A stretch of DNA of 64,000 nt. Source: an uncultured Dehalococcoidia bacterium. GTDB lineage: Bacteria; Chloroflexota; Dehalococcoidia; Lucifugimonadales; UBA1127. The translations under genes were made by a program, and so were the position numbers. Of this stretch, positions 1-64,000 are shown piece after piece. Within the stretch, counting starts at the first letter, position 1. Each line of letters begins with the position of its first letter. A model generated the notes under the pieces. That model was not told where the DNA came from. It saw only the letters and a program-made list of their open reading frames with translations, and made no database searches. The stretch lies in contig CAJWXP010000001.1 in NCBI GenBank assembly GCA_913049785.1, positions 44,956 to 108,955 of the forward strand, in the 5' to 3' direction.

Positions 1-1
1 C

Positions 2-784
2 GACCCGAGCCACGCGGCGTTCCTGCACACCACTCGCGATCTTAACGTCCCTAGCGCCATTGAGAACGCAGCTCCTGCGCTGGGCGCGTTACTGGGCAAC
101 AAGAGCTTCCTGCGGATGAAGTATGTAACCTATGACGACACCGACTACGGCATGCTGCAAATTGCTGTGACCCCTGAGAGTGATGGCACACAGACGGTGT
201 CCGCCAGCCAGTTCTACATGCCCTGCTTCAGTTCGGCGGGCATCGCAGGCGCGGGCGTGTTCTCAAGCAACATGCGCATCCCCATCGACGATGAGAGCTG
301 CTACATGTATCGCTTCCGCTGGAGCTATGAGCCGTTTGTGCAGAAGCAGATCGAGGAAGACCGGTTCGGCAACTTCACCTTCCCGGAGCAGATACCAGGC
401 TCGTTCATGGCTGTGGAGAACAAGGACAACGATTATCTAGTTGACCGGGTGGCGCAGAAGAACTATTCCTACACCGGCATCAAGTCCTTCCCCATCCAGG
501 ACCTGGCGTTGGTGGAAGACCAGTGGGGCCCAAGGGCTGACCGCTCGTTGGAGCATCTGGTGACGTCTGACGAGCCGATCATGCACGTGAGGCGGAGGCT
601 ACTCAACGCTGCCCGCGAGTTGATGGAGGGGCAGGAGCCTGCCGGGCCTCATAACCCGGAGGGCTTCAGGGTTCACACTGCACGCATGAGCATAGCGGGA
701 GGTGTGCCGGTCATAGAGGCCATTGAGCAGATCAAGAAGCAGACGTTGGGGCCGGTACCACCGGCCAAGGTGCACGCAGCCTAA
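2..784 (+). CDS. Rieske-type aromatic ring-hydroxylating oxygenase, C-terminal part (5' truncated by window edge)
   Basis: Frame is open from base 2 (DPSHAAFLHTTRDLNVPSAIEN...). The DPSHAAFLH segment and C-terminal ...EHLVTSDEPIMHVRRRLLNAARELMEG resemble the Rieske oxygenase at 3254-4567 (DTVHSTFLH..., EHLGTTDRAIIMTRKMMLEAARIVEDG). Confidence 0.8.
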   Translation, partial: DPSHAAFLHTTRDLNVPSAIENAAPALGALLGNKSFLRMKYVTYDDTDYGMLQIAVTPESDGTQTVSASQFYMPCFSSAGIAGAGVFSSNMRIPIDDESCYMYRFRWSYEPFVQKQIEEDRFGNFTFPEQIPGSFMAVENKDNDYLVDRVAQKNYSYTGIKSFPIQDLALVEDQWGPRADRSLEHLVTSDEPIMHVRRRLLNAARELMEGQEPAGPHNPEGFRVHTARMSIAGGVPVIEAIEQIKKQTLGPVPPAKVHAA

Positions 785-1581
785 GTCCCTATCTGCAGCG
801 GGTTCTCAATGCCCTGTAGCGTCGTGATGATGGACATCACGGTCAGCCTGCCTGTACGCGGGTTCTCCGTGGGGATGTTCTCGATTTCGATGTGCAGCCT
901 GCCGAACTCACCCTCTACCAGGATGTCGTGGCAGTTCCGCTCAAGGCCTGGTACGGCGAAGATGCGGATGCGCGTCTTGTCGGGCCCGATTCCCGCGAAG
1001 CTGACGGCAGCCGAGACATTCACATTGGCGGGGAATCCTTTGCAGGCCTCTCGCGCAGTGCCAGAGAATATCTCCTGCTCCTCTGTGAAGCCGAGGACTG
1101 AAATGCCACGCTCCACCAGATACGGCGAGCCTTCCAGCGCCTTCAACGGCTTCCGTGTGGTCATGGTTACGTGGTCGATGCGTCCGGACGATGCCGACTT
1201 GATGCCGTCCAGTCCCGCTATCGCGCCAGAAGGCGCATAGAGCTTGCAGCCTCGCTCCTTGGCCATCTCCAGGATCTCAGGGTGGTCCAGCAACGCGCCG
1301 ATGCTGATAGCCATGAGGTCCTTGCCAGCCTCGAAGGTCGCCCGGGCAAGGTCGGGCACTACGTCGCCGCCAGCAGCTTCGACCATCAAGTCGGCGTTGG
1401 CGATCAGCTCGTCGCGAGAGCAGTACCCCGGCGGGTTTTTAAGAGTGGCCAGGAATGCCTTCGCGGTCTCATCAGTCCTACTGGTGATGCCGATAATGGG
1501 GAGCGTCATCGCGCCGGACTCGGACGCCTTCAGAAGCGCCTGGCCCACTGCACCACATCCCACTATCCCAATGGTTGTCAT
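781..1581 (-). CDS. Aspartate dehydrogenase-like NAD(P)-binding oxidoreductase
   Basis: N-terminal MTTIGIVGCGAVGQALLKA Rossmann motif; overall resembles the NadX/AspDH family; ORF may extend to 1602. Confidence 0.75.
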   Translation of the reverse strand: MTTIGIVGCGAVGQALLKASESGAMTLPIIGITSRTDETAKAFLATLKNPPGYCSRDELIANADLMVEAAGGDVVPDLARATFEAGKDLMAISIGALLDHPEILEMAKERGCKLYAPSGAIAGLDGIKSASSGRIDHVTMTTRKPLKALEGSPYLVERGISVLGFTEEQEIFSGTAREACKGFPANVNVSAAVSFAGIGPDKTRIRIFAVPGLERNCHDILVEGEFGRLHIEIENIPTENPRTGRLTVMSIITTLQGIENPLQIGT

Positions 1582-1728
1582 TGTCTGAACCACCCTTCTC
1601 ATACTACGTTCTGGAACTGCGGCAACACTGTAGCATGTATTGCCCTACCGTAGCCACGCTAGCTAGGAATCCGGTACACTCCGCTTGTCCGAATTCAGCC
1701 TTATGTGGCTAATCGAAAGGAATCATCA

Positions 1729-2017
1729 ATGACCTACATTGATCCGGTTGAAGTATCTGGAGAAAACTACAAGCTGCTGTTGGAGAACGATGCAGTTAAA
1801 GTGCTGGAAATGACTCTGAAGGCTGGCACCTCTGATATCGAGCACTCCCACCACATATTTCATCACCGGTGGCAAGGCGAAGGTCCATATTCCTGACGGC
1901 GGCTCTGCGGAGTTGGAGTTCCCTGACGGCTTTGTGATGTGGCATGAGGCATGGACCCACAGGGTTGAGAACGTGGGAACTACGGCCATCCGCGCCATCA
2001 TCGTGGAGCCCAAGTAA
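1729..2017 (+). pseudogene. Small cupin-domain protein, frameshifted
   Basis: MTYIDPVEVSGENYKLLLENDAVKVLEMTLKAGTSDIEHSHHIF in one frame, continuing as YFITGGKAKVHIPDGGSAELEFPDGFVMWHEAWTHRVENVGTTAIRAIIVEPK* in another frame; shift near 1848-1862. Confidence 0.75.
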
Positions 2018-2053
2018 CCAGCAGAGGCATCAACGGCTAGCCCGAATTAACGA

Positions 2054-2087
2054 AGCACCCTCGCTAAGGCAGCGAGGGTGCTTTTTG
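2054..2087 (+). terminator. Rho-independent terminator
   Basis: Perfect 12-bp stem AGCACCCTCGCT-aaggc-AGCGAGGGTGCT followed by TTTT. Confidence 0.9.
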
Positions 2088-2418
2088 TGGCTTTGGGGGG
2101 CACTGGCACGATGTTAGCCTCAATATCTTGCTTTCCACCGATTAGGGTGAGTACAACCTTAAGGAAATCACACACATTTCACACCTTTATGGAATTATGG
2201 ATTTCAAAGCGCCGTTGACAACTTGTTAATGGAGTGAGAAAGGGGTGAGGCGGCTTCACCGCAAAGAAGTAATCCTTTTCCATAATACGATTCACCCCCT
2301 ATAGCGATGCCGAATCATGCGTGGAGGCGATGTTCAGAGCCTGCTGTAGATATAGGCTGATTGTGTACTGATAAACAAGACATTAATGAGTCAGCCGAAG
2401 ACAGCAGGAGAAAACGAG

Positions 2419-3180
2419 ATGAAGATTTTGACACGGATGGTTGCACTAGAACTGGTACTGGGGGCCACACTGATGGTCACAGTGTCCAGCCTCATGGCCG
2501 ATTCCTCCGTTCAATTCAAGGTCTCTCCCGGCTGGACGCTCATCTCTGTCCCCTTCATCCAGGCAGACCCGGCCATAGACGCGGTCATCCCCGCAGACCA
2601 ACCCATCGACGTAGTGATGGAGTGGGATGCCGAGGCAAGGATGTGGTACGTTGCTTGACGCAATGCCGCAACGGGGTTGTTCGAGGGTGATGTGAAGACC
2701 ATCCGCCCGGACACTGGGTACTTCATCTGGGCAACCGATGCAGCCACACTGAGATGGAAGCAGGCACAACCAGTCCCGGCCAGTTTCCAGGAGCCCACAG
2801 CCACACAGAAAGGGCTGAACCTGATCCCCGTGCTGTACGGCTCACGACCGAGCCCCTGGCCGTTGCTGCCGATGATTACCTGGACGGCGTTGATTGGGTG
2901 AAGGCCTTCACCTTCAGCCCGGCCACCGACAAGTGGACCACGGTGAAGCGTGGACAGACCATAGAGGTCGGCTACGGCTTCGATAACCCCTGCACCGGGG
3001 CGCCGGTAGTGCCCGCCCAACGTAGAAGCCGGCACGGAGCCCTGCCAGGCGACCGAGTACGGAGACCGGTACTTCAACAAGGTCTTCACACCCCTGGACA
3101 TCGTAGAGATTAAGGCACCACTGTTCTTGGGGAACGCCTACTGGCTCCACACCATGGATGACGGAGTAATCGTCCGATAA
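2419..3180 (+). pseudogene. Secreted/exported protein with signal peptide, multiply interrupted
   Basis: RBS AGGAG then MKILTRMVALELVLGATLMVTVSSLMA signal-like start; in-frame TGA at 2656-2658; continuation to LNLIPVLYGS, then a frame change near 2838 (VDWVKAFTFSPATDKWTTVKRGQTIEVGYGF) and another near 3050 ending YFNKVFTPLDIVEIKAPLFLGNAYWLHTMDDGVIVR*. Confidence 0.7.
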
Positions 3181-3198
3181 CCGAACAAGCTAACGGAA

Positions 3199-3234
3199 AA
3201 GAACCCTCTCATCAAGTGAGAGGGTTCTTTTTTA
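3199..3234. terminator. Rho-independent terminator, probably bidirectional between convergent genes
   Basis: AAGAACCCTCTCA-tcaa-GTGAGAGGGTTCTTTTTT hairpin. Confidence 0.9.
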
Positions 3235-3253
3235 TGTTTCGTATCAGCGGGTA

Positions 3254-4567
3254 TCAGGCCGGGGTGTACTCCGGGGAGTAGTTCGCCTTCTGGTAGAACT
3301 CCTTGTGCAAGGCAGTTCGCCAATCAACATCGGACGGGAGGATCTTTTCGATAGCACGCAGGTCATAGATGTTGGTACCTAGACCTGGAGGGTCGCCGCC
3401 GTCCTCTACTATCCTTGCGGCCTCCAGCATCATCTTTCGGGTCATGATGATGGCTCTGTCTGTGGTGCCAAGGTGCTCCTGCGTACGGTCACAGATGGTG
3501 CCCATGCTCTCCTGCACGGCTCTGTCCTGGGTATTGATGCCGTTTATTCCCGTGAAATTCTTGGTGCGCTGCATCTCACGGTCAAGGAAGTAGTCGTTTC
3601 CAGCGTTGGCAATGGAGCGGAAGCCGTTTGCCGGGTCAATGTCCTTGTGCATCTCGTTGCCGCTGCCCTCTTGCTGCCGCTCGCCCTCCGTCAGCGGGAC
3701 ATCAGTGAAGCTGTAGGTGAAGTTCCAAACCATGGTGTTCTCATCGTCGACAGGCACCCATGCGTGGCCTGAGATGATGGGCTTCACATCGCCGCGGCCC
3801 GTTATCACTGAACCCAGTTGGGCCGCTCGTAGCTGATAGAAAGGCATGATGAAGTGGTATCCGCGCACGAAGTTGCCGCCATCGTCAGGCATCGGCCGAA
3901 TACCAGCGTAGGTGTAACCGAAATCGGTCGGCTGCACTTCAAGGGTGGCCGCTGCCGACTTCTTGATGGCCTCATCACGGGCCGAGATGCCGAACCCTGC
4001 CATCCTTCGATGGAGGAAGGTGCTGTGGACGGTGTCTATGCCGCCTTCCAACCCCTGAAGCCAACCGCAGGGCTGCAGGATTTTGTTCACGCCTCTGTGT
4101 GTGTCTGGCACCTGGGTCCACTCCATCTTAGGTAGTGGAGGAACGGACTCCTTGGGCCCCATGTAGAGCCAGATAACCTCGCCGAACTCAGCGGTCTGGT
4201 ACGCGATGATCTTCACCTTGTCTTTGAAGTTACTTTCTGCGGGTTCTGAGGGCATATCGACGCAGTTGCCTTCGATATCGAACTTCCAGCCGTGGTAAAC
4301 GCATCGCAGCCCACATTCCTCGTTGCGACCGAAGAATAAGCTTGCTCGACGATGCGGGCAGTATTTGTCGAGGACGCCCACGTTGCCATCGGTATCGCGA
4401 AAGGCGACCATGTCCTCGCCCAGAAGGCGCAGTCGAATCGGTGGGCAATCGGCTTCCGGGAGCTCCCAGGAGAGCATGGCAGGCATCCAGTATCGCCGGA
4501 ACAGGTTTCCGATAGGTGTGCCCGGCCCTACGTTGGCCAGTCGCTCGTTCTCTTCAGGTGTCAGCAT
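3254..4567 (-). CDS. Rieske [2Fe-2S] aromatic ring-hydroxylating dioxygenase alpha subunit (phthalate 4,5-dioxygenase-like)
   Basis: Rieske motif CPHRRASLFFGRNEECGLRCVYHGWKFD and mononuclear-iron region DTVHSTFLH; start chosen at MLTPEENERLANVGPGTPIGNLFRRYW. Confidence 0.9.
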   Translation of the reverse strand: MLTPEENERLANVGPGTPIGNLFRRYWMPAMLSWELPEADCPPIRLRLLGEDMVAFRDTDGNVGVLDKYCPHRRASLFFGRNEECGLRCVYHGWKFDIEGNCVDMPSEPAESNFKDKVKIIAYQTAEFGEVIWLYMGPKESVPPLPKMEWTQVPDTHRGVNKILQPCGWLQGLEGGIDTVHSTFLHRRMAGFGISARDEAIKKSAAATLEVQPTDFGYTYAGIRPMPDDGGNFVRGYHFIMPFYQLRAAQLGSVITGRGDVKPIISGHAWVPVDDENTMVWNFTYSFTDVPLTEGERQQEGSGNEMHKDIDPANGFRSIANAGNDYFLDREMQRTKNFTGINGINTQDRAVQESMGTICDRTQEHLGTTDRAIIMTRKMMLEAARIVEDGGDPPGLGTNIYDLRAIEKILPSDVDWRTALHKEFYQKANYSPEYTPA

Positions 4568-4667
4568 ATTTAGCCTCCCCAGGGCGAGCCCTGGACTCAT
4601 GTATCTGTGGGGCAGCAATGTAGCGCTGGCCACATTCTACACCACGTGAACCAACGCTGAACCGGCG

Positions 4668-5513
4668 TTACCCGATGGACTTTGCGTACGTGTCCAACAG
4701 GGGTAGCACGACGTCTCTCTCTGCAGCGGGAAGCGAGAATATTGCCCGCTCGACACCAGCCCCGCCGAGTCGTGCGATGTTCGCTTCGTCTGGTTGAGCA
4801 CTGAACACAGATATAGAGATGGATGAGGGGTCACGGCCAGCCTCAGCCGTACGCTGCTTCAGGATTGCGATCTTCTCCGGCAGGTCTGGGCCTTCTGAGG
4901 GTCTACCCTGGATGGGCATCCAGCCATCGCAGAACTCTATGACACGATCGAAGGTGGTGGGGCCATCGCCTCCCATGATGACAGGCGGGTGGGGCTGCTG
5001 CAGCGGCTTGGGATACGCCCATATCTTATCGAAATCCACGAAGTCTCCGTGGAACTCCACCTATTCCTGGGTCCATATCTCCTTCATGGCCAATACCTTC
5101 TCTCGGAGCTGCCGGAACCTGGCCTTGAATGCGGTGTCGTGGTTCTCGATCTCCTCCACATTCCAACCCCCTCCGATGCCGAAGAGGAACCGGCCGCCGG
5201 AGAGTCGGTCGAGGCTGGCGATCTGTTTTGCCAACGTTAGCGGGTCATGCTGGATGATGAGGCAGATGCCTGTGGCAAGCTTCAGCGTGGTGGTAACGGC
5301 TGCCGCCGCTGTGAGGGCCACAAACGGGTCGTAGGTGTGCCAGTAATCCCTTGGCAGGTCCGGTCCACCAGGCCACGGCGTGTTGTGACTGGCGGGGATG
5401 TGCGTGTGCTCTGGCGACCAGTACGACTCGAATCCGCGATCCTCTAGTTCCTTTGCCAGCTCGTCCGGAAGTATGGCGTAGTCCGTTGGGAACATGGTTA
5501 CTCCGAAATCCAT
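4668..5513 (-). pseudogene. LLM-class (luciferase-like) F420/FMN-dependent oxidoreductase interrupted by in-frame TAG
   Basis: ORFs 5061-5513 and 4668-5060 are adjacent in the same frame, separated by TAG at 5061-5063: ...VLAMKEIWTQE*VEFHGDFVDFDKIWAYPKPLQQPHPPVIMGG, continuous LLM-family sequence. Confidence 0.8.
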
Positions 5514-5537
5514 CTGACCCTTCCTGTGATGTTTGCC

Positions 5538-6539
5538 TTACTTAAAGTGTGGCATGACCTGTTCAGCTACAAGTCGCATGCAGTTGGCGGTCGGCTCTAC
5601 ACTCATGCCCGCCCACCGCATCCGCAGTCCCATGTGGGTGACGCCAAGGGCCTCGTATCGCTTCAGATCGGCGACTACATCCTCTACGCTCCCAACGATG
5701 AACCGATCTTTCGCCAGCTCCTCGAACGCGCTCGTGAAGGCTTGCTCGCCGTCCAAAGCCTGGTCCTGGCCCCATTGGGCGTAGGTCTCATATTTTCCAG
5801 CAAGGAATGGCTGGCATATGCGGATTGCTTCATCCCTGTTATCAGCTACAAAGAACTCTCTCAGTGCCGGCAGCGTCGTGACGTTACTGTGCCCTGCGTC
5901 CTTGAGCGCGGCGCGGTACATGGCCACCTGACGCTCCACTGTTGGGTAGTCGGCATGGTTGATGAGCCATGGATAGCCCAGCCGCCCCGCACGCTCCACA
6001 GCTACGTCAGCGCTTGCGGCTATCCAGACAGGTGGCGACGGCTGCTGCACCGGGTTCAGGCCGATGTGTACATCAGAAAGCTGGAAGTGCTTACCGTTGT
6101 ACGAGACTTTCTCCCCGGACCAGAGCAGCTTCATAACCTCTAGCGACTCGACCATGCGTGAGACGCGGTCTCCTCGTTTTACCCCGAAAGAGTCGTGCTC
6201 TTCCTCTCGATATCCTAGTGCGACGGCGAGGACTGCATGGCCGTTGGTGATGACGTCAAGGGATGCCACCTGCTCCGCTAGATCGACAGGGTTGTAGAGG
6301 GGTAGGACAGCCGTGAAGACCTGATCCATGCCCGGAGCCTCGGCAGCCAGTCGCCCCATCACCGGCAACGGCTGCAACATCTGGTATGGGTCACTCAGGT
6401 AGTGTTGACCTGCGTACACGTACGAGAACCCTAGCTCGTTTGCCAATCGCACCAGCCCTACCGCTTCTTCCAGGCTCTGTACCATGTCCGTGCCCTGGGG
6501 TTGTTGGAGCATGCCGGTCATTGAAAGTCCGAATTTCAA
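5538..6539 (-). CDS. LLM-class flavin-dependent oxidoreductase
   Basis: 333 aa; MKFGLSMTG... EEAVGLVRLANELGFSYVYAGQHYLSD, VWIAASADVAVERAGRLG typical of luciferase-like monooxygenases. Confidence 0.85.
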   Translation of the reverse strand: MKFGLSMTGMLQQPQGTDMVQSLEEAVGLVRLANELGFSYVYAGQHYLSDPYQMLQPLPVMGRLAAEAPGMDQVFTAVLPLYNPVDLAEQVASLDVITNGHAVLAVALGYREEEHDSFGVKRGDRVSRMVESLEVMKLLWSGEKVSYNGKHFQLSDVHIGLNPVQQPSPPVWIAASADVAVERAGRLGYPWLINHADYPTVERQVAMYRAALKDAGHSNVTTLPALREFFVADNRDEAIRICQPFLAGKYETYAQWGQDQALDGEQAFTSAFEELAKDRFIVGSVEDVVADLKRYEALGVTHMGLRMRWAGMSVEPTANCMRLVAEQVMPHFK

Positions 6540-6714
6540 GCGATGTCTCCTCTTCTTCGTATCGGGTAGTCATTGCCGCAATTCGGCATTACTATCGGCT
6601 TCCGATGTCATTTGTTAGAATTGGGCCATTAGGTTTACGGTTGGATGGAACCAGCACATCGGGCCACCAGGGCGTAAACGTCATTTAGTAGACGCCCTTT
6701 AAAGGCGATTGATT

Positions 6715-7989
6715 ATGGATCAGGTAATCCACTGGCATGACAGCCCGTATCCAATGCTACTTCTGCTGGCAGGAGTAGCCACCTCTACGCTGACGTTTCT
6801 GGCCTGAAACCGTCGCAGCGCGCCTGGTGCGTACCCGCTCATTTTCCTTGGTCTGGGCGCTGCCATCTGGCAGGTGGCATTCGGTCTGGCCCTCTTCACT
6901 GATCCCAGCGAATTCCGAATCGTCCTGGCCAAAGTGCAATACATTGGGATTGTCATAGTGCCTACGGCATGGCTGACGTTCGCCATTCAGTATACAGGCA
7001 GGAGAAACTGGCTCAACGCCAAGACTATCCCATTACTGGCGGTGATGCCTATCGCCATCCTTGCTTTGGTTTGGACCAATGGATCGCATCATCTTATCTG
7101 GGCCACCATAGAGTTTGACGTTACCGGAGATCTGTCACTTCTGAACCTCACATATGGCAACGCATTCTGGGTACATACCGTGTACTCCTACGTGGCAATG
7201 CTTGCCGGTATCCTGATTGTTGCTGAGGACATCTTCTACTCCCACTGCCTCTTCTGGCAGCAATCTGCGGCCATGCTGGTATCCGCGATTACGCCGTGGG
7301 TTGCCAACTGGCTCTTCTTCATTGAAGCGGGCCCAGTGGAAAACCTTGACCCAACGCCTTTTGCCTTCCTGGCGAGCGTCGCTGTTCTTTGGTGGACCGT
7401 ATACCGCGTTCGATTGCTAGACATAACTCCAGTGGCGTTGAAGGCGATCTTTGAGAATATCACGAGCGGGGTCATCGGCCTTGACGAGCTGGAACGGGTA
7501 GTAGCCTCCAACGAGGCAGCGAAGGCGATAGTCGGCCAGCCTGGTTTGGAGACGATAGGCCGCCCGCTTAAGGAAGTGTGGCCCAGCGGTGCTTCAATGC
7601 TGCATACGCAGGTGGGCGAGCCGACAACGTATCCAGACGTTGTGTTTGAGGATGAGCCGGAGGTTAGAGAGGTACAACGCCGGCTTTTGGAGAAAGACCC
7701 AAGGCTGACTGTGATCGGGGAGGCGTCGTCCGGCGAGGAGGCGTTGGAATCCGTTTGCAATATGGCTCCGGACGTGATCACTATGGATTTACTGATGCCC
7801 GGAATGGACGGCCTTGAGGCCACACGTCGAATCAAGGACAGCTACCCGGATATCAAGGTGGTGGTGGTCAGCGCGTATGGCGGAGAGTACCTGCAGAGGA
7901 GCGTTGATACGGGCGCGGACGGGTACGTTCTTAAATCTCTAGCTTCAACTGCCCTTGCTGAAAGACTTCTAGAGGTGATGAAGCAGTAG
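6715..7989 (+). pseudogene. Histidine-kinase 7TM sensor region joined to response-regulator receiver domain; in-frame TGA at 6805-6807
   Basis: MDQVIHWHDSPYPMLLLLAGVATSTLTFLA*NRRSAPGAYPLIFLGLGAAIWQVAFGLALF... (7TM), then a PAS-like stretch, then DEPEVREVQRRLLEKDPRLTVIGEASSGEEALESVCNMAPDVITMDLLMPGMDGLEATRRI...VLKSLAS (REC); no HisKA/HATPase between them. Confidence 0.75.
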
Positions 7990-8166
7990 CCACAGGTTAG
8001 CGATTCCGAAGGAAAGGGCCCATCAAGCGATTCACACCCCAGTCTCCCCACAGCCTTTGAAGGCTATGTACCTACGAGGAATGGCTTTTGTTCTGTCTGA
8101 GACGTGCGACTCCTGCTGTATCGATGGCGATTCACTGCAACGTTAGTTCATTGGTATACTCTGCTC

Positions 8167-8451
8167 ATGATGTTTCAAGTGACAGAAGCGGCCCTGAAAG
8201 CGCTCTACAAGGGCCGAATCGATGCTGCTCACCCTGAGGGTGAAGCTATGCGGCTTATCAAAGAAGGCGATGGGTTTGGTTTCAAGTTGGGTGCTGCTCG
8301 ACTCACAGACATGGTGTTTCAGCATGAAGGGCAGGATGTTCTTCTGGTGGCCTCGGTGTTGAATCGTACAATGGGCCATATGCGGTTGGATACAGTGACC
8401 AGGAACGGGAAGAACACTTTTGTGCTGAATGAGCAGCCCAGCAGTAAATGA
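8167..8451 (+). CDS. Small conserved hypothetical protein, possibly HesB/IscA-like fold
   Basis: 94-aa ORF MMFQVTEAALKALYKGRIDAAHPEGEAMRLIKEGDGFGFKLGAARLTD; weak resemblance only. Confidence 0.5.
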   Translation: MMFQVTEAALKALYKGRIDAAHPEGEAMRLIKEGDGFGFKLGAARLTDMVFQHEGQDVLLVASVLNRTMGHMRLDTVTRNGKNTFVLNEQPSSK

Positions 8452-8471
8452 GCAGGGTGGGGGGGAAGTGG

Positions 8472-8544
8472 TGGGCCGTCAGGGGCTCGAACCCTGGACA
8501 CCCGGATTAAAAGTCCGGTGCTCTGCCAACTGAGCTAACGGCCC
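8472..8544 (-). tRNA. tRNA-Lys (anticodon TTT)
   Basis: Reverse complement GGGCCGTTAGCTCAGTTGGCAGAGCACCGGACTTTTAATCCGGGTGTCCAGGGTTCGAGCCCCTGACGGCCCA folds as a cloverleaf; CCA is encoded immediately 3'. Confidence 0.95.
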
Positions 8545-8661
8545 ACGGAAGGGATTGTAGCAAGAATTCCGGAAGTTGTCAGAAGATGGAATTGTAAATC
8601 GTATTGAATCCATTTGTTATTCAATCGAAATACAATATAGTAAATCGAAATAAATCTATAT

Positions 8662-9306
8662 CTATCTCAAGAAGCCCAACACAGCGCTGAGGGTCTCAAT
8701 ACTAGGAAGCGGCCAGTAAGAAAACCATGCTTTGCCAACGATATTCTCTTGGGGTATCGGGCCCAGCCCTCGAGAGTCGTAGCTCGCCGAACGATTGTCG
8801 CCGAGAACGAAATAAAACCCGGGCTGGACGAACACAGGGGCGAGATTGCTGGTATCCCGTTTGCCGAGATACGGTTCTTCAAGGAGGTTGCCGTTGACAT
8901 AAACAACACCAAACTTCATCTCTACTGTGTTGCCGGGAACTCCAATGATGCGCTTAACGAAGTCTCTGGTGGGATCGGTTGGTTCATGGAAAACGATCAC
9001 ATCGCCCTGTTCCGGAGGATGGAATGGAAAGATCCAGCGTCTGATGTTGGGAGTAACCTGGCCGTTCACCGTTTCTTCGGACTGGAAAGGAATGGGCTCA
9101 TACACTAACTTGTTCACCAGAAGGTATTGGCCATGAGTCAGGGTAGGGTCCATGCTGATACCCTCGACGCGGAAGTTCTGCACGCTGGCTTGCAGGATCA
9201 GGAATACGGCCAACGCTAAAAGAACTGTTTCTAACGATTCAAAAAGAAACCCGCGCACTATCCTTGCCTCATTTGGATTGCCTCTTCCACTATAACGATT
9301 AAACAC
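8662..9306 (-). CDS. lepB: Signal peptidase I
   Basis: FRVEGISMDPTLTHGQYLLVNK (catalytic Ser), DFVKRIIGVPGN (catalytic Lys), FVLGDNRSASYDSRGLGPI. Confidence 0.95.
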   Translation of the reverse strand: MFNRYSGRGNPNEARIVRGFLFESLETVLLALAVFLILQASVQNFRVEGISMDPTLTHGQYLLVNKLVYEPIPFQSEETVNGQVTPNIRRWIFPFHPPEQGDVIVFHEPTDPTRDFVKRIIGVPGNTVEMKFGVVYVNGNLLEEPYLGKRDTSNLAPVFVQPGFYFVLGDNRSASYDSRGLGPIPQENIVGKAWFSYWPLPSIETLSAVLGFLR

Positions 9307-9416
9307 TGATAATGTGTAGCAGTAGTATTACGGTCCAAGGAAAATCTATTTGTCATAAATGACCGCAGTTCTTTATTATGTTATACTGCGTCCACTTTGA
9401 CTATGGCAGGTAAGCC

Positions 9417-9995
9417 ATGGATGAACAAACGCTTTTGCAGGCCAGCAAAGACGGCGATGCCGAAGCCTACAACAGTCTGGTGCTCCAGTATCAGACATCG
9501 ATCTACAACGTAGCTCTTCGCATGGTGGGGGAAACCGCCGTGGCGGAGGACATTGCCCAAGAAACATTTGTTTCTGCGTATCGTGCCCTCCATACGTTTG
9601 CAGCGGGAAACTTCCGAGCCTGGCTTTTCCGCATCGCCACCAACGCCTGCCGCGATCACCTGCGCTCCGCCCATGTCAGACGCAATACCTCACTCGACCT
9701 CTTGGTGGAGAACCCCACGTTCAGCGTCGCCAGTGACGAAGAATCCCCAGAGGACTATACGGTTCGCCGTGAGTTGTCGAGTTTCATCCAACAATCTCTG
9801 ACCAGATTGCCTGAAGACCAACGCGTGGTCCTGATTTTAGTTGACATCCAGGCCTTCAGTTACGAGGAAGCAGCTCAGATCCTGAAGACTCCAGTTGGGA
9901 CAGTGAAGTCGAGGCTCAGCCGTGCACGAGAGGCCATGCGGGCGACGCTCTCGACCCAACGGGAACTTTTACCTGGGCAATTCCGTTCTGGTTAG
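9417..9995 (+). CDS. RNA polymerase sigma-70 factor, ECF subfamily
   Basis: Sigma2 region ETAVAEDIAQETFVSAYRALHTF and sigma4 region LPEDQRVVLILVDIQAFSYEEAAQILKTPVGTVKSRLSRARE. Confidence 0.95.
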   Translation: MDEQTLLQASKDGDAEAYNSLVLQYQTSIYNVALRMVGETAVAEDIAQETFVSAYRALHTFAAGNFRAWLFRIATNACRDHLRSAHVRRNTSLDLLVENPTFSVASDEESPEDYTVRRELSSFIQQSLTRLPEDQRVVLILVDIQAFSYEEAAQILKTPVGTVKSRLSRAREAMRATLSTQRELLPGQFRSG

Positions 9996-10008
9996 TGGAG
10001 GATAGATA

Positions 10009-10671
10009 ATGAAGCTCTTTTCACGAAGCTCAGTGGATGGTCACATTTCTCAGGAAATAGTTTCCGCTTTTCTTGATGGTGCGCTCAGCACGAAAGAGAT
10101 GAGCAGGGTTGACCATCATATGACATCGTGTGAAGTCTGCGTCCAGGAAGCAGACGAGCTACGTTCCGTGGTAAGCGTCCTCCGTGCGATGCCCACCGTT
10201 CCCGCACCCAGGAGCTTCGCCATCCCCGTGCCCGCCAGGGCATGGGTACCGGAGCCTTCCCGCCCATGGTGGTCACCTGTACCTCTGGTGGGCCTACGTG
10301 CCGCAGCCGCTGGAGCAGCCATTGCACTGGCGATTGTGTTCGCCGGGGACCTCTCTGGAAACCTTGGCTCCTCTCCTGACGTGCCGATTCAGGTCGGACT
10401 GGCAGAGCCCGCTGCTGTGATCATCAGTGGAACCCCAGCAGGCGCTGAGAAGTCCTTGCCGTTGGGTGAGGATATCGTTGTGGATGCTGGAACATCAGCC
10501 GCCGTTGAGAACACTGCCGATACATTCAGCTCAGCTGACATCCAGCCAAGCCTTGTAACGGATGACGGGTTCTCGTTGGGCCTCTGGCCACTAGAACTAG
10601 GTCTGTTGATCCTAGTAGTGGCGCTTGGTGGCTTTAACTTCATCCTTCGCCGCCGTTCTTCCTCCCTGTAA
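10009..10671 (+). CDS. Anti-sigma factor with zinc-finger (zf-HC2) N-terminus and C-terminal TM helix
   Basis: Motif VDHHMTSCEVCVQEADELR directly downstream of the ECF sigma; C-terminal hydrophobic segment. Confidence 0.8.
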   Translation: MKLFSRSSVDGHISQEIVSAFLDGALSTKEMSRVDHHMTSCEVCVQEADELRSVVSVLRAMPTVPAPRSFAIPVPARAWVPEPSRPWWSPVPLVGLRAAAAGAAIALAIVFAGDLSGNLGSSPDVPIQVGLAEPAAVIISGTPAGAEKSLPLGEDIVVDAGTSAAVENTADTFSSADIQPSLVTDDGFSLGLWPLELGLLILVVALGGFNFILRRRSSSL

Positions 10672-10765
10672 TCCTCTGTAACCTCTTCTGGGAACCTAAA
10701 ACCTCCTGCCGTCGTCCTTTGTCGTGAAGGGGACATCCCCAAACAACATTGCAGGAGGCATCATC

Positions 10766-11620
10766 ATGCACCACGTTCGTTTTCCTCGAGTATTTCTTGG
10801 ATTAGCCCTGGTAGCCGTTTTGGCGCTGGCTACTGCGTGCAGTAGCGACGACCCCTCAACACTATCGACCTCGACCAACCTTCCCGTTGGTGCACCTGCG
10901 GGCGTTGTGAGTGGCATTGATGGATTAGCCAGAGCATCTACAGGGCTTACGAGCGTAAGCTCGCAGCAAGCCGGGATATGGGTCAATGGAGTTGGAACGG
11001 TGGTCACAGAACCGAACATCACCAACTTGAGCCTTGGCGTAGAAGCCAGCGCATCCACGGTCACCCTAGCTCGCAACGAAGCTGCGACGGCCATGACGGC
11101 TATCGTCGCGTTTCTCACCTCCAACGGCGTAGCGGAGCGGGATATCCGTACTCAGTCATTCAACATATCCCCGCAGTACACCTTCAGGGAGAGGTTGGAA
11201 GATGGTTTCCGCACCAATGAACGCGTATTGACCGGATACCAGGTGACCAACACCGTATCTGTGAAAGTGCGTGAGCTTGACCAGACAGGGGCCATTTTGG
11301 ACGGCGTGGTCAAGGCTGGAGGAGACCTGATCAGGATCAATGGGATCAGCTTCACCGTCGACGACCCATCACCGCTAAAGGTCCAAGCTAGGGAACTGGC
11401 GGTTCAAGAGGCGATGAAGAAGGCGCAGGAGCTGGCCACCCTTGCTGGTGTGGGCCTGGGTCAGCTGATATTCATCTCTGAGACCAGCAGCACCCCTATC
11501 TTTAATCAGGTAGAGGCGCGAGGCGACTTTGCGCTGGCTGCCTCGTTTGCGGCCACTCCCATCAGCGCAGGAGAGACGCAGATCCAGGTCAGTGTCCAGG
11601 CGGTCTTCGCCATTCAGTAG
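10766..11620 (+). CDS. SIMPL-domain (DUF541) lipoprotein
   Basis: RBS AGGAGG; lipobox LALATACSSDD; GIWVNGVGTVVTEPNITNLSLGVEASA... typical of the SIMPL family. Confidence 0.85.
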   Translation: MHHVRFPRVFLGLALVAVLALATACSSDDPSTLSTSTNLPVGAPAGVVSGIDGLARASTGLTSVSSQQAGIWVNGVGTVVTEPNITNLSLGVEASASTVTLARNEAATAMTAIVAFLTSNGVAERDIRTQSFNISPQYTFRERLEDGFRTNERVLTGYQVTNTVSVKVRELDQTGAILDGVVKAGGDLIRINGISFTVDDPSPLKVQARELAVQEAMKKAQELATLAGVGLGQLIFISETSSTPIFNQVEARGDFALAASFAATPISAGETQIQVSVQAVFAIQ

Positions 11621-11670
11621 ACAAAGCGACGTGGATAACGATTCCTTCTCCTTGTTCAAAGTGTGGAAGA

Positions 11671-13599
11671 TCAGGGAGTTCTGTCTTCGGGCGTAGAATC
11701 GCCTTCTGCGCTGACAGGTTCCTCGTCTGCTTCCTCAGAGATCCCAGGGAACATGAACACCTTGGTCTCCTTACAGGCTTTCGTTGTACCACTACCCTTT
11801 TTGCCCTTGCCGCCTTCCACCTCATACCCTTCCAGCGTCTCCACCTCTTGGGCCAAGAACTGGTGGTAGTAGGTGGTGTACTCTCCCTTGTTCCGGAACC
11901 GCTTGTGCCGCCTATTATGGAGCCTACCCACAGTGACGCCCTGCACTCGAGCTACCGCCCGTACCAGAGCCCTCTCAAGCGTGTATGCGGAGGCCTCAGG
12001 GTCCGTGTGAGCGCCACCTTCAGGTTCAGGCACTACGGTGTCTATGATCTTCATCTCAAGGCCATCCATGGCGGTCAGTCGGAGGGAGTAGGCAGCATCT
12101 TCCGCCCGGCTATCGTCTCGATACAGCACAGACGCCGCAGCTTCCGGCGATACCGGCGCGTAGATCGCGCCTTCCAGCATCAGAATCCGGTCAGCAATGC
12201 TCAGCGCCAGGCCGCTTTCCCTGCCACCCTCGCTCAAGATGACCGCGACTGTCGGGACAGGGAGGTTGGCCATTGTTGCTATCGTCGTAGCTATGGCATG
12301 CCCCAGTCCCCCTTCTTCAGCCTCCAGCGTTTGGGCCGGGCCTGCAGAATCGATCAGGGTTATAAGGGGGATTCCGAACTTGACTGCCATGTGCATGGCG
12401 CGCTGGGCCTTACGGAACCCATCAGGCCCTATATACGGGCCCTGCGGCTCTCCTGCGGCTCTTGGGGTGCGCTGCTGCGCTATGACCATGACGCTGGCGC
12501 CGTACAGGTCACCTATACCGCATACGATGTTGGGGTCGTCAGACGTCAGGCGATCTCCGTGTATCTCCACGAACCCACCGAACACCCTTGATATGTAGTC
12601 GCGGGCGGTTGGCCGTTCCGGATGCCGCGAGCGCTGCACCGCCTCCCACGCGTCTATTGGGCCCTTGGGCTTCTGTTCACGGCCTCTGGGGCGAAGGAGC
12701 CGCACTTTGGTCCTCGCCGGCACCAGACGTCGCATGAGCGACGAAAGGGTGTCTCTCAGCTCTTCTCGATCGACTACGGCATCCAACATGCCATGCTTCA
12801 GGTGGGACTCGGCGGTGTGTGACTCTATCGGCAACGGCTGGTCCGCCATCTCCTGGAGGACGCGTAGGGGGGCAAAGCCCATCAGTGCGCCCGGCTCTGC
12901 CAGCAGCACGTCCGCCATGTTGGCAAAGCTGGCGTATGACTGGCCGGTAGTGGGGTTGGCGAAGACGGCGATATACGGCAGACCCTTCCTGTGGAGGGCG
13001 TTTACTGCTGTGGCAGTTTTGGCCATCTGCATCAGTGAGAGAGCCCCTTCTTGCAATCGAGCGCCACCGCTGGTGACGATGGCTATCAGTGGCAATCGTT
13101 TCTTGCTGGCCAGCTCACAGGCTAAGGCTACTTTTTCGCCTACGACGAGGCCCATGCTGCCGCCCAGGAAGCTGAAGTCCAGCGCTACGACTACCGTGGA
13201 TATGCCATCGATCTTGCACTGGCCTACCACGGCGGCTTCTGTAAGCCCGGTTGTCTTCTGTGCATCGAAGATACGGCTTCTGTATGCGACCTTGCTGCTG
13301 AATGCTAGGGGATCCAGAGAGGTGACGGTGCGGAACTTCTCCTTGAAACTCTTTGGGTCAGCAAGTAGCTGTATTCGCTCCCGAGCAGTGATGCTGTAGT
13401 GGAAGCGACAATTGGGGCATACGCGGGCCTGCTGGTACAGCTCTGACTCCAACAATGGAGCATCACATACCAGACAGTGCTCCTGGGCAAGCAAACTCTG
13501 ACCGCCGAGGTTCCCTCTGCGACCGAAAAGCACGCTGAGAACGTCTGTTAATCCCCTTGCCACTGTGTCCCCTTTGCGTTGCGTCTCACCTGATGCCAA
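11671..13599 (-). CDS. accDA: Acetyl-CoA carboxylase carboxyltransferase, fused beta-alpha (AccD-AccA)
   Basis: N-terminal zinc-finger HCLVCDAPLLESELYQQARVCPNC and AccD core (VTSGGARLQEGALSLMQMAKT), followed by AccA core (RPTARDYISRVFGGFVEIHGDR, ...VAVILSEGGRESGLALSIADRILML). Confidence 0.9.
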   Translation of the reverse strand: MASGETQRKGDTVARGLTDVLSVLFGRRGNLGGQSLLAQEHCLVCDAPLLESELYQQARVCPNCRFHYSITARERIQLLADPKSFKEKFRTVTSLDPLAFSSKVAYRSRIFDAQKTTGLTEAAVVGQCKIDGISTVVVALDFSFLGGSMGLVVGEKVALACELASKKRLPLIAIVTSGGARLQEGALSLMQMAKTATAVNALHRKGLPYIAVFANPTTGQSYASFANMADVLLAEPGALMGFAPLRVLQEMADQPLPIESHTAESHLKHGMLDAVVDREELRDTLSSLMRRLVPARTKVRLLRPRGREQKPKGPIDAWEAVQRSRHPERPTARDYISRVFGGFVEIHGDRLTSDDPNIVCGIGDLYGASVMVIAQQRTPRAAGEPQGPYIGPDGFRKAQRAMHMAVKFGIPLITLIDSAGPAQTLEAEEGGLGHAIATTIATMANLPVPTVAVILSEGGRESGLALSIADRILMLEGAIYAPVSPEAAASVLYRDDSRAEDAAYSLRLTAMDGLEMKIIDTVVPEPEGGAHTDPEASAYTLERALVRAVARVQGVTVGRLHNRRHKRFRNKGEYTTYYHQFLAQEVETLEGYEVEGGKGKKGSGTTKACKETKVFMFPGISEEADEEPVSAEGDSTPEDRTP

Positions 13600-13641
13600 C
13601 GCTAGCCACTTGTTTCTATGACGACTGTCAAACCTATCGGG

Positions 13642-16305
13642 TTAGCCGGGTGTTATGACTTCCCGTGACTTGCCGGGGTCTCCTGGCCCCACGATCCCCT
13701 TGTCCTCAAGGTGATCCAGCAGGCTCGACGCCTTTGCGTACCCGATGCCGAGTTTGCGCTGCAACAACGATGCTGATATGCGGTTGTGCTTGATAGCCAG
13801 ACTCTGGGCATCCTGTAGCAGTACGTCTTCTTCGTCCTCGGAGTCAGCCGGAGCCAGATCGACTTGTACCGTAGGCAGGATCTTGCCTTTTTGCTTCTGC
13901 CAGAAGGACACGATGCTGTCCACTTCTTCGTCGGAGATGTACGTGCCCTGAACGCGTTTGGGCTTAGGCGCGTTGGTGGGCATGAAGAGCATATCACCAC
14001 GACCCAGCAGCTTCTCAGCACCTGCGCCGTCCAACACGGTCCGGGAGTCCACTTGCGACGATACAGCGAAGCTTGCTCTGCTTGGGAAGTTCGCTTTGAT
14101 GAGTCCTGTCAGCACATCGACAGAAGGTCGCTGCGTGGCTACTACCAGGTGGATACCTGTTGCGCGGCCAAGCTGCGCCAAACGACAGAGGGCCCATTCC
14201 ACGTCTGCTGGAGAGGTCATCATCAGGTCCGCAAGCTCGTCGATGACCAGCATCAGATACGGGATGCGGTCCTCTTGTTTGGACATTTTGGCGTTATAGA
14301 CCTGGATGTTCCGTGCACCCTGGGCTTCGAAGCGCTTGTATCGAGACTGCATCTCGGCGATGAGCGCATGGAGGGCGGGCACTGCCTGGTCCGCTTCTAC
14401 CAGGACTGGCCCAGCAAGGTGAGGCAACCCGTTGTACGCGGTCAGCTCAACGCGCTTTGGGTCAACCAGGTACATCTGAAGCTCAAGGGGCGTCAATTGC
14501 ATCATCAATGAGCAGATGATGGTGTTTATACAGACACTCTTGCCGCTGCCGGTTGCGCCCGCAATCAGGAGGTGTGGCATATCCGCAAGGTCTGTGATGA
14601 CCGGCTCTCCGCCACTGCCTAAGCCAAGGGCAACCGGTAGTTTGGCCTTGGCCTGAAGCGTCTGGAATGCGCTGCTCTCGAGGATGGTTCGAAGGGCGAC
14701 TACTTCTCTGCGGGCGTTGGGCACTTCAAGCCCAACAAAGGACTCTCCCGGCACCGGGGCCTCAAACCGCAAACTAGGGGCAGCCAGCGCCAGCGCCAGG
14801 TCCTTTTCCCTTGCGAGGATGTGGTCCACCTTGACCCGGGTCTTCTCTTCTATGCGACTGCTAATCAGCTTACCGTCTTCGCCTCGGGCTTGAGAGCCGT
14901 CAGGGTTGCGCTCCTTGACCTCCCGATAACGTCGCACCCAACCTGGGACAAGGCCGTATTGGGTGACCACGGGGCCGGGCCTGATCTCCTTGACGGTGAC
15001 CTCGATGCTGTATTCGCTGAGGGTCTGTTCAATGAGCCTGGCGACGGCCTGATGCTCTTCTTCCGAGACGTCGCGATGTTCTCCGACCTTTAGCAGGTCC
15101 AGAGGAGGCACTGCCCAACTGGATTTGGAGGAGGTGATCGTCCCGCCACTACGGGCTTCCTTGCTGCTGAGGTCTATCATCACAGGCAGCGGTGCGTTAG
15201 CGGCGAGTTCATCTTCCAGGTCATCGTTTTCTTCGATTTCGATCGCGGTGGGCTTGTCTTCCGGTTCCGCTTCACCCTTAACCGTTAATACAGCCTCGAT
15301 GTCTTCGGGCGATACTTCTTCAACTTCCGGATACGATTCCTCTTCGTCGACCTCGTCTTCGTCCTCAAGTGCAGGTATGTCTTCATACTCGTCAGCTTCA
15401 TCATCCTCTTCATCCTGCAGCCACGGTGGGAGGGTTTGGGCACCCATAGGCGGCGCAGCCACATCAACAGCGACGTCCGGCTCAGCAATTGCGACATTTC
15501 CAGCCTCAAGGGGCTCGTAGGCGAAGGCGATTGCTGGTTCTGGGTATGTATCGACTTCTGACTTGCTTCGACTGAACCGTTGTCGAACCGACCGGATGGC
15601 CAGGGCTGTTCCTGTAGTGACCCACGCCAGGAGGATCAGGTGGGCGGGATAGCGGCGATAGAGCGCTAACGTCCTTTGTGCTAGTCGCCATGTCTTCTGC
15701 CCCATCGACACGAACCTTACCCTGATGAGCTTAACGCCGGCACCGAGGCGCTGAGAGCCCCCTGTGGAGCGCATACCTGTCCAGACGCCGAGTTGCTGTG
15801 CAACGTCAGATGCCTGACCAAGCAGTCGCAACGTCGTTTGAGGTGCGCTCACCGCCAGCGACAGGGCGAAGATGGCGGCTATGCGAAGAATTCCCCCTGC
15901 GGCCGTAGGCCCAATGACGTTCTCGCCGAAGGTCCCGCCGAAATGGGGCTGGGATAGCTGCAATGAGCCTGCAACCACCGGCAACAGGATGAGTCCTGCA
16001 AGGAACACGTTGCCTTTGTGGGCGATAAGGGATGGACGGCTCCAGAGGGCAAGCCCTGAGATCACTACCCAGGCGCAAATCGCTATCACGGAGTATTGCA
16101 GTGATGACCAAAGCGATTCTCTGGCGGATTGGATCGGAGCCCACCATGTCGCCACAGCTACAATCCCCGCTACAGATACGAGGGTCGCCAGGGCGAGGAT
16201 GAACTGCAGTTTCCGGCCGGATTTCGCTTCGCGCCTCCCAATGAAGGGTATAGGGATACCAAAGAGGGTAAAGTGCCAGCTTTGGTTGTCTTGTGCGTCT
16301 AACAT
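13642..16305 (-). CDS. ftsK: FtsK/SpoIIIE-family DNA translocase
   Basis: N-terminal TM segments, acidic linker, Walker A HLLIAGATGSGKSVCINTII, LMLVIDELADLMM, C-terminal gamma winged helix (ISASLLQRKLGIGYAKASSLLDHLEDKGIVGP). Confidence 0.95.
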   Translation of the reverse strand: MLDAQDNQSWHFTLFGIPIPFIGRREAKSGRKLQFILALATLVSVAGIVAVATWWAPIQSARESLWSSLQYSVIAICAWVVISGLALWSRPSLIAHKGNVFLAGLILLPVVAGSLQLSQPHFGGTFGENVIGPTAAGGILRIAAIFALSLAVSAPQTTLRLLGQASDVAQQLGVWTGMRSTGGSQRLGAGVKLIRVRFVSMGQKTWRLAQRTLALYRRYPAHLILLAWVTTGTALAIRSVRQRFSRSKSEVDTYPEPAIAFAYEPLEAGNVAIAEPDVAVDVAAPPMGAQTLPPWLQDEEDDEADEYEDIPALEDEDEVDEEESYPEVEEVSPEDIEAVLTVKGEAEPEDKPTAIEIEENDDLEDELAANAPLPVMIDLSSKEARSGGTITSSKSSWAVPPLDLLKVGEHRDVSEEEHQAVARLIEQTLSEYSIEVTVKEIRPGPVVTQYGLVPGWVRRYREVKERNPDGSQARGEDGKLISSRIEEKTRVKVDHILAREKDLALALAAPSLRFEAPVPGESFVGLEVPNARREVVALRTILESSAFQTLQAKAKLPVALGLGSGGEPVITDLADMPHLLIAGATGSGKSVCINTIICSLMMQLTPLELQMYLVDPKRVELTAYNGLPHLAGPVLVEADQAVPALHALIAEMQSRYKRFEAQGARNIQVYNAKMSKQEDRIPYLMLVIDELADLMMTSPADVEWALCRLAQLGRATGIHLVVATQRPSVDVLTGLIKANFPSRASFAVSSQVDSRTVLDGAGAEKLLGRGDMLFMPTNAPKPKRVQGTYISDEEVDSIVSFWQKQKGKILPTVQVDLAPADSEDEEDVLLQDAQSLAIKHNRISASLLQRKLGIGYAKASSLLDHLEDKGIVGPGDPGKSREVITPG

Positions 16306-16404
16306 GACTGTGCCCTCAAGAGGATAGCCATTGGAGTAGAAGGTGGTGGCACCGTGGCTACATTTACTAAACGCGTGAGGCGCGCATGAGGTTCCCTGAT
16401 TTGG

Positions 16405-18195
16405 CTACACCGGGGAAATTACGACCAATACTACGGGGCGTCGACCTGTCTTATCCCGCAGGAACTTGCCAAGCACATCGGACGTTCGCTGCTTGAGCGC
16501 ATTTTCCGGTTGGTCCTGATCCCATTGCTGCTGGCCCAGCACTTCCTTCAACCGCTGACACGCCAGATCCATGATCTCTTCGTGGTCCTCAGGTGCTTCA
16601 AACCCATGGGTGGTCACAGTCGGTGTTCCCTTGAGATCCCCGGTAATCGTGTCAAGCGCAAGGGCGACGACGATCACGCCGTCTCGGCCCAGCGATTGGC
16701 GGTCTTTGAACACGCTGTTGGACGGGTCCCAGAGTCTACGACCTAGAACGAATATGTGCCCGGCAGGGATCCGATCAACGACTGCTGCTTCTTGGTCGTT
16801 CAGCTCAAGGATATCGCCGTCTTCCATGACGAAAATGTGATCTTCCGGCATTCCCATTTTAAACGCGATGCCGGCGTGGGCGACCAGGTGCCGATACTCG
16901 CCGTGGATAGGGACGAAGAAGCGGGGCTTGATCATACGGAGCATGAGCTTGAGCTCTTCCTGGCTGGCATGGCCGTGAACGTGCACTGTGGCGTTCTTGG
17001 CATGGAGCACGCGGGTCCCCTGCCGGAGGAGGTTGTCTATCGTCTTGTTGATGAGACCCTCGTTGCCAGGGATTGGCGAAGCTGAGAACACGATGGTGTC
17101 GCCTTCCGCCAGTGTGATATCGCGATGGTCATGGTTGGCTACTCGGGAGAGCGCGGATGTAGGCTCGCCCTGGGCACCGGTCATGATGATGACCGTCTTC
17201 TCCATAGGGAGGCCAGCCAGGCTCTCCCAGGGGACGATCACGCCGTCGGGGACGTCCATGTAGCCCATCTGTTGGGCCATAGCCAAGTTATTGACCATGC
17301 TCCTGCCCACCACGGCCACCTTGCGTCCAGCTCTGTCAGCGGCGTTGGCTATCTGTTGGATACGGGCGATGAGTGATGCGAACGTGGCCACCATCACCCG
17401 TCCCGGGGCCTCGGCAATGATGCGCTCTAGGTTTTCGTCGAGGACCGCTTCGGAGGGTGTGTACCCCTCCATCTCCGCATAGGTGGAATCGGCAAGGAGG
17501 AGCGTGACGCCTTCGATGCCAAGCTCCGCCAATCGAGCGAAGTCCGTGGGCTTCTTGTCGACGGGGGTGTGATCGAACTTGAAATCGCCGGTGTGCACCA
17601 CCAGCCCGATGGGTGTGTGGATTGCGATGCCCATAGCGTCCGGGATGCTGTGGCAGACACGGAAGAACTCAGCCTGGAATACACCGAAGTTGAAGACCTC
17701 TCCAGGCTCTATCTGATGAAGCTCCGATGCAGTGAGGAGCCGGTGCTCCTTGAGCTTGACCTGGATGAGGCCGTGGGCAAGCCTCGGGGCATAGACGGGC
17801 ACGTTCAATCTGGGAAGTACGAAGGGGATTGCTCCTGTGTGGTCCTCATGGCCGTGGGTTATGAGAATGGCGCGAACCTTTTCTCGGTTCTCCATGAGGT
17901 AGTCAGTGTTGGCGATGACTAGGTCTACCCCGGGCATGTCCTCTTCAGGAAACATGACGCCAGCGTCCACGATGATGATGTCATCACCGAACTCCAGGGC
18001 CATCATGTTCTTGCCGATTTCGCCAAGTCCACCCAAGGGGACAATACGGAGCTTTCCAGGTGTAACGGTGGTGAATTGGCCTGCGCGCCCCGTGCGAACG
18101 AGAGGCTCAGGAACGGGGTTGTCCTGGGTGTCGTTATCTGTAGCTTGGTCTGGAGAGTCGTCTGACCGTTTTAACCAGCGTCCTACTTGTTGCAT
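16405..18195 (-). CDS. rnj: Ribonuclease J
   Basis: Metallo-beta-lactamase motif ILITHGHEDHTGAIPFVL, LGGLGEIGKNMMALEF, VHGHASQEELKLMLRMIKPRFFVPIHGEYRHL. Confidence 0.95.
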   Translation of the reverse strand: MQQVGRWLKRSDDSPDQATDNDTQDNPVPEPLVRTGRAGQFTTVTPGKLRIVPLGGLGEIGKNMMALEFGDDIIIVDAGVMFPEEDMPGVDLVIANTDYLMENREKVRAILITHGHEDHTGAIPFVLPRLNVPVYAPRLAHGLIQVKLKEHRLLTASELHQIEPGEVFNFGVFQAEFFRVCHSIPDAMGIAIHTPIGLVVHTGDFKFDHTPVDKKPTDFARLAELGIEGVTLLLADSTYAEMEGYTPSEAVLDENLERIIAEAPGRVMVATFASLIARIQQIANAADRAGRKVAVVGRSMVNNLAMAQQMGYMDVPDGVIVPWESLAGLPMEKTVIIMTGAQGEPTSALSRVANHDHRDITLAEGDTIVFSASPIPGNEGLINKTIDNLLRQGTRVLHAKNATVHVHGHASQEELKLMLRMIKPRFFVPIHGEYRHLVAHAGIAFKMGMPEDHIFVMEDGDILELNDQEAAVVDRIPAGHIFVLGRRLWDPSNSVFKDRQSLGRDGVIVVALALDTITGDLKGTPTVTTHGFEAPEDHEEIMDLACQRLKEVLGQQQWDQDQPENALKQRTSDVLGKFLRDKTGRRPVVLVVISPV

Positions 18196-18282
18196 CTAAG
18201 AAGTTCGAGCCTCGATAGTCTCTAGATTGCCGTAATCGCATGTCTAACCTGTGTCTATCTTACACTCGATGTGGTTGGCTGA

Positions 18283-18900
18283 CTACAGCATGGTGAGTTG
18301 CTCAGGCTGTGGGGGCTCCTCAGCAACGTTTTCTTCTGCTAAGGACTCAGTCTGAATAAGCTGGAGCAACACTGGCAGTTTCCGCATATCCTCTTCCAAA
18401 ACATGGCGTAGATTGCCCTGGTGAAGCGCCGCTGCTGGGTGGTACATGGGGAATATGTAGCGATGCCCCCAGAGTCGAGGTTGGCCGTGGACCTTGGAGA
18501 TGGTCTCCTGGGGTAGGAACCGTATAAGGGAGAACCGCCCCAGAGTCACAATGACTTTAGGGTCTATCAATCGAATCTGCTGATCAAGGTACTTGCGACA
18601 GGCTTTGATCTCCTCCGGGAGCGGGTCACGGTTGTTGGGAGGCCTACACTTCACCACGTTGGCGATGTACACGTCTGGCCTGGACAGGCCGATCAGGCCA
18701 AGGAGGTCGTCCAACAATTTGCCGGAAGGGCCCACAAACGGGCGCCCTTGCTGGTCCTCATGGAACCCTGGGCCTTCTCCAATGAACAGGATGTCTGATG
18801 TTTCCGAACCTTCGCCTGGAACGCTGAAGGTGCGAGTCTCACAGAGCCTGCAGTCAGTGCAGACTGCTACCGCTTGTTCTAATGCTTTGATGGTGTCCAT
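18283..18900 (-). CDS. Uracil-DNA glycosylase, family 4
   Basis: CTDCRLCETRTFSVPGEGSETSDILFIGEGPGFHEDQQGRPFVGPSGKLLD and MYHPAAAL motifs. Confidence 0.92.
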   Translation of the reverse strand: MDTIKALEQAVAVCTDCRLCETRTFSVPGEGSETSDILFIGEGPGFHEDQQGRPFVGPSGKLLDDLLGLIGLSRPDVYIANVVKCRPPNNRDPLPEEIKACRKYLDQQIRLIDPKVIVTLGRFSLIRFLPQETISKVHGQPRLWGHRYIFPMYHPAAALHQGNLRHVLEEDMRKLPVLLQLIQTESLAEENVAEEPPQPEQLTML

Positions 18901-19084
18901 TGACCCTCCGTGCCACCCTGTTTGCAGCGGAATCTTAGCATGGTGTCAGAAGGCGCAGTCAATGGGGATTCAGGACTGCTCTTGCCGTAAATCCAGGGAG
19001 ATAAAACGAAAATTCAGAGTTGCGAAATCCGTAATAAACCCATAGACTATCTTGCTTGGCCAATAAAATGTATACATAAATACG

Positions 19085-20089
19085 ATGTTACCTGACCAGA
19101 GAGGAGTCGGAACGTTGATCACAACAGTAGTAGGAAATTATCCGAAGATCGGGACGGGCACCAAAACCCCTAACCTTCGGACAGCAATCAGCCGCGGCGA
19201 CCGTGGAGAGATGACGCCGGAGCAAATCCAGGGCGTAAGGGCCGAAGTCACCGCGGAGGTCATCAGTGACCAGATACAGGCAGGCATAGACCTGGTAACG
19301 GACGGCCTGATCCGATGGGACGATGGCCAGACCTATCTGGCACGAGCGATCAGCGGATTTTCCTTCACAGGATTGATCCGATACTTCGATACGAACACCT
19401 ACTTCCGACAGCCAGTGGTGGACGGCTTGCTCAAGTGGTCTGCACCCATCACGGTTGCTGACTACGAGTTCGCAGCCGCTAACAGCTCCAAGCCAGTCAA
19501 AGCGGTACTAACAGGCCCGTACACGTTGGCTCGACTCTCCAAGGATCAGAAGTACCACGATCAAAAGAAGTTGGTGCTTGACCTGGCGGAGGTGCTGAAC
19601 CAGGAAGCAAAAGCACTTCAGAAAGCCGGGGCTACGGTGATCCAGTTCGATGAGCCAGCCATCCTCAAGCACAAAGATGAATTCCCACTGTTCCAAGAGG
19701 CAATGGACCGCTTGACCAAGGGCCTCAAACCCACGTTGGCCCTGTACACCTACTTCGATGACATTTCTGGCGTGTATCCGGCGTTTTTGAAGCTGCCGTT
19801 CCAGATATTCGGCCTCGACTATGTTATGGGGAAGGCCAACTGGGATGTGGTAACAGAAGTACCGTCCGATGTGTCCTTGGGGCTCGGTGTGGTCAATGCC
19901 AGGAACACAAAGATGGAGACTGAAGCGGAGATCGGGGATGCTATCAAACGCATCGCGCCAATAGTGCCCTCGGACAGACTCTACATAAATCCAAATTGCG
20001 GCCTGGAATTCCTGCCCCGAGAAACCGCTTACCAGAAGCTGGTGCGCATGGTTGAGGGCGCGAAGAAGGTAGCGGAGGTAACAGCATGA
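19085..20089 (+). CDS. MetE-like (cobalamin-independent methionine synthase family) barrel protein 1, lacking HxC zinc motif
   Basis: TTVVGNYPKIGTGTKTPNLRTAI..., VKAVLTGPYTLARLS, VIQFDEPAI, INPNCGLEFLPRETAYQKL; corresponding HxC position reads LYTYFDD. Confidence 0.85.
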   Translation: MLPDQRGVGTLITTVVGNYPKIGTGTKTPNLRTAISRGDRGEMTPEQIQGVRAEVTAEVISDQIQAGIDLVTDGLIRWDDGQTYLARAISGFSFTGLIRYFDTNTYFRQPVVDGLLKWSAPITVADYEFAAANSSKPVKAVLTGPYTLARLSKDQKYHDQKKLVLDLAEVLNQEAKALQKAGATVIQFDEPAILKHKDEFPLFQEAMDRLTKGLKPTLALYTYFDDISGVYPAFLKLPFQIFGLDYVMGKANWDVVTEVPSDVSLGLGVVNARNTKMETEAEIGDAIKRIAPIVPSDRLYINPNCGLEFLPRETAYQKLVRMVEGAKKVAEVTA

Positions 20090-21057
20090 GCGGTTTACTT
20101 ACAACATCGGTAGGGAGCTTTCCCAAGCCCCCTGAGCTCCAAGCGGCAAGGAACAAGATGCTCCGCGGTGAGCTTGGTCGGGATGAGTTGGAGCAGATGG
20201 AGCGGGAAGCTACCGCATTCTGGATCAAGTCCCAGGAAGAGTTGGGCATAGACATCCTGGTAGATGGCGAAATGGACCGGGGCGATATGGTGACCTACTT
20301 CTCCGAGCTCCTTGATGGATTCACCATCAGCGGCCTCGTGCGATCATACGGGAACCGCTATTATCGGAAGCCCATCGCTGTGGGGCCCATCGGGCGTAAG
20401 AACCCCATGACGTTGAAAACATGGGAATATGCGCAAAGCCTGACAGACAAGCCGGTGAAGGGCCTGCTCACAGGCCCGTACACCATCGCAGAGTGGTCCT
20501 TCAATGAGTACTACTCCACCTTTGAAGAGTTCGTCATGGAAGTGGCAAAGGTCGTCCATGATGAGGCAATGGACCTGGAGCGAGCCGGGGCCAAGTACAT
20601 CCAGATCGATGAGCCGGCAGCGTCTACTCGACCCGAGGAGATGGAGCTGGTCGCCAAGTCCATGGCAGTCGTCACCAAAGGGTTGAGCGCCTATACCCTG
20701 ACGCACATCTGCTACGGAGACTTCGAGGCCGTGATCGACGACCTCAACAGCATCCCGGTGGACAACCTGGACATGGAGACGGCCAACCAGGACTACAGCC
20801 TTTTGGAGCTGTTTCGAGGCCACAAGTCTGACAAGCACCTGTCCCTTGGCGTGACCGATGTGCACACCCACGAGATCGAGTCACTTGAGCAGGTCAAGGC
20901 GGGAATCCGCAAGGGGTTGGAGATATTCACCCCGGAGCAGTTGTTCATTGGACCGGACTGCGGCCTGAAGACGAGGACTACAGACGAGTCCATCGCTAAG
21001 TTGAAAGTCATGGTGCAAGCAGTGAACGAGATCAAAGCAGAGATGGGTATCTCCTAG
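20086..21057 (+). CDS. MetE-like methionine synthase barrel protein 2 with complete zinc-ligand pattern
   Basis: TTSVGSFPKPPELQAA..., LLTGPYTIAEWS, IQIDEPAAST, THICYGDF (HxC), LDMETAN, FIGPDCGLKTR; ATGA overlap with the preceding gene. Confidence 0.88.
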   Translation: MSGLLTTSVGSFPKPPELQAARNKMLRGELGRDELEQMEREATAFWIKSQEELGIDILVDGEMDRGDMVTYFSELLDGFTISGLVRSYGNRYYRKPIAVGPIGRKNPMTLKTWEYAQSLTDKPVKGLLTGPYTIAEWSFNEYYSTFEEFVMEVAKVVHDEAMDLERAGAKYIQIDEPAASTRPEEMELVAKSMAVVTKGLSAYTLTHICYGDFEAVIDDLNSIPVDNLDMETANQDYSLLELFRGHKSDKHLSLGVTDVHTHEIESLEQVKAGIRKGLEIFTPEQLFIGPDCGLKTRTTDESIAKLKVMVQAVNEIKAEMGIS

Positions 21058-21090
21058 CCTGCTGTAGCCGGTATCCAACTAGCATTTATC

Positions 21091-21125
21091 AAAGAAGCCA
21101 GCCCAACCGGGCTGGCTTCTTTGTG
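21091..21125 (+). terminator. Rho-independent terminator after MetE-like pair
   Basis: Perfect 14-bp stem AAAGAAGCCAGCCC-aacc-GGGCTGGCTTCTTT. Confidence 0.9.
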
Positions 21126-21419
21126 TTTGGCCCGCATGACTGTGCGCCGTAAGGTCCATCAGCAGGGGCCATTTGGCCCTATTCCCTCCAGCACAACGGT
21201 TGTACTGTCGATTATGCCATGTTGAGACGATTTAAAATAATTAGTCCATCTGTGATCTGAAACATCGGCGTACTTCAACAAAAATAACATGTCGAAAATA
21301 AAAAACTATGTACGTACTTACTAAATATATATATTGACACTAATTCTCAACAAATTATAGATATATCAATCATTATTTCGTGTGACCGATTTTCTCAAGA
21401 TGGAGGGGCTCAATAACAT

Positions 21420-21806
21420 GAGGGTGTCTACCACACCCCCACCACGCGGTTTGTCGCGGAGTTCCTGGGGCTTGCCGACTTCATCCCGGCAATGTTCGGC
21501 GATGGGAAACTCGAGACGATATTGGGTTCTATTACCTGGAATCAGGAGCCCCCTCCCTCTGGCTCAGAGGTGTTGGTGCGGCCTGACGATATGACCTTTG
21601 AACCGTCTGAGGCCGGGCAGGGGCATATCGTCAGTCGTATCTTCCAGGGGCCGTCGTACTTGTATGAAGTCGATCTGGCAGCCGGGGGTGTCGTTCACGT
21701 GTTGCAGCACCATACCAAGCAGTACGATGTGGGTACACGGGTACAGGTTCGCATCATCGCCGAGCACCGGCTGGCTTGCTTCCTTGGCGAACGTCGCGTG
21801 GGGTAA
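21420..21806 (+). pseudogene. C-terminal TOBE-domain remnant of an ABC transporter ATP-binding protein
   Basis: Frame 21426: VYHTPTTRFVAEFLGLADFIPAMFGDGKLETILG...VLVRPDDMTFEPSEAGQGHIVSRIFQGPSYLYEVDLAAGGVVHVLQHHTKQYDVGTRVQVRIIAEHRLACFLGERRVG*; upstream stop TAA at 21414, ATPase core absent. Confidence 0.75.
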
Positions 21807-21814
21807 GCTGCCGG

Positions 21815-23107
21815 CTAAGGGATCAGCGTCTTACGACTGATGGTCTCGTGACGGTTCGGCCCCGTTGAAATGACATCAAGCGGGCAGCCTATGATCTCTT
21901 CCAGCCCCTGGACATACTTCTTGGCTTGTCGCGGCACATCGTCCCAATTCGTTAGGCCCGCAGTAGGCAGCGTCCATCCTTCAAAATCACGGTAGACGGG
22001 TTTGCACTTCTCTAACGCATTGATCTGGGCCGGGAAGCCTTCAACAGGCTTACCGTCTATCTCATACCCTATACAGACCTTCACAGTCTTCATGCCGTCG
22101 AGTATGTCCAGTCGCGTGAGTATCCCAGACGTGAGGTCGTTGACGATGACGCCGTAACGGGCAGCCACGCCATCGAACCAGCCGCAGCGTCGCGGACGTC
22201 CAGTTGTTGTGCCGAACTCCCCGGCCTTCTGGCGAATGGCCTCGCCGACTTCATCGTCCAACTCCGTGGGCATGGGGCCTGAGCCCACCCTGGTGTTGTA
22301 GGCCTTGAATATGCCGAACACACCGGCTACAGACCTGGGGCCTATCCCTAAACCGGCGCAGGCGCCACCTACCGAACTCGATGAAGAGGTCACATAGGGG
22401 TATGTCCCGTGGTCAAGGTCAAGCAGGGTGCCCTGAGCGCCCTCCAGCAGGACGTTCTCACCCTTACTGAGGGCATCCCGGACTCGTTCCTCCACCGGGG
22501 CGATGAAGGGGAGTAACTGATCCCTCCAGTTCAAGCACCGATCGAAGATGTCCTGCACATCGAAGGCCTCGCCTCCGTGTACCTTGGTGATTACGGCGTT
22601 CACGTGGGGCAAAACCTGTTCGATGCGGTTTCGCAAGCCTTCGGCGTCCAGCATGTCACCGAATCTGATACCGGTGCGCGCTACTTTGTCCACGTATGCG
22701 GGGCCGACACCTCGACCGGTGGTTCCCAACGCGCTGTTGCCACGGCCCTTCTCTTCAAGTTGGTCCAGGGCCACGTGGTACGGCATGATGATGTGGGCGC
22801 GGTCGCTGATCTGCAGTTTGCTCACATCCAGCCCTCGCGAACGCAAGTCCTCGATCTCTTGAATGAGGACATCAGGGTCTACGACAACACCGTTGCCTAT
22901 GACCGGAGTCACCTGAGGCCAGACAGCCCCTGACGGCATCAGGTGGAACTTGAACTCACCCTTCTCATTGAGAACGGTATGGCCGGCATTGTTCCCTCCA
23001 GAAAATCGGGCCACCACAGTGACCCGCTCCGATAGGTAATCAATGACCTTCCCTTTTCCTTCATCACCCCATTGGCCGCCGATTACGGCATACGCAGGCA
23101 TATCCAC
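21815..23107 (-). CDS. purA: Adenylosuccinate synthetase
   Basis: VIGGQWGDEGKGKVIDYLSE, NNAGHTV, ALGTTGRGVGPAYVDKVARTGIR, LLEGAQGTLLDLDHGTYPYVTSSS. Confidence 0.97.
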   Translation of the reverse strand: MDMPAYAVIGGQWGDEGKGKVIDYLSERVTVVARFSGGNNAGHTVLNEKGEFKFHLMPSGAVWPQVTPVIGNGVVVDPDVLIQEIEDLRSRGLDVSKLQISDRAHIIMPYHVALDQLEEKGRGNSALGTTGRGVGPAYVDKVARTGIRFGDMLDAEGLRNRIEQVLPHVNAVITKVHGGEAFDVQDIFDRCLNWRDQLLPFIAPVEERVRDALSKGENVLLEGAQGTLLDLDHGTYPYVTSSSSSVGGACAGLGIGPRSVAGVFGIFKAYNTRVGSGPMPTELDDEVGEAIRQKAGEFGTTTGRPRRCGWFDGVAARYGVIVNDLTSGILTRLDILDGMKTVKVCIGYEIDGKPVEGFPAQINALEKCKPVYRDFEGWTLPTAGLTNWDDVPRQAKKYVQGLEEIIGCPLDVISTGPNRHETISRKTLIP

Positions 23108-23269
23108 TCCAGAGTCAAACGTTTGGTGTTTGGGCGAAAACCCGTGGCATTATATCAAAACCGTGTGTGTCTGGAAAGCTGGAGTTGGCAGTGATTGATA
23201 CCCGATGAAAAACAACGAAAACTTGGACGCATCCCCCTATGAATTAGATAGGGGTTCGAATTACCTTTG

Positions 23270-23278
23270 TGCTATAAT
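23270..23278 (+). promoter_or_regulatory. Extended -10 promoter element upstream of prs
   Basis: TGCTATAAT (TGnTATAAT); no good -35 seen. Confidence 0.55.
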
Positions 23279-23358
23279 CAAACTTGCTCTGCAGCTTGAC
23301 GGGCACCGTGGTTTCTCGAGTGTCCGTAACAGACTGCACTGACCTAGAGGGGGTTAGA

Positions 23359-24321
23359 ATGCCTGATCTGGAGAACCTGAAGATCTTCAGCGGCGCCGCT
23401 CATCCTACGTTAGCCCAAGATGTCTGTACCTACGTCGACATCCCACTAGGGAAGGCGACGGTATCTAAGTTCTCCAACGACAATACGTTTGTACAGTACC
23501 AGGAAAACATCCGCCAGCAGGATATTTTCATCATCCAGCCTTTTTCGTATCCAGTGAACGACTCTATTATGGAACTCCTCATCATGATCGATGCAGCCAA
23601 GCGGGCATCGGCTGGACGGATCACTGCGGTAATCCCTTTTTACGCTTACGGGCGTACAGATAAGAAAGACCAGCCGCGCGTTCCCATCACAGCGCGGCTC
23701 CTAGCCGACCTTATTACCGTAGCTGGAGCCCACCGTGTGTTGACCGTGGACCTGCATGCCGGACAGATTCAGGGGTTCTTCAACATCCCTGTGGATGAGT
23801 TAACCGCTTTGCCGTTACTCACAAGTTATTACCGACACAAGGAACTTGTTAATCCTGTGGTGGTTGCGGTGGACATCGGAATCAGTAAGCGCGCACGCGA
23901 CATGGCAAACGCCCTAGGAATTCCCTTGGCAATTATTGAGAAACGGCGAGTAGATAATAACGATCACACGGAAGTCCTGAATGTTATTGGTGACGTAGCA
24001 GGTAAAACAGCCATCACCTTTGACGATGAAACGGGAACCGGCGGTTCATTGGTGTCCGCCGTTCAGGCTGTTGTGAACGCAGGGGCAAAAGAGATTTACT
24101 CTTGCTCCACTCATGGTGTGTTTACAGACCCGGCGATAGACAGGATCAGCAACAGCCAGATCAAAGAGATGGTGGTAACGGACACATTACCCAGCGCATC
24201 CAAAGCGGATTCGCCCAAGATCAAGGTGTTGTCTGTGGCTACCCTGCTTGGAGAAGCCATCTGCCGGATTCACGAAGGGCGTTCAGTAGGTGAGTTGTTT
24301 GCAGAAGTCAGGGATAGCTAA
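23359..24321 (+). CDS. prs: Ribose-phosphate pyrophosphokinase
   Basis: IQPFSYPVNDSIMELLIMIDAAKRASAGRITAVIPFYAYGRTDKKDQPRVPITARLLADL; FDDETGTGGSLV PRPP site. Confidence 0.95.
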   Translation: MPDLENLKIFSGAAHPTLAQDVCTYVDIPLGKATVSKFSNDNTFVQYQENIRQQDIFIIQPFSYPVNDSIMELLIMIDAAKRASAGRITAVIPFYAYGRTDKKDQPRVPITARLLADLITVAGAHRVLTVDLHAGQIQGFFNIPVDELTALPLLTSYYRHKELVNPVVVAVDIGISKRARDMANALGIPLAIIEKRRVDNNDHTEVLNVIGDVAGKTAITFDDETGTGGSLVSAVQAVVNAGAKEIYSCSTHGVFTDPAIDRISNSQIKEMVVTDTLPSASKADSPKIKVLSVATLLGEAICRIHEGRSVGELFAEVRDS

Positions 24322-24357
24322 TCAGCCCGTGCTTTTGCATAGGAGAGGGAACAAGTA

Positions 24358-27084
24358 ATGGCAGGCCTGTTAGGGAAGGTATTCAAGAATCGTAATGAAG
24401 GCATAATCAAAAAACTTTTGCCTTCGGTGAAAGACGCCAACGCCTTTGAGCCTGAGTTCAAGTCCATGAGTGACGATGACTTGAAGGGTATGACTGCGAA
24501 ACTCAGGTCTCGCCTGGACGCCGGGGAGACGCTGGATGACCTACTGCCCATCGCCTTTGCCGCCGTGCGAGAGGCTGCATGGCGGAATATCGGGCTTCGA
24601 CACTTCGATGTGCAGCTCATCGGCGGCATGGTGCTCCATGATGGGAAGATCGCCGAGATGCGCACGGGTGAAGGCAAGACCCTTGTGGCTACCCTGGCGG
24701 CGTATCTCAATGCCCTGGAGAACAAGGGCGTCCACGTCATCACGGTGAACGATTACCTTGCTCGCCGGGACACTCAGTGGATGGGCCCGGTCTACTACGG
24801 TCTTGGGATGTCCGTGGGTTGCCTCCAGCATGAGATCTCCTACCAACTTGACCCTGAAGTCCACTCTGACCAGCCTGGGATGAACGCCCTGCGCGTGGTC
24901 TCTCGTCAAGATGCGTACGCCGCTGACCTCACCTATGGCACCAACCATGAGTTCGGCTTTGATTACCTCCGCGACAACATGGCGATCGATGCTGTGAACC
25001 GCGTGCAGCGAGAGTTGAACTTCGTCATCGTGGACGAGGTGGACAACATCCTCATCGACGAGGCGAGGACACCCCTGATCATCAGTGGCCCTGCACAAGA
25101 GGCTACCCAGACGTACGGCACGATGGCTCGCATCGTACCGCGGCTGCAGATCGAAGATGACTTCACCCTCGATGAGAAACATCGCACCATCTCCTTGACG
25201 GAAGACGGCATCGGGGCGCTGGAGCAGGCCCTGAACATCGACAACCTGTACGAGCCAGGGAACTATCAGCTGACCCACTATGTGGAGAACGCAATCCGCG
25301 CTCTCCACATCTACCAGAAGGACAAAGACTATCTGGTGGAGGACGGCGAAATCATTCTGGTGGACGAGTTCACCGGACGGAAGATGTACGGGAGACGGTA
25401 CTCTGACGGTCTGCATCAGGCTTTGGAGGCAAAGGAAGGGTTGAAGGTCCAACAGGAGACCATCACCTACGCAACCATCACCCTGCAAAACTACTTCCGT
25501 ATGTACAACAAGCTGGCGGGCATGACTGGTACCGCCATGACTGAAGCCGAAGAGTTCATGCGGATCTACCGCCTGGATGTCGTGAGTATTCCTACCAACA
25601 TGCCGAACGTCAGAGACGATAGGATCGACTTCATTTACAAGACAGAAGACGGTAAGTGGAACGCCATCCTTGAAGACATTCAGGAGGCGCACATTGAGGG
25701 CCGGCCCGTCTTGGTAGGCACCGCCTCAATTGAGACCTCCGAGATATTGGACGGCATCCTGAAGCGGAACGGCATTCCCCACCAGGTACTGAACGCCAAG
25801 AACCATGAACAAGAGGCCAACATCGTGGCGCAGGCCGGACGCGTGGGCTCCGTGACCGTGGCTACAAACATGGCAGGTCGAGGAACGGACATCATCCTGG
25901 GCGGGAACCAGGAAATGTTGTTGGCAGATGAGTTGCGCAGGAAGGGCCACGCAACACCGGAGGATGCCCCCGAGGATGTCGTCGAGTCCATCAAAGAGGC
26001 TGTCCACCAGAAATGGCTCGAGGAGCACCAGCAGATCATAGACATGGGCGGGCTGTACGTCATCGGCACAGAGAAGAACGACGCTCGCCGTATCGACAAC
26101 CAGCTCCGTGGACGAACCGGTCGTCAAGGAGACCCTGGCACGACTCGTTTCTACGTTTCCCTCGACGATGATCTGATGCGCCGCTTTGGTGGAGACCGCA
26201 TCAAAGGGATTATGGGTACGTTCGGCCTAGGTGACGATCAGGCTCTTGAGAACTCTATGGTGAGTAAAGCCCTTGGGAACGCTCAGACAAAGGTAGAGGC
26301 GTACCACTTCGAGATCCGGAAGAACCTTGTAGAGTACGACGATGTGATCAATACCCACCGTGAAGTGATCTATGCGGAACGCCACAAGGTCCTGGAAGGC
26401 GCAGACCTCAAGAGCAACATCCTGGACATGATAGATAAAGAGCTGGGAGAGATCGTAGACAACTATGTAGTGGGCTCCCACTCGGAGGAATGGGAACTAG
26501 GGGACATGGTTGAGGAGCTCAAGACGATATTCCCTCTCCCTGAGGAGCTTGACATCGCAGCGCTTGAGCTTCTGACGGCAGACGAGATCCATGACGATAT
26601 CCAGGACTACGCCGAATCGCTTTATGCCCAACGGGAAGAGGCCGTGGGCGCTGAACAGCTCCGCATGATAGAGCGACTGGTTACGTTGAGGACCATAGAC
26701 TCCCACTGGGTAGTCCATGTAACGTCAATGGAGAACCTGCGCCAGGGTGTGGGCTTGCACGCGTATGGACAGCGAGACCCGCTGGTGATGTACCGCTCAG
26801 AGGGCCATGAGAAATTCCAGCAGATGTTGGGTATGATCCAGCACGACATTGTCCACACCATCTTCCATGCCACAATGATGGAAGAAGAGGCTACCCGGAG
26901 CAGGGCCCCCCGGCGCGCGGCAGCCAAAGTTTCCGGCGTGAAGCTGACACCGGTGTCTGGAGCCGTCCCCAGCCGTCAGCTAGTACCTGCAGGTGCTAGC
27001 GGTATCGCGAAAGTCGGGCGCAACGAAGCCTGCCCCTGCGGCAGTGGCAAGAAATACAAACGGTGTCATGGGGTAGCTGCTTAG
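24358..27084 (+). CDS. secA: Preprotein translocase subunit SecA
   Basis: [72 protein letters not shown]-terminal [14 protein letters not shown] zinc motif. Confidence 0.98.
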
Positions 27085-27104
27085 GTATCCCCGATGCTTG
27101 AGGT

Positions 27105-27626
27105 ATGATCGTAATCATGTCGACAACCAACGCAGAAATCGCTCGAGTCTTTTACCGGATGGCTGGCATCCTTGAGATGGAAGGCGGCTCCGGCTTCAAA
27201 TCGCGGGCGTATCGACGGGGCGCGCAGACGATCCGCGAACTACCCAGGCATTTGGAAGAAATGGTCAAGGACAGCGTGAACCTGGAAAAAGTCCCGGGTA
27301 TCGGGAAGGCCATCGCGGCAAAGGTCAAAGAACTACTCACCACCGGTCAGGTCCAGGCCTACGAACGACTCAAAGCGCCCCACTTCCTGCTGACGCTGGC
27401 GCTGTTGGACATCCCGGGCGTAGGCGGCGTGACGACGATGCGATTGCTGAGGGACACCGGTATCACCACTACACCTGAACTCATCGCAGTATTGGAGTCC
27501 GGAGCCATCACCTGGTTACCCAAGACCGGAGAGCGATCAGCTGCGGTGATATCGACACATTTGAAATCAACCCTGAAGCCAAAACCTGCCAAGAAGGCTG
27601 AACCGGTTGCGGCGGCCCACTCATGA
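27105..27626 (+). CDS. Stand-alone helix-hairpin-helix protein resembling the N-terminus of family X DNA polymerase
   Basis: TNAEIARVFYRMAGILEMEGGSGFKSRAYRRGAQTIRELPRHLEEM...LEKVPGIGKAIAAKVKELLTTGQ; LLDIPGVGGVTTMRLLRDTGI; ORF stops before any polymerase domain. Confidence 0.8.
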   Translation: MIVIMSTTNAEIARVFYRMAGILEMEGGSGFKSRAYRRGAQTIRELPRHLEEMVKDSVNLEKVPGIGKAIAAKVKELLTTGQVQAYERLKAPHFLLTLALLDIPGVGGVTTMRLLRDTGITTTPELIAVLESGAITWLPKTGERSAAVISTHLKSTLKPKPAKKAEPVAAAHS

Positions 27627-28390
27627 CGTATTCATTTACCGGGGACCCGGCCGCCGTTGTCGATGCAGACGCATCGTCGACTGACGCCCAGCCTCAACTC
27701 GAGCGTGTAATACGCCTCCTCAAGCAATCGATCAACCGTGGTCGCCCGTGGCAGGAAGCGCTTCTGGAAGCCATGGAACGGTGGACGTTGCCATCAGAGA
27801 TGTCCAACGGAGTACGACAGCAGTACCTCATCCGTGGAGAGGCCTTTGATTGGCTTCTTTTGGCACGCAGGCTTGCTGCGGAAGTGGACGATCTTATCCC
27901 CGCTGCAGAGCGTAGAAGCAAGCTCCAAACAGGGCATTTCATTTTCGAGTTTGCTCCCGAAGAAGTACGAAGATTGCTGGGCGTTACCAAGTACCGTGCG
28001 TATCTGAACTATTGGTACGGTGTGACCGTTGAGCAAGGGCTGCAACTGGCCATCAGGAGTGAAGTGCGGAAGGAGCGGGTGAGCCTAGGGTATTCGGCCA
28101 AAGCGCGCGTATCAGACACGGTGTTCAGTCGAATTTACGGGCACATGCGCTCAGAGTTGCTGACAGAGTTCCGAGAGGAAGCCATTGACGATGATAGCCT
28201 GGACTCTCCCGATGCGGAGTTAAAGGCCTTCACGTATTGGTTGTTCAAGCTCAGACTCAAACAGAGCGATCCATCAAGGGTTGCCAGCGATACACGGAAG
28301 GCGTTGGAGTGGCTGAGCGTCAAGCTGGGGACCCTTCCGTCTGTGGCCGCAGAAGACCTTTCGGCGTATCTGGCAAGCCATCGAGCATAA
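27623..28390 (+). CDS. Conserved hypothetical protein
   Basis: 255-aa ORF overlapping the preceding stop (ATGA); no family recognised. Confidence 0.6.
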   Translation: MTYSFTGDPAAVVDADASSTDAQPQLERVIRLLKQSINRGRPWQEALLEAMERWTLPSEMSNGVRQQYLIRGEAFDWLLLARRLAAEVDDLIPAAERRSKLQTGHFIFEFAPEEVRRLLGVTKYRAYLNYWYGVTVEQGLQLAIRSEVRKERVSLGYSAKARVSDTVFSRIYGHMRSELLTEFREEAIDDDSLDSPDAELKAFTYWLFKLRLKQSDPSRVASDTRKALEWLSVKLGTLPSVAAEDLSAYLASHRA

Positions 28391-28430
28391 GCCTCAAACA
28401 AGACATAACTACAAACCAAAGGGACGTGGT

Positions 28431-28913
28431 ATGAGCGTTGAACGTCATCTCAGCAAGAGATATGGGCGATTGGTTGTCGCATTGCTTTCGGGTTTTGCGT
28501 TACTGCTGGCAGCTTGTAGTAGCAGTGGCTCTGGGGACATCCTGACGCAGTGTGTGGACCACGATAACCTGGACGGCCACATCCATGTGACCCTGGTGAC
28601 CGTCTGGAACGGCCAGCCGGAGTTCCTCACGGCAAACATCGGCATTACTGAGGACTGCATGAGGCCGACGCACACCCATGACGATTCCTCCGCTGTGCAC
28701 ATTGAAGCGTCCAATGACCGGGAGTATACGGTCGGCGACTTCTTTGATGTATGGGGTGCAGACAGCCCTGCCGTTCGTCCTAACGCCATTGTGGAGAATA
28801 TTTCATTGAACGGCCAGCCATTCACGGACGACTATCGCGACATCATGTTTGAAGACGGAGACCGCATAGTGGTGGCCTTTGGGGACCGGACGCCAGTCGG
28901 TGCTACTAGCTAG
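28431..28913 (+). CDS. Hypothetical lipoprotein
   Basis: Signal with lipobox ALLLAACSSSGSGD; His-rich segment HIHVT...RPTHTHDDSSAVHIE. Confidence 0.65.
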   Translation: MSVERHLSKRYGRLVVALLSGFALLLAACSSSGSGDILTQCVDHDNLDGHIHVTLVTVWNGQPEFLTANIGITEDCMRPTHTHDDSSAVHIEASNDREYTVGDFFDVWGADSPAVRPNAIVENISLNGQPFTDDYRDIMFEDGDRIVVAFGDRTPVGATS

Positions 28914-30163
28914 GATTTTGGGGACGCTTTAGCCGGAGTCGACCGCTCTACCTCTTCCGGCGGTTTGATGTTCCGGAACTGCGCGTACACCAGCAGGTCG
29001 TAGGCCACCTTGATGGTGCTGCCGATGACCAGGGGCGTGCTCAAAAATGATGACGCCACCAGCTGCCCAGCTATGTACGGCGCAATCATCTGCCCTCCCT
29101 GCCGCCCCAACGTTGTCATGCCCGCGGCTGCCGTTCGCTCTTCTGGCGGCACAACGGCCATGGTGTAGGATTGGCGTGTGGGCACGTCCATCTGCGAGAA
29201 GCACTCCCGCAGCAGCAGAAACACGATGGCCAGCCACGCAAACGGCGAGAACGCCACACCCAGCACCAGCAGGTTGGCAGGGATGTGGGTGAAGACCATG
29301 GTGTTGATGAGCCCGATCCTCCTTGCGATGTACACGGCAAGAATCGAAGAGAAGGAGCTCAGCAAGTTCGCTGCGAAGAATACCCCGGCCAACGACTCCA
29401 GCGACAGGTCAAACCTGACGGTGAACCAATAGGCCAGGAAGGTCTGGAGCATGAACCCGCCGCCAAAGGAGTCCATGCCGCCCAGCGCGGAGAGCTTGAA
29501 CACGATGGATTTGGACTTCCGTGGCCATGTGATGCCTCGGACTGGCTTGTCCGTTGGAGATGCTTCAACTGCGCTGGAGAGTCGAGTGTAAATGAGGGTT
29601 ACTGCAACCCCGACGCCGGCGTAGACGAAGAACATAGCCTTGAACGTGTCTATGATTTCTATGCCGAAAGCCTTATCCATCACCACTGGGAAGCTGCTGA
29701 ACAACGCGCCAACTCCGGCGGCCAGACCACCTATCATATTGTAGTAGGCAAACAAGCTGGTGCGTTTCGCAGCGGGGGCAGCTTGCGATAGAACGGGCTG
29801 CTCCAAAGCGCTCTGGGCCGCTCTGTCCTTTCCTCCAAGTCCGAATCCCGCAAACGCCCCAATGACCATGAGGAGGACGAACGAGTCCGTAAGGGGGAAC
29901 AGGATCCCCCCGACGATGGTGAGGCAGCTCAGGGCGATGAAGGACTTGCGTCGCCCGAACGAGTCCGCGAACAGCGATGCTACGCTAGTGGAGATAGTGT
30001 TGCCAGCTAGCACAGCAGCCAGCAGCGCACCGACTTTGCCAGCAGCGAAGCCGGTCTCTGCGAGATAAAGGCCAAGCAGGACGCTGACGAACCCTACAGC
30101 GAAGGAACGCAGCGTTGTCGTCAAAATGATGAGCTTCCCGTCCGGAGACAACCAGGAGAGCAT
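28910..30163 (-). CDS. Major facilitator superfamily transporter
   Basis: 417 aa with about 12 hydrophobic segments; FADSFGRRKSFIALSCLTIVGG loop motif. Confidence 0.85.
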   Translation of the reverse strand: MLSWLSPDGKLIILTTTLRSFAVGFVSVLLGLYLAETGFAAGKVGALLAAVLAGNTISTSVASLFADSFGRRKSFIALSCLTIVGGILFPLTDSFVLLMVIGAFAGFGLGGKDRAAQSALEQPVLSQAAPAAKRTSLFAYYNMIGGLAAGVGALFSSFPVVMDKAFGIEIIDTFKAMFFVYAGVGVAVTLIYTRLSSAVEASPTDKPVRGITWPRKSKSIVFKLSALGGMDSFGGGFMLQTFLAYWFTVRFDLSLESLAGVFFAANLLSSFSSILAVYIARRIGLINTMVFTHIPANLLVLGVAFSPFAWLAIVFLLLRECFSQMDVPTRQSYTMAVVPPEERTAAAGMTTLGRQGGQMIAPYIAGQLVASSFLSTPLVIGSTIKVAYDLLVYAQFRNIKPPEEVERSTPAKASPKS

Positions 30164-30169
30164 GGTGCC

Positions 30170-32839
30170 CTATCCCGACAACTGGGTCAGGAGTTCTTCA
30201 AGTCGAGCCTTGCGCTCTTCGTAGTTCCGCAGGCGCTCCCGTTCCCGTTCCACCACCTCTTCCGGGGCTTTCCCCATGAACTGGGGATCCTGCAGACGAA
30301 CGTTGAGCTTCTGGATCGCTTCTGATGATTCCTCCAACTCGGACGAAAGGCGCTTGCGCTCTGCAGCCAGGTCAACTAACCCCTCCATGGGAATAGCCAT
30401 CACCGCTCCGTTCACAACGGCGGATACAGCGCCACTGGTAGGTAGCTCAGACCTATCGTTCAGGAGCCGTAGGGGCTCTACCTTCGCCAGGGCTTTGATG
30501 AGATGGGTTTCCATCTCCAGCACAGAGGCCAGGGCTCCCGGGACGATGAGCAGCTCCAAATTGACGTTGGGCGTGATGTGGAACTCGGCTCGCGCGTTTC
30601 GGATGAGCCGTATGGTCTCTCGAACGCTGCCGATGGAGTCTTCAGCTTCGTCGTCAAGAGCTGACGCATCGCTCTCAGGGTAGGGCGAGATCATGATTGA
30701 CTCTGCTAAATCGATTTCCTTGGGCAAGCGCGATACCAGGTTCGTCCATATCTCTTCGGTCACAAATGGCATGAAAGGGTGGAGGAGTCGTAGGGTGGTC
30801 TCCAACACGTGGACCAGCATAGGCATCGGAGATGGGCCGATACCCTGGCGCAGGCGGACCTTGGCGGCTTCTATGTACCAATCGCAGTACTCGTCCCACA
30901 GGAACTCATAGATAGCCTGCTCGGCCTCACCAAGCTGGTATTCCTCAAGCTGTCGGGTCACTCGTGCGACCAGGCGATTCAGTCTGCTGTTGATCCAGCG
31001 GTCTTCAAGGTGCTCGGCCTTCGGGTTGCTCCAATCAGCGAGGTCAGGGGAATCCTCCATCACCAGCATGACATAACGTGATGCATTCCACATCTTGTTG
31101 GCAAAGTTCCGCGCCGCTTCCAGCTTCGTCGGACCCAGGCGCGCATCGTTGCCCGGAGCGTTGCCAGCAGTAAGGGCGAAGCGAAGCGCATCGCAGCCAT
31201 AGGTGTTGATCGCTTCCAGCGGGTCAAGCACGTTGCCCTTGGTCTTGCTCATCTTGGCGCCTTCTACGTCCCTGATGAGGCCGCTCAGGAACACTGTGTG
31301 GAAGGGGACTTCGCCAGTGTTCTCTATCCCCATCATGATCATGCGGGCGACCCAGAAGAAGAGGATGTCGTGGCCCGTTTCCATGACACTGGTGGGATAG
31401 AAGTACTTCAGTGACTCTGTCTCATCTGGCCAGCCAAGGGTGGAGTGGGGCCAGAGACCGGAGCTGAACCAGGTATCCAGCATATCCTCGTCCTGGCGTA
31501 GGTCTGTTGAGTTACATGATGGACATACTGTTGGATCATCGGTCTCCACAATCTCGGTTTCGCAGGTATTGCAGTACCAGACCGGGATTCGATGCCCCCA
31601 CCAGAGTTGGCGGCTGATGCACCAATCGCGCAGGTTCTCCATCCAGTTCTCGTAGACTTTTGAGAATCGCTCCGGCAGGATACGTACCGTCCCGTTGCGC
31701 ACCACTTCCAGTGCGGGCTTGGCCAATGGTTGTATCTGGACGAACCACTGCATGCTTACCAAAGGCTCCACGATCTGCGTGCACCGTTGGCAATGGCCGA
31801 TGGAGTGCTGCAGTTCCTCAATCTTCTCCAACAGTCCCTGTGCTTCCAGATCAGCTACGATCTGCTCTCTAGCCTTGAACCGGTCCATGCCTTCGTAGGG
31901 CCCGGCCTCGGCGTTCATGGTGCCATCAAGGTTCAAGACCGTGATGATGGGCAGGCCATGACGCTCACCGAGTTCAAAGTCGACAGGATCATGGCCAGGC
32001 GTCACCTTTAGGGCGCCTGTGCCGAACTCCGTCTCTACTGCGTCGTCGCCGACGATGGGTATGCGTCGTCCGAGTATCGGCAACACGACTTCACTGCCAA
32101 CGAGAGCTTTGTATCGAGGGTCGTCCGGATTCACAGCGACTGCGGTATCGCCCAGCAGAGTTTCCGGTCGAGTGGTGGCCACTGTTAGGTGTCCATCACC
32201 ACTCGCCAGGGGGTATTTGATGTAGTAGAGGCTGCCTGTAGTCTCCTGGTGCTCCACTTCCAAATCAGAGAGGGCAGTGGAACATCGAGGGCACCAGTTG
32301 ATGATGCGCTCGCCGCGATAGATGAGCCCCTTCTTGTACAGGTTCACAAAGGTGTGGCGAACCGCGCGGCTGGGGCCTAGATCAAGGGTGAAGGTCTCTC
32401 GACTCCAATCACAACTCACGCCCAGGCGACGGTGTTGCTCCCCGATGCGGCCTCTGGATCGGCCTACCCAGTCCCACACACGTTCCAAGAACTTCTCTCT
32501 GCCCAGGTCATGGCGGGTCAGACCCTCTTTGGCCAGTTCACGCTCCACAACCACCTGCGTGGCAATGCCAGCGTGGTCGAGGCCAGGTAGCCACAACGTG
32601 GGCTCGCCGCGCATCCGGTGCCAGCGCGTAAGGGCGTCTTCTACCGTTGCTCTTTGAGCATGACCAAGATGCAACTCGCCGGTCACGTTCACCGGTGGTT
32701 GGATGACGACAAAGGGTTTCTTGGAGGGATCGATCTTTGGTGTGAAGTACCCGGCGTCTATCCAGCGCTGATAGAGGCGTTGCTCAACCGGCGCTGGGTC
32801 GTATGCCGAGGGGATGTCTGAAGTGCCTTGAGAGGTCAT
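30170..32839 (-). CDS. valS: Valyl-tRNA synthetase
   Basis: PPVNVTGELHLGHA (HIGH), KMSKTKGNVLDPLEAI (KMSKS), 889 aa with C-terminal coiled coil. Confidence 0.98.
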   Translation of the reverse strand: MTSQGTSDIPSAYDPAPVEQRLYQRWIDAGYFTPKIDPSKKPFVVIQPPVNVTGELHLGHAQRATVEDALTRWHRMRGEPTLWLPGLDHAGIATQVVVERELAKEGLTRHDLGREKFLERVWDWVGRSRGRIGEQHRRLGVSCDWSRETFTLDLGPSRAVRHTFVNLYKKGLIYRGERIINWCPRCSTALSDLEVEHQETTGSLYYIKYPLASGDGHLTVATTRPETLLGDTAVAVNPDDPRYKALVGSEVVLPILGRRIPIVGDDAVETEFGTGALKVTPGHDPVDFELGERHGLPIITVLNLDGTMNAEAGPYEGMDRFKAREQIVADLEAQGLLEKIEELQHSIGHCQRCTQIVEPLVSMQWFVQIQPLAKPALEVVRNGTVRILPERFSKVYENWMENLRDWCISRQLWWGHRIPVWYCNTCETEIVETDDPTVCPSCNSTDLRQDEDMLDTWFSSGLWPHSTLGWPDETESLKYFYPTSVMETGHDILFFWVARMIMMGIENTGEVPFHTVFLSGLIRDVEGAKMSKTKGNVLDPLEAINTYGCDALRFALTAGNAPGNDARLGPTKLEAARNFANKMWNASRYVMLVMEDSPDLADWSNPKAEHLEDRWINSRLNRLVARVTRQLEEYQLGEAEQAIYEFLWDEYCDWYIEAAKVRLRQGIGPSPMPMLVHVLETTLRLLHPFMPFVTEEIWTNLVSRLPKEIDLAESIMISPYPESDASALDDEAEDSIGSVRETIRLIRNARAEFHITPNVNLELLIVPGALASVLEMETHLIKALAKVEPLRLLNDRSELPTSGAVSAVVNGAVMAIPMEGLVDLAAERKRLSSELEESSEAIQKLNVRLQDPQFMGKAPEEVVERERERLRNYEERKARLEELLTQLSG

Positions 32840-33082
32840 GGTACCGCCTGTCAGGGTAATCTGTTGAATAATCGATGGAGTCCATTGTACCCCAAAGCAT
32901 TCAGCTAGGATGCAGCTAGGATGCTAGTAGACATAATTTATTATCGGTGAAGCCAAAGGTTCAGAGCCCGGGATGATAATGGCGATGTTGCATCGAGAGG
33001 TAGGAAATATGCGTAACGCCGCGCTACGGGCTGCTGAGGAGGATGGTGTATCTGAGAAGTCGAGAAATCTGCGACGGTCGCG

Positions 33083-34282
33083 TTATTTCAGCAATTCGAC
33101 GATGCGGTCCAGGATGCGATGACCCACTTCGTACTTTGAAAGCAACGGAAGTTCCTCTGCCTCGCCTGCCGCATCGATTAATGTGACCTGGTTTGTGTCG
33201 GTACCGAACCCGCTGCCTTCTTTTGTGACGTCATTGGCAACGATGAGCGACAATGCTTTGGAGTCGACCTTGGCGCGGGCGTTGTCGAGCAGGTTCTCTG
33301 TCTCAGCAGCAAAACCGATCCGGAGGACACCTGCCGGAACCTCAACAAAGAAGTCCGGATTTTTCACCATCTCCAGGGTCATGCCGCCGTCTTGCCCGTT
33401 TTTCTTGATCTTCTGTTCTGCTACCTGAGTGGGTCTGTAGTCACTTACTGCAGCGGCCATCACCAAGGCATCAGCGCCCACGCATGAATCCAGGACTGCA
33501 GTACGCATTTCCGCCACTGATGTGACATTAATACTTGTGACATTAATAGGTGTCACAATGTTGGTCGTTGCTGTTACAAGAATCACGTCAGCGCCACGGT
33601 CCCTGGCTGCCTCAGCAATGGCATAGCCCATCTTTCCTGTTGAGTGATTTGTGACGACACGCACGGGATCTATTGGCTCCTGAGTACCGCCTGCGGTCAC
33701 AACGATCTTGCGACCGTTGAGGTCACCGGACTGAGCGAGGACCAACTTGATATGACCTACCAACGCCTCCGGCTCCAACATGCGACCGTGGCCGATAAGC
33801 CCGGAGGCAAGCCTGCCTGATGCGGGTCCTGCGACGTGAGCCCCACGGGCGGTCAACGTTGCAATGTGCTCTTGTACGCTGGGGTGTTCCCACATGTGCG
33901 CGTCCATCGCAGGAGCAACCATGAGGGGTGCCGCGGTGGCAATGGCTGCTGTGGTCAGGGCGTCGTCGGCCAAACCAAGAGCCAGCTTCGCCAGTGTGTG
34001 GGCAGTGGCAGGTGCTACGACAAGGATATCGGCACGCTGTGCCAGGGCCACATGCTCTATGGCCTCCTCAGATTCCAGGTCAAAGAGGTTGGTCACCACG
34101 GGTCTGTGGGTGAGGCTGCGGAACGTTAGGGGCGCCACGAACTGCGTAGCGTTCTCAGTGAGGATGGTATCAACCTTTGCGCCAGCCTGCGTGAGCTTAC
34201 TGGCCAGGTCGGCTGCTTTGTATGCGGCTATGCTGCCGGTCACGCCCAGCAGAACGGTCTTGCCTTCTAACGGGTTTGCCAT
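33083..34282 (-). CDS. coaBC: Bifunctional phosphopantothenoylcysteine decarboxylase / phosphopantothenate-cysteine ligase
   Basis: KTVLLGVTGSIAAYKAADLASKL, PAMDAHMWEHPSVQ, VVTAGGTQEPIDPVRVVTNHSTGKMGYAIAEAA. Confidence 0.96.
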   Translation of the reverse strand: MANPLEGKTVLLGVTGSIAAYKAADLASKLTQAGAKVDTILTENATQFVAPLTFRSLTHRPVVTNLFDLESEEAIEHVALAQRADILVVAPATAHTLAKLALGLADDALTTAAIATAAPLMVAPAMDAHMWEHPSVQEHIATLTARGAHVAGPASGRLASGLIGHGRMLEPEALVGHIKLVLAQSGDLNGRKIVVTAGGTQEPIDPVRVVTNHSTGKMGYAIAEAARDRGADVILVTATTNIVTPINVTSINVTSVAEMRTAVLDSCVGADALVMAAAVSDYRPTQVAEQKIKKNGQDGGMTLEMVKNPDFFVEVPAGVLRIGFAAETENLLDNARAKVDSKALSLIVANDVTKEGSGFGTDTNQVTLIDAAGEAEELPLLSKYEVGHRILDRIVELLK

Positions 34283-34323
34283 GGTCCCTTCCTTTCTGGA
34301 GGTAAGGGCCGTGGGGCATGTTC

Positions 34324-35106
34324 CTAGGCGGAAGTGTCCCCAGTGCTGTTCATATCGTACACCATCCGGAGGCCTATGAGGGTCAAGTCCGGGTTTACGG
34401 CGTGAAAAACGTCGGTTTGCGTAGCTACAAGGTCAGCGAGCCCACCCGTTGCGATGGCACGCGTATTGTCACCAAGTTCCTCTCGAAATCGAGCGATCAT
34501 GCCCTCTACCAGCGCCACATGCCCGAAGACGAGCCCTGATTGGAGTGCGGTGACGGTGTTGCGACCGATAGCCGACTTTGGTGCGACGAGCTCGACTCGA
34601 CGGAGCTGCGAGGTCTGCTGGATCAGCGCTTCAGATGCGATGTGTATGCCAGGGAACAGCGCGCCGCCAAGGTAGTCGCCATCTGCCGTCACGGCATCGA
34701 AGACCGTTGCTGTGCCGAAGTCGACGATCACCAGCGGCCCGCCGTACAGGCGATAGGCAGCAGCAGCGTCCACAACGCGATCAGCTCCCACATCGCGCGG
34801 AGGCTCATAGAGCACGCGAACACCTGTCTTGGTGCCCGCTCCCACCACTATGGGAGACGTGTGGAATGTGGTGTTGCAGGCTTCCTCGAAGACAGCGGTC
34901 AGGGGCGGCACGACGCTACAGATGATGACTGCATCAATGTCCGCAGGGGAAACGCCTTTCATGGATAGAAGCGACTGAAGGAATACGCTGTACTCGTCCG
35001 GCTGCCATCGCGCCTCTGTGGATAGACGCCACGTTGCATGGAGCTCCTCCCCTTCGAAGGCGCCCATCGTGATGTTCGTGTTACCGATATCAATAGCAAG
35101 CAGCAT
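34324..35106 (-). CDS. coaX: Type III pantothenate kinase
   Basis: MLLAIDIGNTNITMGAFEGEEL, DVGADRVVDAAAAYRLYGGPLVIVDFGTATVFDAV. Confidence 0.95.
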   Translation of the reverse strand: MLLAIDIGNTNITMGAFEGEELHATWRLSTEARWQPDEYSVFLQSLLSMKGVSPADIDAVIICSVVPPLTAVFEEACNTTFHTSPIVVGAGTKTGVRVLYEPPRDVGADRVVDAAAAYRLYGGPLVIVDFGTATVFDAVTADGDYLGGALFPGIHIASEALIQQTSQLRRVELVAPKSAIGRNTVTALQSGLVFGHVALVEGMIARFREELGDNTRAIATGGLADLVATQTDVFHAVNPDLTLIGLRMVYDMNSTGDTSA

Positions 35107-35197
35107 AGGTGTTCTCTTTACAGATAGTATATCCGCCCCTAGCTATAGGCACAAATAGGCTACAGGTATGAGGTGATGGCTGTGGCTGGTTGCAGGA

Positions 35198-36787
35198 CTA
35201 GGATATCTCCCGAATACCCCCGCTGAATGTACCCTCGCGTACCGACTTGATGGCCCTGGGAATCATGGGCAGGAGGTCGCTTGCGACGAGGCCCGTGTTA
35301 CCTATGTCGTTGGTCACCATCTCACCAGCCGCGGCATGTAGGTACGCGCCAAGGCTGGCGGCATCGTAGGGTAGAACGCCCTGAGCGATGAGGCTTGCGA
35401 TGACTCCGGCAAGGACATCGCCTGTGCCGGCCGTGGCGAGCCCCGGGTTGGCGAAGGGGATGATCCTGACATCTCCTTCTGGCGATGCTACAACGGTATA
35501 AGCCCCTTTTAGGAGCACTGTCACGCCCCATTCGGCGGCGGCCTTTTGCGCAGTCGCCACCCGGTCACCTTCAACGTCGGTGATGGACGTACCCAGTAGT
35601 CGAGACATTTCGCCGGGGTGTGGCGTGACCACGGTAGGAGATTGAAGCCGACTGTACCAGGATGGTATTCCAGAAAGGGTGTTCAGCGCATCCGCGTCCA
35701 AGACGATGGGGACGCTTAGAGGCACGCTTGAGAGGAGAAGTTGCTCCAGCAGGGCGTTCGTGCCGTCATGCTGGCCTAGGCCGCAACCAGCTAGCAGCAC
35801 GTCGCAGTTAGGTAAGCCATCGCGTACGGCTAAAGCGCCCTCGGCGGTCGGGTCACCGTCAGTGTCGCACGGCAGCAGGAGGTAGGTGGGTTCCGTGAGT
35901 TTGCTGGCCACCAGCGACTGAAGGGATGGGGTCGCCGCCAGAGTGACATAACCGGAACCGCTGCGAGCCGCTCCCATGCACGCGAGGTAGGCCGCACCGA
36001 CGTAGTTCCGAGAGCCGACCAAGGCAAGCACACGACCAAACGTGCCCTTGTGTGCGCTGAGGGGGCGTGTAGGCAGATATGCTTGAGCCCAGGCCTGCGT
36101 AACCACCTCTTGTCGGATGTTCGCGGACAGGCCCTCAGGGATACCGATGTCGGCAACGGTGATCTGGCCCATGAGGTCAGCGCCAGGGAACCGGAACAGG
36201 CCGGTTTTGGGGAATCCGAAGGTCGCTGTGGCGTCTGCCACAAGCGCATCGGCGTCTGCCGAGCCGGTCTCTGCGTCAACGCCACTGGGGATGTCCAAAG
36301 CAAGTATCACCAGCTCAGGTCGACGTTCACGTTCAGCGTTTGCGGCCGCCAGGACGTCACGATAGATGCCTTCTAGCGGCCGAGATCGCCCCGTACCAAG
36401 GACTGCATCAACCACCAGGGCTGCTTCCGATAGCTCGCTCTGGATATCAGTGAGGTGGGAGGAGTCAGCAGCTTCAACTATAGTCACGCCAACTTCTGAG
36501 GCTGGTTGGAGTTTAGGGTCGTCAGGCGCTCTTGGGGCTAGAAGGAAGGCGGTGGTGCGGGCACCCCAGCTCTGGAGGTGTCGAGCGGTGACCAGGCCGT
36601 CGCTGCCGTTATTGCCGGATCCCACCAAAATGATGATCTGTGAGCCGTATGCGCCTTCGCCTAGCATATTCCAAGCAACCCTGGCAGCCAGGAGCCCTGC
36701 GCGCTCCATGAGCGCATCGGTAGAAACGCCCTCTTCCTCAGAGCGGCGCTCCAGATCCCGCATCTCTTCAGGCGTTACCGTCTTCAC
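35198..36787 (-). CDS. nnr: Bifunctional NAD(P)H-hydrate epimerase / ADP-dependent NAD(P)H-hydrate dehydratase
   Basis: Epimerase motif ILVGSGNNGSDGLVTARHL and dehydratase motifs VVTPHPGEMSRLLG, NPGLATAGTGDVLAGVI. Confidence 0.93.
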   Translation of the reverse strand: MKTVTPEEMRDLERRSEEEGVSTDALMERAGLLAARVAWNMLGEGAYGSQIIILVGSGNNGSDGLVTARHLQSWGARTTAFLLAPRAPDDPKLQPASEVGVTIVEAADSSHLTDIQSELSEAALVVDAVLGTGRSRPLEGIYRDVLAAANAERERRPELVILALDIPSGVDAETGSADADALVADATATFGFPKTGLFRFPGADLMGQITVADIGIPEGLSANIRQEVVTQAWAQAYLPTRPLSAHKGTFGRVLALVGSRNYVGAAYLACMGAARSGSGYVTLAATPSLQSLVASKLTEPTYLLLPCDTDGDPTAEGALAVRDGLPNCDVLLAGCGLGQHDGTNALLEQLLLSSVPLSVPIVLDADALNTLSGIPSWYSRLQSPTVVTPHPGEMSRLLGTSITDVEGDRVATAQKAAAEWGVTVLLKGAYTVVASPEGDVRIIPFANPGLATAGTGDVLAGVIASLIAQGVLPYDAASLGAYLHAAAGEMVTNDIGNTGLVASDLLPMIPRAIKSVREGTFSGGIREIS

Positions 36788-37148
36788 TGGTCTCCCCTAC
36801 CGCGACGACTACAGCGTAGTCCCTGGAGTGGGATATGCTGATTGCTATCTCGCCCAGTGTCAAGAATTCCGCACGGGCTTTGGCTCGACCGTGCAACACG
36901 ACGGTAGGAGCTTGCCCACGCTCGCGTACTACTTCAATCTCCCGCCACGAGACGCCACGCACCCCGGTGCCCAGGGCCTTCATGACTGCTTCCTTGGCTG
37001 CAAAGCGCCCAGCGAGCTGAGGCCAGCGACCTCTGGAGTAGTCAAGCTCTCCCTGGGTGAAGATGCGATGGAAGAACCGATCGCCCCAGCGCTCCACAGC
37101 TTCGCCTATGCGCTCTATCTCAACGATGTCCACTCCGGTTCGTAGCAT
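36768..37148 (-). CDS. acpS: Holo-[acyl-carrier-protein] synthase
   Basis: GVDIVEIERIGEAVERWGDRFFHRIFTQGELDY, LAGRFAAKEAVMKALGTG. Confidence 0.95.
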   Translation of the reverse strand: MLRTGVDIVEIERIGEAVERWGDRFFHRIFTQGELDYSRGRWPQLAGRFAAKEAVMKALGTGVRGVSWREIEVVRERGQAPTVVLHGRAKARAEFLTLGEIAISISHSRDYAVVVAVGETSEDGNA

Positions 37149-37469
37149 GGTATGACGTCACATTCCTCTGTCGATTCCAATGGCAAGATAATTCGTATCT
37201 ATGGTTGGCCGCATTATAGGTGTCAACAAACGGGCTGTCTATGCAAATTTCATAGGATAAACGGACACCCGTTGGAACCAATCTTTGGGCTGGGGAGTTG
37301 AAACAACGCAAGGTCAGTGCATATGACATGCACGGTTGGAGATGATTTAGGGATGAAATCACGACGTCAGGCCAGTGTTTAAATGCTAATTTCAAATACA
37401 TATTTCATGTCACTTCATGTATTCTCAAACATTTCTTAAAAAAGTATGAAACTTTTCTTATAACTTATC

Positions 37470-37498
37470 TTGACATCGAACAAAGTGCTATGTACACT
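37470..37498 (+). promoter_or_regulatory. Sigma-70-type promoter
   Basis: TTGACA (37470-37475), 17 bp spacer, TACACT (37493-37498), about 40 bp before the ATG at 37540. Confidence 0.65.
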
Positions 37499-37539
37499 GT
37501 GAGCAACGAGGGAGTTCTGTTATTGGTTGGGAGGGGTTT

Positions 37540-37767
37540 ATGGCTCGCAAAACACCGTTGATGCTTAGAGTGGAAGAGCAGTACAAGAGACCCTTGGAAA
37601 AGCTGCTTCCAGAGATGGTCAATGAGATGGGGCTCTCTGCTACCGCAGATGAGTTCAAGGTCAGCAAGGCAACTCTGGGATATTGGCTACTGAAGCTAGG
37701 GATCAACGTCAGACGTGTCGCCCTAGCACCTGGAGAGACCCTGGAGATCAAACACTTAACTAGTTAA
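37540..37767 (+). CDS. Small putative helix-turn-helix DNA-binding protein
   Basis: 75 aa; MGLSATADEFKVSKATLGYWLLKLGINVRRVALAPGETLEIK reads as an HTH; has its own promoter and terminator. Confidence 0.6.
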   Translation: MARKTPLMLRVEEQYKRPLEKLLPEMVNEMGLSATADEFKVSKATLGYWLLKLGINVRRVALAPGETLEIKHLTS

Positions 37768-37792
37768 TTACCGTCCGCGTGGTCGGGTCTTT

Positions 37793-37834
37793 AGCCCTTG
37801 TGTCTCAGAGGGGGAGACGCAAGGGCTTTTTCTT
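37793..37834 (+). terminator. Rho-independent terminator
   Basis: AGCCCTTGtGTCTC ... GAGACgCAAGGGCT followed by TTTTTCTTT. Confidence 0.85.
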
Positions 37835-37895
37835 TGGCTTCCGGAAATGTGACATAAATTGTCTCGGTTGTGGAGGCGGGCCAGGCCGATGGGGG

Positions 37896-38672
37896 TTATT
37901 CCTGCGATGATGTATTAATGAGGCCCGCCATGTAACCGGCGCCAAAGCCGTTATCGATGTTCACCACGCTTACCCCTGGTGAGCAGCTGCTGAGCATTCC
38001 CAACAACGCGGCAATTCCGCCGAAGCTCGCCCCGTAACCGATGCTTGTTGGAACAGCAATGATCGGGGCGGAAACGAGGCCGCTCACCAAACTGGGGAGG
38101 GCTCCTTCCATTCCGGCCACTGCAATGATGACTCTGGCTTTCTGGAGCGTGGGTAACTGGTCAAGCACCCTGTGAACGCCCGCCACTCCAACATCGGTTA
38201 TGCGCTCCACGTCGCAGCCCATGAGGTGTGCTGTGAGTGCTGCTTCGTCCGCTACAGGAAGGTCGCTGGTTCCCGCTGTGACGATCAGCACCCCTGGCGT
38301 GAGAACGAGATTGACTCGTCGGTCCACCACGATGGCTTTGGCTGCCTCGTGGAATACCGCGTCCGGATCTGAAGAACGGACGAGCGCGTACGCTTCCTGG
38401 CTTGCGCGAGTGACCAGCACGGTGTCTGTCTTTTCCGCCAGGCTTTTGGTGATAGCTGCAATCTGCTCAGGGGTTTTGCCAAGGCCAAGGACGACCTCGG
38501 GGAACCCTCGTCGCAGGGCACGATGATGGTCCAGTTTCGCGAAGCCCAGATCCTCATACGGGAGATGCTTCAACTCTGTGAGCGCCTCCTCGATCGACAC
38601 ATCGCCGTGCTGAAGTCCTTCCAGCAGATATTTGAGTTTCTCCGAATCTATGGGAACCCCCCGTGAAAGCAT
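37896..38672 (-). CDS. larB: LarB-like (PurE/AIR-carboxylase-related) nickel-pincer cofactor biosynthesis protein
   Basis: LGFAKLDHHRALRRGFPEVVLGLGKTPEQIAAI, VTAGTSDLPVADEAALTAHLMGCDVERITDVGVAGVHR, GYGASFGGIAALLGMLSSCSPGVSVVNIDNGFGAGYMA. Confidence 0.92.
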   Translation of the reverse strand: MLSRGVPIDSEKLKYLLEGLQHGDVSIEEALTELKHLPYEDLGFAKLDHHRALRRGFPEVVLGLGKTPEQIAAITKSLAEKTDTVLVTRASQEAYALVRSSDPDAVFHEAAKAIVVDRRVNLVLTPGVLIVTAGTSDLPVADEAALTAHLMGCDVERITDVGVAGVHRVLDQLPTLQKARVIIAVAGMEGALPSLVSGLVSAPIIAVPTSIGYGASFGGIAALLGMLSSCSPGVSVVNIDNGFGAGYMAGLINTSSQE

Positions 38673-38788
38673 GGATTTTCGTGCGGACTCATCGTATCAT
38701 AGGCGCCCCAAACTGGCGCGAAAGTCGCAGCAAAATCCGTTGCGGACTGAGTAGTGCCAGCATATACTTGGGCAAACTTTTCGGAGAG

Positions 38789-39919
38789 ATGTATATGAAC
38801 GTGTCCTGCCTTCAGGAGACCTTAAACAAGGGCCTCGGTATTGTTGGCAGAGCCGTGGCCACGCGTACCACTCTGCCTATCACCCAGAACGTGTTGATTT
38901 CCACGGACCAGGGCAGGCTGAAGCTGACCGCCACCAACTTGGAAGTCGCAATCAGTACTTGGATAGGCGCTACAGTGGAGGATGAGGGGGATATCACGAT
39001 CCCTGCGAGGCTGCTCTCTGAATTTGTCGGCTCCCTATTGAACGAGAAGGTGGACATGGTCACCACCACTCAGCCCCAGGCTATGACGCTGACGTGCGCC
39101 CGTTACGAGGCGAGGATCATAGGCACCGATGCTGGCGAGTTCCCTCCGATTCCGACGGTCGACGACGGTGTCACTGCGAAGATCGACCCCACCGTGCTGA
39201 AGAAGGCGATTGGGCAGGTGGTCTTTGCTGCAGCTACGGAAGAGTCACGCCCCGTTTTGACCGGCGTGAAGCTTGAGCTTGAAGACGACCGGTTCACCCT
39301 TGCCGCCGCTGATGGTTTCCGCCTGGCGGTACACAAGGGCAAGCTGGTAGAAGCTGTTGCCGAGCCTACGGAGGTCATCATCCCAGCCAGGACGCTAAAC
39401 GAGCTGAACCGCCTGCTGGGCGATCAGTCTGAGCCTGTTGAGTTGGTGCTGTCTCCCACGCGAGGGCAGGCGCTCTTCCGTTTGAACAACGTCGAAGTGG
39501 TATCGCAGCTCATCCAGGGAGCGTTCCCCAACTACGCACAGCTGATTCCCCAGAGCTACACCACGAAAGCGGGTCTAAAGGTAGATGAATGCCTGCGTGC
39601 AGCGCGTACGGCCGCCATCTTCGCCCGTGACAGCTCGGGGATCGTGCGACTGCACATCCAGGATGGCCCTCCAGGGTCGCTACAGGTGTTGGCGCGTGCA
39701 GAAGAGGTTGGCGAGAACACAGCCGAGATGGATGCTGTAGTCGAGGGTGGCGAGGCGAAGATCGCCTTCAACGCCAAATACCTTATCGACGTTCTGGGTG
39801 TCATTGAATCCGACGATGTAGCGCTGGAAGTCACCACGCCCTCAAGCCCTGGAGTACTGCGACCTTCAGACACAGAGGATTACATTCACGTGATCATGCC
39901 CATGTTCGTTCAGTGGTAG
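38789..39919 (+). CDS. dnaN: DNA polymerase III beta sliding clamp
   Basis: LNKGLGIVGRAVATRTTLPITQNVLISTDQGRLKLTATNLEVAI..., C-terminal YIHVIMPMFVQW. Confidence 0.95.
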   Translation: MYMNVSCLQETLNKGLGIVGRAVATRTTLPITQNVLISTDQGRLKLTATNLEVAISTWIGATVEDEGDITIPARLLSEFVGSLLNEKVDMVTTTQPQAMTLTCARYEARIIGTDAGEFPPIPTVDDGVTAKIDPTVLKKAIGQVVFAAATEESRPVLTGVKLELEDDRFTLAAADGFRLAVHKGKLVEAVAEPTEVIIPARTLNELNRLLGDQSEPVELVLSPTRGQALFRLNNVEVVSQLIQGAFPNYAQLIPQSYTTKAGLKVDECLRAARTAAIFARDSSGIVRLHIQDGPPGSLQVLARAEEVGENTAEMDAVVEGGEAKIAFNAKYLIDVLGVIESDDVALEVTTPSSPGVLRPSDTEDYIHVIMPMFVQW

Positions 39920-40266
39920 TGCGAAGGTAGTAGCTTCTGTCTTATTCACCGTGTGACCTCGTGGGGCTTCAAATCGCTCAATGCCTACTATTCAGTGTGG
40001 CTTTGCGCTCGCGAAACTCTATTTCTCCAAAGTTTCCCACGGGCATCCTGCCCAGAACACCTGTCGATTGGTTTCAAATAAATTTCCAACAAATTTCCCC
40101 AACTCGAAATCAATCGACTGGTTGTTCTCGACTAAAACCGCCCAGATCCATCCATGAAGCCATTGCGCCCAGGGTTTGGTAGAATGCCGTTGCCGTTCCT
40201 CCATAAGTCGTCGCGCATGTTGGCGCTCCAGACGACCGTAGCTTGTTGGTCAGGGGTGTGCAGGCT

Positions 40267-41707
40267 GTGAACGATTCACGCATCAAGATTCATCCGCTTT
40301 TATGGATCATCATCGGGGCCGTTACCACTGTCGCCGTCGCATGGTCTGCCTACCTCATCGCCCAACTGGAATGGGACGTGGAACTCGTGACGGCAACCGC
40401 GCTCCTAGCCTCGTTAGTCATGCTGGCGTGCCTGTTCCCCATCCCTGTGGCGCCAAGGGTCAAGGCTGGGATGACCACCGCCCCATTGTTCGCAGCCGCC
40501 ATCGTGCTGGGACCCGGGTGTGCCGTTCTCGCAGCTGTGGTCGGTGGAGCAGGCTACCAGGTGGCGCTACGGTTCCGCTCACCTGGCGTGCGGATGCCCT
40601 GATACCAGACCGTTTTCAACCTATCTGAGACGACGCTTTCAACAGGGATGGCCGCGTTCATCTTCGACCAGATAGCAGACGGGAGCCTGGTCAGTGCATC
40701 CATCCTTTTGGCAGCCACAGCTATGTACGTGATCAACAGTGGTCTGGTTTCTCTGATTGCAGCAACCCAATTACGACAAAACCCCGTCAGATTTTGGTTG
40801 GTCGGTACTAGAGAGGGTGGCCCCCCCTGAACTGAGTCTGTTCGCCTTTGGGTACCTGGGTGCGTTGGCGTATGAGGCGAATGCTCTGGCTATAGTAGCT
40901 GTGCTCTTGCCGGTATTCATTGTGTATCACGCGTTCTTTAAGCTAACGGCTACCAACACGCAATTGGAGCAGGCGCTAAGCAGCGTACAGACCCTTCAAG
41001 GGCAACTCCTGCAAAACGCCAAGCTGGCCACGCTAGGAACCCTTACCCTCGACCTGGCGCATCAGTTGAAGAACCCATTGTTCATCACCGGCCAGCTGGA
41101 AAACCTCATGTGGAAGATACCCAAAGACGACCCTGTCGCAATTCAGATGGACGAGGCGCTCCAGGCTGCCTGGCGCACAAACCAGCTCATCGAAGCGTTC
41201 CTGAACGAAGCACAGCAGCGTTGGTCTCCCATGAACATCGTCACGCTATTGAATGAAGCTGTTTCATCGGCAATGGCGAAGACCAACAAGCCGGTTTCCA
41301 TAGAGCGGGACTACTCAGCGGATGAAGCTGAAGCAGAGGGCATGCCCACGTTGATGAGAGAGGCCCTGATGAACCTGGTAGTCAATGCCGTTGATGCTGT
41401 GCCAGATGGCGGAACGGTTGGGGTATCAATTGAAAGAGACGCTCAAAAGGGAGTTGTCATAACCATCAGCGACAACGGCTCTGGAATCCCTGAGGAACAG
41501 ATGGAACACCTATTTGAGCCGTTCTGGACGTCAAAAGAGGATGGAACGGGGATAGGACTGTTCTCTGCGAAGCACATAGTTGAACTGCATCAGGGGCAGC
41601 TGAGTGTGGTTAGTCATGAGGGGCTGGGAACGCGGGTGGTTGTGACCTTACCTATCACGGGCCTTCAGGGGGAACGTATTGATATCCCAACCCCCGGACG
41701 TTCCTGA
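40267..41707 (+). pseudogene. Membrane sensor histidine kinase interrupted by in-frame TGA and a homopolymer frameshift
   Basis: GTG start candidate VNDSRIKIHPLLW; TGA at 40600-40602 (SPGVRMP*YQTVFNLSETTLSTG); 7-C run at 40821-40827 where one fewer C restores GTREGGPPELSLFAFGYLG; intact HisKA/HATPase downstream (DLAHQLKNPLFITGQLENL, NLVVNAVDAVPDGG, GSGIPEEQMEHLFEPFWTSKEDGTGIGL). Confidence 0.85.
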
Positions 41708-42353
41708 TCATGTTGTGGGACTTCGCGGAAGTCTCAAGCTTGCGACGTAGGGATGACACGTACCATTTGAGGCTATCCTGAGAGCCCAGTTCCGTATCCC
41801 AAACCTCGCTGAGCAACTCATCGTGGGTGGCCACGCGGTGCCGGGTGTTCACAAGGTAGGCAAGCAACTTGAACTCCAGCGGGGATACATGGATCGTCTG
41901 TCCCTTTACCAGCACCAGGTGGGTGGGAGTGTCCAGATCTAAGAGTGCGTCCCTGTAGTGCGATGCCGACTCCTCTGGAGCAGCAGCGCGTCTAAGCAGC
42001 GATCGCACCCTGGCGAGGAAGGGCTCACGTGAGACCGGCTTGATGACGTACTCATCTGCGCCTACGTCTAACCCTCGTACCTGGTCCGCATCTTCACTCA
42101 GGGCGCTAAGAACCATCACCGGTGCTTCCGATAGTTCCCTGATGCGGTGGATCAACTGAAACCCGTTCATCCCGGGCATCCGCAGGTCTACGATGCTCAG
42201 GGTAGGACGGAGTTCATTGAACAGTTTTAGGGCACCTTCTGCGGTTGCCGCAGTGGTTACCTCATAGTCCTGTTCCTCCAACCACTCTCTCAGCATCTCC
42301 AGTACCTGGAACTCGTCGTCCACCAGGAGAATGCTGGAGTTGCTCATCGCCAT
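41655..42353 (-). CDS. OmpR-family response regulator
   Basis: SSILLVDDEFQVLEMLREWLEE, LSIVDLRMPGMNGFQLI, C-terminal winged helix VSPLEFKLLAYLVNTRHRVATHDELLSEVW. Confidence 0.93.
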   Translation of the reverse strand: MAMSNSSILLVDDEFQVLEMLREWLEEQDYEVTTAATAEGALKLFNELRPTLSIVDLRMPGMNGFQLIHRIRELSEAPVMVLSALSEDADQVRGLDVGADEYVIKPVSREPFLARVRSLLRRAAAPEESASHYRDALLDLDTPTHLVLVKGQTIHVSPLEFKLLAYLVNTRHRVATHDELLSEVWDTELGSQDSLKWYVSSLRRKLETSAKSHNMIRNVRGLGYQYVPPEGP

Positions 42354-42659
42354 GGTTCTCACCAACAGTGGGATTCCCTCAAAGGGCTCAACAAGACCTC
42401 GATACAAGAGACACTACGTGTCACGTCGACCCGATGTCAAGCGGAAATCGAGGTAGAGATACCGTGACTGGCTTCAAAGAACCACGCAGCTATAGGCATC
42501 ATGGGGAATGCAGATCGTTCGAAAGAAAGGTGCATGTCACAGGCTCGAGAGTGACAAAGCGGTTGTGGGAAGTATGTGTCGAACATCGACGGGCACTCGA
42601 TCGACAATGTTGCCCACGACACTCTTGACAGAGGCGTCTCGTGACGTTATTGTATTTCT

Positions 42660-43136
42660 ATGACACAAGACACACGGCCTACATTTGAATTGACTTTGGG
42701 TGAGGTGTCTCTCAAGGCACCTGAGACGCCTCTGTACCTGGCTCTCGCAGCGCAGGTACTTGAGGTGCGTCGGCAGGAGCTTCAAGAGAGGGGCGTTGGG
42801 ACGATCTCTTCACCTGGAGTTGGTGCTGTGCCTGTGGAAACCCCTGCTCCGACTCAGGAAGCCACGGCGCCTGTGACACAACCGGTAGCTGCGCCAGCGC
42901 CTGCACCTGTGACGGCTGCGACGCCTCCTACACGCAGGGCGCGGTGGTTCCATGACCAGTTCCCGCAGATCACCTTTGAGGACGGCTCCACACAGGTGAT
43001 GCCATCATTGGACGCATTGAAGGAGTTGTTGCGGAACCGTGGCTTACAGCCCCACCCACGTGGGGACGCTTCGATGTTGCTGTGGCAGGTGCGGAACCGT
43101 TTAGGGTTGACCGTGACGCAAGTGGAGCACGCCTAA
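42660..43136 (+). CDS. Hypothetical protein with Pro/Ala/Thr-rich centre
   Basis: 158-aa ORF with VPVETPAPTQEATAPVTQPVAAPAPAPVTAATPP linker. Confidence 0.55.
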   Translation: MTQDTRPTFELTLGEVSLKAPETPLYLALAAQVLEVRRQELQERGVGTISSPGVGAVPVETPAPTQEATAPVTQPVAAPAPAPVTAATPPTRRARWFHDQFPQITFEDGSTQVMPSLDALKELLRNRGLQPHPRGDASMLLWQVRNRLGLTVTQVEHA

Positions 43137-43156
43137 GCGCTGCAGGAACCTGTCCC

Positions 43157-45049
43157 CTACAACTGCTCTTTGATGTTCTGAGCAAGAGCCAATGTCATCC
43201 CCTGAACTGTGGTCAACTCTTCCATGGTTGCTTCACGTATCCCCTGAACGCTCCCAAATCGTTGGATCAACAGCTTCCGCCTCTTTGGCCCTATCCCCTG
43301 CACCGTGTCTAAGCCAGATTGTGTCTGTCGCTTTGACCGAAGCTTTTGGTGGTAGGTGATGGCGAACCGGTGGGCTTCATCGCGAACGCGCTGCACCAGG
43401 AACAGCCCCTGAGAGTTGCGAGGCAGGATCATAGGGTCAGGACTGTGGGGGACAAAGACTTCTTCTTCCTGTTTGGCCAGGGAGGCTAACGGTACCTGGT
43501 CTGTAGATATCCCCATCTCCATGAAAACAGTCTGCACAGCTGAAAGGTGGCCTTTGCCGCCATCGATGAGAATCAGGTCAGGAACGTTTTCCCACGAGTC
43601 GTCTGCGGGCTTTGTTTCTGATTCCGGGGTCTCGCCTTCCTGCTTGGCCATACGCTTAAAGCGGCGTTGCAGCATTTCCTTCATCATTGCGAAGTCGTCG
43701 GGCCCGTCCACCGTTTTGATCTTGAACCTGCGGTAGTGCTGCTTGCTAGGGCTCCCGTTCTGGAACACCACCATGCTGCCTACAGCGTCTGTGCCGCTGA
43801 TGTTGGAGATGTCATAGCACTCGATGCGGTTCGGCAGCCGTGGGAGGCTCAGGGCTTCCTGAACCTCGGCTAGGGCCGTATCGAGTGCGCCCTGGCCTGC
43901 GAGCCTTCGGATCCTGGACATGCTCAGGCCTTGGGCCGCGTTCTCCGCCACAAGGGACACCAGCTTCCGCTTCTCGCCTCGCACGGGGATGTGGAGAGAG
44001 ACAGGCCCGCCTCGTCGCGAAGAGAGCCACTCCGTCAGCAGAGGAGTCTCATCAGCTTCATGTTGAATGACCACCAGGGGAGGGACGAAGGAAGCGCGAT
44101 CATAAAACTGCTGAATGAAGGTGCCAATGACCTTGCCCTCTTCTTCATCTTGAACGCCGTCCATAATGAAGTGGTCCCGTCCTACCAGCTTCCCCTTCCG
44201 GATGAAGAACGCCTCTACCCACGCCTCGTTGCGTTCCTGGGCCATTGCCACCACATCCATGTCCTGGCTGCGTAGTGAGACCATCTTCTGCTCTTCATTG
44301 ACCCGCTCTATCGCCTGCATCTGATCCCGTATGCGCGCTGCCTGCTCAAACTCCAGGTTTTCAGCGGCGCTGGCCATGCGACGATTAAGTTGCCTGACAA
44401 CGTCTCCGGTCTTCCCTTCAAGGAACATCAAGACCTGCTCTATCACCTCTCGATAACTCGTCTGGTCGGCGTATCCCACACAGGGCGCTACACACCGATG
44501 TATGTAGTACTCCAGGCAAGGACGAGCGTCCGTGCCGGTGATGGTTTTGGTGCAGGACCGATAGGGGAAGAGCTTCTTCAGTAGGTCTAGCGTCTTGCGA
44601 ATAGAGCCGGTGCTGGCGAAGGGTCCGAAGTATCGAGCGCCATCGTTCAGTACTCTGCGCGTGAAGTAGACCTGTGGGAACTCCTCCCTGGGGTCGATCT
44701 TGATGTAAGGGTAGGTCTTATCGTCACGGAGTCGTGTGTTGTAGGGGGGGCGATGACGCTTAATGAGGGTGTTTTCCAGGATGAGCGCTTCGCTCTCAGA
44801 ATCCGTCACCACAAACTCGAAATCGACTGCCTGCTGCATCAGTCGCCGCGTCTTCGGCATCATGCCATAGGGTGTTCCGAAGTAGGACCGGAGGCGGTTG
44901 CGGAGGTTGGCAGCCTTGCCCACATACAGGAATCTACTGGATGTGTCCTTGAAGAGGTAAACACCCGGGCGAAGGGGTACGGAAGGCAAGCGCTCTCGCA
45001 TCTCAGCGTTTTCTTTGGTCTGGTTATCGGTAGTTATAGCCATCTTCAT
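43157..45049 (-). CDS. uvrC: Excinuclease ABC subunit C
   Basis: LPSVPLRPGVYLFKDTSSRFLYVGKAANLRNRLRSYF (GIY-YIG), IECYDISNISGTDAVGSMVVFQNGSPSKQHYRRFKIK, LILIDGGKGHLSA. Confidence 0.97.
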   Translation of the reverse strand: MKMAITTDNQTKENAEMRERLPSVPLRPGVYLFKDTSSRFLYVGKAANLRNRLRSYFGTPYGMMPKTRRLMQQAVDFEFVVTDSESEALILENTLIKRHRPPYNTRLRDDKTYPYIKIDPREEFPQVYFTRRVLNDGARYFGPFASTGSIRKTLDLLKKLFPYRSCTKTITGTDARPCLEYYIHRCVAPCVGYADQTSYREVIEQVLMFLEGKTGDVVRQLNRRMASAAENLEFEQAARIRDQMQAIERVNEEQKMVSLRSQDMDVVAMAQERNEAWVEAFFIRKGKLVGRDHFIMDGVQDEEEGKVIGTFIQQFYDRASFVPPLVVIQHEADETPLLTEWLSSRRGGPVSLHIPVRGEKRKLVSLVAENAAQGLSMSRIRRLAGQGALDTALAEVQEALSLPRLPNRIECYDISNISGTDAVGSMVVFQNGSPSKQHYRRFKIKTVDGPDDFAMMKEMLQRRFKRMAKQEGETPESETKPADDSWENVPDLILIDGGKGHLSAVQTVFMEMGISTDQVPLASLAKQEEEVFVPHSPDPMILPRNSQGLFLVQRVRDEAHRFAITYHQKLRSKRQTQSGLDTVQGIGPKRRKLLIQRFGSVQGIREATMEELTTVQGMTLALAQNIKEQL

Positions 45050-45172
45050 TCACGCTAGTACATCGTAAGAGCAAATCGTTGTCTGTGCTGAAGGCCAACA
45101 ACCTACGCAAGATACCGAGACACGCTGTAATCCAATACCCTTCTCGGTGTTGGGGCACCTAGGGAGAGCAGC

Positions 45173-45508
45173 TTAGCGAAGCAGGGTGGTGAACGTGATG
45201 AGAAGCGCCAGGACTACTGCGGCCAATATAGCAATACGAATAAGCTCTTTGGTCAGCAACAGGTCTCCCCGCATCGTTGTGCCGGATACTGTAGCTGCTA
45301 CGGGTTGAGGAGCTGGTGTAACCACACGTGGCGTGGGCTCCTGCACCTGGCTTGATGCCGCAGAATCTGTTGCCTCATCATCGGCGTCAGTGGCTTCAGC
45401 ATCCTGTGGCGTAGCAACTGCTGGTGCTGGCGCTTGGGGTTGTTCATTGTGCCTTCCGCGAGTGCGGTGGCCCCTGTGGGACGTAGACCCTCTTGAACTC
45501 CGGGGCAT
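45173..45508 (-). CDS. Hypothetical protein with low-complexity N-terminus and C-terminal TM helix
   Basis: 111 aa; basic/Pro/Ala-rich region followed by LIRIAILAAVVLALLITFTTLL. Confidence 0.5.
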   Translation of the reverse strand: MPRSSRGSTSHRGHRTRGRHNEQPQAPAPAVATPQDAEATDADDEATDSAASSQVQEPTPRVVTPAPQPVAATVSGTTMRGDLLLTKELIRIAILAAVVLALLITFTTLLR

Positions 45509-45577
45509 TGCTTTCCTCCACGCTATTGTGTGCTTCAGTGGGGGGCGTAGCGATTATTATTTGTTTAATGGATATGG

Positions 45578-46279
45578 CTATGGGGTTAATGCTACTGCCT
45601 GAGATACGACTACTGCTGAAGTCTCTATACCCAGCGTACCAGGGTTGACCATCATATGATACAGGAGCGGATCGTCCGGGTGGGCTTTGAAGTGCCGTTT
45701 GAAGAAACTTATCCGAGCCAGTTCTTCGTCTGAAATGTACTTTTCAGCCGCGTCCCTGCTCATTCCATCTCTACGCATGGTCGTCTCAATGCGGAATTCC
45801 AGTGGGGCGATCACCCCTACATGGAGCACGCCAGGGAAGTTTTTCAGGACCAGGTTGCTGCCTCGACCCATGATGACGACGTTGCCTCCTTCCGCAAGGT
45901 CTTTCAAGATGTCGCTGATGACTTCGAAAAACCTGTTCTCGTCCACTTCTTTGCTGGTTGTCGCCGTCTGCTCCTGGTCACCCTCAGGGTAGGGATGCAC
46001 CAGAAGTGCATCTATTCCAGGACCAAAGAACGGATCGCCGCCGGACCCGGTATAGGCTGAGCGTTCAAAGGCCGTCTGCAACAACCTGGTGAGTCGGTTC
46101 GCCAAAGACAGGTGCTCCTGCTCCTTCTCGGCCAAGGCGGACACCGTAGCGCCCACCCGTTTGGCGGCCTCTGCCAGGATGAGACGATCTACGTAATCGG
46201 CTCCGATTTTTCGCGCAACCTCTTGACCAACCTCTCGCGCGGCACCACCAAGCTGTCCATTAAGCGTGACAACTGCCAT
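45578..46279 (-). CDS. Cytidylate kinase-like family protein
   Basis: VVTLNGQLGGAAREVGQEVARKIGADYVDRLILAEAAKRVG; VVIMGRGSNLVLKNFPGVLHVGVIAPLEFRI. Confidence 0.8.
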   Translation of the reverse strand: MAVVTLNGQLGGAAREVGQEVARKIGADYVDRLILAEAAKRVGATVSALAEKEQEHLSLANRLTRLLQTAFERSAYTGSGGDPFFGPGIDALLVHPYPEGDQEQTATTSKEVDENRFFEVISDILKDLAEGGNVVIMGRGSNLVLKNFPGVLHVGVIAPLEFRIETTMRRDGMSRDAAEKYISDEELARISFFKRHFKAHPDDPLLYHMMVNPGTLGIETSAVVVSQAVALTP

Positions 46280-46526
46280 TGTGCCCTCCTGTTTTTGCTT
46301 AACCGAGTCGTCATTTCTTGAGGTAACTTAGCTGCCAGGAGACGTATGACCGGAACGTAGTGAAAGTTTACGCGAAATTCGATTAGCGTCAATGGGGTTT
46401 TTACAGCAAAATCAGCGATGAGCACAATTCACTTCAGGCAGATGGTGCGGAGGGCGAAGGGTAACCAGCGTTGGCCTGTAGGCGAGGATGGGTTGAGGTA
46501 GTGTTGCAGTGGAGGGGACGGAATTA

Positions 46527-47420
46527 TCAACTCCGAGGGTGAGCTTCTTCGTACTGTTCTCGCAGGTGATCGTCGGTCAGGTGTGTGTAGATTTGAGTGC
46601 TGGCGATGCTGGCGTGACCCAGGAATTCCTGCACTTGGCGAAGCGACGCGCCGCCTCGAAGCATGTGGGTGGCAAAGCTGTGTCGCAGCGTGTGCGGTGT
46701 AGTCGGCGTGGTAATACCCGCCCTTCGTGCATGCTCCTTCAGAATAAGCCAGAAGCCCTGCCTGGTCAGACGCTCGCCTCGACGGCTCAGGAACAATGCC
46801 TGTTCCTTGGTGTCAGAAACGAACGTGGGACGGGCCTCATCAATGTAGCGTTGAAGGGCGTTCAGAGCCTGGTCGTGAAAAGGAATAAGCCGTTCTTTTG
46901 AGCCTTTCCCCATGCATCGCACAAACTCCCCGGCCAGGTTTACGTCGCTGATCTGGAGCGCTACAAGCTCACTGACACGCATACCGGTGGCGTAGAGCAG
47001 CTCAAGCATTGCCTTGTCTCGTCGGGCCTCCCGGGTGTTGAGCTTCCCCGGTGTATCCAACAGCCGAGTCACCTCTTCCTCCGTCAGCGCGGTAGGCAGG
47101 TTCCGGCCGATCTTGGGCGAGGCCAGTTCGTTGGCGGGGCTAGCTTCAAGCACCCGCTCTTCAACCAGGAATGAGAAGAACGAGCGCACGGCTGCAGTCT
47201 TCCTCGCTCTGGTGGTGTCTGAATAGCCTTTGCTCTGCAGGAGCAGGACGAACTCAGAGAGGAGATTAGCGTTGACTTGATCCCAATCCTTGGCGGTTCC
47301 GTTACTGCCAAGGAATTCGACAAGCGAATAGAGGTCATTGCGGTACGCCATGATGGTGTTTCCGGAAAAGCCTCGCTCCACCGCAAGGTGGGTCAAGTAG
47401 GTGTCAACCTGAGCCTTCAT
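46527..47420 (-). CDS. xerD: Tyrosine recombinase XerC/XerD-like
   Basis: MLELLYATGMRVSELVALQISDVNL, HTLRHSFATHMLRGGASLRQVQEFLGHASIASTQIYTHL. Confidence 0.92.
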   Translation of the reverse strand: MKAQVDTYLTHLAVERGFSGNTIMAYRNDLYSLVEFLGSNGTAKDWDQVNANLLSEFVLLLQSKGYSDTTRARKTAAVRSFFSFLVEERVLEASPANELASPKIGRNLPTALTEEEVTRLLDTPGKLNTREARRDKAMLELLYATGMRVSELVALQISDVNLAGEFVRCMGKGSKERLIPFHDQALNALQRYIDEARPTFVSDTKEQALFLSRRGERLTRQGFWLILKEHARRAGITTPTTPHTLRHSFATHMLRGGASLRQVQEFLGHASIASTQIYTHLTDDHLREQYEEAHPRS

Positions 47421-47749
47421 GCCGTCCCCATGTCTGAAAGATGTGCCGAGTATATGGGAACAGCCGCGCCGATGACAGCTGAGCAGTTCTATACATAACT
47501 CGTGTGGCACCAATTCTACCATAAGAAACCCATCTGTCTAGCCATACATAATGATGATTCTCCAATCCATGGGCGAAGGTGGCTGAGTAAGATGGTCGCC
47601 TCGCATGAGCGCGAGGCGGCGTGCATGTAGCCAACGCTTTGGTCTCTGCAATGCCCTATCCGCCGCCTTGCTACGGCACTGGCTCGCGTGCTAGGATGGC
47701 TGCGCCTTTCTCCTACGAATAACAACACGATGAGTAACGGTGTACGTCT

Positions 47750-49306
47750 TTGGAACAACAGCAAGATCCACGATTAAAACAGCTTCAAGAACTCCGTGCC
47801 CAGGGTGCCCTTGGCGGCGGCGAGCGACGCATTGAGCAGCAGCATGAAAAAGGAAAGCTGACCGCGCGCGAGCGGCTGGAGCAGTTGCTTGACCCCGGTT
47901 CCTTTCAGGAGTTGGACAGCTTCGCCACCCATCGCGCTACCGACTTCGGACTGGCAGACCAGAAAGCTCTTGGAGACGCAGTTGTCACGGGATACGGTCA
48001 GGTCAACGGAAAACAGATATTTGTGTTCGCCCAGGACTTCACGGTGATGGGCGGCTCCCTCTCAGAAGTCGTTGCAGAGAAGATATGCAAGATTATGGAC
48101 CTAGCTATGAAGGTCGGCGCTCCGGTGGTTGGTATAGAGGACTCTGGCGGCGCGCGCATCCAGGAGGGCATCAGTAGCCTGAAGGGGTACGGAGACATCT
48201 TCCTGCGCAACACCCTGGCATCCGGTGTGGTGCCGCAGATCTCTGTGATCCTAGGCCCCTGCGCTGGAGGTGCGGTCTACTCGCCGGCCATTACGGACTT
48301 CATCTTCATGGCTGAGGGCACCGGGCAGATGTACATCACCGGCCCTGACGTCATCAAGGCTGTGACGGGCGAAGAGGTCACCCATGAACAACTTGGCGGC
48401 GCTGAGGCCCACACGGCGATCAGCGGCGTAGCCCATTTCGCCTTTCCCGACGAGACTGAATGCCTTGTCCAGGTCCGCAGACTTCTGGATTTCCTACCTT
48501 CCAGCAACGCTGAGGACGCTCCCCAGATCGAACGCACGGACGACCCTGATCGAATGTGTCCAGGGTTGAGCACCATTATCCCCGACGCGGCCAACCAAGC
48601 TTACGACATGATGCAGGTCATCACGGAAGTGGTGGACAACGGCGATTTCATGGAGGTCCAGCCGAGGAACGCGCAGAACATCATCATTGGTCTGGGTCGG
48701 TTAGACGGACGGTCGGTAGGCATTGTAGCTCAACAGCCTTCCCACTTGGCGGGGGTTCTGGACATCGACGCATCGCTGAAGGCGGCACGGTTCGTACGGT
48801 TCTGCGATGCCTTCAACATCCCTATCCTGACCTTTGTGGACGTGCCCGGATTCCTACCGGGCACGGAGCAGGAGCACGGCGGAATCATCAAGCACGGCGC
48901 CAAGCTCATCTACGCCTATGCCGAAGCCACGGTGCCGAAGGTGAGCGTCCTGACACGGAAGGCCTACGGCGGCGGGTACATCGTGATGGGCAGCAAACAC
49001 CTTCGCACAGACATCAACTACGCGTGGCCAACGGCGGAGATAGCGGTGATGGGGCCTGAAGGGGCAGTCAACGTCATCCATCGCGAGGCCATCCGCAACG
49101 CCGATGATGGTGATACCAAGCGGGCGGAGCTCATCCAAGAGTACAAAGACATGACCGCGAACCCGTATGTAGCGGCATCCCGGGGAATCATCGACGATGT
49201 CATAGACCCCGCAGAGACGCGCATCAAGGTGATCCGCTCCTTTGAGATGCTTCAGGATAAGCGCGATACACTCCCACCCAAAAAGCACGGGAACATACCC
49301 CTATGA
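47750..49306 (+). CDS. Acyl-CoA carboxylase carboxyltransferase subunit (propionyl-/methylmalonyl-CoA type)
   Basis: GIEDSGGARIQEGISSLKGYGDIFLRN, VDVPGFLPGTEQEHGGIIKHGAKLIYAYAEATVPKVSVLTRKAYGGGYIVMGSKHLRTD. Confidence 0.93.
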   Translation: MEQQQDPRLKQLQELRAQGALGGGERRIEQQHEKGKLTARERLEQLLDPGSFQELDSFATHRATDFGLADQKALGDAVVTGYGQVNGKQIFVFAQDFTVMGGSLSEVVAEKICKIMDLAMKVGAPVVGIEDSGGARIQEGISSLKGYGDIFLRNTLASGVVPQISVILGPCAGGAVYSPAITDFIFMAEGTGQMYITGPDVIKAVTGEEVTHEQLGGAEAHTAISGVAHFAFPDETECLVQVRRLLDFLPSSNAEDAPQIERTDDPDRMCPGLSTIIPDAANQAYDMMQVITEVVDNGDFMEVQPRNAQNIIIGLGRLDGRSVGIVAQQPSHLAGVLDIDASLKAARFVRFCDAFNIPILTFVDVPGFLPGTEQEHGGIIKHGAKLIYAYAEATVPKVSVLTRKAYGGGYIVMGSKHLRTDINYAWPTAEIAVMGPEGAVNVIHREAIRNADDGDTKRAELIQEYKDMTANPYVAASRGIIDDVIDPAETRIKVIRSFEMLQDKRDTLPPKKHGNIPL

Positions 49307-49316
49307 GCTGCGCACT

Positions 49317-49838
49317 ATGACCGCTGAAGACCAAGGTGGGTCGGAATCGGCTAAGAGCCGCACGTTCAATGTGGTGGTGGACGGCGCTTCGCTGACCGTC
49401 ACGGTGACCCCTGCAGATGAAGCCGCTGACGTCCAGGCTTGCGACAAGGGTTTCCAGGTCGCAGTGGACGGTCGTGCGTTCAGCGTTCAGGTAGAGTCTG
49501 GAACGTCAAAGGCAGCAGAGGCGACCATCAATGTGCCGCCTGTAGTGAGGGCCCCTCAGCGTTCAGCACCTGCGCCCAAGCCCGCAGCAACGCAGGCCGC
49601 ACCCACAACGGTGGCAGGCGAGACCGCGCTGACTGCTCCCATTCCAGGGACGGTAGTGCGCTATACTGTTTCCGAAGCCCAACAGGTAAAAGCCGGAGAG
49701 ACTGTTGTTGTGCTCGAAGCTATGAAGATGGAAAATACTTTGCCCGCGCCAGTTGATGGGGTGATCAAACAGATCTCCTTGCAGGCGGGGGCCAAGGTAG
49801 CACGCGGGGATGTTCTCCTGGTCATCGGCCCAGGGTAA
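49317..49838 (+). CDS. Biotin carboxyl carrier (biotin/lipoyl attachment) protein
   Basis: C-terminal GETVVVLEAMKMENTLPAPVDGVIKQISLQAGAKVARGDVLLVI biotinylation motif (EAMKME). Confidence 0.93.
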   Translation: MTAEDQGGSESAKSRTFNVVVDGASLTVTVTPADEAADVQACDKGFQVAVDGRAFSVQVESGTSKAAEATINVPPVVRAPQRSAPAPKPAATQAAPTTVAGETALTAPIPGTVVRYTVSEAQQVKAGETVVVLEAMKMENTLPAPVDGVIKQISLQAGAKVARGDVLLVIGPG

Positions 49839-49937
49839 ATAGCCTGGTGCAGCAGTAAATTGCTTAAAAAGATATTCAAATCAATGTGAGAGCATCCTGA
49901 CTATTTGGGAAGCCCACAAGGAGGGAAAGGCTACGTT

Positions 49938-50873
49938 ATGCGGAAAAAGGTAACCGTCGTTGGGGCAGGGAACGTGGGAGCCACCACGGCACAGCGGATC
50001 TATGATGGCGGCTATGCCGATGTGGTTCTGATAGACATCGTGGAAGGACTGCCTCAGGGCAAAGCTCTGGACATGTTGGAGTCTGGCCCCGTGACCGGCT
50101 CCGACTCATCCATCATCGGCACCAACGATTACAAGGACACAACAGGCTCGGACGTGACGGTCATCACCTCAGGTATCGCGCGGAAGCCCGGCATGAGCCG
50201 CGACGACCTCCTCTACACGAACATGGACATCGTTGGCAGCGTCATCGGCCAGGTGGTCGGAAACTCGCCAGACGGGATCGTGATCACCGTGACCAACCCG
50301 TTGGACGCCATGACACAGCATGCCCTTCAGGTCTCCGGTAAGTCCAGGAACCAGATTTTCGGCATGGCCGGCATCCTGGACACCGCGCGGTTCCGCTCGT
50401 TTCTTGCTGCGGAGCTGAAGGTATCTGTACAGGACGTGCATGCATATGTGCTGGGCGGACACGGCGATACCATGGTGCCGCTGGTAGGCCCCACCAACGT
50501 CGGGGGCACTCCCATCGCAGACCTGATCCCGAAGGAGCGTCTAGATGCCATCGTCCAGCGAACCCGCGATGGTGGCGGCGAGATCGTTGCTTTGCTGAAG
50601 ACCGGCAGCGCCTTCTATGCGCCATCGGCAGCGGCGACGCAGATGGTGGAAGCCATCCTCTTCGATAAAAAGCAGATCCTCCCTTGCTGCGTCCGTTTGG
50701 ACGGCGAGTACGGTATCGACGGGTTGTGCGTGGGTGTCCCGGTCAAACTTGGCGAAGGCGGCGTGGAGGAGATCATCAAACTCAACTTGACCAGTGATGA
50801 ACAGGCCGCATTGAAGCATTCCGCCGATGCTGTCCAAGAGCTGGTGGATGTGATGAACAACCGGAAGAGCTAG
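49938..50873 (+). CDS. mdh: Malate dehydrogenase (LDH-like)
   Basis: [68 protein letters not shown]. Confidence 0.95.
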
Positions 50874-50983
50874 GTAGGGCTAGCCCTACACCCACATCGG
50901 GCCAATTTTGCCTCACGTGTGGCGATTGGCTCCTGAATATCTTAGAATTCTGATGTAACAGCGATTTAACTAGGAGATAGGAC

Positions 50984-51190
50984 ATGACGACAAAGAACCC
51001 GGAAGAGTTGGAAACACAGCTTCAGACTGCCGCTGACGAGTTGAAGGACTTGGAGAGCGCTAACGATGTGAAGAAGTGGTGGAGCAAGCACTACTACGGC
51101 CTGGGGCACAAGCGCCTTGGGCGGCTGCTGCTTGGCCAGTCGGTTGAGCGGCTACTGGAGCGCGCCAGCGGCAATAGGGGTGACGACTAA
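50984..51190 (+). CDS. Small hypothetical protein
   Basis: 68 aa, preceded by AGGAG; no family recognised. Confidence 0.45.
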   Translation: MTTKNPEELETQLQTAADELKDLESANDVKKWWSKHYYGLGHKRLGRLLLGQSVERLLERASGNRGDD

Positions 51191-51220
51191 CTCTCGTTCC
51201 TCCCGGTCTAATAACATCAT

Positions 51221-51262
51221 CGGGCTTGAGAGCCGTCATGGCTTTCGAGCCCGATATTTTTT
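51221..51262 (+). terminator. Rho-independent terminator
   Basis: CGGGCTTGAGAGCC-gtcat-GGCTTTCGAGCCCG followed by a T-rich tract. Confidence 0.8.
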
Positions 51263-51317
51263 GTATGGAGCAACGTGTTCAGTGGTACCATTGAGGCTCA
51301 ATCGGTAAGGACGTGGC

Positions 51318-52199
51318 ATGACTGATACCAGCTACCTCTCATCATCAACAACCATCGGCGAGCGCAGCTTCCAATGGGGAGCGCGCACCTATGTCATGGG
51401 CATCGTCAACGTCACCGGCGATTCATTTTCCGGCGATGGCCTGAACAACGACGTGGAAGCTACGGTCACTCAGGCTCTGGCGTTCCAGGAGGCTGGAGCC
51501 CACCTGATCGATGTTGGTGGTGAATCCACGCGACCGCCCGGGGCTACATACGGTCAGGGTGCTGCACCGGTATCGGCAGACGAGGAGTTGAGTCGCGTCA
51601 TCCCGGTAATCGAGCGACTCCATGACGCACTGAGCATCCCCATTAGCATCGACACATACAAAGCCGATGTGGCGAGACAAGCCGTTGCCGCCGGCGCATC
51701 GCTCATCAACGATGTCTGGGGGCTTCAGCGCGACCCTGAGCTGGCCGCTGTGGTCGCTGAGACCGGCGCGCCGCTGGTGTTGATGCACAACCAGGCCGGC
51801 ACGGAATACAACGACCTCCTGCCCGATGTGCTGGCCAGCCTGCGTGAGAGCGTAGACGTGGCCCGGAAAGCCGGAGTAGCTTCAGACGCGATCATCGTCG
51901 ACCCGGGCATCGGCTTCGGCAAGACCGTGCAGCACAACCTTGAGCTGCTGCGTCGATTACGTGAGTTCAAGGACGCGTTGGGGTACCCGGTATTGGTGGG
52001 TGTTTCACGGAAGTCGACCATCGGGACGGTGTTGGGCGGACTCCCGCCGGAGGACCGGGTGGAGGGGACTGCTGCGGCCATCGCCCTATCGATCGCCCAC
52101 GGCGCAGACATCGTACGAGTCCATGACGTGCAGGCGATGGTACGGGTGGCTCGTATGACTGACGCCATCGTCCGGGGTTGGTCACCCCCATCATCATGA
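51318..52199 (+). CDS. folP: Dihydropteroate synthase
   Basis: VMGIVNVTGDSFSGDG, HLIDVGGESTRPPG, ISIDTYKADVARQAVAAGASLINDVWG, IIVDPGIGFGKTVQHNLELLRRL. Confidence 0.96.
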   Translation: MTDTSYLSSSTTIGERSFQWGARTYVMGIVNVTGDSFSGDGLNNDVEATVTQALAFQEAGAHLIDVGGESTRPPGATYGQGAAPVSADEELSRVIPVIERLHDALSIPISIDTYKADVARQAVAAGASLINDVWGLQRDPELAAVVAETGAPLVLMHNQAGTEYNDLLPDVLASLRESVDVARKAGVASDAIIVDPGIGFGKTVQHNLELLRRLREFKDALGYPVLVGVSRKSTIGTVLGGLPPEDRVEGTAAAIALSIAHGADIVRVHDVQAMVRVARMTDAIVRGWSPPSS

Positions 52200-52687
52200 C
52201 CACGGTGTATCTGGGTCTGGGCAGCAACGTGGGTGTGCGTGAGAGCAACCTGAGGCAGGCTTTGAAGTTCCTAAATGGGCACGGAGACGCTGTACAACAG
52301 GTCTCTCCAGTCTATGAGACAGACCCTGTAGGGTATGCCGACCAGCCAGCGTTTTTGAACTGCGTGTGCCGTTTTGAAACCGACTTGAAGCCGAAAGACC
52401 TGTTGTCGACGGTGAAGGGCATCGAGGGGTTGGTGGGACGGACTCCGACGTTCCAGAACGGGCCTCGAGAGATAGACATCGATATCCTGCTCTATGGCGA
52501 TGTGGCGATGTCTACTGACACTCTGACCATTCCCCACCTGCGACTCAAAAAAAGAGCATTTGTACTGGTTCCGCTGGCTGACATCGCATCGGATGTTGTG
52601 CATGCAGGTTCGGGGAATACCGTGGCGGAGCTGCTGGAAACCGTTGAAGGAAAAGATGGCGTGCGACTCTGGGGTGAGCTTCTCTAG
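52196..52687 (+). CDS. folK: 2-amino-4-hydroxy-6-hydroxymethyldihydropteridine pyrophosphokinase
   Basis: MTTVYLGLGSNVGVRESNLRQAL, GRTPTFQNGPREIDIDILLYGD, ATGA overlap with folP. Confidence 0.95.
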   Translation: MTTVYLGLGSNVGVRESNLRQALKFLNGHGDAVQQVSPVYETDPVGYADQPAFLNCVCRFETDLKPKDLLSTVKGIEGLVGRTPTFQNGPREIDIDILLYGDVAMSTDTLTIPHLRLKKRAFVLVPLADIASDVVHAGSGNTVAELLETVEGKDGVRLWGELL

Positions 52688-52869
52688 GCCTGCCTTAATG
52701 ACGGCGGCAGCAGGTTGGGGATTGCATCCTCAATGGGGTAGTCCTCTTTGCACTGGGCGCAGTTCAGGTTTCCCGTGATCACCTCGTCATCATCCTCTTT
52801 GGTGACGGTCAGGGTGAGCTCTTTTTTGCATATCGGGCAGGCCAGGATGTCCATCAGGTCTCTTCGCAT
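52684..52869 (-). CDS. Trm112-like / UPF0434 zinc-ribbon protein
   Basis: MRRDLMDILACPICKKELTLT...LNCAQCKEDYPIEDAIPNLLP. Confidence 0.85.
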   Translation of the reverse strand: MRRDLMDILACPICKKELTLTVTKEDDDEVITGNLNCAQCKEDYPIEDAIPNLLPPSLRQA

Positions 52870-52906
52870 GTTGTTTTCTCCTCCAGTGTCCAAGGGCAGG
52901 TCTAGC

Positions 52907-53413
52907 TTACACCGCTTTCAGGGCATCCTCAAACAACGCCTGGAGCAGGTCCGAGATCAGGAACACGACGATGCCGATGATGGCGACGAGGTTTGCGGAG
53001 GATAAAGCCCGACTCGGCTTTCCTGACTCGCCTGCCAGGGAGGAACCTTCTACCTTCGACGATGTGCTAGCCCGCGAGCGTCTTCGTTTCTGCAGCACAC
53101 CAGCCAGCCAGAACATCCACAAGGTCAGCGCGACTTTCACGCCGAGTACGGACACGTAGGTGACATCGGTGTGTTTGGAGGTCAATCTGTCGAAGGCCAG
53201 CACCACGCCCGTGATGATAAGCACCATGACTGCGGTGTCCACCACGGATCGGAACTCATTAGCCACAGCAGAGTTGCCAGCAACGTCGCTCCCGCCCTTT
53301 TTCGAGACAGGCCTGAGCACCACAAGGTAGAACAGGCTTCCGCCCACCCACGCCACAGCGGCGATCGTGTGTATCCACCTCACGGCAAGAATGAAGATAT
53401 CTCCGGGGCTCAC
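52907..53413 (-). CDS. CopD-like/integral membrane protein
   Basis: Four hydrophobic segments, AVRWIHTIAAVAWVGGSLFYLVVLRP; GTG start assumed near 53413 (the ORF call extends to 53461). Confidence 0.65.
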   Translation of the reverse strand: MSPGDIFILAVRWIHTIAAVAWVGGSLFYLVVLRPVSKKGGSDVAGNSAVANEFRSVVDTAVMVLIITGVVLAFDRLTSKHTDVTYVSVLGVKVALTLWMFWLAGVLQKRRRSRASTSSKVEGSSLAGESGKPSRALSSANLVAIIGIVVFLISDLLQALFEDALKAV

Positions 53414-53418
53414 GACAT

Positions 53419-54714
53419 CTACTCCCTTGCCATCTCTTCTGTTACCAGGTCTGTGCCCCAAGCCAACGCCTGCGTTGTGGCGCTCCCATCAAGGTCGCTA
53501 CGACTGTTCAGGTACCACTCCAATGCCTGTTGTGGCGTCATCCCCTGCGCTTGTGAACCGAGTCGAGGCATCTTGTCATGGATGACCTCTCGACTAACTG
53601 CGGCAATGGAGTGGGCTTCCGACAGCGCTTCACGGATGACCTTGTCGTTGATACGGCTGGCTAGGGTTGACGAGATAGTGATGTGCACGCGCACAACGGC
53701 GTCCGTCACGTTCCTACGGTTGACCTCATGTACCACTAGCGCGGTCGGGTCTTCCTCGTCGTCAGGAATCTTCACATCGATTGTGAGGAATGTCCGCGCC
53801 CGGATAGAGATGTGCTGCCACTGCGTTCGGTCGCCTGCCGGGCCCGTAGGGTCAATCTCAACGAGACAGAAGCCTTTGTCGTCGCCCTCTTCGCTGAAAT
53901 CCACACGCTGCAGGCTGCCGGGGTAGACCACGGGAGGGTGGTCTCCCAACTGCTGGTGCTTGTGTATGTGCCCCAGGGCGACGTAATCGAAGGCGGGCAG
54001 GCCCACGCTGCTACGCTGTAGCGAATAGTCCCTGCCCAGCATCATTGATCGCTCTGAACTGGTGACTGCTCCAGCCACGGTGACGTGGGCGGCCAGGATG
54101 GCGGGTATTGAAGGGTCCAGGGCCTCCGCCTCTTTCAGCAGCCGCTCCGTCAGGTCTGCCTCTACGTAGCGCGCTAGCTCCTCGATGGTCGCGCCACGGT
54201 GCTCGTCCCGTTGCAGCAATGCGCCGCGTCGAATCCACGGCAGTGCCACAATCTGCAGCGGCCCAGAGCGAGTCTCCACAAGTAAGGTCTCCATACGCTC
54301 TGCCACGTGGACTTTCGGCACGCCCAAGGTGGGGAATATTTCCAACGCGGTAGCCCTGCCCAATGAGTGGGCGATGTCATGGTTGCCGGTAAGCAGGAAC
54401 ACGGGGATGCCGCGGTTCGCCAGGGTCGCTATTCGACGGGCAAACTCACGTTGGTGGGTCTGGGATGGGTCTCGACTCTTGTAGGCGTCGCCGGCGAAGA
54501 GGACAAGGTCCACATTCTGCTCTGTGGCGAATTCCACGACCTCATCAAGCGCGACAAGGAAGTCCAGCAAGCGTGTGGAGAGGCCGAGGTAGGTGCGCTT
54601 GCGGTCCACGCCTGGGGCAAAGTAATCGGGCATCGCCTCAAGATCGGACTCCGTTGTTGGCCGTCCGTAGTTCTCAACGCCTATGTGGATGTCCGCCAGG
54701 TGGAGGATACGCAT
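53419..54714 (-). CDS. SbcD/Mre11-like DNA repair metallophosphoesterase
   Basis: MRILHLADIHIG, DLVLFAGDAYKSRDPSQTHQREFARRI, VFLLTGNHDIAHS, ILAAHVTVAGA, YVALGHIHKHQ. Confidence 0.9.
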   Translation of the reverse strand: MRILHLADIHIGVENYGRPTTESDLEAMPDYFAPGVDRKRTYLGLSTRLLDFLVALDEVVEFATEQNVDLVLFAGDAYKSRDPSQTHQREFARRIATLANRGIPVFLLTGNHDIAHSLGRATALEIFPTLGVPKVHVAERMETLLVETRSGPLQIVALPWIRRGALLQRDEHRGATIEELARYVEADLTERLLKEAEALDPSIPAILAAHVTVAGAVTSSERSMMLGRDYSLQRSSVGLPAFDYVALGHIHKHQQLGDHPPVVYPGSLQRVDFSEEGDDKGFCLVEIDPTGPAGDRTQWQHISIRARTFLTIDVKIPDDEEDPTALVVHEVNRRNVTDAVVRVHITISSTLASRINDKVIREALSEAHSIAAVSREVIHDKMPRLGSQAQGMTPQQALEWYLNSRSDLDGSATTQALAWGTDLVTEEMARE

Positions 54715-54823
54715 GTGCTACGCCTTGTTTCTTTGCATCAGGATACCAAATGACGGACGGTAGAAGATAGCGGGCAGAGACATGGAAAGAAGCAAAATAG
54801 CCTGGGCGCAGGGCTCGCCCTGC

Positions 54824-55171
54824 CTAGAGCTCCATGACGCGACGGAGCCACTGGGCAAGGCCTTCCATATCGCGTCGAGAGATGCCACCTAGGCGTCGCA
54901 GCAAATGGGATGACCTCAGCGTGGCGAGCCGGGCACGCACTGTGCTGGGGCCAAGGAGTCCGGCATCTTTCCAGTCCATCAGGGCGTAATCGCCGATGCG
55001 TGGTGCTGCGCGACCGTGGCCGGTTATCGGCGCGATGACCACTTCTCCGGTGCCGCTGTTGTAGTAGTCACCGCTGACGACCACCGCAGGACGGCGCTGG
55101 TTCGCCGACGGCGAGTTCAGGGGGAATGGCACGAGCACGATATCGCCGTGGTGGACGTTAGAGACGGTCAT
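54824..55171 (-). CDS. MazF/PemK-family endoribonuclease toxin
   Basis: HHGDIVLVPFPLNSPSANQRRPAVVVSGDYYNSGTGEVVIAPITGH. Confidence 0.88.
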   Translation of the reverse strand: MTVSNVHHGDIVLVPFPLNSPSANQRRPAVVVSGDYYNSGTGEVVIAPITGHGRAAPRIGDYALMDWKDAGLLGPSTVRARLATLRSSHLLRRLGGISRRDMEGLAQWLRRVMEL

Positions 55172-55580
55172 AGGCGTTGTCCTCAGGGCTGTCCCAGTCC
55201 GTAGTGAAAGTCTCGTCAGAGGCTGACACTAGGGCGGAGGCCTCTTCCTGGAGGCTCAACTCTTCAACGGCTTTATGGGTGGCGACGTAGAGGTCCTTGC
55301 CTGTAGTGCGGGGGAACTTCTCAATGAAGCCGGATTTCACCTGTTGGCCTATCCACTGGTGGGGGGTGTCGTGCTGGTCCAGGAGGGCGAAGAGGCCTTT
55401 CTGGTCGAGGCCACCTGTAGCGTACAGTCGAGTCAGCAACTCACGGCGACGTCGATAGAAGCGTTCCATGGTGTTCTCGAGGGGTGCCCCAAGGAGTTCC
55501 TGAAGCTTATCCACAGTCTCCCGAAGGGCCCGGAGGCAAGCGACAACCTGGTCGTTTTGGTACGCAGAATTGTCATTCAT
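55158..55580 (-). CDS. Hypothetical protein encoded directly upstream of and overlapping the MazF-like gene; candidate antitoxin
   Basis: AGGAGG RBS then ATG at 55580 (MNDNSAYQNDQVVACLRALRETVDKLQ...); 14-nt overlap with the toxin ORF; acidic C-terminal tail. Confidence 0.65.
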   Translation of the reverse strand: MNDNSAYQNDQVVACLRALRETVDKLQELLGAPLENTMERFYRRRRELLTRLYATGGLDQKGLFALLDQHDTPHQWIGQQVKSGFIEKFPRTTGKDLYVATHKAVEELSLQEEASALVSASDETFTTDWDSPEDNAYDRL

Positions 55581-55729
55581 ATGCTTTCCTCCTGGAATCC
55601 GATTCGTGTTGCGGCGGGGGTATTGTAACAGGAGAAAAGGAAAGGGCAAGTGGTTTTATGTCCTGTTTATAAGACTCTCCAATATTGGTGAGGAAACAGA
55701 AGATTGAGACGTCACAAATCGGTAAAATG

Positions 55730-57103
55730 CTACCCTAGCCGCTCCCCAAGTATGCTAGCCAGGTCAGCAATTGCCACCCGGTCCTGCACAAGGGTGTCCC
55801 GGTCACGGATGGTGACCTGGTTGTCCTCCAGCGAATCGAAGTCCACGGTGACGCAGAATGGCGTGCCAACCTCGTCGAAGCGACGGTAGCGGCGTCCGAT
55901 GCTCTGGGCGTCGTCGTACTCCACGTTCCATCGACCGGTTGCAATCAGGCTTGCGTAGACCTCGCGGGATAGCGGTGTCAGCTTCTCATTGCGACTCAAG
56001 GGCAACAACGCCACTTGCACAGGGGCTATGGACGGGTGGAACTTCAGCACCACCCTGGTCTCGCCCTTCCCTGCGCCGGCGGAGTCACCGCCCACCTCTT
56101 CCTCTGTGTAGGCGTCCAAAAGGAACATCAACGCCAACCGATCGACTCCCACTGCCGGCTCGATAACGTACGGGTGGTAATGCTTCTCTTCAGCTGGGGA
56201 CTGTTCATCGAAATAGGTCAGGCGTGTGCCACTATGCTCCGAGTGCTTCTTGAGGTCGAAGTCTGTGCGGTTGGCTATGCCCTCCATCTCGCCCCATCCC
56301 CAGGGGAAGAGGTACTCGATGTCCGTGGTGGCCTTGGCATAGTGGGCGAGTTCAGCGGTCTCGTGGACGCGCAGTCGCAGGTTCTCCTTACGGATACCGT
56401 GGCGTAGGTACCACTCGAAGCGCAGGTTGACCCAGTACTCGTGCCACTCATCGTCGTTGCGTTCTCCCGGCTGCAGGTGCTCCGGCGGCTTCGCGAAGAA
56501 CTCCATCTCCATCTGCTCGAACTCTCGAGTACGGAAGATGAAGTTTCCGGGAGTGATCTCGTTACGGAAGGACTTGCCTATCTGGGCGATGCCGAAGGGC
56601 AGCTTCTTGCGTGTTGCTGTCTGGATGTTGAGGAAGTTTACGAACATACCCTGGGCGGTCTCGGGGCGCATGAATACGGTGCTGGCCGTGTCTTCCACCG
56701 CACCCAGGAAGGTCTTGAGCATTAGGTTGAACTGCCTCGACTCGCCTAGCTCCCCGCCACAGTCGGGGCACTTACCAGATTCGACATGATCCGAGCGAAA
56801 GCGGTGCTTGCACTCCTTGCACTCGACCAGGGGGTCTGTGAACCCTGAGAGGTGACCGCTGGCCTCCCAAACGCTGGGGTTCATCAGGATCGCCGCGTCT
56901 AGGCCCACCACATCGTCGCGAGTACGTACAACCTCTCGCCACCACGCCTCTTTCACGTTGCGCTTCAGCTCCACACCCATTGGGCCGTAGTCCCAGGCGT
57001 TGGCCAGGCCGCCGTAGATCTCACTGCCGGGGAAGACGAAGCCACGACGTTTACATAACGATACAATCTTGTCCATGGTGACGGCTGAGGACGCTTCGGT
57101 CAC
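55730..57103 (-). CDS. glyS: Glycyl-tRNA synthetase (single-chain, GlyRS/GlyQS type)
   Basis: GFVFPGSEIYGGLANAWDYGPMGVELKRNVKEAWW, FRNEITPGNFIFRTREFEQMEMEFF, class II motifs. Confidence 0.96.
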   Translation of the reverse strand: MTEASSAVTMDKIVSLCKRRGFVFPGSEIYGGLANAWDYGPMGVELKRNVKEAWWREVVRTRDDVVGLDAAILMNPSVWEASGHLSGFTDPLVECKECKHRFRSDHVESGKCPDCGGELGESRQFNLMLKTFLGAVEDTASTVFMRPETAQGMFVNFLNIQTATRKKLPFGIAQIGKSFRNEITPGNFIFRTREFEQMEMEFFAKPPEHLQPGERNDDEWHEYWVNLRFEWYLRHGIRKENLRLRVHETAELAHYAKATTDIEYLFPWGWGEMEGIANRTDFDLKKHSEHSGTRLTYFDEQSPAEEKHYHPYVIEPAVGVDRLALMFLLDAYTEEEVGGDSAGAGKGETRVVLKFHPSIAPVQVALLPLSRNEKLTPLSREVYASLIATGRWNVEYDDAQSIGRRYRRFDEVGTPFCVTVDFDSLEDNQVTIRDRDTLVQDRVAIADLASILGERLG

Positions 57104-57295
57104 GGGATCCTCCGAGGTGTGGGTTGAGGTACATTGGGCACTCCCAAAAGCGTAGCAATGGCAGAGGCAGATGTAAAGGTAGGTTGTACGGGGACTCCGC
57201 CTAGCCGTGGACTACTCACAGGGGGGAGGTGCGCTACGGAATTCGTAGGTACAATGTGAATGAGGAAACTCCCAGTCTGGACGAGGAGGTGAGTC

Positions 57296-57520
57296 ATGGG
57301 AATCGAATATACAGGCGTGTTTGAGATGCTGGGAAACGGGCTCAGCTTCGGGCTCCTCTTCGGAGTGGGTGCGCTGGCGGCTCTCTGGGGTGTTCTCTAT
57401 GTTCGGGATCGCGTGTTCCTGGAGAAAAAAGACCATGAAGCCCACATGCTAAGATTGCTCGAGTCCAATATTGAGGCACTTCCTACCCTTAAGGGCAAAG
57501 AGCACAAGAAAGCTGCATAA
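57296..57520 (+). CDS. Small single-TM hypothetical protein
   Basis: 74 aa with hydrophobic segment LSFGLLFGVGALAALWGVLYV; immediately upstream of the ABC ATPase. Confidence 0.5.
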   Translation: MGIEYTGVFEMLGNGLSFGLLFGVGALAALWGVLYVRDRVFLEKKDHEAHMLRLLESNIEALPTLKGKEHKKAA

Positions 57521-58414
57521 ATGGACAACGCTATTGAAACCCTAGGCCTGACCAAGCTCTACGGTCAGGCCAGAGGAATACAAGACCTGGACCTGCAGGT
57601 TCGGCAGGGTGAGGTGTTCGGGTTCCTTGGCCCCAACGGCTCAGGTAAGACGACGACGATTCGGCTCCTGCTGAACCTGCTCCAACCGACCCGTGGCAGC
57701 GCGACGATCATGGGCATGGACGTTGTCACGCGGTCGGTCGACGTACGTCGCGTATGCGGTGTGGTTTCCGGCGAGCCTGCGTTCTTTGAAAGCCTGTCCG
57801 GCAGAGCACACCTGGCAATGACGCAGAGCTACCATGACAAGGGTGGGTCTCGTACCGATGAGTTGGCCACCAGGCTCGGCCTTGATCTTGACCGCCCCGT
57901 GCGTTCCTACTCCCACGGCAACAAACAGAAGTTGGCCATCTTGCAGGCCCTGGCCCATGAACCCCAGTTGCTCATCCTGGACGAGCCCACCGGCGCCCTT
58001 GACCCCCTTGTACAGCGGGAGTTCTACAAAATATTAGCTGAAGAGAAAGCCAGAGGGGTCACCGTGTTCTTCTCGTCGCACATCCTCACAGAGGTAGAGC
58101 GAATCTGTGACCGCGTCGGAATCATCCGTGAAGGTGGGTTGGTGGCGTTGCTTGATGTGAACGACCTGCACAAGCAGCAGGTTCGGAGCATGGCAGTGAC
58201 GCTCAACAGAGATGTAGACCCAACGGAATTCCAACTTGATGGTGTAGAGGTGGTCCACTACGAGGGCCGGTACATCGAACTCAAGGTCTCCGGTGACGTC
58301 GGCGCGTTGATACAACACCTGGCTACGCTTCCGGTAGAAAATATCGTGTTCCCTGAGGCCAGCCTGGAGGATACGTTCACGGAGTTCTACGCCGGACGCG
58401 GAGGCGAGGAATGA
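57521..58414 (+). CDS. ABC transporter ATP-binding protein
   Basis: Walker A FLGPNGSGKTTTIRLLLNLL; YSHGNKQKLAILQALAHEPQLLILDEPTGALDPL. Confidence 0.95.
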   Translation: MDNAIETLGLTKLYGQARGIQDLDLQVRQGEVFGFLGPNGSGKTTTIRLLLNLLQPTRGSATIMGMDVVTRSVDVRRVCGVVSGEPAFFESLSGRAHLAMTQSYHDKGGSRTDELATRLGLDLDRPVRSYSHGNKQKLAILQALAHEPQLLILDEPTGALDPLVQREFYKILAEEKARGVTVFFSSHILTEVERICDRVGIIREGGLVALLDVNDLHKQQVRSMAVTLNRDVDPTEFQLDGVEVVHYEGRYIELKVSGDVGALIQHLATLPVENIVFPEASLEDTFTEFYAGRGGEE

Positions 58415-59238
58415 GCTGGGCACTCTACCGCAATGTGCTGAAGCTTGGACGGATTGGTGCGCTGTCGTGGGGCGCCACAATCTTTCTTTGGACGTCGTTG
58501 GTCATTTGGATATTCCCGACCATTGACAAAACCCTATCTTTTGAAGACTACGTGAACGCGATGCCAGAACAGGTCAGGGCTGCCATAGGTGTCAGCACTC
58601 CAGAGGACATGGCGTTGGTGTTCCAAGATGGTGGGTTCACCCTGTCCGGGTACGTGAATACAGAGTATCTGTCATGGATGCCCCTGCTGCTGGGTGTGTA
58701 CGCCGTGGTCTACTGCGGTGGGCTTGTGTCCAAAGAGGCAGAGCGGGGAACGCTGGATGCGTTGTTGTCCCAGCCGTTGCAGCGCAGCACCTTCCTGGTG
58801 AGCAAGTTCGCGGGGTTTGCTACGTTGGCAGCGGGTATTACGACGCTCTCCTTCCTCACGATCGCGATGGGTGCGATGTTTATCGATGGCGAGGTGGATA
58901 GCACAAACCTGGCAGCCATCCACGCTGTGGGGCTGCTGTTGGTACTGACCATTGCCGGGTACTCCACCCTGGCTTCATGCGTGTTCCTAGAACCGGGTAA
59001 ATCTCTAGCGGTTGCGGGGTTGATTACTGCACTCAGCTACTTCGCCAATATCGTGGGTGTGGGTATCGCCGGGCTCTCGTGGTTGAAGAACCTCTCGCTG
59101 TTCCATTATTACGATTCACTACAAGTTATTGCGGCGGGGAACATCAATTGGACAGGGGTGGTCGTGTACGCGGCAGTGCTGACCGCAACCCTCACGGCTT
59201 CCTGGGCCATCTTCCGTCGGAATGACCTGGTTCGATAA
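58411..59238 (+). CDS. ABC-2 type transporter permease
   Basis: Six hydrophobic segments; GGLVSKEAERGTLDALLSQPLQRSTFLVSKF; ATGA overlap with the ATPase gene. Confidence 0.85.
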   Translation: MSWALYRNVLKLGRIGALSWGATIFLWTSLVIWIFPTIDKTLSFEDYVNAMPEQVRAAIGVSTPEDMALVFQDGGFTLSGYVNTEYLSWMPLLLGVYAVVYCGGLVSKEAERGTLDALLSQPLQRSTFLVSKFAGFATLAAGITTLSFLTIAMGAMFIDGEVDSTNLAAIHAVGLLLVLTIAGYSTLASCVFLEPGKSLAVAGLITALSYFANIVGVGIAGLSWLKNLSLFHYYDSLQVIAAGNINWTGVVVYAAVLTATLTASWAIFRRNDLVR

Positions 59239-59242
59239 GGTT

Positions 59243-59623
59243 TCAGTCAGAGAGTCCGTCCTCTTCAACGATGTTCTCAAGCTGCTCCAACCGCTCCACT
59301 ATCCCCTTGGCGTCCACGTCTATGGCAATGAGGTCTATTCGCCACGGCAGAGACAGATCGTGCGCCTCAATGTAGTGGTAGGCAGTGGACACTAGGTGCT
59401 TGCGCTTCAGCGCCGTCACCGATTCCTCAGGGGAGCCGAACCGCTTGCTGCGTCGCGTCCGCACTTCCACGAAGACGATCTCGTCGTTCTTCTCCACAAT
59501 GATGTCCACCTCGCCCCAGAGACACCGATAGTTGGTGTCGCGGACGACGTAGCCTTCTTGTTCAAGATGGACGCGCGCCAGCGCCTCTCCTTGCTGGCCA
59601 AGGAGCCTGCGGTTGTCAGGCAT
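59243..59623 (-). CDS. YraN/UPF0102 family endonuclease-like protein
   Basis: GQQGEALARVHLEQEGYVVRDTNYRCLWGEVDIIVEKNDEIVFVEVRTRRSKRFG. Confidence 0.92.
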   Translation of the reverse strand: MPDNRRLLGQQGEALARVHLEQEGYVVRDTNYRCLWGEVDIIVEKNDEIVFVEVRTRRSKRFGSPEESVTALKRKHLVSTAYHYIEAHDLSLPWRIDLIAIDVDAKGIVERLEQLENIVEEDGLSD

Positions 59624-59647
59624 GGCTACCAACATCTGAAACGTGGA

Positions 59648-60265
59648 CTAGACACGTCGCACGGGAGCGAAACTTCGACGGTGGATCGGGGTGGGGCCTA
59701 GCTGCTCCAACGCCGCCATGTGCGCTTCCGTGGGGTAGCCCTTGTGTTGCGCGAAGCCGTAGCCAGGGTAGAGCGCGTCCATCTCTTCCATGAGGCTGTC
59801 CCGGGCGACTTTTGCGACGATGGATGCAGCAGCGATGGATGAGCACAGAGCATCGCCATGGATGATGGCGCGACAGGGTAGGCCATCGCAGGAGAGGAAC
59901 AGAGCGTCGACAAGAAGATGGTCCACCTGGTTCGCAAGCTGTCGGATGGCTCTGGTCATCGCCGTCACGGTGGCCTCGACGATGCCGAGGGCGTCGATCT
60001 CATGGTGCTCAGCCCTGCCGATACCCACGCCCGAGGCGTAATACTGGATACGTGGTGCGAGTCGTTCTCGGGCCAAGGCGCTCAGCTTCTTGGAGTCGTT
60101 GAGGCCGGGGAGGTTACGCGTCTTGAACGTGGGTGAAAAGACCACCGCAGCTGCCATCACTGGGCCTGCTAGCGGCCCGCGCCCGACCTCGTCGACGCCA
60201 GCCACCTGCATGTAGCCCTGCTTCCAGAGCTCTCGCTCAGCCGACCAATCGGGTTTGGTTGGCAC
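59648..60265 (-). CDS. rnhB: Ribonuclease HII
   Basis: QVAGVDEVGRGPLAGPVMAAAVVF, GLNDSKKLSALARERL, SIAAASIVAKVARDSLMEEM. Confidence 0.96.
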   Translation of the reverse strand: MPTKPDWSAERELWKQGYMQVAGVDEVGRGPLAGPVMAAAVVFSPTFKTRNLPGLNDSKKLSALARERLAPRIQYYASGVGIGRAEHHEIDALGIVEATVTAMTRAIRQLANQVDHLLVDALFLSCDGLPCRAIIHGDALCSSIAAASIVAKVARDSLMEEMDALYPGYGFAQHKGYPTEAHMAALEQLGPTPIHRRSFAPVRRV

Positions 60266-60268
60266 CGC

Positions 60269-60862
60269 TTACCCTGCGGTCGCCACGCGGCATAGGCCGA
60301 TGATGTAGTCGATCTGCTGCTGATGACCGAACTCGTGGGTGATCATTGAGCGTAGGTAACTGGCGTTCGTCCAGTCAGGGCGCTCAGCGTTCGGTACTTC
60401 TTCAAGCTTGCTTTCATCCAGTCCCTTCACGATGGCCAGGGTTCGCTTCCGGACAGCCTCACCGTAGGTCAGGAGTTCTGACAGCGGTGGCACGTTGAAG
60501 ATGCCGACTTCCTCTATCGTCCAACTGTTGCCGGTGGTCATGGATGCACGGTCGCCGGTAATGGTTGATGGCAGCGTCCACTTGTCGCTCCACCCGTCGG
60601 CCTGGTGGGTCTCCTGCTCGCTGGTGAGTAGGCGCACATACCTGTCTTCCGTACGGAACACGTGCCATAGCAGGAACCCGACGGGGTTGGCTTCAGGTCC
60701 AGCACGCCATGCTAACTGCTCGGCCGTCAGGTCTTTTACCGTGTCCAGGGTGGTGGTGCGCGTCCCGGTGATGACCATGTCAACGAATCCGAGTGTGTTC
60801 ACGATTTCTCCTTGGTGGTGGTTAGGATGGGACGGATGCGGTGATGGATTCTCTTGTTGCAT
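60269..60862 (-). CDS. DinB-family protein
   Basis: TLDTVKDLTAEQLAWRAGPEANPVGFLLWHVFRTEDRYVR ... MITHEFGHQQQIDYI. Confidence 0.8.
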   Translation of the reverse strand: MQQENPSPHPSHPNHHQGEIVNTLGFVDMVITGTRTTTLDTVKDLTAEQLAWRAGPEANPVGFLLWHVFRTEDRYVRLLTSEQETHQADGWSDKWTLPSTITGDRASMTTGNSWTIEEVGIFNVPPLSELLTYGEAVRKRTLAIVKGLDESKLEEVPNAERPDWTNASYLRSMITHEFGHQQQIDYIIGLCRVATAG

Positions 60863-61943
60863 CGCTGTCCAACGGCCCCACGATGTACCCGCCGCCCAGC
60901 AGCTCTTCTTCTCGATAGAAGACTGCGGCTTGGCCGGGGGTCACAGCGCGCTGAGGCTCATCGAACCAGACACGGGTCTCGCTGCCCTGAACGACAAGCG
61001 TGGCGGGCATGTCAGTGGCTTTGTATCGGATTTTGATGGTGACTTCCACCGGCTCGGACGGCGCTGTGCCGGAAACCCAGTTCATGCCGTCAGCGATCAG
61101 TCCGGGCGAAAGGAGCGCCTCCTCCGGTCCGACGACGACGCGGCGAGTCTCAGGCTCGATGCGAACCACGTATAACGGCGCCGGGTCCGCGATTCCAAGC
61201 CCCTTGCGCTGCCCAATGGTGTACCTATCGATGCCCTGGTGCTGCGCCAACACGTTGCCTTCCATGTCGACAACGTCGCCGGGGGATGCCTCGCGGTGCA
61301 ACTGGAGGAACTTGCGATAATCTCCGCCCGGAATGAAGCAGATGTCCTGACTGTCCGCCTTGTCTGCGATGTCCAGGCCAGCCTCGCGTGCCAGCTCCCG
61401 AAGGTCCGTCTTGGTGTACCAGCCAACGGGCAGCAGCAGACGCCGAAGCTGTTCCTGGCGCAGGCCGAAGAGCACGTACGACTGGTCCTTGGACTGGTCG
61501 ATGGCCTTCATCAGTGTAGGATTACCCTCGTCGTCGAAGACCAAGCGCGCGTAGTGACCCGTGGCGATGTAGTCGGCGTCCATGGCCAGTGCACGATTCA
61601 GCAGGAAATCGAACTTGATGAGGTCGTTGCAGGCGATGCAGGGGTGTGGTGTTCTTCCTCGCTCGTACTCCGCAAGGAAGTAGTCGACTACCGTTGCCTT
61701 AAACTCCCGCTCGGCGTTGATGACGTAGTGCCTTGCGCCGATGGCCTCGCATACTCGACGTGCATCGTCAATGTCTTCAAGGGTGCAGCAACCACGGCTG
61801 AGAGGGGCCGCATCCGGGCGTTCATCCGACCACAGGCGCAGCGTGACGCCGATGACTTCGTAGCCCTCGCGCGACAACAATAGTGCTGCGACGGATGAAT
61901 CAACTCCGCCGCTCATGGCGACCACGACTCTGCCAAGACTCAT
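60822..61943 (-). CDS. mnmA: tRNA-specific 2-thiouridylase
   Basis: VVVAMSGGVDSSVAALLLSREGYEVIGVTLRLW, CIACNDLIKF, IATGHYARL, KDQSYVLFGL, DICFIPGGDYRKFL. Confidence 0.96.
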   Translation of the reverse strand: MSLGRVVVAMSGGVDSSVAALLLSREGYEVIGVTLRLWSDERPDAAPLSRGCCTLEDIDDARRVCEAIGARHYVINAEREFKATVVDYFLAEYERGRTPHPCIACNDLIKFDFLLNRALAMDADYIATGHYARLVFDDEGNPTLMKAIDQSKDQSYVLFGLRQEQLRRLLLPVGWYTKTDLRELAREAGLDIADKADSQDICFIPGGDYRKFLQLHREASPGDVVDMEGNVLAQHQGIDRYTIGQRKGLGIADPAPLYVVRIEPETRRVVVGPEEALLSPGLIADGMNWVSGTAPSEPVEVTIKIRYKATDMPATLVVQGSETRVWFDEPQRAVTPGQAAVFYREEELLGGGYIVGPLDSDATRESITASVPS

Positions 61944-61980
61944 AGTTCAAAACACTCCACCCCTCTAGGGTATCATAGCC

Positions 61981-62009
61981 TTGTTGGGGCTTCTAGCTGC
62001 TGCTATAGT
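61981..62009 (+). promoter_or_regulatory. Sigma-70-type promoter for tRNA genes
   Basis: TTGTTG, 17-bp spacer, TATAGT (with TGC extension) ending 10 bp before tRNA-Arg. Confidence 0.65.
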
Positions 62010-62019
62010 TAATGGGTTG

Positions 62020-62091
62020 GCCCCCGTAGCTCAGCGGATAGAGCACCGGCCTCCGGAGCCGGTGGCGGGCGTTCGAGTCGCCCCGGGGGCA
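62020..62091 (+). tRNA. tRNA-Arg (anticodon CCG)
   Basis: GCCCCCGTAGCTCAGCGGATAGAGCACCGGCCTCCGGAGCCGGTGGCGGGCGTTCGAGTCGCCCCGGGGGCA; anticodon loop CTCCGGA; CCA not encoded. Confidence 0.95.
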
Positions 62092-62119
62092 CGCAACATC
62101 AAACCTTCATCATATTCAT

Positions 62120-62193
62120 CGGGGAGTAGCGCAGCCTGGTAGCGCGCTACGTTTGGGACGTAGAGGTCCCGGGTTCGAATCCCGGCTCCCCGA
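62120..62193 (+). tRNA. tRNA-Pro (anticodon TGG)
   Basis: CGGGGAGTAGCGCAGCCTGGTAGCGCGCTACGTTTGGGACGTAGAGGTCCCGGGTTCGAATCCCGGCTCCCCGA with encoded CCA. Confidence 0.96.
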
Positions 62194-62205
62194 CCAGAGG
62201 AAACT

Positions 62206-62245
62206 AAGAGACCAGCACCCGCTAAGGTGCTGGTCTCTTGCTTTT
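62206..62245 (+). terminator. Rho-independent terminator after tRNA genes
   Basis: AAGAGACCAGCACC-cgctaa-GGTGCTGGTCTCTT then GCTTTT. Confidence 0.9.
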
Positions 62246-62273
62246 ACAGATAGGTCAACTGATTTCGATGAAT

Positions 62274-62891
62274 CTAGGACTTCCGTTTGTTGATCGTGCC
62301 ATCCCACTCACTCAGGGGCGCACACTGCCAGTACCAGTTGTCCTCTAGAAGACCCCAATTGGGTAACCATGTTCGCCCGTTTGCCCACAGGAGGGTCTGC
62401 CACTGGTCGATATCGGTGGGTGCCCACGGGAAGAGTCGGTCAACGACCCGGGCGGACAGATCGGCTAACGGCTGAAAAGCGACCCCAAGTCCGGCTGTTA
62501 TATCTGCAGTGTGGATCAGAATCTCGTCGCATCCCATAGCGGCGAAACCGCTGGGGTCTGCCATACCAGCCGGATGGAAGCCTCGCATAGATGATGGCGA
62601 CGACTCAACCACACGCGCAAGGATCATAGCGTTCGCCTTCAGCAAGAGCAGGAGGTCAGCGATCGTGAGTTGGTCGCTCATCGCCTGAGGCCTCTGAATC
62701 CTCTCGGCAGCAGAAATGGCCAGGCTGGAATAGTAGAAGGACAGGCCGGTCGAGAGGTGCTCAAGGGTCTGACGGCAAGACCATTCCAACGTGCCTGCTT
62801 TCACGGACCAATCATTATCCACTGTAGGAGCTAAGGCGTTGTAGGCGGCCTCCACAGCGGCTATGACATCGGTGTGGTCTAGTTCTCTCAT
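62274..62891 (-). CDS. Maleylpyruvate isomerase N-terminal / DinB-like family protein
   Basis: [51 protein letters not shown]. Confidence 0.75.
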
Positions 62892-63092
62892 AGGGGTGCC
62901 CTTTCGGTAAGATCAGAGGGCTATGGTACCACGCGGATTACCGGCACCAAGGTGCGGTGCCCGTCGTGGCCGTGTGCGGAGATTGACAAGCCCAAATGCC
63001 AGCGGTACGCTGCGACCACTTTACTGGCGTCCTGTTATCGCACAGGAGCCGCATAAAGAGAGTCCTGTTATGGATAACGAAAGGGGGAGAGG

Positions 63093-63767
63093 ATGGCTTG
63101 GATCAAGACGATCACAGACGAAGAGGCCAAGGAGCTTGGCGGAGAATACGAAGAGGCTTTTGCTAAGGTGCGTGAGGTGACCAACTCTGATAGGGCTGGT
63201 GGAGGGCCTCCTGGGCTTTCCAGCTTAAATCCGTATTCAATGATGCACGCAAAAGAGTTCATGCAGCACATCATGCGCGGCCCATCTGGGGTTACAACCC
63301 AACAGCGGGAAATGGTGGCAACTGTCACCTCACAAGTCAACAACTGCAAGTACTGAGCCGTTGCACACGCAGGGGCCCTGCGTAGAGAAGGTGCAGACGA
63401 CTTGATTGCTGAGAATATCCAGAACGATTGGCGGAAGGCCGACCTTACAGAAGCGGAATACGCGATGTTGGAATGGACTGAGAAGATCTCTCTGACTCCG
63501 GCAATGTGCACCGAGGAAGATGTTCAAAAGATGCGGGACGTTGGTTGGGCGGAGCGGGATATCGTTGATATTGCCAACGTCTGTGCCTACTTCAACTTCA
63601 GGGTCAGGCTCGTTGATAGCCTGGGATTGGAGTTGGGTGAGGCGATGGTGGAATACGCTCTAGAGCATCGGGAGCATGCTGCGGAACTGGCTGCAGAGCG
63701 AGGTTCGGCAGTGCCCATAGATGCATGGGGTTTGACTCAGAAGGAAACAGCAACAGCCAGGCACTAG
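63093..63767 (+). CDS. AhpD-like / carboxymuconolactone decarboxylase-family peroxidase-related protein; candidate selenoprotein with CXXU motif (in-frame TGA at 63354-63356)
   Basis: MAWIKTITDEEAKELGGEYEEAFAKVREV...QREMVATVTSQVNNCKY[TGA]AVAHAGALRREGADDLIAENIQNDWRKADLTEAEYAMLEWTEKISLTPAMCTEEDVQKMRDVGWAERDIVDIANVCAYFNFRVRLVDSLGLELGEAM...; both halves are in the same frame. Confidence 0.85.
63363..63394 (+). promoter_or_regulatory. Candidate bacterial SECIS hairpin
   Basis: GCAC-ACGCAGG-ggc-CCTGCGT-agagaag-GTGC: 7-bp perfect upper stem, 3-nt loop starting GG, loop begins 17 nt after the TGA. Confidence 0.6.
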
Positions 63768-63781
63768 AATCAGGACTTGGG

Positions 63782-63815
63782 AAAAGGGCCTTCCCATTAT
63801 GGGGAGGCCCTTTTC
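63782..63815 (+). terminator. Rho-independent terminator
   Basis: AAAAGGGCCTtCCC...GGGGAGGCCCTTTTC hairpin shortly after the AhpD-like stop codon. Confidence 0.8.
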
Positions 63816-63899
63816 TATTCCACGAATCCCCTCGTTGACGCACTGTTGCGCCACTTGTACGCTAGGCCCGGTTCCCACATCAATTAATGGAGTACACAC

Positions 63900-64000
63900 A
63901 TGGCGAAAATGATCTACCAAGTGCGCCTTATCATCAAACCCGAGTACGAGAAAGAGTTCAACGAGTGGTACGAGGGCTGGTACATTCCCAAGCTCATGGC
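63900..64000 (+). CDS. Start of a hypothetical protein, truncated by window end
   Basis: ATG then AKMIYQVRLIIKPEYEKEFNEWYEGWYIPKLM open to the window edge. Confidence 0.55.
   Translation, partial: MAKMIYQVRLIIKPEYEKEFNEWYEGWYIPKLM

Follow-up and report, generated by a model that had tools for sequence, protein, structure and literature searches.

The reading frame at 63093–63767 is interrupted by a single TGA

The window (the whole 64,000-nucleotide stretch analysed here, positions 44956–108955 of contig C1 of host genome G000) has a right edge that coincides with the end of its contig. Close to this edge, on the forward strand, one reading frame runs from 63093 up to a TAG at 63765–63767, and the TGA at 63354–63356 is its sole in-frame stop; the read-through frame spans 224 codons with no frameshift and no further stop. 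An earlier, sequence-only reading had described ORFs 63093–63356 and 63402–63767 as lying in one frame with the TGA alone between them, which we confirm, and translation across the TGA reproduced the product that it gave (...VNNCKY-U-AVAHAGALRREG...). Its expectation that the gene would be called in two pieces also stands (annotation under table 11 would give two ORFs). A window-wide scan for in-frame TGA codons, scoring codon usage on both sides, ranked the TGA at 63354 first; no other internal TGA in the 64 kb was convincing.

We assign 63093–63767 (+) to a gene for an AhpD-like (TIGR01926, CMD family) protein of 224 residues, in which the TGA is the predicted Sec88 codon (63354–63356, +). 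The active-site motif codons C85-K-Y-U88-A-V-A-H92 occupy 63345–63368 (+), and the core hairpin of a candidate bacterial SECIS element, identified by folding and covariation, lies at 63367–63383 (+). Immediately upstream of the ATG is a purine-rich stretch resembling a ribosome-binding site (AAAGGGGGAGAGG, 63080–63092, +), and 3′ of the stop codon is a terminator-like inverted repeat (AAAAGGGCC...GGCCCTTTT, 63782–63819, +). The window copy is solitary, unlike its arrayed paralogues (described below), and this repeat suggests that it may be transcribed as a single gene.

The read-through protein belongs to the TIGR01926 family

A single TIGR01926 profile (NCBIfam, peroxidase-related enzyme) covers residues 45–179 of the read-through protein, with U at position 88, and scores 122 bits (cut-off 81.8); both flanks of the TGA are therefore coherent family sequence, as had been noted from the letters alone. 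Since this match spans the TGA without a change of frame, as happens in selenoproteins, it fits a selenoprotein reading. The Pfam CMD profile also matches (38 bits), the paralogues in the same genome score 119–131 bits against TIGR01926, and the read-through protein combines a C-X-X-C/U-X-X-X-H site with a predicted all-helical AhpD fold. Residues C85, U88, H92, G151, and R172 are invariant in an alignment of 41 proteins. Two neighboring assignments were ruled out by score: AhpD proper (TIGR00777, 19.4 bits against a cut-off of 191.95) and the AhpD-related (seleno)protein family NF041238 (51.8 bits against a cut-off of 175).

The TGA occupies one conserved column, replaced by Cys in more distant relatives

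The host genome carries five genes of the TIGR01926 type, each with one TGA, always at the CxxU column. Six matches were found in each of the genus mates G001, G002, and G004, with three to four per genome adjoining one another in arrays, and the close matches among these likewise place a TGA at the CxxU column, including those of G002, whose assembly is one single 2.86-Mb contig. In an alignment of 55 distinct TGA-bearing copies, mostly from across the class, U falls within C..U...H in all 55, so that stops scattered over other positions of the gene in close relatives, which would have spoken against selenocysteine, are not what is found. Cys stands at the TGA column in 16 homologues, 15 of which read C-[LI]-Y-C. 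The proposal that close relatives should share the TGA and more distant ones carry Cys at the same column is thus borne out, and a quick tree requires two changes of the Sec/Cys label. A Sec-type homologue (L072, motif CHYUTEAH) also occurs outside Chloroflexota, on a contig labeled Candidatus Neomarinimicrobiota; its presence there could reflect horizontal transfer between lineages, great age of the family, or a mis-binned contig.

Both sides of the TGA are under purifying selection. Relative to the paralogue L010, dN is 0.35 before and 0.29 after the TGA, with dS saturated; relative to L011, dN and dS are 0.41 and 1.73 before the TGA and 0.36 and 1.53 after it. The branch leading to the window copy is longer than that of the paralogue L068_3915 (0.48 vs 0.13), and this greater length may reflect a divergence in function.

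A covarying hairpin follows the TGA

The hairpin downstream of the TGA, ACGCAGG-(GGC)-CCUGCGU, has a stem of 7 bp that starts 10 nt 3′ of the UGA and a 3-nt loop (GGC, 63374–63376) with G first, placing the loop 17 nt from the UGA; the 50-nt stretch folds with a minimum free energy of -19.1 kcal/mol (z -2.7). The published bSECIS model specifies a loop of 3–9 nt, an upper stem of 4–16 bp, G within the first two loop positions, a distance of 16–37 nt from UGA to loop, and a minimum free energy of at most -7.5 (PMC13188914), and the hairpin satisfies every one of these constraints.

Across 49 distinct sequences, standard pairs fill 96.8% of pair cells, compared with 85.5 ± 1.2% in shuffled controls and 30–58% when the pairing is slid, and cells in which both partners have changed number 44 against 15.4 ± 5.7. 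The alignment used for covariation leaves out L038 and L039, which carry a differing hairpin (AT-rich, about -7 kcal/mol). Individual pairs illustrate the pattern: pair 17/27 occurs as C-G in 29 of these relatives and as G-C in 20, and pair 20/24 as A-U in 22, G-C in 21, and C-G in 3. Several of the compensatory changes are synonymous, with the Leu codon being CTG after GCA and CTC after GGA, and the Phe codon TTT after GAG (with one exception) and TTC after GGG; because these changes fall at synonymous third positions, the pairing is not imposed by the protein alone. At the codon level, the window copy and the paralogue L010 use identical codons for 9 of 9 shared residues within the hairpin region, compared with 42% elsewhere. 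The Cys homologues mostly keep H-G-x-x-L/V-R, use other codons for it, pair poorly, and have no hairpin.

The sequences are related by descent, and the number of phylogenetically independent switches is 1–2 on well-supported branches and 3 on all branches, none of them contradictory; a tree-based test of independence accordingly draws on few events, below what significance needs. A covariance model of the hairpin returned exactly five hits in the host genome, which are the five family genes, and within the window only 63354–63401 was convincing. In Rfam no SECIS family matched, a result of little weight given that the variability of bacterial SECIS elements keeps their coverage poor. The earlier reading had suggested a search for a bacterial SECIS element, and a covarying hairpin that fits the published model follows the UGA.

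The host encodes the machinery for selenocysteine insertion

The host is an uncultured Dehalococcoidia-type Chloroflexota, represented by a draft of 2.15 Mb in 77 contigs (93% complete). All four components whose presence had been proposed as a check were found in this genome: selA (550 bits, cut-off 268), selB (341 bits, cut-off 242), selD (379 bits, cut-off 125), and a tRNA-Sec (72.3 bits, cut-off 47) to which ARAGORN assigns the anticodon tca (UCA). The absence of selB, selC, or selD from a near-complete genome, which would have counted against decoding as Sec, is therefore not observed. The selD gene (L024, contig C35) is itself a selenoprotein gene, with one in-frame TGA in an HCAGU motif. 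In the sample of the class, a strong TGA-bearing match occurred in 25 genomes, of which 21 have selA, compared with 196 of 294 overall, a weakly informative co-occurrence; the other 4, in which selA was not found, are all fragmented assemblies.

UGA 63354 as a predicted selenocysteine codon

Taken together, these observations led us to conclude that the locus is almost certainly one intact gene for a Sec-containing AhpD-like protein (TIGR01926, peroxidase-related, CMD superfamily) with UGA 63354 as its Sec codon. The claim that the host decodes this UGA as Sec is strongly supported, at the level of sequence, by the machinery, the conservation of TGA and Cys at one column, and the covarying hairpin. 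Three other accounts of the TGA (a pseudogene, an assembly error, and a genome-wide reassignment of UGA) were rejected on the conserved TGA, the covarying hairpin, purifying selection, and the TGA scan. That the TGA is a real stop, left by a nonsense mutation in a pseudogene or separating two truncated genes, would agree with the two ORFs of table-11 annotation, with the greater divergence of the window copy relative to its close paralogues, and with a plausible decayed gene elsewhere in the same window (40243–41707); it is already contradicted by a TGA at the identical codon in 55 distinct copies, and the otherwise open 224 codons, the selection on both sides, the invariant C, U, and H, and the hairpin make it very unlikely.

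The draft state of the assembly, with its 77 contigs, might invite the thought that a TGC or TGT had become TGA through sequencing or assembly error, but the same TGA recurs at four other loci of this genome and in many independent assemblies (the single 2.86-Mb contig among them), and the hairpin accompanies the TGA copies and is absent from the Cys copies; we regard such an error as vanishingly improbable. Reassignment of UGA throughout the genome to another residue (e.g., Trp, Gly, or Cys) would suit a TGA that falls in a Cys column, yet it is extremely hard to reconcile with a full Sec machinery that includes tRNA-Sec(UCA), with the result of the 64-kb scan, and with covariation 3′ of the TGA.

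Under selenocysteine decoding, SelA and SelD would charge tRNA-Sec(UCA) with Sec, and SelB, bound at the hairpin 10 nt 3′ of the UGA, would deliver Sec-tRNA-Sec at 63354. Sec88 would then replace the second Cys of C-X-X-C-X-X-X-H.

Predicted fold and candidate reaction

Structure prediction of the read-through chain from 41 sequences yields one helical domain (pLDDT 94.8, pTM 0.91), an earlier prediction from five sequences having been poor (pLDDT 52.7). The best PDB matches are the peroxidase-related proteins 6k40 and 3c1l (TM 0.79–0.86 by target), and the spacing of E73-C85-Y87-U88-H92 equals that of the proton relay E36-C48-Y50-C51-H55 in PA0269 (PMC3141380), a protein with weak peroxidase activity (PMC3141380). 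Sec88, together with C85, Y87, H92, and E73, could act in an AhpD-type proton relay, and the product would most likely reduce peroxides or another oxidized small molecule via a Cys-Sec selenenylsulfide cycle. Because the nearest structures are peroxidase-related and the relay spacing is PA0269-like, our best guess is a Sec-Cys peroxidase or thiol-disulfide oxidoreductase; as to the reaction itself, family membership makes peroxidase activity reasonably probable.

The same Sec decoding could instead serve a different reaction, with the protein being a non-peroxidase thiol/selenol reductase of CMD fold that reduces some other compound, e.g., as a reductive dehalogenase comparable to Bmp8 or as an accessory enzyme in aromatic degradation. 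The CMD fold does include the debrominase Bmp8 (structure match 6ohi/6ohj, E 4e-5), and paralogue arrays adjoin a Rieske/LigXa_C oxygenase gene and, in the host genome, an ABM-domain gene as well. Against this, the closest solved relatives by both sequence and fold are peroxidase-related proteins, identity to Bmp8 is only about 16%, and the window copy is not adjacent to oxygenase or ABM-domain genes, such that we consider a non-peroxidase role of either kind rather unlikely.

Arrayed paralogues and their neighborhood

Sec-AhpD genes stand in tandem arrays, two to four genes long, in L057 (G002, 2064–5417), L058 (G004), L059/L069 (G001), and L068 (host genome, 2639–4331). In L057 and L068 the array is immediately preceded by a Rieske/LigXa_C oxygenase gene, and L068 also has a glyoxalase-family gene and an ABM-domain gene nearby. 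Since the arrays of G000 and G002 adjoin this oxygenase gene, their products may have a part in the metabolism of aromatic compounds. A more specific proposal, that the family expanded within the genus by tandem duplication in association with aromatic-ring oxygenases, and that its members act on a specific substrate (such as organic hydroperoxides or halogenated aromatics) and are not general peroxidases, seems doubtful. The arrays point to an amplified selenium-dependent redox function in a poorly known lineage of Chloroflexota. Under the standard code, annotation breaks genes of this type into two pieces and the catalytic residue is lost, which affects five genes in the host genome.

Relationship to known selenoproteins

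CxxU AhpD-like selenoproteins were described from 27 Sargasso Sea sequences in 2005 (PMC1088965) and as "AhpD-like 1 and 2" from GOS data in 2008 (PMC2398784), and a 2026 review lists TIGR01926/CxxU (PMC13188914); the earlier statement that the Cys-to-Sec family is not new is therefore correct. The present locus is a further well-supported member of this known selenoprotein family and not a new kind of system, sharing Sec at the second Cys of CxxC and a SECIS element just 3′ of the UGA; here, the family is found in Dehalococcoidia-type Chloroflexota, with up to six copies per genome, some in tandem. Only the expansion into tandem arrays next to a gene for a Rieske oxygenase is somewhat out of the ordinary, and mildly so. 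By title and abstract, and mostly outside subscription journals, we found no publication on SAR202/Chloroflexota selenoproteins treating this gene set.

The Cys-type TIGR01926 enzymes (3c1l, 6k40, 2pfx, 2oyo, and 2prr) are alike in fold and active-site spacing, but have Cys where the window protein has Sec, and the Cys genes of class relatives compared here lack the hairpin. PA0269 of P. aeruginosa shares the E..C-x-Y/H-C-xxx-H proton relay with equal spacing (PMC3141380); the relay motif is common to PA0269, AhpD of M. tuberculosis, and the window protein, although overall similarity to the former two is low. NF041238 and the present protein are both CxxU AhpD-type selenoproteins, the NF041238 protein being longer.

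Other genes of the window

The gene at 40243–41707 (+) resembles a sensor histidine kinase; its membrane portion (MASE9, 27 bits) is broken by a TGA at 40600 and continues in another frame. No stable hairpin accompanies this TGA (-4.3 kcal/mol), and we read the locus as either gene decay or faulty assembly and not as a selenoprotein gene. Two DinB-like genes are found at 62274–62891 (-) and 60269–60862 (-); one of the pair weakly matches the mycothiol-dependent maleylpyruvate isomerase domain family (32 bits, below the cut-off), and the other encodes a DinB_2/mycothiol-transferase-like protein. At 63900–64000 (+), the start of a gene severed by the contig end gives a weak DUF4286 match (20.8 bits, below the cut-off).

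Follow-up and report, generated by a model that had tools for sequence, protein, structure and literature searches.

Evidence for a bacterial SECIS hairpin in an AhpD-like selenoprotein gene of an uncultured Dehalococcoidia bacterium

The AhpD-like gene, its family and its host genome

The window (the whole 64,000-nucleotide stretch analyzed here) contains, toward its 3′ end, an open frame that is continuous only if one TGA codon is read through. The features at this locus are as follows.

63093–63767, plus strand: AhpD-like/peroxidase-related selenoprotein gene, 224 codons through the TGA (TIGR01926, CMD)
63345–63368, plus strand: active-site motif C-K-Y-U-A-V-A-H (Cys85, Sec88, His92), aligned to CxxC-x3-H relatives
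63354–63356, plus strand: in-frame TGA, predicted selenocysteine codon (position 88), shared by 68 homologous sequences
63367–63383, plus strand: predicted bacterial SECIS (bSECIS) hairpin, 7-bp stem and GGC loop, from sequence, folding, conservation and covariation
63790–63807, plus strand: possible rho-independent terminator, weak (one found versus 1.1 expected by chance)

A purine-rich GAAAGGGGGAGAGG lies directly 5′ of the ATG, and the 224-codon frame ends at a TAG stop (63765–63767). Reading with the standard code splits the gene at the TGA into ORFs of 87 and 121 amino acids. The full-length product matches TIGR01926 (peroxidase-related enzyme; 122 bits versus a cut-off of 81.8, E = 2.4e-35) and Pfam CMD (E = 1.4e-9). 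Its AlphaFold2 model is all-helical (pLDDT 92, pTM 0.89), and a Foldseek search with that model matched 3c1l and 6k40 at an E value of about 5e-9. The CKYU-AVA-H segment aligns with the CxxC-x3-H of these two solved relatives, with U opposite the second redox Cys of the Cys homologues; Cys85, position 88 and His92 are invariant among 30 homologues. Downstream of the selenoprotein gene, an ORF starting MAKMIYQVRLIIKPEYEKEFNEWYEGWY lies within window positions 63900–64000 and is cut by the contig end.

A single-protein scan of contigs returned distant relatives only, and homologues were gathered by genome search instead. Matches occur in 90 of 250 genomes of the order, mostly with exactly one in-frame TGA. 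Homologues at 54–61% identity over positions 1–220 each carry one such codon, and TGA stands at the corresponding position in five family genes of the bacterium's own genome and in up to six in genus relatives. With identical sequences merged, the set used below comprised 68 distinct TGA-bearing sequences from the same order. Some of these genes are adjacent: four AhpD-like Sec genes lie in tandem in each of two genomes of the genus (L017, L022, L025 and L033 at G002:C22:19256-22541; L018, L023, L027 and L032 at G005:C1:2589620-2592904) and a pair, L020/L024, in the bacterium's own genome (C26:28147-29812), all with TGA and a predicted SECIS. The literature searched contained no description of such arrays, which hold two to four genes each. 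Three orthologues from another genus (L044, L045 and L047) have an extra in-frame TAG or TAA beside the Sec TGA.

The host genome (2.15 Mb in 77 contigs, 93% complete) encodes the selA, selB, selC and selD set: selA (550 bits), selB (341 bits; its product contains two SelB winged-helix domains), a tRNA-Sec with anticodon TCA (UCA in RNA), and selD (379 bits), which has its own in-frame TGA. The SelD gene (L013, G000:C35:18184-19104, minus strand) carries an HCAGU motif and appears to be a selenoprotein gene itself; its mRNA contains a hairpin, GCCCAGA-GGA-TCTGGGC, with 7 bp and a GGA loop, 20 nt after the TGA.

Geometry, conservation and covariation of the hairpin

The original prediction described a perfect inverted repeat, ACGCAGG (63367–63373) and CCTGCGT (63377–63383), and both its letters and its coordinates are exact: the arms form 7 bp within the ORF, just 3′ of the in-frame TGA. 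As was also predicted, the apical loop begins with GG (GGC at 63374–63376) and lies 17 nt from the TGA. The bSECIS criteria used here call for an apical loop of 3–9 nt with G in its first two positions, an upper stem of 4–16 bp, 16–37 nt from UGA to loop and a minimum free energy of -7.5 kcal/mol or lower. The 17-nt stem-loop by itself folds at -9.6 kcal/mol, and its 3-nt loop, G at loop positions 1 and 2, 7-bp upper stem, 17-nt spacing and intragenic position are all shared with the bSECIS consensus. The stem here is perfect and lacks the bulged U that is present in the upper helix of E. coli fdhF. An Rfam search of window positions 40000–64000 did not return a SECIS match.

The stem was recovered when each of four sub-windows was folded as RNA. 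The minimum free energy of the single sequence was unremarkable compared with shuffles (z -0.4 to -2.05), so energy alone is no proof of function and comparative evidence is needed. Synonymous recoding of the window's own codons kept all seven pairs in only 47 of 5000 trials. Across the 68 TGA homologues the stem averages 6.57 of 7 pairs, versus 4.18 ± 0.11 after recoding with the family's codon usage (2000 trials, maximum 4.56 pairs), and the full seven pairs are formed in 53/68 homologues compared with 0.7% of recoded sequences. It had been proposed that homologues sharing the TGA should also conserve the structure, and this held: in a gapless alignment of 53 Sec sequences, 96.2% of stem cells are paired, and RNAalifold recovers the same stem.

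The suggested covariance check also came out in favor of the hairpin, with double-sided compensatory changes in four of the seven pairs. The covariation score for the 53 Sec sequences was 0.353, compared with 0.146 ± 0.014 for shuffled alignments (reached in 0/500) and at most 0.102 when the arms were slid; because sequences within a genus are related, the shuffle counts are not probabilities, and the recoding null and the wobble pattern carry more weight. In that pattern, wobble bases of the 3′ arm change along with the 5′ arm. Beside Ala (GCA), Leu is encoded by CTG in 25/28 sequences, and beside Gly (GGA/GGG) by CTC or CTT in 38/38, an association with a Fisher p of 3e-15 when relatedness is ignored; the Phe codon is TTC after GGG (21 sequences) and TTT after GAG (10/11). 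Judged from these sequence comparisons, chance is ruled out as the origin of the hairpin.

The loop is conserved as well. Position 1 is G in 64/68 homologues and position 2 always U or G (68/68), in agreement with the G[G/U] apical-loop rule of the published bSECIS model (PMC13188914). The published thresholds, as coded here, admit 51 of the 68 Sec homologues; the other 17 fall outside them, mostly because their folding energy does not reach -7.5 kcal/mol. A covariance model of the element, searched against the genome, gave five strong matches, followed by a gap in E value from 4.7e-8 to 1.25. These matches fall at the five AhpD-like TGA genes, and no other match approached significance, which indicates that the model is specific to the SECIS of the AhpD-like family rather than to all SECIS elements.

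The one part of the prediction that held only in part concerns the outer arms, GCAC and GTGC, which can pair in this sequence but are not conserved among the 68 homologues. Pairing family-wide is 41.5% of cells, compared with 30–46% when the partners are slid by 1–3 nt. The outer arms were therefore rejected as a conserved part of the element, their pairing being at chance level, and the lower stem is not conserved.

Relatives that have lost selenocysteine

Homologues without Sec provide a natural control: the structure is kept with Sec and relaxed without it (53 Sec versus 12 non-Sec sequences). In the 12 (Gly, Glu or Cys at the site), 53.6% of stem cells are paired, and 1 of 13 non-Sec relatives is within the bSECIS constraints, as opposed to 51/68 Sec sequences. 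Seven genes (L070–L075 and L077; six with Gly and one with Glu at the Sec codon) form one clade that is nested within the Sec genes with support of 100/100; Sec gave way here to Gly and not to Cys. There the hairpin has decayed while the surrounding peptide is still similar; on the evidence of these alignments, hairpin decay accompanied the loss of UGA. A selA gene was present in 15/15 genomes checked of the order with this clade (14 above cut-off). A weaker control than the Gly/Glu clade is given by the five Cys relatives, since these are distant and have a different peptide after the motif.

Separately, the stem is weakened (broken) in L053, L083 and L084, Sec genes that are close relatives of one another. 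They are also Sec relatives of L076 (G217:C27:3908-4321), a gene close to the Sec genes in which TTA (Leu) replaces the TGA.

Interpretation, alternatives and significance

The hairpin at 63367–63383 is, with high confidence from comparative sequence analysis, a bacterial SECIS carried by an AhpD-like selenoprotein mRNA. The claim that it favors UGA recoding over a random nonsense mutation is borne out by a stem that is conserved and covarying and by complete Sec machinery in the genome. The contrary possibility, that the inverted repeat arises only from the coding of HAGALR, without any RNA function, and the TGA from a nonsense mutation or a sequencing error, draws on the conservation of the HAGALR peptide and on a single-sequence energy within the shuffle range. 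Against it, synonymous recoding breaks the stem (4.18 versus 6.57 pairs), wobble bases change in step with the arm they face, and Gly/Glu relatives have lost the stem although their peptide is similar. The by-product reading is refuted by the covariation and recoding tests, and a mutation or error is hard to reconcile with the same TGA in 68 distinct homologues and conserved coding sequence after it; taken together, this account is very improbable.

A strong stem just 3′ of a stop codon could alternatively act as a terminator, an attenuator or a translational pause, giving a truncated 87-amino-acid product and no Sec insertion. We consider this very unlikely. A U-run is absent 3′ of the hairpin, the truncated product would stop just short of the redox residue, and the hairpin is largely lost wherever the TGA is lost. 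Moreover, purifying selection acts on the codons after the TGA as it does on those before it (in L016–L018, for example, dN 0.06 and dS 0.39 downstream, dN 0.09 and dS 0.43 upstream), which argues that the region after the TGA is translated. Structure-stimulated readthrough exists, and near-cognate suppression or reassignment might place another amino acid at the UGA, in which case the hairpin would stimulate readthrough in a general way. None of our computed results favors such a scheme, and the presence of SelA, SelB, SelD and a UCA-anticodon tRNA-Sec, the location of the TGA at the second redox Cys position and a loop that fits the SelB-type G[G/U] rule (PMC13188914) all speak against it; we regard it as highly unlikely too.

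If the hairpin is a SECIS, SelB-GTP-Sec-tRNA-Sec(UCA) would bind the stem-loop by way of the C-terminal winged-helix domains of SelB, with recognition of the apical G-G/U, and would deliver Sec-tRNA to the ribosome as the UGA (63354–63356) reaches the A site. The UGA would then be decoded as selenocysteine and translation would run on to the TAG at 63765–63767. We infer both SelB binding to the hairpin and Sec insertion at the UGA from sequence. The predicted product is a 224-residue all-helical protein of the AhpD fold in which Sec88 would take the place of the second Cys in the CxxC-x3-H redox center. In AhpD, that second Cys is the peroxidatic position. By analogy with the family the protein is presumed to be enzymatically active, and Cys85 and Sec88 probably carry out selenenylsulfide chemistry that reduces peroxides or a similar substrate.

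The 2005 Sargasso Sea survey (PMC1088965) gave the first report of AhpD-like CxxU selenoproteins, which were found again in the GOS survey in 2008 (PMC2398784) and are listed in a 2026 review as AhpD-like protein, TIGR01926, CxxU (PMC13188914). The present gene shares with them the family model, the CxxU motif, the placement of the TGA at the second redox residue and a bSECIS just downstream; each testable defining feature was found, so the gene belongs with this known group. It differs in sequence details only (the GGC loop; five members in one genome, two of them in tandem). The alkylhydroperoxidase-related (seleno)protein (CFYUT) family NF041238, also a CxxU selenoprotein family in the review (PMC13188914), has a related CMD/AhpD domain and a C-x-Y-U-T motif in its name, but the present protein scores 51.8 bits versus a cut-off of 175 and is therefore not a member.

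The case is well supported and largely ordinary, since this kind of selenoprotein has already been catalogued. Two leads are mildly new: the tandem arrays, which reach four genes in sister genomes, and the Sec-to-Gly clade. One speculative reading, which we think improbable, is that the CxxU AhpD-like family of this lineage has expanded in tandem and diversified, possibly toward non-peroxidase chemistry, and that one sister clade has gone from Sec to Gly, giving up the redox residue and keeping the protein. Reductive dehalogenation is an example of such chemistry, named because the CMD-family debrominase Bmp8 has the same fold.

Standard-code annotation would split this gene at the TGA; once the SECIS is recognized, a complete redox enzyme is recovered, together with four similar ones in the same genome. 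As the element overlaps a conserved peptide, the family offers a comparative set in which RNA and protein constraints may be separated codon by codon, and the homologues form a natural series in which Sec is lost and the hairpin has decayed.
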